Part shown: positions 1 through 30,398 of the stretch, one piece after another | Layout: the number at the start of each line of letters is the position of its first letter | Position numbering within the stretch: the first letter of the stretch is position 1 | Virus record (IMG/VR): IMGVR_UViG_3300001533_001112 | Coordinates: 1-30,398 of that record | From: a virus | Length of the DNA: 30,398 nucleotides | Strand: one strand, 5' to 3' | Translations under genes and position numbers: made by a program | Notes under the pieces: generated by a model | What the model was told of the DNA's origin: nothing | Databases searched by the model: none | What the model saw: only the letters and a program-made list of their open reading frames with translations

Positions 1-2
1 GA

Positions 3-71
3 TATAAGACCTTGATTTATCAAGGCAACCTTGTTGAATTAGGAAGCAAACTTGAAATCTTAGCTTGCTAA
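3..71 (+). CDS. C-terminal end of an upstream gene (partial)
   Basis: Frame 3 is open from the window edge to a TAA at 69-71 and reads as a plausible short C-terminus ending LVELGSKLEILAC. The other two + frames stop within the first 15 bases. The TAA is 35 bp before the ATG at 107, which fits the tight spacing elsewhere in the window. With only 22 residues visible, neither function nor coding status is certain; this could be non-coding sequence. Confidence 0.4.
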   Translation, partial: YKTLIYQGNLVELGSKLEILAC

Positions 72-74
72 GAT
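57..74. repeat. Perfect inverted repeat (possible hairpin) at a gene end
   Basis: ATCTTAGC at 57-64 pairs exactly with GCTAAGAT at 67-74. A realistic hairpin would have a 7-bp stem and a CTTG loop. It covers the stop codon of the partial upstream ORF. A second perfect 6-bp inverted repeat with a TTTA loop lies at 10-25. No long T-run follows either one, so a rho-independent terminator is possible but not shown; an RNA-processing or stabilising hairpin is the alternative. Confidence 0.4.
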
Positions 75-106
75 TCTATAAGTTTTGTAGAACGGAATAT
101 TTTACT

Positions 107-1345
107 ATGTCAGAAAATAAACCAAGAGAAAATGAATTTTTAAAACAAAATCAGGCTTCACAATTTGTAAAGAAAAGTACTGATTTAATGTCAAAAACGA
201 TTGGTGGTGTTTTTAATAACACTGCCAAAGCTTTCAATGAAAATGCAAAATTACAAATAGAAACAAATCAAATATTAAAACGTATTGATTCATCTATTTC
301 ATCTTTAAATACATTATTATCAAAAAATACTCAAGATACTTTAAAATTACAGACAAAAACTTCTCAATTTTTACAAAATGCTTCAGTAAAAAATAAAGGT
401 GCAAGGACGGCTAAAGATTATGTTAGAAGAGAATCTCAAACTAAAATAATGAAAGACAGTTATTCTGATATGATAAAATTACTTAGTGCAATTAAAAAGG
501 GTGGAATGTTAGGATCGCTTGGATCGCTTGGTGGTTTGGGTATTCTTTTTTCTGGTGGTGGTCTTCTTGGATATCTAATGACAGGTAAGACAGAGTTTCT
601 CTTTAGTGTTGTTAAGGGGTTTAAATATATTGGTAAAGGTTTGTCTAGAGCATTTAAAGAAATTAAAACAGTAGGAAAAGTTGTAAAAACAATATCTAAA
701 CTTAATGTTAGTACTACTTTAAAAGCAATTAAAGGTATTCCAAAATTTTTTAAAGGTGTTTTTAGTGTTGCAAAATCTATAAGTACAATATTTTCTAAAG
801 GTGCATTAACTGGATTTGGTAAGGGTTTAGCTAAAGGTATTGGAAAGGGTTCTAAAAACGCATTTAAGAAGATACCAATAATTGGCGGTTTGATTGGTTT
901 ATTTTTTGGTATTCAACGTTTTAAAAAGAAGCAATGGATTGAAGGATTATTAGAAGTTGCATCTGGAGTTGCATCGATAGTTCCGGGTGTTGGAACGGCA
1001 TTGGCTGTTGCTATTGATGGATTTTTATTATTTAAAGATTTTAAAGGTATTGAAACTGGAGAAGGTAGTGCTAATGAAAAATTTGCATCGGGTGCTAAAA
1101 AATTTGGAAAAGCATTTATTAGAAATCTTCCGGGTATTGGAAGTATTATTAGAATGAAAGATGCGTTTACAACATGGAAATCTGGAAAAAAATTAAAAGC
1201 TCTTATAGAAATGGGTGGTGCTTTCGCATCGATTATTCCGGGAGGAGGTTTATTGTTTGACATTGCACCAAAAATTGTTGAAATGGTTTCTGATAGTTCT
1301 ATTATTAAGGGGATTAAAAATAGATTTTGGAAAAGCATTTATTAG
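107..1345 (+). CDS. Tape-measure-like protein, N-terminal part (frame broken by repeats)
   Basis: This ORF encodes 412 residues from the ATG at 107 (MSENKPRENEF); a TTG at 65 is in frame but falls inside the inverted repeat and the end of the upstream ORF. The first ~100 residues are polar and predicted helical/coiled-coil. A Gly-rich hydrophobic stretch (~131-160) and Gly/Ala/Lys-rich amphipathic segments follow, as in phage tape-measure proteins that line the tail tube and enter the membrane. A module of about 50 residues (IPIIGGL... to SIVPGVGTAL) recurs as LPGIGSII... to SIIPGGGLLF. The ORF ends abruptly at 1345, where a duplicated segment begins in another frame. Removing 425 bp of extra repeat joins it in frame to the M15 peptidase at 1549-2607, giving a 691-residue product. 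The tape-measure role rests on composition, the peptidase fusion and the position before baseplate genes, not on a recognised family. Confidence 0.7.
   Translation: MSENKPRENEFLKQNQASQFVKKSTDLMSKTIGGVFNNTAKAFNENAKLQIETNQILKRIDSSISSLNTLLSKNTQDTLKLQTKTSQFLQNASVKNKGARTAKDYVRRESQTKIMKDSYSDMIKLLSAIKKGGMLGSLGSLGGLGILFSGGGLLGYLMTGKTEFLFSVVKGFKYIGKGLSRAFKEIKTVGKVVKTISKLNVSTTLKAIKGIPKFFKGVFSVAKSISTIFSKGALTGFGKGLAKGIGKGSKNAFKKIPIIGGLIGLFFGIQRFKKKQWIEGLLEVASGVASIVPGVGTALAVAIDGFLLFKDFKGIETGEGSANEKFASGAKKFGKAFIRNLPGIGSIIRMKDAFTTWKSGKKLKALIEMGGAFASIIPGGGLLFDIAPKIVEMVSDSSIIKGIKNRFWKSIY
1103..1325 (+). repeat. Tandem repeat copy 1 in tape-measure-like gene (223 bp)
   Basis: Copy 1 runs from TTTGGAAAAGCATT at 1103 through AATCTTCCGGGTATTGG at 1124 to GATTAAAAATAGAT ending at 1325. 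It is read in the frame of the upstream ORF. The unit length is not a multiple of three, so the next copy is shifted by +1. It differs from copies 2 and 3 by a few substitutions, for example TTWKSGKKLKAL against TKWKSGKKLEAL. Confidence 0.9.
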
Positions 1346-1548
1346 AAATCTTCCGGGTATTGGGGGTATTATTAGAATGAAAGATGCGTTTACAAAATGG
1401 AAATCTGGAAAAAAATTAGAAGCTCTTATAGAAATGGGTGGTGCTTTCGCAACGATTATTCCGGGAGGAGGTTTATTGTTTGACATTGCACCAAAAATTG
1501 TTGAAATGGTTTCTGATAGTTCTATTATTAAGGGGATTAAAAATAGAT
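1326..1548 (+). repeat. Tandem repeat copy 2, +1 frame relative to copy 1
   Basis: Copy 2 starts TTTGGAAAAGCATT at 1326 and carries AATCTTCCGGG at 1347, 223 bp after copy 1. Its protein module is intact but only in the frame that ends at TAA 1548-1550. The next AATCTTCCGGG is at 1549, only 202 bp further on, so copy 3 is shifted again by +1 and lacks the first ~21 bp of the unit. No plausible start codon and ribosome-binding site would let this copy be translated on its own. Confidence 0.9.
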
Positions 1549-2607
1549 AATCTTCCGGGTATTGGAAGTATTATTAGAATGAAAGATGCGTTTACAAAAT
1601 GGAAATCTGGAAACAAATTAGAAGCTCTTAAAGAAATGGGTGGTGCTTTCGCAACGATTATTCCGGGAGGAGGTTTATTGTTTGACATTGCACCAAAAAT
1701 TGCTGAAATGGTTTCTGATAGTTCTATTATTAAGGGGATTAAAAATATATTAGGTGGTGCTAAAGATGTTGGCAAAAATATATTAGGTGGTGCTAAAGAT
1801 GTTGGCAAAAATATATTAGGTGGTGGTGGTTTTGATTATGATGTTGGAAGTAAAGTAAAAACTGTTACAGAATGGGGAAAACGTGCATTTGGTAAAGCAA
1901 AAGATGGTATGTTTAACTCTTTAAAAAAACCTAAAGAAATGGATAAAGGATTTAATCCAATTGGATATATTACTAGTGGGGCACGTAAACTTATGGATGT
2001 GGATAAAAGTGTTGGTATTAAATTATATAGTCCTTGGAATCCAAATTATGATGGATTAGACCCATCAATGAAATTAAATTTTGGTAATATGGCAAAAGAA
2101 TATTTTGATACTACTGGTAAAGATATTCAAGTTAATTCAGCTAAAAGAAATAGAGGTGGGAATTCTGTTCATGATTATGGGTTTGCTATTGATATAAATT
2201 CTAGTGATGCAAATAATTTAGAGCGTATGGGATTATTTAAGAAATATGGATTCCATAGACCATTATTAAATTGGAAAAAAATGAAAGAGCCTTGGCATGT
2301 GGAACCATATCCGGGTGAAGGTGTGTATGGACCAAGAGATACAATTAATAATGAATTTCGTAAAAGAGTATTAATGGGGAAAAAAGATAAATATTCAAAA
2401 CCAGAACAGGGCGGTGGAGGTTTTGATATTAATCTACCGCAAGGTTATGTGGATGGTAAATTTGAACCGGATAAACCAATGCAAGTTATTTTATCTAGTG
2501 ATGATATTGAAAAATTGGCAAATGCTTTTGGTAGACAATTAGAGAGAAATAAACCAAAAGATATGCCAAGAGCTAATAATCAGTTAGTGTCTGGAAGAAA
2601 ATTTTAA
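1438..2607 (+). CDS. Tape-measure C-terminal part with M15 (VanY/CwlK-like) peptidase domain
   Basis: This is the downstream part of the broken gene. The open frame begins at 1438, but residues before about 1549 are out-of-frame translation of repeat copy 2, so true homology starts at NLPGIGSIIRMKDAF in copy 3. A zinc peptidase domain of family M15 follows. Its motifs are SVHDYGFAIDIN (His at 2170, Asp at 2191) and KEPWHVE (Glu at 2287, Trp at 2293, His at 2296), matching the SxHxxGxAxD and ExxWH signatures of VanY/CwlK-type enzymes that cleave peptidoglycan peptides. A Gly-rich linker and a C-terminal tail ending LVSGRKF come after it. No good ribosome-binding site precedes any start in this frame, so as assembled the part is expressed only by frameshifting or not at all. 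Most likely it is the 3' half of one gene with 107-1345. Confidence 0.75.
   Translation: MVLSQRLFREEVYCLTLHQKLLKWFLIVLLLRGLKIDNLPGIGSIIRMKDAFTKWKSGNKLEALKEMGGAFATIIPGGGLLFDIAPKIAEMVSDSSIIKGIKNILGGAKDVGKNILGGAKDVGKNILGGGGFDYDVGSKVKTVTEWGKRAFGKAKDGMFNSLKKPKEMDKGFNPIGYITSGARKLMDVDKSVGIKLYSPWNPNYDGLDPSMKLNFGNMAKEYFDTTGKDIQVNSAKRNRGGNSVHDYGFAIDINSSDANNLERMGLFKKYGFHRPLLNWKKMKEPWHVEPYPGEGVYGPRDTINNEFRKRVLMGKKDKYSKPEQGGGGFDINLPQGYVDGKFEPDKPMQVILSSDDIEKLANAFGRQLERNKPKDMPRANNQLVSGRKF
1549..1747 (+). repeat. Tandem repeat copy 3, in frame with the M15 peptidase
   Basis: This third copy begins AATCTTCCGGGTATTGG and ends at GATTAAAAATA (1747), where it continues into the ILGGAKDVGK region instead of TAGAT. 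It lies in the frame that continues to 2607. Copy 3 has its own differences (GNKLEALKEM and APKIAEM instead of GKKLEALIEM and APKIVEM), so the three copies are not exact. Confidence 0.9.
1744..1821 (+). repeat. 33-bp direct repeats encoding NILGGAKDVGK
   Basis: Two exact 33-bp units start at 1744 and 1777 and a partial third starts at 1810. They encode NILGGAKDVGK twice, then NILGGGG. Unlike the larger repeat just upstream, this unit is a multiple of three and keeps the frame. It forms a Gly/Lys-rich linker between the hydrophobic tape-measure module and the peptidase domain. Confidence 0.9.
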
Positions 2608-2621
2608 TAAGGATGTGAATA

Positions 2622-3545
2622 ATGCTTTTTGAAGAAATAACATTATTTAATCCATTATCATGGCAAGGTTCTGGATTAACAAAAGAGAATGAGAATAGTG
2701 AATCAAAAATTGCCAAAGGACATAGTGTAATTAAAATTACACCTAATCATTATTTTTATGCAAGAAATAGAAATGATTTAACACCAATTATTGGAGTTAC
2801 AACTGAAGGTGTTTCAATTGGTATTGAAAGTGAATGGACAGTACTAAATTTTCCATCAGTTCCAGCATTTTTTGGTGACGCGTCTATCTTAGCTGGTGGT
2901 GGAGAATTGGGTTCTGTTTATATGTCAAAAAAATTATGGAGAAAAAATGGTTATTTACGAATGTCACCAAAATTTAGAATTGTGGATTGGGATGGAACGG
3001 GCAAACCATTGTTCTCAGCATTTCAACTGTCTAAACTTACTCTTCCGGGAAAACAAAATTCTGTCGGTAATAAAATAGAAGAATTGGAAAATAAAGTAAT
3101 AGATGGTGGGGAAAAACTCGCAGTTATAGCATCTGAAAAAGCTAAGAAATTAAATAACAAAGCACAAAATAAAACAGAAGGAACGTCACTTGAATGGGGT
3201 GCTGGTTTTTTTGGAAATAATATTGAAGCTGCTACAAAAGCAATATCAAATCGAGCTGCAACAATTAATAAGAATCTTCTTGAAGATGCTCATGATTATA
3301 TAACATTAAAAAATGCTCCACCGCCTGTAATTGTTCAAATTGGTCAATATTTTTATCATCCAGATATGATTATCACAAATGTCAATTTTGAGTTTTCATT
3401 GGAAGTAAGTGAAGCAGGACCATTGTATGTTGACATTACTTTAGACATGTCATCAAGAAAAATTATGAGTGGTATTAATGATATTGGTTTTACAGAAGAA
3501 CCAAATCTTAATAGAATTGAATTTGGTGAAACTATTAAGGAATAA
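2622..3545 (+). CDS. Baseplate/tail-tube initiator-like protein
   Basis: A 307-residue protein with AAGGA at 2609-2613, 8 bp before the ATG. The C-terminal ~75 residues (PPPVIVQIGQYFYHPDMII then FSLEVSEAGPLYVDITLDM) look like the C-terminal beta domain of tube-initiator or tail-tube-cap proteins (T4 gp48/gp54 type), which join the hub to the tail tube. The middle (~155-230) is Lys/Glu/Asn-rich and probably helical. It lies between the tape-measure-like gene and gp53-like and gp27-like genes, a context that supports a baseplate role. The exact T4 counterpart is uncertain; family assignment is by pattern only. Confidence 0.6.
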   Translation: MLFEEITLFNPLSWQGSGLTKENENSESKIAKGHSVIKITPNHYFYARNRNDLTPIIGVTTEGVSIGIESEWTVLNFPSVPAFFGDASILAGGGELGSVYMSKKLWRKNGYLRMSPKFRIVDWDGTGKPLFSAFQLSKLTLPGKQNSVGNKIEELENKVIDGGEKLAVIASEKAKKLNNKAQNKTEGTSLEWGAGFFGNNIEAATKAISNRAATINKNLLEDAHDYITLKNAPPPVIVQIGQYFYHPDMIITNVNFEFSLEVSEAGPLYVDITLDMSSRKIMSGINDIGFTEEPNLNRIEFGETIKE

Positions 3546-3548
3546 ATT

Positions 3549-3884
3549 ATGAATAATAAATTTAATAGAATGAATTTTATGCCTACAGTGTCAGCCGGAG
3601 ATTATTTAGAAAAAGATATGATTCTTAGTAATTGGGATTTATTTGAAATAAAAAGACCAATTAGGTTTAATTCGATTAAAAGACAAGACATTCAAAGACC
3701 CGATTTGTTATCAATAAGAATTTATTCAAGAATGTCATATTGGTGGATATTATTAAAAGTTAATAATATTGATGATGTTTGGAATGATATTGAAATTGGT
3801 CAAGATATTATTGTTCCTGACCCTGATGATATTACGGATTTTATTTTAGCAGTTAAAAAAAGAATAAGAGCGCAAAACTTATAG
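3549..3884 (+). CDS. 53: Baseplate wedge protein, gp53/LysM-like
   Basis: A 111-residue protein starting 3 bp after the upstream stop. RPDLLSIRIYSRMSYWWILL followed by NNIDDVWNDIEIGQDIIVP is the compact LysM-like pattern of T4 gp53-type wedge proteins: a short helix, the YWWILL core and a Gly-Gln-x-Ile-x-Val-Pro turn. In T4, gp53 joins gp6 and gp7 in the baseplate wedge. It is shorter than T4 gp53 and consists mostly of this domain. Neighbouring gp27-, gp5-, gp25- and gp6-like genes support the call. Confidence 0.8.
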   Translation: MNNKFNRMNFMPTVSAGDYLEKDMILSNWDLFEIKRPIRFNSIKRQDIQRPDLLSIRIYSRMSYWWILLKVNNIDDVWNDIEIGQDIIVPDPDDITDFILAVKKRIRAQNL

Positions 3885-3895
3885 GAATTGTAATT

Positions 3896-5110
3896 ATGTC
3901 ATTACCAGCGCAACATTTTTACTTAAATTTAAGGGTTAAAAACAAAAGTGGTGTAAATACATCTATTACTGACATAACTATACCTCGTGAAAATATACAG
4001 TATTTGACAATAAGAGAAGATATTTTATCAATATTACCGAGAATAGAATTTGTAATATCTGATGTTGCGAGTTTTGTTGATAGGTTTGTGATTCTTGATG
4101 ATGATGTTATTAGTGTTATTATTTCTCAAAATGAAGAGATTGAACCTGCAATTGATATGGAGTTTATAATTAGTGATTATTCATTTGAATCTGATGATTC
4201 AGCAAATCATTATAATGTAGTAAAATTTGTTGGTTATGCATTTTCAAAAAATTTATTTGTTCCATATAGAAATAGAAGTTTTAATGATAATAGTGAAGGA
4301 ATATTAAGTCGTATTGCAAAAGAAACTGGAATTAAATTTGATAATCCTCAAAGAGTAAATTCAAGCGATAAAATGATTTGGTATCAGGATTCAAATAATT
4401 TTAATTTTATAAAACACATTTTAAAACGAGCATATATTCCTAATGATTCAATATTCTTTTATTCTAATACTAAAAATAAATTTGTTTATACGTCATTAAG
4501 AGCAGAGATGAAAAAAGAAGTAAATTTTAATGCTACATTTGATGAAGAACGAGTTTATAATTATTTGCTAATGAGTGATGAAAACGATAGAATGTTTTTT
4601 AATTCGTATAATGTTGTAAATTTAACAGGTTTATTTAATAAGATTAGTAATTATGCTGCGACATTTGGTTTTTATAATTTAAGGGGTGAATATATTGGTG
4701 GAACTGTAGACCGTGTTGATAAAATGACAGATTTATATAATAAAAGTAAAGAATATGATGGAGAACCTTCAATATTTTGTAATGTAGGATTATTTGGAAA
4801 TAATGAAGTTTTTGAAGAATTTCCAAGAGGTATTGTTCAAAATATGTTTTTAAAATATAATTTATTTTCAACAACACTTCTTTTAAATATAAATTCGATG
4901 ACTGATGTTAAATTATTTGATAGAGTTAATGTTGGTATACCTGAAATACTTGATGATAAAAAGAGTTTTAACGAACCATATTCAGGAAACTATCTTGTTG
5001 GTTCAATAACTCATAATATAACATATGATGGTGTTTATCAAAAGAAAGTTATGTTATGTAGAAATGGTATAAATAAATCTGATGTGTTGAATGATTATAA
5101 TGTTAATTAG
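3896..5110 (+). CDS. 27: Baseplate hub protein, gp27-like
   Basis: A 404-residue protein with an AGGA ribosome-binding site 8-12 bp before the ATG. It resembles the hub family shared by T4 gp27, P2 gpD and VgrG N-termini: an N-terminal beta domain with IQYLTIREDILSILPRIEF, a central GILSRIAKETGIKFDN segment, an NNFNFIKHILKRAYIP segment, and a late beta domain with GNYLVGSITHNITYDGVYQK. Hubs of this type are trimers that seat the spike and continue into the tail tube. The next gene is the gp5-like spike, its expected partner. The assignment rests on segment order and context; divergence from T4 is large. Confidence 0.8.
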   Translation: MSLPAQHFYLNLRVKNKSGVNTSITDITIPRENIQYLTIREDILSILPRIEFVISDVASFVDRFVILDDDVISVIISQNEEIEPAIDMEFIISDYSFESDDSANHYNVVKFVGYAFSKNLFVPYRNRSFNDNSEGILSRIAKETGIKFDNPQRVNSSDKMIWYQDSNNFNFIKHILKRAYIPNDSIFFYSNTKNKFVYTSLRAEMKKEVNFNATFDEERVYNYLLMSDENDRMFFNSYNVVNLTGLFNKISNYAATFGFYNLRGEYIGGTVDRVDKMTDLYNKSKEYDGEPSIFCNVGLFGNNEVFEEFPRGIVQNMFLKYNLFSTTLLLNINSMTDVKLFDRVNVGIPEILDDKKSFNEPYSGNYLVGSITHNITYDGVYQKKVMLCRNGINKSDVLNDYNVN

Positions 5111-5118
5111 GAGATAAT

Positions 5119-5934
5119 ATGAATAAAGATAATGAAAATATAAAAAAAATGATATCACAAGATATTTATGATTCATTAAATGATTTTTTAAATGATGGTT
5201 TATATGAAGACAAATATGAAGGTAATTTTACTGGAATTGTTGTTGATAATAATGACCCTGATAAAATTGGAAAATGTAAAGTGAGAGTATTTGGTGTTCA
5301 TGGTGATAATATTCAAGATGATGATTTGCCTTGGGCATTTCCCGATTTTGAATTTAGAGGTGGGCTTAAAGGTTCATTTATTGTTCCACCAGTTGATTGT
5401 CTTGTTAATGTTTATTTTGAACGTGGAGAAATTTACATTCCGAGATATTCAAGTAAAGTTATTGATGAAAATAATATGCCGACTAATAAAGATAAAGATT
5501 ATCCTGATAATATGATTTTCTATGAAACAGATAACGGTGATAAATTTGAAATTAATAGAAAGAAAAAGACAACAATGTTAGAACATAGCTCTAAATCAAA
5601 AGTTTTTATTGATAAAGATGAAATGACAATTACCCATAATAATGGTAGTTTGACTACTATTGATAAACAGAAAATCGAATCTAAACATAATAATGGAAGT
5701 GAAATAAGAATTGACAATACTAAAGTTGAAGTAAAACATAATAATGGTAGTGTTATTACTATGGATGCTACGGGAACTATTAAAATTAAATCAACTTTAA
5801 AAATTGAATTAGAACATGGGTTGTGGACAGATAGTAGTGGTAGAGTGGTTATTCCTACTGGTAGTGGGCCTTTTTGTGCTCTTCCATCTTGTGTTATTGC
5901 TGGAGTTCCACATGCAGGAAATATAACAATTTAA
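5119..5934 (+). CDS. 5: Baseplate central spike, gp5/gpV-like, without lysozyme domain
   Basis: A 271-residue protein with AGGAG 6 bp before the ATG. Residues ~35-112 form an OB-fold domain of the gp5/gpV type (FTGIVVDNNDPDKIGKCKVR then PWAFPDF and GSFIVPPVDCLVNVYFERG). After a linker, His residues at 156, 173, 190 and 207 recur every 17 residues, three of them in HNNGS, as expected for a trimeric beta-helix needle. The C-terminus (GPFCALPSCVIAGVPHAGN) may cap or bind a tip protein. T4 gp5 has a lysozyme domain between the OB fold and the needle; this protein does not. It probably pierces the outer envelope while peptidoglycan cleavage is done by the M15 domain in the tape-measure-like gene. 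Confidence 0.88.
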   Translation: MNKDNENIKKMISQDIYDSLNDFLNDGLYEDKYEGNFTGIVVDNNDPDKIGKCKVRVFGVHGDNIQDDDLPWAFPDFEFRGGLKGSFIVPPVDCLVNVYFERGEIYIPRYSSKVIDENNMPTNKDKDYPDNMIFYETDNGDKFEINRKKKTTMLEHSSKSKVFIDKDEMTITHNNGSLTTIDKQKIESKHNNGSEIRIDNTKVEVKHNNGSVITMDATGTIKIKSTLKIELEHGLWTDSSGRVVIPTGSGPFCALPSCVIAGVPHAGNITI

Positions 5935-5935
5935 A

Positions 5936-5941
5936 AAGGAG
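5936..5941 (+). promoter_or_regulatory. Shine-Dalgarno AAGGAG that decides a GTG start
   Basis: AAGGAG at 5936-5941 is 8 bases before the GTG at 5950. The alternative in-frame GTG at 5941 overlaps the site itself, so the 5950 start is preferred. Confidence 0.8.
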
Positions 5942-5949
5942 TGTTTATT

Positions 5950-6396
5950 GTGGCGTTAAATAATGAAACAATCAAATTAGAAATCAAAGGTATTGATGGA
6001 GCAGGTTTACAAGAAGAGATATTAAAAGATTTAGACCAAGTGGAAATGAGAATTGAATCAAAAAAAGTTGTAGGTGATAATGAAATTGTAGATGATGTTA
6101 TAGTAATGAAACCATTTAATGTGGAAGAGATAAAGAAAAAATATAAAACTGAACCACAAATGATGACTAATTTACCAACAAATAATCAAGATAAATGGAC
6201 AGGAATTGAAGCTATTATTGAAGCGATTGTAGAAAGATTAGTTGATAAAGTGGTTGATAGAATGGTAGATAACATTCTAAATAAAATGGTTATAACAATA
6301 CCAGTTGGCACTGTTATTACTGCTGTTTCGGGTGGTAGTGGTAGTCCTGCTGTTGGTACTCCCAATCCATCACCGATAGAATGTAATAAGGAATAA
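5950..6396 (+). CDS. Spike-associated protein of unknown function
   Basis: A 148-residue protein (MALNNETIKLEIKGI) starting at GTG 5950. A central helical region (~85-115: IEAIIEAIVERLVDKVVDRM) looks like a coiled coil or oligomerisation helix. It is followed by a small beta segment, IPVGTVITAVSGGSGSPAVG, and a Pro/Cys end. Lying 15 bp after the spike gene, it may be a tip, chaperone or adaptor for the spike. I do not recognise the family, and no PAAR motif can be read with confidence. Confidence 0.8.
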   Translation: MALNNETIKLEIKGIDGAGLQEEILKDLDQVEMRIESKKVVGDNEIVDDVIVMKPFNVEEIKKKYKTEPQMMTNLPTNNQDKWTGIEAIIEAIVERLVDKVVDRMVDNILNKMVITIPVGTVITAVSGGSGSPAVGTPNPSPIECNKE

Positions 6397-6403
6397 GAAT
6401 TAA

Positions 6404-6411
6404 TATAAATA
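6404..6411 (+). promoter_or_regulatory. T4-type late promoter TATAAATA upstream of gp25-like gene
   Basis: A perfect TATAAATA lies in the 33-bp gap between the spike-associated gene and the gp25-like gene, 18 bp before the ATG. The octamer is the T4 late promoter -10 element recognised by the gp55 sigma factor. Initiation a few bases downstream would give a very short leader. Confidence 0.7.
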
Positions 6412-6429
6412 TACATAAAAGGTTTTATC

Positions 6430-6822
6430 ATGAATTTAGAGAGAATTAAAAAATATGCTGATGATTGGGCTTTTGATTTAGAAATACAATTAAAAAAGAG
6501 TGGTGAAATAAAAAATGCTGATGTCATTAATCAAAGTATTGAATTAATTTTAATGACATTACCGGGCGAAAGATTATTTAATCCATCATTTGGTTCTAAT
6601 TTTAAATTAAGATTGTTTGATAATATGACTGTTGAATTTTTAGAAAGACTTTTAGATGATACAGTTAATGCTATAAAAAGATGGGAAGATAGGATTACAA
6701 TTATAGAACCAGACGTTAAGTTAATAATTAATCCTGATGGTAATTCTGCTTTTATTTTTATACCATATATTATAAAAGAAAGACAATTGAAGGCTGATTT
6801 TCAGAGGAAAATAACAAAATAA
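6430..6822 (+). CDS. 25: Baseplate wedge protein, gp25-like
   Basis: A 130-residue protein with the gp25/GpW family hallmark: VINQSIELILMTLPGERLF then NPSFGSNFKLRLF near residues 33-60, an IKRWEDRITI segment, then IIEPDV, corresponding to the family's I-x-E-P-R-V strand (Asp replaces the usual Arg). In T4 this small protein links wedges to the sheath and is counted among the conserved core of contractile machines. It directly precedes the gp6-like gene, as expected, and follows a late promoter. Confidence 0.92.
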   Translation: MNLERIKKYADDWAFDLEIQLKKSGEIKNADVINQSIELILMTLPGERLFNPSFGSNFKLRLFDNMTVEFLERLLDDTVNAIKRWEDRITIIEPDVKLIINPDGNSAFIFIPYIIKERQLKADFQRKITK

Positions 6823-6834
6823 GGAAATTATATA

Positions 6835-9681
6835 ATGGCTGAAAATTTTTTAAAATATACTGGATTGACATTTGATAATATTGATTCTCAAATTAGAGAT
6901 AAGATTAATGCTGATACACGATTTGATAATCCTCGTGAGTCTGCAATATTTCAAACAATAATAGAAATTTTTTCTGGTACTACGGATTTAGTGAATTATT
7001 ATATTCAACGTAGAGCAGAAGAATGTTATTTTGATACTGCTCAATTGAAATCATCTATTATAGCACTTTCACGCCAATTAGGATATGTAGTTACACGTCC
7101 TGTTCCAGCAAAATCAAAATTAAAAATTGTTTTAGATGGTGATTTTACTGGAGTGTTTGATACAACAGATGGAGCAGATAATAAAATTCAATTACCATAT
7201 TATTCAAAGTTTTCTCATGATGGAAGGGATTATGTTTTAGTTGATACGTTTACTTATAATGTAACACCATCAATTGTTAACGAAATGATTGCAAGCGGTG
7301 GCGATTTTGAAAAAGAAATTGTTGCGGATTCTTTTGGAAATGATATTGTAATTGCTCAAGGAACTATTAGAGAAAAAACTATTGTTGGTGATAGTAATAT
7401 TCAAGTGGGTAGTAATTTTCAAATTTATAAATTTGAAGATAGAGAATTTTCTAATATCTATGGAGAAGAAGATTATTTCTTTAATGATGTTACTAAAGTT
7501 TGGGTTGGAAATGAAAAAAATGATTCTACACAATATCAAATTGATAGACGTTCATTGATTAATTGGGAATCTTTAAATAGTAATGATTTGTCAACAGCAT
7601 CAAAGGTGTGTCTTATTAGAACAACACCAGATGAATATGTTGAACTTTTATTTGGTGATGGTGCATTTGCAGCAAAAGGAGCATTAACAAGAGAGGATAA
7701 TATTTATCTTCAATATTTAGCAACTGAAGGTAAAGAAGCAAATACTGTTGGCGTTATTGATGATAAAGTTAATTTTTCTGGAAAAGTATATACAAATATA
7801 GGTGTTGAAATTACAGATAAAGTTAAGTTTAGATTATATGCAAATATTACAGGTGGTTCTGATATTGAAAGTAATGATAGTATTAAATTTTCTGCACCAA
7901 AAATATATTATTCATTAGATAGATTAGTTTCTAAATCGGATTATATAAATTATTTAAAATCATTAAAATCACCTATAGTTGTTAGAAATGCTATTGCATG
8001 GGGAGAACAAGAAGAAAGAGATAATGCTGGTGTATTTGCAGATATTAAAATGTTTAATGTCTCGTTGTTTTCTGTTGTTGGTAGTCTTTATAATTTAGAT
8101 GGTGATATTTATACAGTAAAAACAGTAAACAATGGTCTTAATGATGCTGTTCTTGATTTAGATTATGACCCGTATTCAATACATGTTCAAAGTTATTTTA
8201 ATGTGTATATAAGACAAGCTATTGCACACCAATTAAAAAAATACGATGTTTTATATTATACTAAAAGATTGGTTGGTGGAAGCACGTTAGAACCACCAGT
8301 GTACTATAGAGATGCATATGCAGATAATGGAATTTTTAATTTTTATTATGCGTCTGATGATGTTGATAATGCGAGTAATATTTCTACATCAGCGTCAGTA
8401 ACTATTGATTTTTCATCATTAACAAATACGTCATTAATGAGTGAAGTTGCGGATAAAATTAATGATGAGATTTCATCATTTAAAGATGTTAGAGCAAATT
8501 CTTTTGATAATTCTAATTATAATGATGCTGCGTTTGATAATGATGGTAATGCTATTGTAGGTTGGGATTCTGAAAATGAAAGATTTGTGTTTACATTTGG
8601 TAGTGATTCACCATGTTATATAACTTCGGCATTTGGTCCATTAGCAGAGGATATAAATGTTTTTAAAAATATTCAAACAGTTTCTCATTTAGAAAGTGAA
8701 GAAATTAGTGCTAAAATTACTAATATTATTAATAAATTGGATACAAGAGCACAAATGAATATTAAAAATATTTATGTTTCTCCTATCATTCATAATTTTA
8801 ATCTTGAAGGAACTATATATGTAAAATCATTATATGATAAAGAAGCATTGAGAACTGAAATTAATAATTCTATTTATGAATGGTTAGATATAAATGCTGA
8901 TTTTAATAAACCAATTTATATATCAAATATCACTGAAATAATAGAAAGAAATCCGGGAATTATACACGCTAATATAAAATTGGTTCCTGAAGATATAACT
9001 GCTGGAATTAATAATTCAAATAATAAATGGTATTATGGTTGGCAAGACCAAACAGTCAATCCATATGGTTCTGGTCTTGGTCTTATAATTTTATTTTATT
9101 TACATAATTTTTTAAATGAGACAAGTACTTTTAATACTATAGATGAAGTTAGAAAATTTTATAATGTTGGAACTGTTATATTTAATTTTTTAGGTGTTCC
9201 GATTCAAATTCCTGTTGGTGATTCTTATACATTAGAAGAAAAAAAATATTATATTCATAATTTTATTAATGAAAGAAATTTTATGAATAACTTTTTGAAA
9301 AAATTATTTGATTTTTTATTAAATGCAGCAGAAATGCAACCAGAGCCAGCAAACGGTGAAGATTCAAATGGTTATACATATAAAGATGAGAATGGAGCAA
9401 ATGTTATAAATTATAGGAGATTTATTGGTTATAATACTCCACAATCATTATTTAATTCTTTTAATAGATTTTATGCTGTAACATCAGATAGTGATTTTAT
9501 AAAAGCGGTAACAAAAATACATAAAGATTTATCGTATATTATAAAATTAAATATGATTGATAGTAATGGAAATATTGATGTAGAATATGATAATGAAGAT
9601 AATTATGTAAGAGGTGGTTATTCTCTTGGTTCTGAAATTGTAAAAGTGAATTTACAACCAATTAATTATGAATACAAATAA
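6835..9681 (+). CDS. 6: Baseplate wedge protein, gp6/baseplate-J-like
   Basis: A 948-residue protein, longer than T4 gp6 (about 660). The N-terminus (LKYTGLTFDNIDSQIRDKIN and IFQTIIEIFSGTTDLVNYYI, then QLKSSIIALSRQLGYVV) is the typical gp6/gpJ start. A beta-rich middle includes VCLIRTTPDEYVELLFGDG, and a later segment, KIYYSLDRLVSKSDYINYLK, corresponds to the family's mid-domain. RAQMNIKNIYVSPIIHNF and NEINNS-type helices near 640-690 match the C-terminal dimerising region. An extra ~250 residues at the C-terminus are rich in Asn, Phe and Tyr and not recognised. It forms the wedge core with the gp25- and gp53-like proteins. AAGGA precedes the ATG. Confidence 0.88.
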   Translation: MAENFLKYTGLTFDNIDSQIRDKINADTRFDNPRESAIFQTIIEIFSGTTDLVNYYIQRRAEECYFDTAQLKSSIIALSRQLGYVVTRPVPAKSKLKIVLDGDFTGVFDTTDGADNKIQLPYYSKFSHDGRDYVLVDTFTYNVTPSIVNEMIASGGDFEKEIVADSFGNDIVIAQGTIREKTIVGDSNIQVGSNFQIYKFEDREFSNIYGEEDYFFNDVTKVWVGNEKNDSTQYQIDRRSLINWESLNSNDLSTASKVCLIRTTPDEYVELLFGDGAFAAKGALTREDNIYLQYLATEGKEANTVGVIDDKVNFSGKVYTNIGVEITDKVKFRLYANITGGSDIESNDSIKFSAPKIYYSLDRLVSKSDYINYLKSLKSPIVVRNAIAWGEQEERDNAGVFADIKMFNVSLFSVVGSLYNLDGDIYTVKTVNNGLNDAVLDLDYDPYSIHVQSYFNVYIRQAIAHQLKKYDVLYYTKRLVGGSTLEPPVYYRDAYADNGIFNFYYASDDVDNASNISTSASVTIDFSSLTNTSLMSEVADKINDEISSFKDVRANSFDNSNYNDAAFDNDGNAIVGWDSENERFVFTFGSDSPCYITSAFGPLAEDINVFKNIQTVSHLESEEISAKITNIINKLDTRAQMNIKNIYVSPIIHNFNLEGTIYVKSLYDKEALRTEINNSIYEWLDINADFNKPIYISNITEIIERNPGIIHANIKLVPEDITAGINNSNNKWYYGWQDQTVNPYGSGLGLIILFYLHNFLNETSTFNTIDEVRKFYNVGTVIFNFLGVPIQIPVGDSYTLEEKKYYIHNFINERNFMNNFLKKLFDFLLNAAEMQPEPANGEDSNGYTYKDENGANVINYRRFIGYNTPQSLFNSFNRFYAVTSDSDFIKAVTKIHKDLSYIIKLNMIDSNGNIDVEYDNEDNYVRGGYSLGSEIVKVNLQPINYEYK

Positions 9682-9693
9682 TTGGAGATATAG

Positions 9694-12672
9694 ATGGCAA
9701 TAGATTTTATTAATATATATGTCGATTTGGAAAGAACGACAGATGCCGAAGGTATAATTGACCCATTGGGGTTTGTTCAATGTAATAGTAATAGTCCGGC
9801 AGGTACTGTGACTAATCCATTAAATTTAGAACAATTTAGAACATATTTAAAATTTGAACATAGAAATGGTGCAAAACAAAACTTTTTTCTTAAAGGTAAA
9901 ATTGCTATTGATTTTTCTAAAGGAACACATTTAAATAGTTATTTAGATTATCATGTTTTATTTGAAACACCACATACGGGTATGGATATACAAATAACAA
10001 ATTGGGTTAATGACACTGATGATGTAAATAATCCTTGGTCTGTAATTGTTAGTGCAACTGGAGATACTGTTGATGTTTGTTCTATTATAACTAACAATGA
10101 TAATGTAGAATTTAAAAATGGTGAACTTGAAATAACAGATGATTATAAAAGACTTCAATTCGGAACGGTTTATAATGATTTTGAAAGAGATTTAAATAAT
10201 TCAGATAATACGTTAGCTGTAGTTAATATGAAACTATACACAGAAGCAACGGTTAATTTAAATTCTGGTTATCATCCATTATCATTTAGAAATTATAAAT
10301 CTTTAATTGTTGTTGATTCTATTTTAAGTAATAAAAGTTATGATGGTAGTATTATTGTAGAAAATACGTTTACAAAAGATATGATTTGTTATTTTATAAA
10401 TGATATATTTTATAATCATAAATATATGCTTGGTTTTCCTGTTATTGAAAATCAACCAGAAATTGTTGCTAATGTTAAGCAATCATCATTCACATCATCG
10501 TTATCTACAGTTTCTACTACAAATATTCCAAATTTTGTTTATAATATTTTTAATTTGGATGATATGGTTGAAATTAATAATATACAATTTGGGTGGGGTG
10601 GAGCAAGTGCATGTGAAGAATCATTTCTTGATTTAACTCAATCAGCAAATTTTTATTATTTGGACCCTGAAGGTTGGCTTGATATATCAGTATCAGGTGT
10701 AAAGAATACACTAAATTATGATGGTGTTATTAATAAAGAATATGCAGTTCCACCATTAACCACTTTTACAAGATGGAGAGATGGTATTGGTGCTTTGACA
10801 TATCCACTAATGGGCACTCCTTATCTGTCTGCATCGGTTGATGGTTCATCTGCAACGGTTGGGGATATTAGTGGTTCAGTTTATGATTCAACATATTTAC
10901 CGTCATATTATAAATGGTATTGGAATGATTTTGATAGTCTTAATAATGAATATACTTCGTCAACGGATGTATTTAGTGCAACACACGATTATTCACAGGG
11001 TGGAAAACATACTATAACTGTTGAAGTCAATTCACATAATAATTGGTATACATTAGATAATTCTATAGAAGTAAATATTATATTTTCATCTGCAAGTTAT
11101 GAATATTTTTTATTAAGAACATCAGCATCGTGTTTTGATGGGAATATTGAATTACAAACATTAGATAATAATAATAAATTATCGGCTTATACATTTGATG
11201 AAATAATTGTGTCTGCAAATAATAATAGTAATTATGATAATAATATACAAATATTTGATAGTTGGGGAGAAGATTGGTCATTATATTCTGGAATTTTAAA
11301 TCCATATTATTGGGAAAACAATTATAATGGTGAGTTTGCTTATCCCGGAGGTTCTTATACAAATAGAAATAGATATATATCGTCTGGATATTATAACGTG
11401 TATTTTGGTACAAGAACTAATAATGGTGTTGTTAGTGCATCTTGGCTTCCTGTAACATTATATGATAGACCACAAACGACATATTATGTTGATTTGGATG
11501 AATATTATGAATTAAGTGGTAATAAATGGTTATATAAACAAACTGGAATTTATGATACATTTGAAAATGGAACTATTGATTCTTCTTGGGGAGTTTCATT
11601 TAAAGGTTCATATACTGTAGTTGATATGTGGGGAAAAAAGTGTGCATCAAATGGAATTATAGATTTATTATCAGAACCAGCATACTATAATTTTGATTAT
11701 GAGTGGGAATTTTCAAGAACGGAAAAAGATTATATTCCTTCTTTTACTATAAAATCGGGAGTTAACCAAATTTTAAAAGTTGAGTGGGATTATGATAATA
11801 GTTTTTTAAAATTGACTCATTACGGAATTGAATATATCATTAAATATAAATTAAAAGATTGGGGATATCTAAAGGATTTAAGATGTGAAAATTCTTTAAG
11901 ATTTTTACCAATAAAAGTTGTTCATGTTCCAGAGAGAGAATTTGGTGATGGATTAATACACATATATATAAAATGGCAAAATGAATGGGTTGAATATACT
12001 CAAATTCTTAATGGTGGTGGTATTGAAGAAGAAGATAAAAGAATTTTTATGGGGGTGTCTACAGACACAACAACTGGATTTAATTATATAAAATTACAAT
12101 CTCAATGCGGTTTACCTTATCTAAATGGTTCAGAAAAATACCCATTAACATATACAGAATTTTATAGAATGACAACGTTTGATGATGAAGGTATTTTTGA
12201 CAATGCAATTGGAACTGCCGATTATCGTTCTAAATTTTTAATGAAAAATTATAGAAGAGTTAAAAGACCATTTGATATACTGGAATATAAATATTTTGAA
12301 ATTGGTGCATGGGATTTAGATAATTATGGGCCGTGGATGTTAATATATGATATTCAATTTAGTAATCCAATTAAAGGAACAAATTATAAAATATCATTTC
12401 AAAATACGAAATTGTCAAATGGAATTATTTATAATATACAAGAAGAGTCATTAAATGGAAAATATGTTCCTAATATTGAATTGACATATGTGTATGATAT
12501 GTTTATTGTTTGGAATTCTTCTATTATTGATGATAATAACATATATCATGGATATGTTAGAATAATGATAGCAAACACACCAAACAGATATCCGTCAATA
12601 GAATTTTATTCTGATTATATTGGCTCAACTATAAAATCTATAAGAGGTTTTATACTTTATCAAGAGGATTAA
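9694..12672 (+). CDS. Large virion protein with PKD-like and jelly-roll domains (baseplate/fibre)
   Basis: A 992-residue protein beginning 12 bp after the gp6-like gene, with TGGAG before the ATG. The N-terminus (IDFINIYVDLERTTDAEG... NPLNLEQF) resembles in outline the starts of two other fibre genes in this window. Residues ~368-465 form a PKD-like beta sandwich (WNDFDSL, FSATHDYSQGGKHTITVEV). Residues ~618-805 look like a concanavalin/LamG-type jelly roll (YDTFENGTIDSSWGVS... RIFMGVSTDT), often carbohydrate-binding. No T4 homologue is recognised. The position after gp6 is where T4 has gp7, but the content suggests a fibre or peripheral baseplate adhesin. Confidence 0.8.
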   Translation: MAIDFINIYVDLERTTDAEGIIDPLGFVQCNSNSPAGTVTNPLNLEQFRTYLKFEHRNGAKQNFFLKGKIAIDFSKGTHLNSYLDYHVLFETPHTGMDIQITNWVNDTDDVNNPWSVIVSATGDTVDVCSIITNNDNVEFKNGELEITDDYKRLQFGTVYNDFERDLNNSDNTLAVVNMKLYTEATVNLNSGYHPLSFRNYKSLIVVDSILSNKSYDGSIIVENTFTKDMICYFINDIFYNHKYMLGFPVIENQPEIVANVKQSSFTSSLSTVSTTNIPNFVYNIFNLDDMVEINNIQFGWGGASACEESFLDLTQSANFYYLDPEGWLDISVSGVKNTLNYDGVINKEYAVPPLTTFTRWRDGIGALTYPLMGTPYLSASVDGSSATVGDISGSVYDSTYLPSYYKWYWNDFDSLNNEYTSSTDVFSATHDYSQGGKHTITVEVNSHNNWYTLDNSIEVNIIFSSASYEYFLLRTSASCFDGNIELQTLDNNNKLSAYTFDEIIVSANNNSNYDNNIQIFDSWGEDWSLYSGILNPYYWENNYNGEFAYPGGSYTNRNRYISSGYYNVYFGTRTNNGVVSASWLPVTLYDRPQTTYYVDLDEYYELSGNKWLYKQTGIYDTFENGTIDSSWGVSFKGSYTVVDMWGKKCASNGIIDLLSEPAYYNFDYEWEFSRTEKDYIPSFTIKSGVNQILKVEWDYDNSFLKLTHYGIEYIIKYKLKDWGYLKDLRCENSLRFLPIKVVHVPEREFGDGLIHIYIKWQNEWVEYTQILNGGGIEEEDKRIFMGVSTDTTTGFNYIKLQSQCGLPYLNGSEKYPLTYTEFYRMTTFDDEGIFDNAIGTADYRSKFLMKNYRRVKRPFDILEYKYFEIGAWDLDNYGPWMLIYDIQFSNPIKGTNYKISFQNTKLSNGIIYNIQEESLNGKYVPNIELTYVYDMFIVWNSSIIDDNNIYHGYVRIMIANTPNRYPSIEFYSDYIGSTIKSIRGFILYQED

Positions 12673-12673
12673 G

Positions 12674-14422
12674 ATGGCAATATATTATATAAATAAATTT
12701 AATAGTAGTGGTGGTATATATCCATACACACGACCTGAATATGGAGCTAAAAATTTTTATGACTTGGTTAAAAATCCATCAACAAAAATAGATTTAAAAC
12801 ATGGAGACCAAATTAGATTATATAATCCATGTCCATCATCGTCATGTGTAATTGATGATTCTTCTTATGATATCGAATTTGATAAAGAAGTTTATATTCT
12901 TTCTGATTCTCCAAATAATGGCGTTATTGTGAAATTAAAAGATGATGGTTTTGGTTTAAAATTTAATAAAAATTCATCTAAATCTAAAATTAACGGTATA
13001 AAATTTACTAAAGCTAATTTTGATGGTGGTTCAATGATATATGCCGAAAATTCAATATCATTGTTAATAAGCGATTGTGAATTTTTTACATATACATTAA
13101 CTTCAGATTCTGCTGCAATTAATTTGAATAAATGTCAACATTCATATATTTGTGATTGTTTTATTATGGTTCCGAACGGATTTGGTATAAATTTAGAAGA
13201 ATGTAATTCGTGTAAAATACAAGGTAATAGTTTAAATTTAAATAATCTTAGTAATGTTGCTATTAATTTTTCTTCTTATGTTGAAAGCTATGGAAATTAT
13301 ATTGGTTCAAATGTTATTTATAATATGGAAGATGGGTCTGTTGGAATTCAATTTGATGGATATTTTAATAAACAAGATGTTATGTATAATGTTATAAGAT
13401 TGAATGGTTCAAATACATATGGTATTATATCTTCTATTCCTGTTGGTCATGGTAAAGATATTAATATTAAAAATAACATTTTTATTTATGAAGAAGATGA
13501 TAGTCTTTTATATGGAATTTATATTCCTGATTTTGGTATTAATAATACATCGAAATATACAATTACAAATAATATTTTTTATAATGTTAATTCTTCTGAT
13601 ATTGAAAACGCATTGGGAATGTATATTAGCGTTAATCTAAATTCAAGTATAGTTAATTATAATATTTTCTATAAATTTAAATCTGATTATAAGTATTTTT
13701 GGGGTGGGAATCCAAATACATTATCAGCTATGGGAGAAAGAACATACACTGAAATAGACCCACAATTACTTTATTATTATGACGAGTCACCTTCATTACC
13801 TTATGACCTTTCTGCTGTTGAAAGTTATTTGTGTTCTGCGTCTTCTCAAGCTCTTGGTGCTGGACAATATCATCAACATATCGGTTTGTTTAATCAACAA
13901 AATAGTTTTGGATATGGATATACTAATTTTATAGATACAGTAACACATGATATTGGAAAAATAAAATTACAATTTGTTGGTTCGTTTTTTACATTTTTTA
14001 ATTCTACATTTACTGAATCAATTGAAACTATAAATGGAAATTATAATAAATATTATACAAGTGGTGATAATTATGAAAATCAATTTTCTTGGGAATCTAG
14101 TGCTGCTGATGATTTTCCATTTACAAATAAGAATGATTTATATAATAAAGAATTGATTTATGTTATAAAAAATAAAGATAAACTTGAACCATTTGATGGT
14201 ATTTTTTGTCCTGCTAATCCGGGATATAATTTTAGTGTTTATTCTGGATATGAGACTGGACTTTTTGGATTTTCACGTGAAGATTATATAAATACTTGTA
14301 TAACTGAACCATGCATTATTCAAGATGACATTGATTCAGAATATTTATGGATTGATGAAATTAATGCATCATACATAATTCAAGATTCAATAAATCCATC
14401 ATGCGTTGGTGCTGAATCATAA
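12674..14422 (+). CDS. Right-handed beta-helix-type tail fibre/spike protein
   Basis: A 582-residue protein starting 1 bp after the previous stop; GAGG inside the previous gene's last codons is the ribosome-binding site. It opens MAIYYINKFNSSGG. Residues ~100-330 have short repeated turns rich in Asn, Ile and Gly (SKINGIKFTK, LLISDCEFFTYT, SYICDCFIMVP, CKIQGNSLNL, YTITNNIFYNVNS), the pattern of NosD/pectate-lyase-like parallel beta-helices used in phage spikes for surface glycan binding or cleavage. I cannot identify catalytic residues. The C-terminal ~200 residues are unassigned. A fibre or spike arm is likely. Confidence 0.75.
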   Translation: MAIYYINKFNSSGGIYPYTRPEYGAKNFYDLVKNPSTKIDLKHGDQIRLYNPCPSSSCVIDDSSYDIEFDKEVYILSDSPNNGVIVKLKDDGFGLKFNKNSSKSKINGIKFTKANFDGGSMIYAENSISLLISDCEFFTYTLTSDSAAINLNKCQHSYICDCFIMVPNGFGINLEECNSCKIQGNSLNLNNLSNVAINFSSYVESYGNYIGSNVIYNMEDGSVGIQFDGYFNKQDVMYNVIRLNGSNTYGIISSIPVGHGKDINIKNNIFIYEEDDSLLYGIYIPDFGINNTSKYTITNNIFYNVNSSDIENALGMYISVNLNSSIVNYNIFYKFKSDYKYFWGGNPNTLSAMGERTYTEIDPQLLYYYDESPSLPYDLSAVESYLCSASSQALGAGQYHQHIGLFNQQNSFGYGYTNFIDTVTHDIGKIKLQFVGSFFTFFNSTFTESIETINGNYNKYYTSGDNYENQFSWESSAADDFPFTNKNDLYNKELIYVIKNKDKLEPFDGIFCPANPGYNFSVYSGYETGLFGFSREDYINTCITEPCIIQDDIDSEYLWIDEINASYIIQDSINPSCVGAES

Positions 14423-14462
14423 TCAGCATTAATTGAATAATTATTAAAGAAGGAGATAAATA

Positions 14463-16370
14463 ATGTCAACAAGCGCAACACGAAGAATTTTACATATATC
14501 AACTGAGAATATATCAGATTTAAGAGAAACACAAATTGGTAATGCATTAAGTGCGTTTTCATATTATAAAAGTTCAGAAAGCACGACACATTGGGGTGGT
14601 AAAGATACTTATGGTCAAATTCAACATTTTGCATCTTGGGATAAGAGTGTTGTATTTGAAAAATTATATCTTGGTGGAGATGGTAATTCATATTCTCCAA
14701 TAACAATCGCCCGTGGTGCTTTTGATGATGAACCGTTTGAAAGTACAACAAGAGCATTTAATTCAATTAATATTGGTAGAGGTTCTGGAATTAATATGGT
14801 TGATGAATCTGGTCATATTAATATTGGTGATTTTGCAGGTGCATATTCAAAGGGTGGTTCTCCAATTTATGGACAAAACGTTAATATAGGATATTATGGT
14901 TTTGTAAATTCAAACGGTTTTGGTAATGTTAATATTGGAAGTACAACAACATATAGAATGGATGGTAATTATAATTGTTTTATTGGTATAAATGCTGGTA
15001 TATACACCTCTGGGAATAGTAATGCAATTGTTGGTAATGCTGGTGCAAACTATCTTAATGGTAATAAAAATGTGGGAATTGGAAAAGATACTTTAAACAA
15101 TGCATTTGGTGATTTAAATGTTGCATTAGGAGAGGGGGCATTTTCTTATTGTAATAATAATTATTCAATTGGTATTGGACATTCAGCGGGGCTTCGAAGC
15201 AAATCTACATCAGGTTCTGTGTCTATAGGTAGAGGTTCTGGTTATTATACTTCTGGTAATTATAATGTATCTCTTGGTTCTGATTCTGGTTGGCAAGTTT
15301 CAGGGGATAATAATGTTAATATCGGAAGAGGAATTGGAATTAACACTGTAGGTCAAGATAATATTTATATTGGAAGAGATGGAATTTCATTTACAAGTGG
15401 TAGTTTGAATATTGTTATGGGAACTGGTGTAGCATACCCATATAACACATCTCCTAAAAATAAACGTGAAAAATGTATTTTATTTGGGCAATTTACAGCA
15501 GAGGTAGTTGATGAAGATATTGAAAATGTGATTGCAATTGGAGACCATGTTTGTGCATCTGCAACAACAATTAATAGAGTTGTTGGTATAGGAATGGATA
15601 CATTGAGAAATGCAAGCAATGCAAACGATGTTGTTGCATTAGGAACAAGTGCAGGATATTATTCACAACACCCTAATAGCGAAATGATTGGATATAAGGC
15701 TGGTTCTGAAGGTGAAAATATCAATGGTGAAATTGTTGCTATTGGTTATCAAGCTGGATATAAGTCAAATTCATATAGAACTATAATGATTGGTTCAAAT
15801 GCTGGAGCAAATACACCATCTGGATTAGCATTAGGAACATTTGTTGGTGATGAGGCTGGAAGATATGGGCAAATGAATGATTGTATTGCTATTGGAGAAC
15901 AAGCAGGATATGGTGCATCTGCTATGGATAGTCTCTTTATTGGAGAGTTAGCAGGTAAAAATTCTACTGGTAGTAATTGTGTATTTATAGGTGAGAATGC
16001 TGGAGAAAATAATACAGAAAATAATAAATTTGCGGTAACAAATGGAAGTAATATTTTATTGAGTGGAGACTTTACAACTAAGGAAGTTATAATTGACCAT
16101 GTTAAATTTCCACAAACAACAGAACCAACCGTTGTATCGGGTCATGCTTATATTTTTGCATCTGCTGCTGGAGCTTTTGGAACATTAACTGAATTGTTTG
16201 TTGAAGATAGTGATTCGAATATAACAAAAATCTCTCCTCATAATGATGATGGTGAATGGGAATATTATTCTGTAAATAGAAAAACAGGAAAAACAATAAA
16301 AATTAATATGGAAAAATTTATTAGAAGAATGGAACAATTTACAGGTGAGAAATTTATAGAGGAATTATAA
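14463..16370 (+). CDS. Tail fibre/adhesin with 16-residue beta-solenoid repeats
   Basis: A 635-residue protein with AAGGAG 8 bp before the ATG. From about residue 95 to 520 it has a solenoid of repeats of the form GNxNVxIGxxAGxxxS. Between ~175 and ~320 several units are exactly 16 residues (GNYNCFIGINAGIYTS, GNSNAIVGNAGANYLN, GNKNVGIGKDTLNNAF, GNYNVSLGSDSGWQVS, GDNNVNIGRGIGINTV). The pattern is like the beta-roll of YadA-type trimeric adhesin heads and related phage fibres. The last ~50 residues (GEWEYYSVNRKTGKTIKINM, EQFTGEKFIEEL) form a distinct conserved-looking cap. The stop overlaps the next start (TAATG). Probable role: host receptor contact. Confidence 0.82.
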   Translation: MSTSATRRILHISTENISDLRETQIGNALSAFSYYKSSESTTHWGGKDTYGQIQHFASWDKSVVFEKLYLGGDGNSYSPITIARGAFDDEPFESTTRAFNSINIGRGSGINMVDESGHINIGDFAGAYSKGGSPIYGQNVNIGYYGFVNSNGFGNVNIGSTTTYRMDGNYNCFIGINAGIYTSGNSNAIVGNAGANYLNGNKNVGIGKDTLNNAFGDLNVALGEGAFSYCNNNYSIGIGHSAGLRSKSTSGSVSIGRGSGYYTSGNYNVSLGSDSGWQVSGDNNVNIGRGIGINTVGQDNIYIGRDGISFTSGSLNIVMGTGVAYPYNTSPKNKREKCILFGQFTAEVVDEDIENVIAIGDHVCASATTINRVVGIGMDTLRNASNANDVVALGTSAGYYSQHPNSEMIGYKAGSEGENINGEIVAIGYQAGYKSNSYRTIMIGSNAGANTPSGLALGTFVGDEAGRYGQMNDCIAIGEQAGYGASAMDSLFIGELAGKNSTGSNCVFIGENAGENNTENNKFAVTNGSNILLSGDFTTKEVIIDHVKFPQTTEPTVVSGHAYIFASAAGAFGTLTELFVEDSDSNITKISPHNDDGEWEYYSVNRKTGKTIKINMEKFIRRMEQFTGEKFIEEL

Positions 16371-16609
16371 TGTCAGGAATTATAGATTATAAAAATAAAA
16401 ATAGATTTACGAGACAAATTGAGATTACAAGTGGTGGTAATGAATCACTATATTTTACATTATCAGCATCAGATGGTAGTGATTTTGAAATTGTTAATGA
16501 TGATTTAGCAATTAAGTTTTTAAATGATGGAGATATAAGAGATGTAAGACTTGATGTTCAATTTTTAATGCCTGATGATGATTATATGATATATGTTGGT
16601 ACTGCTTAA
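16370..16609 (+). CDS. Small acidic protein of unknown function
   Basis: A 79-residue protein whose ATG overlaps the stop of the solenoid fibre gene (TAATG), with GAGG just upstream, implying translational coupling. Predicted mostly beta (QIEITSGGNESLYFTLSASD, VRLDVQFLMPDDDYMIYVG), it looks like a single small beta domain. It could be a fibre-attached accessory or chaperone. No family is recognised. Confidence 0.75.
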   Translation: MSGIIDYKNKNRFTRQIEITSGGNESLYFTLSASDGSDFEIVNDDLAIKFLNDGDIRDVRLDVQFLMPDDDYMIYVGTA

Positions 16610-16627
16610 TTAATAGAAGGAATAATT

Positions 16628-17476
16628 ATGAATTTAAATATTGATATTGAAGAAATAAAAAGAAATGGGTTAAAAGAGAGAGAGAGAAAAATTAAAGAAA
16701 TAGAAGAACGGACGTATTTAAATCACGATATTAAAATATTAACACCGTATTATAATGTAATTGATTCAAAAACAGAAAGAGCAATTTTAAATTTATTAGA
16801 TTCTAAAACATTAAATTGTGCGTGGTTATCATTAAGGGGAACGGCAATTGCATACCTTAGAAATAAACTTGTTAATGATGGAAAATCAGATTTACAATTT
16901 CAAAAATTAAATGACGGATTTACTCATTATCTTTTTATAGATTCAGATACGGTTGTTACTGAAGAAGATGTTAAAAAACTATTATCATATAATTTGGATA
17001 TTGTTGCTGGAGCATATATGAGTAGGGAATCAGAATATTGTTATGTTGGTGGACATTTTAAATATGAAAATGATAATGTAGTAGATTTTATAAATATAGA
17101 AAAATCAACGAACGGATTGATTGAAGTAGATTGGGTTGGTGCGGGGTGTTTACTTATTAAAAAAGAAGTTTTTGAAAATCTCCCTTATCCGTGGTTTCAT
17201 TATCCAATAATTGAAAAAATTAATAAAGGAAAAAAACACAGACAACTGGTATTTGAAGATGTTGGTTTTTCAATGTTGGTAAAAAAATACGGATTTAAAA
17301 TTTATATGGATTGTGATGTTGATGTAAAACATTATGCAAGAAATTATCAAAGAGAAAATACAAATGAATTTGAATTATTATTTACAAATGTTAATGACGA
17401 TTTAAATAAAATATTTCAATTAATAAGAATGATGGGTTATAGAATTAATCATTTAGAGGGAAATGAGGATAAATAA
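16628..17476 (+). CDS. GT-A fold glycosyltransferase
   Basis: A 282-residue protein with AAGGA before the ATG. Features typical of family-2-like GT-A enzymes: an IKILTPYYN strand near 35-43, FIDSDTVVTEEDV with the DxD metal/nucleotide-sugar motif at 105-107, IVAGAYMSR near 125-133, WVGAGCLLIKKEVF near 169-182, and FEDVGFSMLVKKYGFKI with the acidic pair at 210-211, followed by His 235. No signal or membrane segment is apparent, so it should act in the cytoplasm. The stop overlaps the next gene's ATG (TAATG). It sits among fibre genes, which suggests virion-protein or host-glycan modification; sugar and acceptor are unknown. Confidence 0.85.
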   Translation: MNLNIDIEEIKRNGLKERERKIKEIEERTYLNHDIKILTPYYNVIDSKTERAILNLLDSKTLNCAWLSLRGTAIAYLRNKLVNDGKSDLQFQKLNDGFTHYLFIDSDTVVTEEDVKKLLSYNLDIVAGAYMSRESEYCYVGGHFKYENDNVVDFINIEKSTNGLIEVDWVGAGCLLIKKEVFENLPYPWFHYPIIEKINKGKKHRQLVFEDVGFSMLVKKYGFKIYMDCDVDVKHYARNYQRENTNEFELLFTNVNDDLNKIFQLIRMMGYRINHLEGNEDK

Positions 17477-18924
17477 TGTCAAATTATTATGTAAATATAA
17501 ATAACGGAACTTTGGTTGGTGATGGTTCTGATTCATCACCATTTAATTATAACCAATTGGTTAATTTTTTTAATCCTGAGCGTGTTATTGATGGTGATAT
17601 TGTTGTTACGACTGCAACTGATGGAGATGTTGTAAAAATAAAAGGAGCAAAATCATCTAATTATACAACATCGCTTGAAACTGGTATTGATATGTTTATC
17701 AGTTTTCATGAGTCTTTATCTGGTACTATAAGTATTGACGGGTGGGATGTCGAAAATAATGGTTCTCCAATTTTATATAATGATAATATCCAATTTACAA
17801 TTTTTAATCGAGCAAATGATTATTTAACAAGTGCTGTAGATACAACGTTAGACGTTACTTTTAAAAATTTTATAGTTGATAACTATACTGATGGTGGTTC
17901 ATATGCAGTACACCCATTTGATTGTGAATGGGCTTCTCCGAGTAGAAAAATAAATATTGATTTTAAAAATGTTGCTATAAAGTGTAATATTTTTAGTCAA
18001 TTTTATTTAGCTGATAGTGCGGTTGATACAGATAGATATAGTAATTTTAATTTTTACGGATGTACATTAGATACAAATAGATTATATCCATTTACAAGAG
18101 TTGATGAATTTGGATTGTATGATTGTGTTCTTATACATGATACAATAATTTTAGATTTACAATCATATACAACACTTAAAGCCAGTAATAATATAACAAC
18201 GGTTGAAAATTTTTCAAATTATGTTGGTGTACCGGGAGATGTTGTTGAGTATATTGAACCTACATATAATAGTAATGTATTGGGTTATTCTGTAAAAGCA
18301 AATTCTAATGACCAAATTTCATATTATCAAGATAAAATATCATTGGAATATATTAATTTTAATATTCCTATTGGTGGAGCAACGGTAACATTTAGAAATA
18401 ATAATGATTATAATATTGGATTATTTGGAGAAGACCGTGTAACGTATGGTGCATATACATTTGAATTATCAGTGGCTGGTTTTGGAAAAGGTCATATTGG
18501 TTCATTTTATTTTGGTGGAGATTTTGAAAATGTTGTAGTAACAGTTGACCCTGCTATAATTACATTAGTCCCGGTAACATGTGCAAGTGTCGATACGACT
18601 GCAACTGGTCCGTCAATAATTAATGTTTTAGTTCCAGATGTTAGGGCTTTTGGTTTTGATTCATTTCCTTTTGATTTTAGTGGAGCGCCAGTAGAAGGTT
18701 CGTCACCATTAAATGTAAAATATCATGTTTATAATTATGAACCAAGAGGAAAATTTGCAGGGTTGTGGGAAGCTTATGAATTTAGATGGTGGTTCGATTA
18801 TGAGACATCTGGTGGTGTAAATGATTATATAGCGTTTACAACAGATAGAGCAGAATGGTTATATTGTGGTTTTTATGGTCAAACTTATGATGTTCGATGT
18901 TGTGTTATGTATAAACAAACATAG
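17476..18924 (+). CDS. Tail fibre-like protein with beta-helix start and PKD-like end
   Basis: A 482-residue protein translationally coupled to the glycosyltransferase. It begins MSNYYVNINNG then GDGSDSSPFNYNQL, a start common in phage right-handed beta-helix fibres and related to the start of the 12674 gene. The middle is beta-rich with solenoid-like turns. A C-terminal module (APVEGSSPLNVKYHVYNYEP, YEFRWWFDYETSGG) resembles a PKD domain. The end is Cys-rich (YCGFYGQTYDVRCCVM). A structural adhesin or fibre is likely, not a recognised family. Confidence 0.75.
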   Translation: MSNYYVNINNGTLVGDGSDSSPFNYNQLVNFFNPERVIDGDIVVTTATDGDVVKIKGAKSSNYTTSLETGIDMFISFHESLSGTISIDGWDVENNGSPILYNDNIQFTIFNRANDYLTSAVDTTLDVTFKNFIVDNYTDGGSYAVHPFDCEWASPSRKINIDFKNVAIKCNIFSQFYLADSAVDTDRYSNFNFYGCTLDTNRLYPFTRVDEFGLYDCVLIHDTIILDLQSYTTLKASNNITTVENFSNYVGVPGDVVEYIEPTYNSNVLGYSVKANSNDQISYYQDKISLEYINFNIPIGGATVTFRNNNDYNIGLFGEDRVTYGAYTFELSVAGFGKGHIGSFYFGGDFENVVVTVDPAIITLVPVTCASVDTTATGPSIINVLVPDVRAFGFDSFPFDFSGAPVEGSSPLNVKYHVYNYEPRGKFAGLWEAYEFRWWFDYETSGGVNDYIAFTTDRAEWLYCGFYGQTYDVRCCVMYKQT

Positions 18925-18941
18925 ACCTATAGAATAATAAT

Positions 18942-18949
18942 TATAAATA
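18942..18949 (+). promoter_or_regulatory. T4-type late promoter TATAAATA
   Basis: A perfect TATAAATA in the 56-bp gap after the fibre gene, 31 bp before the ATG of the 1506-residue gene. It matches the T4 late -10 consensus and the position of the others found here. Confidence 0.7.
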
Positions 18950-18980
18950 TTTAAAAAAGATAATATTTTTTGGAGTATAA

Positions 18981-21900
18981 ATGGCTAATTTTTTTGAAGA
19001 TTTTGTTGCATCAACAGGTAATTTTTTCTATGCTGCCCAAGACGGTTATCCATCGTATAGATATTGGTATATTGATTTTGTTAAATTAATACCACAAGAT
19101 GCTGTTGATAATCAACCCGGCTTTATTTTAGTTGATACACAGCCGGAATTAAATGGTAGTTTGTCGGCTTCATTTGTTGGTCTTGATGTTTATAATGGTG
19201 CTGATAATTTCATAATTATGAGATATCAAAGTCCAACACAATTTCTTGGATTGCGTGTTAATCCGGGAACTCTTGACCAAAAAGGAATTTATCTTTCTGT
19301 CAATAATACAAATGAGTGGCAGGGTGAGGACTCTGCACTTTCAGAAGGAGACATAAAACTTAATCTTATAAACTCAGCGGGTATTGCGATAAGTGCTGAA
19401 ACTTGGCCCAATAAAACAGAATTTCCACTTGATGGCTTAATCACTGTAGATATTACCGATGATAATACATTTTCAGTTGAATTGTGGGATTCTGACCATA
19501 CAATATTTTATGCTTCAGCGTCATTTATAAATAATGATTACACATCATCTGCTGGTCATTTTGGATTTTTCCATACTAAAAAATGGGATGCAAATATCGA
19601 AGGTTGGGATTATATAATGTGGGTTGATAGTGCATCTGCTACAATTCCACCAACGATAGATTCATTTAGTGCAACAAAATATACATTATCTGAAGGACAA
19701 TCAACATCATTAGGGTGGTTTGTATCGAGTGGTGATAGTGATACTATAGTTACAATTGACAATGGTGTTGGTGATGTAGATTTGTTTGGAACGTCTGCAA
19801 TTACACCGGGACTTGGAAGTTATACATATATAATATCGGCATATAATGAAGGTGGTGATGTTAGTGCATCACTTGACATAAATGTTATCGTATCAGCCCC
19901 ATTAATTATAACATTTTCTGCTGATAGTCCAATTGATTTTAGTGGTTCTTCTATATTGACATGGGAAACTTCTGGTTCATCAGTTTCAGCATTTATTGAT
20001 AATGATATTGGATGGGTAACACCCGTTAGTGCAGGAACATGTGTAGTTTCTGGTTTGTCAGCATCAACAACATACACATTGTCGGCATTTGATTCAAGTG
20101 CTAATTTTGTTTTTGAGTCTACAACTATTGATATCATTGAACCATTAATTACAATATTTTCTGCTGATACACCAATTTCTGGTGGTGGAAATTCAACATT
20201 AACATGGGAGACATCAGGAGCATCAACATCAGCATTTATTGATAATAATGTTGGATGGGTAACACCTGTTAGTGCGGGAACATATGAAGTTTCTGGGATT
20301 TCAGCTACGACAACATTTACGTTATCAGCATTTGATGATTATAGTAATTTTGTGACGGATAACACTACGGTAACTGTCACACCACCATCTGTGTTGGTTT
20401 TTTCTGGAGATACTCCGATTTCTGCTGGTGATAATACATTATTGACATGGGAGACATCAGGAGCAACATCTGCATTCATTGACAATGGGGTTGGATGGGT
20501 TATTCCAGTAAATTCTGGAACATGTGATGTTTCTGGTTTGTCAATAACAACTACGTATACGTTATCAGCATTTGACGATTATAGTAATTTTGGTACTGAT
20601 AGTACTACAATTATAGTTTCAGCAAATCCACAAATTGTTTCTGGTACATTTTCAGCAACATCAAATCCAACATGTTCTGGTTCTGACTATTTAATTAGTT
20701 GGGTAACAATAGGAGCAACATCAGCATTTATTAATAATGGTATTGGATGGATAGATTCTTCTGCTGTAAGTTCTGGTTCATATGGAACATCATCAACACT
20801 TCCTGTATCATATACAATGTCTGCATGGAATGATTTTGGTGTTTTAACAAGTGCATCATATATTCAAAAAATTTATTATAGAGACCCTATAGCAGATGCA
20901 GGAAGTGATTTAGAATTAACAGCAACAAGTATTAGTGGAGTATCTGCTACATTTAATGCCAGCGCAAGTTATGACCCTGATGGTCAAGCAATATCAACAT
21001 ATCAATGGACATCTGGTAGTGATGTTGTGTCAACTTCTGAATATTTTACTTTAGTATTATCTGCTGGAGACCACGAATTTGATTTACTTATTACAGATGG
21101 ATGTGGCCAGTCTGGAACGGATAGTGTTAGTGCTTCTGTAATTAATTTAATTCCTCCGATTCCTATTGCCAGCGCAAATTCATATATTGTAAATGCTGGA
21201 GATAATTTTATATTATCTGGTCAAGATAGTTATGACCCTGACGGTTCTATAACAAATTATTTATGGGAATTGAGCGGTACTTTTGTTTCGGCTACAGATG
21301 TTGCTATTCAATCAAAAAATGCTGTAGGGGAATACACATACACATTAACGGTTACTGATTCAAGTGGATTATCTGCATCAGATACTGTAACAGTTAATGT
21401 TAATGTTAATGGTGTATATGCACCAAGTGCAAATGCGGGTTCAGACCAAACACATTGTATGACTTCTGGTGACACACTAGATATATTACTTGCTGGTACT
21501 GATAGTTTACCTCCAAGTACTGGTAGTTCTTTATCATGGTATCAATGGAATTTAAGTGCTTTTGGTGTATCAAATGTATCTGCCAATATAGCAACGGATG
21601 CATCAGAAATATTTACTATAGTTAGTGATGTTTCTGCTTTTGGAACATATAATGTTGAATTAAAAGTATCTGCATCTAATGGGATTATTGATACCGATAC
21701 GGTAAGTGTTACTATTAATCGTCAAGCATTAGTATCTGCTGGAGATGACCAAACGCACACATTATCATGTGATTCATCTTTTTATGATGTTTGGTTAAGT
21801 GGTAGTTCTGATTTGTCTGGAACATATATTTGGTATTTTAATAATGGAACATTTAAAAAGCAAGGTCAGATTGTATCAGCATCATGTGGTGTAGGAACAT

Positions 21901-23501
21901 TTAGTGCTGGTTTGGAAATGGTCACAACAGCAGATGATGGTACAACATGTACATCAGATATTGATTCTATTAATATTGTAATAAGTGCTAGTTCATTATC
22001 GATTGATACTTTTGAATTTAATCCAAGTTTTATAAATGGCACATCGGCTTATGCATGGTCAACATTAACATGGGGAATAACATCTGCTGTTAGTGCAACT
22101 ATTGATAATAGTGTTGGTTGGTTAGATATATCGGCAATATCATCAGGAACACGTCAAGTTTCTGGAACTGATGATTTAACATATAATATTTCGGCATTTG
22201 ATATTAGTGGATGTATGGTAACATCACAAGCAATTGCTACAATTAATTTGGGAACCATTTCTGCATGTAAATTGAAAGTAAATTATATTTCTTTATTTGG
22301 TCCTGAACATATAAGATGGGGAGATTGTAGAGATATTAATTTAGTTGATATGCTTCCAGAGACTTTATTTAATACAGATACAGAGGATTATCTTAAAGTA
22401 TATCAAGATTATTTGAATGAAATGTATGCTGGCTCTTGTGGATATACTCTTGGAGCATCTGCATTAAATACTTGTGCTTGTGAAGTTTCTGCGTGTTTAT
22501 TATCTGCTGTTAATAATTTTTATGAACATCAAACATATTTAAGTGGTGGTATATCTGCTAATACTTTATATACACCAACAGATGATGTAGAAAAGGTTTT
22601 TCTTACTGATTTTTGTCAAGTTCCAAAAACTAAAATATCTGTTCTTGAGAAGATATATAGAATAACAGAATTGTTTGACTCAGATTTAATTCCAATTGAA
22701 TTGATACAATTTTATGCACAAAACCTTGGTTATGAAGTTGGATTGAGTCGTGATAATATTGGATTAGATTTTTCTGCAACGCAAATAGAATCTCAGGAAG
22801 CAATAAATCAAAAGAAATATTTACGATTTATGGTTAGAAATTTACCAACATGGTACAAAATTAAAACAACGAGAAATTCAGTTAAGATGATGTTATATTC
22901 ATTTGGTTTAGTTGGTGATTTTATTTATTATTTTACAAGAAATTATAGAGACCCGGAAACTGGAATAGGATTAAATAGCTTAGAATATGGCGGTCAAAAT
23001 GTAAATGATTATGGAACAACTGAAACTTCTGGTTTTAATAAATATATTGTTACTGATGATATGACATATAAAGAATTACAAGAATTGAAATGTAATTTAT
23101 CACAATGGGAAGAATTTAAAAATAATAAGAAAGCATATTTTAATATGTTAAATGAATTACAACCATTAGGAAATAATGATTGGATATTAACAGATGTTAA
23201 TCCAGCATCAGTAAAAGAAGATATATCAAATATACCTGATGATTTTTTCTCATCACCTCATTTTAGATTGTGGTTTGATATATTAGAAAGTTTGACAACT
23301 GGAAATTTTACAACTGATTTGAGAAGACAAAAATTAATATCTGAAGCAATAAAAGCAATTAAACCAATCAATACAGTATTTGAAGGTATTACAGGAGTAT
23401 ATAGAACTGTAGTAGATTTATACTATCGACCATATTCAAGAATTAGAAAACATATATCTTTGTTTTCTGATGGATATGCTGATTGGTATTTTAACAGATG
23501 A
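18981..23501 (+). CDS. Giant Ig/PKD-array protein with tail-protein-I (gp7/TssG)-like C-terminus
   Basis: The largest gene, 1506 residues. Residues ~1-222 look like a jelly-roll domain (FFEDFVASTGNFFY... AGHFGFFHT). Six Ig-like units of ~80 residues follow, five at 19654-20870 and one at 21991-22250, with the core LTWETSGATSAFIDNGVGW then TTTYTLSAFDDYSNF. Four PKD-like units lie at 20881-21990, two with the typical SYDPDG and a later YQW or LW. The last ~415 residues are different: helical, with LEKIYRITELFDSDLIPIEL, LRFMVRNLPTWYKIKTTRNS and VKMMLYSFGLVGD, resembling P2 gpI/TssG/gp7 wedge proteins. It may be a wedge component carrying a long adhesive arm. The C-terminal assignment is by pattern only. 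Confidence 0.75.
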   Translation: MANFFEDFVASTGNFFYAAQDGYPSYRYWYIDFVKLIPQDAVDNQPGFILVDTQPELNGSLSASFVGLDVYNGADNFIIMRYQSPTQFLGLRVNPGTLDQKGIYLSVNNTNEWQGEDSALSEGDIKLNLINSAGIAISAETWPNKTEFPLDGLITVDITDDNTFSVELWDSDHTIFYASASFINNDYTSSAGHFGFFHTKKWDANIEGWDYIMWVDSASATIPPTIDSFSATKYTLSEGQSTSLGWFVSSGDSDTIVTIDNGVGDVDLFGTSAITPGLGSYTYIISAYNEGGDVSASLDINVIVSAPLIITFSADSPIDFSGSSILTWETSGSSVSAFIDNDIGWVTPVSAGTCVVSGLSASTTYTLSAFDSSANFVFESTTIDIIEPLITIFSADTPISGGGNSTLTWETSGASTSAFIDNNVGWVTPVSAGTYEVSGISATTTFTLSAFDDYSNFVTDNTTVTVTPPSVLVFSGDTPISAGDNTLLTWETSGATSAFIDNGVGWVIPVNSGTCDVSGLSITTTYTLSAFDDYSNFGTDSTTIIVSANPQIVSGTFSATSNPTCSGSDYLISWVTIGATSAFINNGIGWIDSSAVSSGSYGTSSTLPVSYTMSAWNDFGVLTSASYIQKIYYRDPIADAGSDLELTATSISGVSATFNASASYDPDGQAISTYQWTSGSDVVSTSEYFTLVLSAGDHEFDLLITDGCGQSGTDSVSASVINLIPPIPIASANSYIVNAGDNFILSGQDSYDPDGSITNYLWELSGTFVSATDVAIQSKNAVGEYTYTLTVTDSSGLSASDTVTVNVNVNGVYAPSANAGSDQTHCMTSGDTLDILLAGTDSLPPSTGSSLSWYQWNLSAFGVSNVSANIATDASEIFTIVSDVSAFGTYNVELKVSASNGIIDTDTVSVTINRQALVSAGDDQTHTLSCDSSFYDVWLSGSSDLSGTYIWYFNNGTFKKQGQIVSASCGVGTFSAGLEMVTTADDGTTCTSDIDSINIVISASSLSIDTFEFNPSFINGTSAYAWSTLTWGITSAVSATIDNSVGWLDISAISSGTRQVSGTDDLTYNISAFDISGCMVTSQAIATINLGTISACKLKVNYISLFGPEHIRWGDCRDINLVDMLPETLFNTDTEDYLKVYQDYLNEMYAGSCGYTLGASALNTCACEVSACLLSAVNNFYEHQTYLSGGISANTLYTPTDDVEKVFLTDFCQVPKTKISVLEKIYRITELFDSDLIPIELIQFYAQNLGYEVGLSRDNIGLDFSATQIESQEAINQKKYLRFMVRNLPTWYKIKTTRNSVKMMLYSFGLVGDFIYYFTRNYRDPETGIGLNSLEYGGQNVNDYGTTETSGFNKYIVTDDMTYKELQELKCNLSQWEEFKNNKKAYFNMLNELQPLGNNDWILTDVNPASVKEDISNIPDDFFSSPHFRLWFDILESLTTGNFTTDLRRQKLISEAIKAIKPINTVFEGITGVYRTVVDLYYRPYSRIRKHISLFSDGYADWYFNR
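19903..20630 (+). repeat. Three tandem Ig-domain repeats, similar at DNA level
   Basis: Units near 19903, 20146 and 20392, each about 245 bp, share blocks such as TTGGATGGGTAACACC and ACGTTATCAGCATTTGA. They are in frame and encode three Ig-like modules. The conserved DNA suggests recent duplication and a site prone to unit gain or loss. More diverged units flank them. Confidence 0.8.
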
Positions 23502-23552
23502 TAAAAATATTAAAAAATTATGAAAAAGTAATGAATTTTAAGAAAGAAAATA

Positions 23553-23586
23553 TATAAATATTTGGAATAATATATAAATATAAATA
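23553..23586 (+). promoter_or_regulatory. Cluster of T4-type late promoters before the tail fibre gene
   Basis: Perfect TATAAATA copies occur at 23553-23560, 23573-23580 and 23579-23586, the last two overlapping. They lie in the 118-bp gap, the longest in the window, before the 943-residue tail fibre gene at 23620. Several late start points, or one strong one, would be expected here. No other feature is apparent in this gap. Confidence 0.75.
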
Positions 23587-23619
23587 TAGACATAGTTAAG
23601 AATTATTAAGGAGAATAGG

Positions 23620-26451
23620 ATGCCTCAGTATGCAATGATAACAGAAACTGGTTTAAATCAGATAGATAATGCTCATCCGTTAGGACAATATATTGAAATA
23701 GCATATTATGTGCCAGTTTATGATTATAGAATAGACCCAAACATTTTACCAACTGATTCATCTATTAGTGGAACGGAAGTTAGTTCATGTACTAATTCTG
23801 CTGATGAAGTTCCTCAAGGTGAAGTATTATGGAATACTTCTGGAGATTATTATTCATTGTCACCAGAACAATTGTATTTGGTACGCACAGGTGATGAAAC
23901 GGTAGCCACAAGTGGTTCTAATAAAATGATTACTAATTTTGCACATAGAAATGCATTCAACATAAATCAATTTAAAACAAGTGCAATTGGTAATTATTAT
24001 ACCGCTGATACTGTAAGTTCACCGGGGAGTACTGGATTTGCTTGGTTCTTATCTAATGCAGGATATGGTTTGTTATCAACACCAACATCAGCAGAGGGGT
24101 ATGGTCCTGAAGACCTTGATAACCCGGAATCATGTTATCTTTACAAGGGGGTAACATATCAACATGTAATCACATCTGCTAATGATAGTAGAGCTAATTT
24201 TAAAGTCACTATTAGAGCACAAAATGGACAAATCAAATTTAATAAAATTGGTTTGTATGCTGTAAAGAGAACAGCCGATGGTGTTATTGCTTCTGACCCA
24301 TTTTTGTTTGGTCAAGTAATTATTCCTGAACCACAACTTTTATATTCTAAAGATGTTGGAAGTACAGGTAAGGTTACTGAGATTACATTAGATTTTCAAA
24401 TTGAATCAAAAACTGTAGCAAGTGGTGTATTTGATAATGTTTTTTATTCAACATCTGGAGATTATTGGGTAAGAACAACAAATGAAGAAAATGGAAATTA
24501 TGGTCTTACATATGATGGTAGTGTATATATAACAAATACACTAGGTATAGACGAAACAGGAGCGGTATTAGGAGGCGATGATGATAGAAGTGTATCCAAA
24601 CTATTAGTTGGTACATTTGAGTACGTTAATAAGCCTGTAACGAGTGCTGAGAAAGAAATGCCTCAACTATGTTTACAATATGTTGCAAGTCAAGGTATCG
24701 AATCTAAACGTATAAGAACTACAATGAGAACTAATGTTAGTGGAGATTGTGAATTTGATATGTATGGTGCATGTTTAAGTGCTCATCCTGATAATTATTC
24801 TTTAATTCCAGTTTTTGATAAGGAATATGGTTTAGGTTTAAGAGATAAAAAATGGAGTCATTTATATTTGTCAGATACATTAAGAATGTTTGATGATACT
24901 TGGGATAATGTAACATCGGGTTCTGATTTTTCGGATTCATATTTGAATTTTAATATGAATGAGAAATTGACACATTTTGGTAACACTGATATTTATATTG
25001 GACCATATCATAATACTAAAAAAATTGTAACTATTAATAATAGTAAATATGTTGATAAACAAAAGAATAAAAATTATGTATATGGTAATATATCATCATA
25101 TATTGCATCTGCAACTGATTATGAAGGTACATATGAACATGGATATGATTTACTTGTAAGAAGTTTAAATGATATTGTTATGGTCACATTATCTGCTGGA
25201 AATAAAGATTCTTTTACTGCTGAAGATATTATAGAAAGAATTTGGCAAACTCGTGATGTTACTGAAACTAATATTAATAACAATATATCAATAATTGATG
25301 ATAAAAATAAAAGAATAAAAACATTACGTACTTTGATTGCAAATGACCCAACAAATTCTAATAATTGGAAATATAGAAGAGAAATATTTTCTTTACTAAA
25401 TGATATTTCAAAATTAGAAGCTCAAAATAAAGAATTTAGTGAAAGTATAATTCCATATCTTGGAGAAGATAAAGATATATTACTTGTTGCTGGAAGAAAT
25501 ATCCAAACACATGGTGATATACTCCCATTGAGAAATTTGAGTGATAGTTTGGGATGGTGGGATAATCAATTTGCAAATATATATGGTCAAAATTTTGTTG
25601 GATGGGATAGAGATGATGGAAATGGTCGTAATATAACTGTTCAATCTAATATAACTCCAAATGGTATTGGTTTTAGAATTAGAGAAAATACTTGGGATTT
25701 TAGTGATGAACCCGGTGATTGGCAATGGGAAGAAATTACTGCTAAAGAATTTGGTCGTAGTGATAGATATGTTGAAAGAGGATATATTAGTAGAATTGAC
25801 ACAGAGCATATTAAATTAAATGGTGGTGGGCTTATTGATTTTGAAAATGGGTTAAAAATTGATAAAAGTTCTATTTATACTGATAATCAATATTTTTCTA
25901 ATATTGGTACTTATGAAGATAGAGTTGGAACAATTTATGTTGACAATTTGGTGTTAACAAATCAAGGTGAAGTGACACCAATTAATTTTTATAGAGAATT
26001 TACAAGTCCATATGTTGATGTTTGGGATAAAATGAAAAGTCAGAAGAATAACACTACTGTTTTTGTTAAAATGAAATTAATAAAAACAACTGATGTATTG
26101 TCAAATAGTATTATTGTTGAAGGTGAAATTCAAGCCAGAGGTAGAGCTACTGAATATATTAGAAAGAGTGAATGGCCTTCAAATAGAATAATATTTACAG
26201 TTAATTCTATTAAAGAAATTCTTAAAGTTAATAGTAGTAGAACGGTATCTTTAGTTGTTCCTTCTGGAAATATAGTAACAACCGAATATAAAAATAGTAA
26301 TATTTACTATAATAATACAGGAAGTATAACATATAGTAATTCTGATGATAAATTATATATTAAACAATCGAATAATTATTCACATCAAAAGAATAATAAT
26401 TATTGGGTTGGTTGGGATAATACAGTTAAAATAAAATTTGTTATTAATTAA
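23620..26451 (+). CDS. Long tail fibre with P2 gpH/tail-collar-like N-terminus
   Basis: A 943-residue protein with AAGGAG 7-8 bp before the ATG. The N-terminus (MPQYAMITETGLNQIDNAHP then GQYIEIAYYVPVYDY) follows the start of the phage tail-collar fibre family (P2 gpH-like): TETGLNQID, an early Pro/Tyr beta region, and FNKIGLYAVKRTADGVIAS near 205-225. The middle (KEYGLGLRDKKWSHLYLSD, LGWWDNQFANIYGQNFVGWD) has the 'how it differs across the grid' repeats typical of fibre shafts and knobs. A helical stretch near 545-600 (IIDDKNKRIKTLRTLI) may be a coiled coil. The C-terminus is Asn/Tyr-rich. Likely the main receptor-binding fibre; no chaperone is recognised. Confidence 0.8.
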   Translation: MPQYAMITETGLNQIDNAHPLGQYIEIAYYVPVYDYRIDPNILPTDSSISGTEVSSCTNSADEVPQGEVLWNTSGDYYSLSPEQLYLVRTGDETVATSGSNKMITNFAHRNAFNINQFKTSAIGNYYTADTVSSPGSTGFAWFLSNAGYGLLSTPTSAEGYGPEDLDNPESCYLYKGVTYQHVITSANDSRANFKVTIRAQNGQIKFNKIGLYAVKRTADGVIASDPFLFGQVIIPEPQLLYSKDVGSTGKVTEITLDFQIESKTVASGVFDNVFYSTSGDYWVRTTNEENGNYGLTYDGSVYITNTLGIDETGAVLGGDDDRSVSKLLVGTFEYVNKPVTSAEKEMPQLCLQYVASQGIESKRIRTTMRTNVSGDCEFDMYGACLSAHPDNYSLIPVFDKEYGLGLRDKKWSHLYLSDTLRMFDDTWDNVTSGSDFSDSYLNFNMNEKLTHFGNTDIYIGPYHNTKKIVTINNSKYVDKQKNKNYVYGNISSYIASATDYEGTYEHGYDLLVRSLNDIVMVTLSAGNKDSFTAEDIIERIWQTRDVTETNINNNISIIDDKNKRIKTLRTLIANDPTNSNNWKYRREIFSLLNDISKLEAQNKEFSESIIPYLGEDKDILLVAGRNIQTHGDILPLRNLSDSLGWWDNQFANIYGQNFVGWDRDDGNGRNITVQSNITPNGIGFRIRENTWDFSDEPGDWQWEEITAKEFGRSDRYVERGYISRIDTEHIKLNGGGLIDFENGLKIDKSSIYTDNQYFSNIGTYEDRVGTIYVDNLVLTNQGEVTPINFYREFTSPYVDVWDKMKSQKNNTTVFVKMKLIKTTDVLSNSIIVEGEIQARGRATEYIRKSEWPSNRIIFTVNSIKEILKVNSSRTVSLVVPSGNIVTTEYKNSNIYYNNTGSITYSNSDDKLYIKQSNNYSHQKNNNYWVGWDNTVKIKFVIN

Positions 26452-26462
26452 GGAGAGTGAAA

Positions 26463-26960
26463 ATGTTGGTGAAGTTAACAAATGGAGAATTGGTTGATTT
26501 TTTTGATGCAATGAAACAAATAAGTGAAATAGAAAAAAATAAAAAATGGTTTACTTATGCGATAACATTAAATGAAGAGAATTTACATTCTAAAGTGGTT
26601 GCAGTTTTAAATTGTGGAATTCCATCTAAGGAGTATGCGAGTTATGAATCTGCAAGAGAATGGTTGATTCAAAAATATGCAGAAAGAGATGATGATGGTA
26701 ATTATGTTGTTGATAGAACAACCAATTTAATAAAGATTCAGGATAAGTATGTAGAAGAAGCAAAACGTGAATTTAATGAATTAAATGAAGCAAATTCTGA
26801 TATTATAGAAAAAAGAAATTCTGATTTAAAAGACTATTATGAAATTTTAAAAAAGGAAATTGAAGTTGATGTTGAACAAACATCATTGGAAAATTTTCCT
26901 GATAATATTAATAAAATAATGTTAAGGGCTTTAAAGCCAATGATTAAAATCGAGGAATAA
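26463..26960 (+). CDS. Small coiled-coil protein, DUF1617-like
   Basis: A 165-residue protein from ATG 26463, with AGGAG at 26451-26455. A GTG at 26457 is in frame but only 1 base from the Shine-Dalgarno site. The first ~50 residues (MLVKLTNGELVDFFDAMKQI, YAITLNEENL) resemble small phage proteins of the DUF1617 type, which often lie near tail genes. The C-terminal half is helical and charged (KYVEEAKREFNELNEANSD), suggesting a coiled coil. It may help tail assembly; function is not established. Confidence 0.75.
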   Translation: MLVKLTNGELVDFFDAMKQISEIEKNKKWFTYAITLNEENLHSKVVAVLNCGIPSKEYASYESAREWLIQKYAERDDDGNYVVDRTTNLIKIQDKYVEEAKREFNELNEANSDIIEKRNSDLKDYYEILKKEIEVDVEQTSLENFPDNINKIMLRALKPMIKIEE

Positions 26961-26961
26961 A

Positions 26962-27597
26962 ATGACACAATATAATGCATTTCCAAACACATTTCATAAC
27001 GATAAGTGGGTATTGACATTTAGTAATTTACCGGATGTTGATGACCTTAACGATATGAGATATTATCAGAGCTATATTAAAAATTTAATATTGCCTGATT
27101 ATAATATGGGGGAAATTCAAGATGTTGGGCCATTTGGTTTTCAAGTTCGTCATCCTATAGCAGGGATGAAAAAGAATACAGATTTAAGTCAATTGCAAAT
27201 TGAATTTAAATTATCTGAAGATATGTTAAATTATATTTATTTTTTCAGATGGATAAAAGATTTAAGATATGGAAATTTAGAAGATGGGGATTACACCGGA
27301 TTAATTAGAAAATATACAATTAAGAGAGGTATTCTCAGTATTTTAGATAACCAAAAAAGAACAGTTGTAAATATATTTTTTACAGAAATGTTTCTTCTTA
27401 GTTTAAGTTCTCTTCAGTTAACGATGGGTAGTTCTGATGAAGTTACATTTACATGTAATTTTAGTTATGAAGAAATCGATTATGAAATGAAAAATCCATT
27501 ACTTGGTAGTTCAAATCTAACAACACCAACATTAGTTGACCCTTGTGGAACAAGTGGATTAACGTATAATTCAGTATCAGCAGATTGGGAGATATAA
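26962..27597 (+). CDS. Tail-tube-fold protein
   Basis: A 211-residue protein starting 1 base after the previous stop, with GAGGA at 26953-26957 or so. Features include DMRYYQSYIKNLILPDYNM, GPFGFQVRHPIAGM, SQLQIEFKLSEDMLNYIYFF, and near the end LLSLSSLQLTMGSSDEVTFT then CNFSYEEIDYEM. The late 'LSSL... SSDEV.TFT..FSYE' pattern is that of tail-tube proteins (T4 gp19/Hcp-like fold). It could be the main tube or a tube paralogue; the main tube is usually 160-180 residues. The last ~25 residues (TPTLVDPCGTSGLTYNSVSA, DWEI) look like the first strands of an FN3 domain completed in the next ORF, in the -1 frame. Confidence 0.78.
   Translation: MTQYNAFPNTFHNDKWVLTFSNLPDVDDLNDMRYYQSYIKNLILPDYNMGEIQDVGPFGFQVRHPIAGMKKNTDLSQLQIEFKLSEDMLNYIYFFRWIKDLRYGNLEDGDYTGLIRKYTIKRGILSILDNQKRTVVNIFFTEMFLLSLSSLQLTMGSSDEVTFTCNFSYEEIDYEMKNPLLGSSNLTTPTLVDPCGTSGLTYNSVSADWEI
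27570..27597 (+). other. Overlap where an FN3 domain is split across two frames
   Basis: The tube ORF ends TAA at 27595-27597 and the next ORF's ATG uses the last A of that stop. The -1 frame is open from 27570 after a TAA at 27567-27569. FN3 strands A/B lie before the overlap and strand C onward after it. A GGGAG at 27587-27591 can serve as ribosome-binding site for ATG 27597, so reinitiation is also possible. No canonical slippery heptamer is seen here. Confidence 0.55.
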
Positions 27598-28034
27598 TGT
27601 ATTATAAACTTCAAGTATCAGAAACAAGTGCTTTCTCTGAATTAGCGGTAAATAAAATTGTTGAAGAAATTACAGAGGATGTTATTACATGTGGATTAGA
27701 GCCGGGAACTTTATATTATTGGAGAGCAAAAAGTATAAATAATCAGACAGGTAAAGAAAGTGATTGGTCTTCTTTATGTTGGTTTATAACAAGACCAGAA
27801 GATATTATTATAATTCAAGGTAGTCATGCTGATGGTTATGAAGGTATAAATGTAATTTATTTTGAAGGTGGAATTAATAGAGCATCAACATGTTTTGCAC
27901 CAGAGGGAACTATTGCAGATAATTTATGTAGAAGTTCTTCTGCTTGTTGTGATGCGGTTATTACTGAAAAACCTATTGGTAGTGATACACTTGGAAATAG
28001 ATTATGTGGTCAAAGATGTTCAGAATTATTATAA
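27597..28034 (+). CDS. FN3-domain, Cys-rich virion accessory protein
   Basis: A 145-residue protein from ATG 27597 (TTG 27585 is in frame but lacks a suitable site). Residues ~2-65 form most of a fibronectin type III domain, strand C onward (YYKLQVSETSAF, LEPGTLYYWRAKSINNQTG, ESDWSSLCWFIT); strands A and B appear to be at the end of the upstream ORF. After a linker, the last ~50 residues have six Cys (STC, LCRSSSACC, LCGQRC), suggesting a metal site or disulphides in the virion. The stop overlaps a late promoter. It may decorate the tail tube through a frameshift or reinitiation; this is inference. Confidence 0.75.
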   Translation: MYYKLQVSETSAFSELAVNKIVEEITEDVITCGLEPGTLYYWRAKSINNQTGKESDWSSLCWFITRPEDIIIIQGSHADGYEGINVIYFEGGINRASTCFAPEGTIADNLCRSSSACCDAVITEKPIGSDTLGNRLCGQRCSELL

Positions 28035-28037
28035 ATA
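28030..28037 (+). promoter_or_regulatory. T4-type late promoter TATAAATA upstream of regA
   Basis: A perfect TATAAATA at 28030-28037 overlaps the stop codon of the FN3 gene (TAA 28032-28034) and lies 52 bp before the regA ATG, which has its own AGGAG. It suggests late transcription of regA and the acidic genes after it. Confidence 0.65.
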
Positions 28038-28089
28038 TTTGACTATTGATAAAAATGAAAATGAAAATTAAAAGTTAGGAGTTAAAATT

Positions 28090-28461
28090 ATGGAATTATT
28101 AAAAGTTAAATTATTGACTGATAAGAAAGTAGTGCAAGAAACAACAAATAGAATTGGTATTGCAAATAAAAGAAAAAAGATTTTGTATCCAAGTTGTTAC
28201 ATATATGAAAAAGATGGAGAAACTTATCTTGTTCATTTTAAACAATTGTTTGTTTTGAGAGATAATGGGTATAATAATGTGGGTGAAGAAGACATTAAAA
28301 GAAGAAATGCAGTGGCTTTTTGTTTAGCCAATTGGGGATTAATTGAAGTGGATGCCGAGGAAATTGAACCTCATGATACATTTGTTTTCGTTCTTCCTCA
28401 TAAAGAAAAATATGAATGGAAAATTTCACATAAGGTAAACCTCTTTACTTTAAACAGTTAA
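28090..28461 (+). CDS. regA: Translational repressor RegA
   Basis: A 123-residue protein nearly the same length as T4 RegA (122), with clear resemblance throughout: TNRIGIANKRKKILYPSCYI matches T4's TRxGIANxxxKVLYQSCHI, then YLVHFK, EEDIKRR, NWGLIE and a final KEKYEWK. RegA is a small RNA-binding protein that represses translation of many early mRNAs by binding near their start codons. In T4, regA lies in the replication cluster (44-62-regA-43); here it lies among tail- and head-type genes behind a late promoter. AGGAG precedes the ATG. The identification is the most certain in the window after gp25. Confidence 0.95.
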   Translation: MELLKVKLLTDKKVVQETTNRIGIANKRKKILYPSCYIYEKDGETYLVHFKQLFVLRDNGYNNVGEEDIKRRNAVAFCLANWGLIEVDAEEIEPHDTFVFVLPHKEKYEWKISHKVNLFTLNS

Positions 28462-28467
28462 AATTTA

Positions 28468-28475
28468 TATAAATA
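28468..28475 (+). promoter_or_regulatory. T4-type late promoter TATAAATA
   Basis: A perfect TATAAATA in the 36-bp gap after regA, 30 bp before the TTG of the 42-residue ORF. It would drive the small acidic ORF and the two genes after it. Confidence 0.65.
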
Positions 28476-28497
28476 CTTAGGTAAGGAGAAATTGACT

Positions 28498-28626
28498 TTG
28501 GATAGGAAAAAAGATTACAATTACAATATTGATGATGTAGAGGATTTTAAAGAATTTGAAGAATATTTTGGGTTTAGTGAAGATAAAACTGAAGATGGTG
28601 AACCAAAAGAACTTGATTTTGGATAA
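28498..28626 (+). CDS. 42-residue acidic protein with TTG start
   Basis: A short ORF, TTG 28498 to TAA 28624-28626, with AAGGAG at 28483-28488 giving a 9-base spacer. A TTG at 28492 is in frame but only 3 bases from the site. The product begins MDRKKDYNYNIDDVEDFKEF and ends PKELDFG; 18 of its 42 residues are Asp or Glu. It lies between a late promoter and a large acidic gene. By size, charge and place it recalls small acidic prohead-core peptides such as T4 gp67, but no sequence match is claimed. Confidence 0.6.
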   Translation: MDRKKDYNYNIDDVEDFKEFEEYFGFSEDKTEDGEPKELDFG

Positions 28627-28652
28627 AATATAAAAATATAGGGAGAAATAAT

Positions 28653-29888
<1,236 letters not shown>

Positions 29889-29889
29889 T

Positions 29890-30306
29890 ATGTCACTACT
29901 AAACGAAAGAGACGGTTATAAAGGCGACATGGTAGAAGATGCGAACAAATACTACAATGAAAATGTAGAAGGAAAATTTGAGGATTTATCTTCTAAAAAA
30001 ACATTCAAAGAAAGTCATGCTATTAAAAGTGGTTCAAAATGGCTTTACTTAGAAGAATCCGTCGCTGAAGAATCTAAAGAAGTACTTGAGGAAATGGAAA
30101 AAGTTGTTGTCAACGGAATGGAGTATAAAGTCAAATCTTTTGATTCTGATGAAGCTACTAACAAGTGGTTAGAAAAGAATAAAGATTGGGGTGTTATTAA
30201 AACTGAAAAAGGTAAAGTTTATGTTGCTAAGAAATCCGATAAAGGAAAAAAGATTGAAGAATCCACTTTTAGTGAAGATGTAAAAAAAGCTGGAGAATGG
30301 TTTTAA
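29890..30306 (+). CDS. 138-residue protein of unknown function
   Basis: The start chosen is ATG 29890 (MSLLNERDGYKGDMVEDANK), because GGAG at 29877-29880 is 9 bases before it; earlier in-frame ATGs at 29875 and 29881 overlap or touch that site and the stop of the acidic gene. The N-terminal half is helical and charged. The C-terminal half has a compact alpha/beta module (VVNGMEYKVKSFDSDEATNK, WGVIKTEKGKVYVAKKSDKG) of a type seen in other phage small proteins of unknown function. It follows the acidic gene with coupled translation and may belong to the same head-core set. Confidence 0.75.
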   Translation: MSLLNERDGYKGDMVEDANKYYNENVEGKFEDLSSKKTFKESHAIKSGSKWLYLEESVAEESKEVLEEMEKVVVNGMEYKVKSFDSDEATNKWLEKNKDWGVIKTEKGKVYVAKKSDKGKKIEESTFSEDVKKAGEWF

Positions 30307-30323
30307 GGGGATGAAGCAGAATA

Positions 30324-30331
30324 TATAAATA
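30324..30331 (+). promoter_or_regulatory. T4-type late promoter TATAAATA pointing out of the window
   Basis: A perfect TATAAATA lies 17 bp after the last stop codon. The gene it serves begins beyond the window; no ATG-initiated ORF of note starts before the end. Confidence 0.65.
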
Positions 30332-30398
30332 TTAAGGTAAATTGAAGAAAGTTATAGATAATTAGCAAATCGAAAACCAAGATTGTTAATTTTTAGTA

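Follow-up and report, generated by a model that had tools for sequence, protein, structure and literature searches.

Triplication of a protein module in three reading frames within a putative tape-measure-slot peptidase gene of a T4-like phage

The tail gene at the start of the window, by which we mean the whole 30,398-nt virus record analysed here, contains three near-identical tandem copies of a protein module, each open in a different reading frame. This anomaly, correctly recorded in a preliminary description of the DNA, is most likely a real or partly real amplification of the module that broke the gene; of the three origins proposed there, a genuinely broken gene is the most likely and an assembly fault is a serious rival. 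The parts of the gene are as follows.

107-1345, + strand: N-terminal ORF, 412 aa from the ATG at 107, with the conserved N-terminus, a degenerate first module and the whole of copy 1
866-1042, + strand: older and diverged module related to the triplicated one (KKIPIIGG...ALAVAIDGFLLFKDF), glycine-rich and hydrophobic, shared by cyanophage proteins
1103-1325, + strand: copy 1 of the 223-nt unit (repeat finding, copy alignment)
1215-1550, + strand: middle-frame ORF with the copy 2 module, 111 aa from a GTG
1313-1330, + strand: seam 1, ATTAAAAATAGAT joined to TTTGG
1326-1548, + strand: copy 2, in the +1 frame relative to copy 1 (repeat finding, copy alignment)
1438-2607, + strand: third-frame ORF with copy 3, a linker, the M15-like peptidase and the conserved C-terminus
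1536-1553, + strand: seam 2, the left edge ATTAAAAATAGAT joined to AATCT
1549-1747, + strand: copy 3, without the 21 nt that begin the unit, shifted +1 from copy 2 and in the peptidase frame
1665-1680, + strand: GGGAGGAGG followed by TTTA and TTG, the strongest Shine-Dalgarno sequence of the window before an in-frame start
1741-1825, + strand: exact in-frame tandem array of a 33-nt unit, 2.6 copies, directly after copy 3 (TRF)
2056-2307, + strand: M15-like metallopeptidase region with SxHxxGxAxD and EPWHxE motifs, its Pfam match below the cut-off

Repeat finding and TRF place the starts of the three copies exactly 223 and 202 nt apart, and each copy is open in its own frame with stops in the other two, in full agreement with the offsets and the three frames first reported. 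Copies 1 and 2 share 98% identity across 223 nt. The segment of ~220 bp reported for all three copies holds as a repeat, but the third copy, which corresponds to positions 22-223 of the unit, is shorter by 21 nt (223-202), exactly 7 codons. A repeat of ~200 nt at 97-98% identity is far beyond chance. As 223 nt are 74 codons plus 1 nt and 202 nt are 67 codons plus 1 nt, the module is open in three successive frames, and removal of the extra 425 nt gives, by simple arithmetic ((2501-425)/3, minus the stop), the joined protein of 691 residues that had been proposed. The left edge ATTAAAAATAGAT is common to both seams and occurs nowhere else in the window, and AAA AAT AGA precedes both seams, with a stop as the next zero-frame codon at seam 2. 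The longest exact repeat is 96 nt, so that no k-mer is repeated at k >= 97 and every k-mer size from there upward resolves the array.

The shared left edge and the 21-nt difference between the spacings suggest that a single out-of-frame event, subsequently copied, accounts for both frame changes. We consider that a real tandem amplification in a duplication hot spot, with the frame broken and the full-length protein lost, has about an even chance of being the correct explanation; that the triplicated array is real DNA, whatever its consequence, is somewhat more probable than that. In a hot-spot linker, a unit exceeding an integral number of codons by one nucleotide would have been duplicated and then re-amplified, and 21 nt would probably have been lost later from copy 3, leaving three modules in three frames. 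On the simplest account, the second seam would derive from the first by copying and loss of 21 nt. The N-terminal ORF terminates at 1345, 20 nt inside copy 2, and translation from 107 halts there, so that the gene as assembled can yield no full-length protein. The peptidase part stays open, and the strong internal ribosome site at 1665-1680 might allow its separate synthesis. The events may have followed this order, and a separate peptidase product may exist.

Judged by gene order, the gene of this T4-like tailed phage appears to occupy the slot that gp29 (tape-measure/hub) has in T4. In L007, a contig of a related phage, the genes for the sheath, tube, a tube-like protein and a gp26-like hub are followed by the tail gene studied here, a cap-like gene and the baseplate genes, an order that we take, from that of T4, to mark the gp29 slot. 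In L007 the tail gene is thus preceded by the hub gene and followed directly by the gene for a gp48/54-like tube cap, and the order in Vibrio phage Va1 (hub catalyst, peptidase, gp48) matches. The contention that a tape-measure-like gene is broken is supported in that relatives carry one ORF in this slot. A search of tape-measure families returned only phrog_16823, a weak match (E = 0.0046) that falls in the peptidase part. The C-terminal part gives good matches to phage proteins whose annotation is peptidase or endolysin; it contains SVHDYGFAID and EPWHVE, which correspond to the M15 zinc-site patterns SxHxxGxAxD and ExxH, and the core residues are invariant across relatives. As the score against the Pfam profile PF13539 is below the cut-off (E = 0.0098, 16.9 bits versus 25), the peptidase is designated M15-like only. 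Structure prediction for the peptidase part gave a mean pLDDT of 41 without a useful fold match, and no relative of solved structure was found by sequence.

At the same position, between hub and gp48, an M15-like 'putative peptidase/endolysin' gene is present in Vibrio phage Va1 and in Campylobacter phages (NCTC12673 and others), its M15-like region ~38-43% identical to that of the window. In most of these phages the gene is an intact single ORF, and the repeat arrays of the Campylobacter members are in frame and follow the peptidase region, in these respects different from the window. Cyanophage T4-GC_1041/726 proteins (Synechococcus phages ACG-2014h and Sf-CH1b) carry the glycine-rich hydrophobic module, at ~49-52% identity over 80-90 aa, and share with the window gene a slot after gp26, but they are larger and are organised in one or two genes.

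Relatives were recovered through the baseplate wedge protein (57-81% identity) and through the tail gene itself, whose N-terminal ORF is 43-53% identical to L004, L006 and L007. The gene is a single ORF with one module copy in L007 (683 aa) and in L006/L010 (721 aa), a single ORF with no recognisable module copy in L013 and L014, and one intact, 5′-truncated ORF, again with no recognisable copy, in L008; L004, in which several genes are damaged by indels, is without the triplicated module. A triplication at the same locus in related phages had been put forward as evidence of a real function; the locus is a single ORF in L006/L010, L007, L008 and L013/L014, and none of these relatives, nor L004, has the triplication. 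Searches by protein pattern and by exact DNA found no close relative of the tail gene, and a search of bacterial and archaeal genomes found no relative. Five contigs were matched by 20-mers from the seams, by chance, none of the five encoding a relative.

Tandem arrays are frequent in this gene in other phages. The homologous gene has an 87-nt in-frame array in L008, arrays of 42, 30 and 24 nt in L004 and arrays of 45 or 90 nt in Campylobacter phages. A 39-nt unit is present in 2.2 copies in L013 (6323-6408) and 3.2 copies in L014 (6323-6447), contigs from two metagenomes that are 99.9% identical apart from this one repeat copy, a difference that points to a natural in-frame copy-number polymorphism in the tail gene. 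The units of the arrays elsewhere (33, 87, 39, 42, 30, 24, 27, 45 and 90 nt) are all multiples of three, and the frame is therefore under selection as a rule and the state of the window gene anomalous; its 223/202-nt array is the only one out of frame among those compared. The linker part of the gp29-slot peptidase gene is thus, to judge from these arrays, a hot spot of tandem duplication, and this, with in-frame change of copy number between samples, is the firmer result. Tandem duplication within a tape-measure-slot gene is likewise a feature of the phage tape-measure genes lambda H and TP901-1 TMP, in which repeats are thought to ease duplication and loss (PMC5099701, PMC1796659) and in-frame changes alter tail length (PMC5099701). 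The known viable cases in lambda H and TP901-1 TMP keep the frame and change tail length, however, whereas the window gene loses the frame twice.

There is a substantial chance, though below even, that the array arose in assembly or library preparation, from co-occurring variants, strung together, of a gene that evolves fast and bears repeats, or from chimeric molecules, each genome having one copy or an in-frame number. Consistent with this, no relative shows the array, one sample holds several related phages, and the gene seems to be poorly assembled, with contigs ending in or beside it in the window and, inside the homologous gene, in L008 (1-1935) and L026 (4001-4633). Nucleotides 1-96 of the window match L004 at 20576-20672 (85%), ~17 kb from the homologous gene, and the true upstream flank is matched only from 97 onward; the first 96 nt may be a wrongly joined tip of the contig or an intergenic element that has moved. 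Against this account, a single-copy gene lacks the seam sequences, which a k-mer assembler could obtain only from molecules carrying them, exact repeats never exceed 96 nt, and the remaining long ORFs of the window look intact. The same observations speak directly for real DNA. Collapse of population variants, one of the origins first suggested, is weakened in its simple form, as the seams must have come from reads or from chimeric molecules. General indel noise was also rejected on the strength of the intact long ORFs, in contrast to L004 with its several broken genes. The case against real DNA lies in the lack of a second record with the array, in the contig tip beside the gene that may be mis-joined, and in the 2-3% divergence of the copies, which implies an old duplication, difficult to reconcile with breakage of a gene that is probably essential unless the phage tolerates it. 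If real, the array is a tail gene caught in the midst of amplification, as a dead-end mutant or as a tolerated split of the tail ruler from the cell-wall enzyme; if an artefact, it warns that a tail gene prone to repeats may appear broken in a metagenome contig.

Alignment of the three copies revealed eight internal positions at which they differ, as the scattered substitutions already noted. Copy 2 alone deviates at unit offset 38/39. It agrees with copy 3 at offsets 70, 93 and 126, where copy 1 alone deviates, and with copy 1 at 86, 103 and 175, where copy 3 alone deviates, a mosaic that could reflect a mixture of variants in an artefactual assembly. Seven of the changes are nonsynonymous and one is synonymous. 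With ~24% synonymous changes expected under neutrality, this ratio has P = 0.36, and P falls to between 0.0002 and 0.024 when omega is set at 0.1 to 0.3, as under strong purifying selection. It is therefore unremarkable for a copy under little constraint, and weakly suggests that strong purifying selection is less likely; the claim that the differences are not simple copy errors does not follow, as the seven amino-acid changes in eight fit little constraint. The 7:1 ratio also argues against an artefact but, as omega for the whole gene against L007 is itself ~0.4, it is weak evidence. When L007 was used to identify the ancestral copy, copy 3 was favoured at offsets 86 and 103 and copy 1 at 126, and these conflicting states do not settle the order of the copies. 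A diversity-generating retroelement was rejected by reasoning, as the copies are in tandem and one differing site (T/C) is without an A.

If the array is real, the break could have been tolerated as a gene fission, an unlikely sub-case, in which the N-terminal tail part is one product and the peptidase another, the latter initiated at TTG 1678 behind GGGAGGAGG. The start in copy 3 predicts a 309-aa peptidase, and the peptidase ORF and its motifs are intact. Anti-Shine-Dalgarno pairing of the site, at -12.8 kcal/mol, is the strongest of the 2048 NTG codons in the window, the best annotated gene reaching -9.2. The element of GGGAGGAGG, TTTA and TTG is also present at 1240-1255 in copy 1 and 1463-1478 in copy 2. 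The argument from this site is, however, post hoc, and GGGAGGAGG merely encodes Pro-Gly-Gly-Gly; the motif is absent from the corresponding place in L007 and L006, and the candidate start is TTG, while ATG or GTG opens each gene whose start was examined. Phage lysin genes with internal starts are documented, and the window gene would resemble the two-product lysin LysIME-EF1 if a strong internal site yields a C-terminal product, except that LysIME-EF1 has a full-length product as well and an internal start proven by experiment (PMC7098653). Loss of the hydrolase motif from a tape-measure protein is compatible with viability, as in a mutant of phage TM4 (PMC1796659). In Campylobacter phage F348 the annotation divides the homologous gene in two, but this split amounts to one base in an A run and might be a sequencing error. 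F348 is an isolated phage, and its peptidase gene is split at L035 1360-1370 by the one-base difference in the A run from F367. That the out-of-frame amplification split the tape-measure-slot protein from the peptidase, whose expression would then pass to the strong ribosome site within the amplified module, with copy number switching between fused and split forms, is very doubtful.

Expression by switching of frames, also proposed at the outset, is more improbable still. Programmed +1 frameshifting at both seams would give one long protein with three modules, and the identical +1 shift after an identical AAA AAT AGA at each seam, followed at seam 2 by a stop, is what would be expected of it; frameshifting is also common in phage tail chaperone genes (PMC5009743). 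No slippery run or shift-prone codon was found at the seams, however. Of the 247 Arg codons in the window 194 are AGA, which makes it the commonest, so the codon before the seams is not starved. By established pairing rules an Arg tRNA re-pairs poorly with GAU, as frameshifting here would demand. The shared seam context follows from shared descent, two efficient shifts would be needed in series, and no relative, all having the gene in a single frame, needs any. Real amplification in the hot spot, with loss of the full-length protein, remains the preferred reading.

Repeats are present in two other genes of the window. Near-tandem arrays of 243 and 240 nt, 79% alike, lie at 19899-20592 within a 1506-aa protein (18981-23501) that has PKD/Ig-like domain family matches farther along, and a perfect run of 12.7 GAT units at 29685-29722 encodes poly-Asp in an acidic protein.
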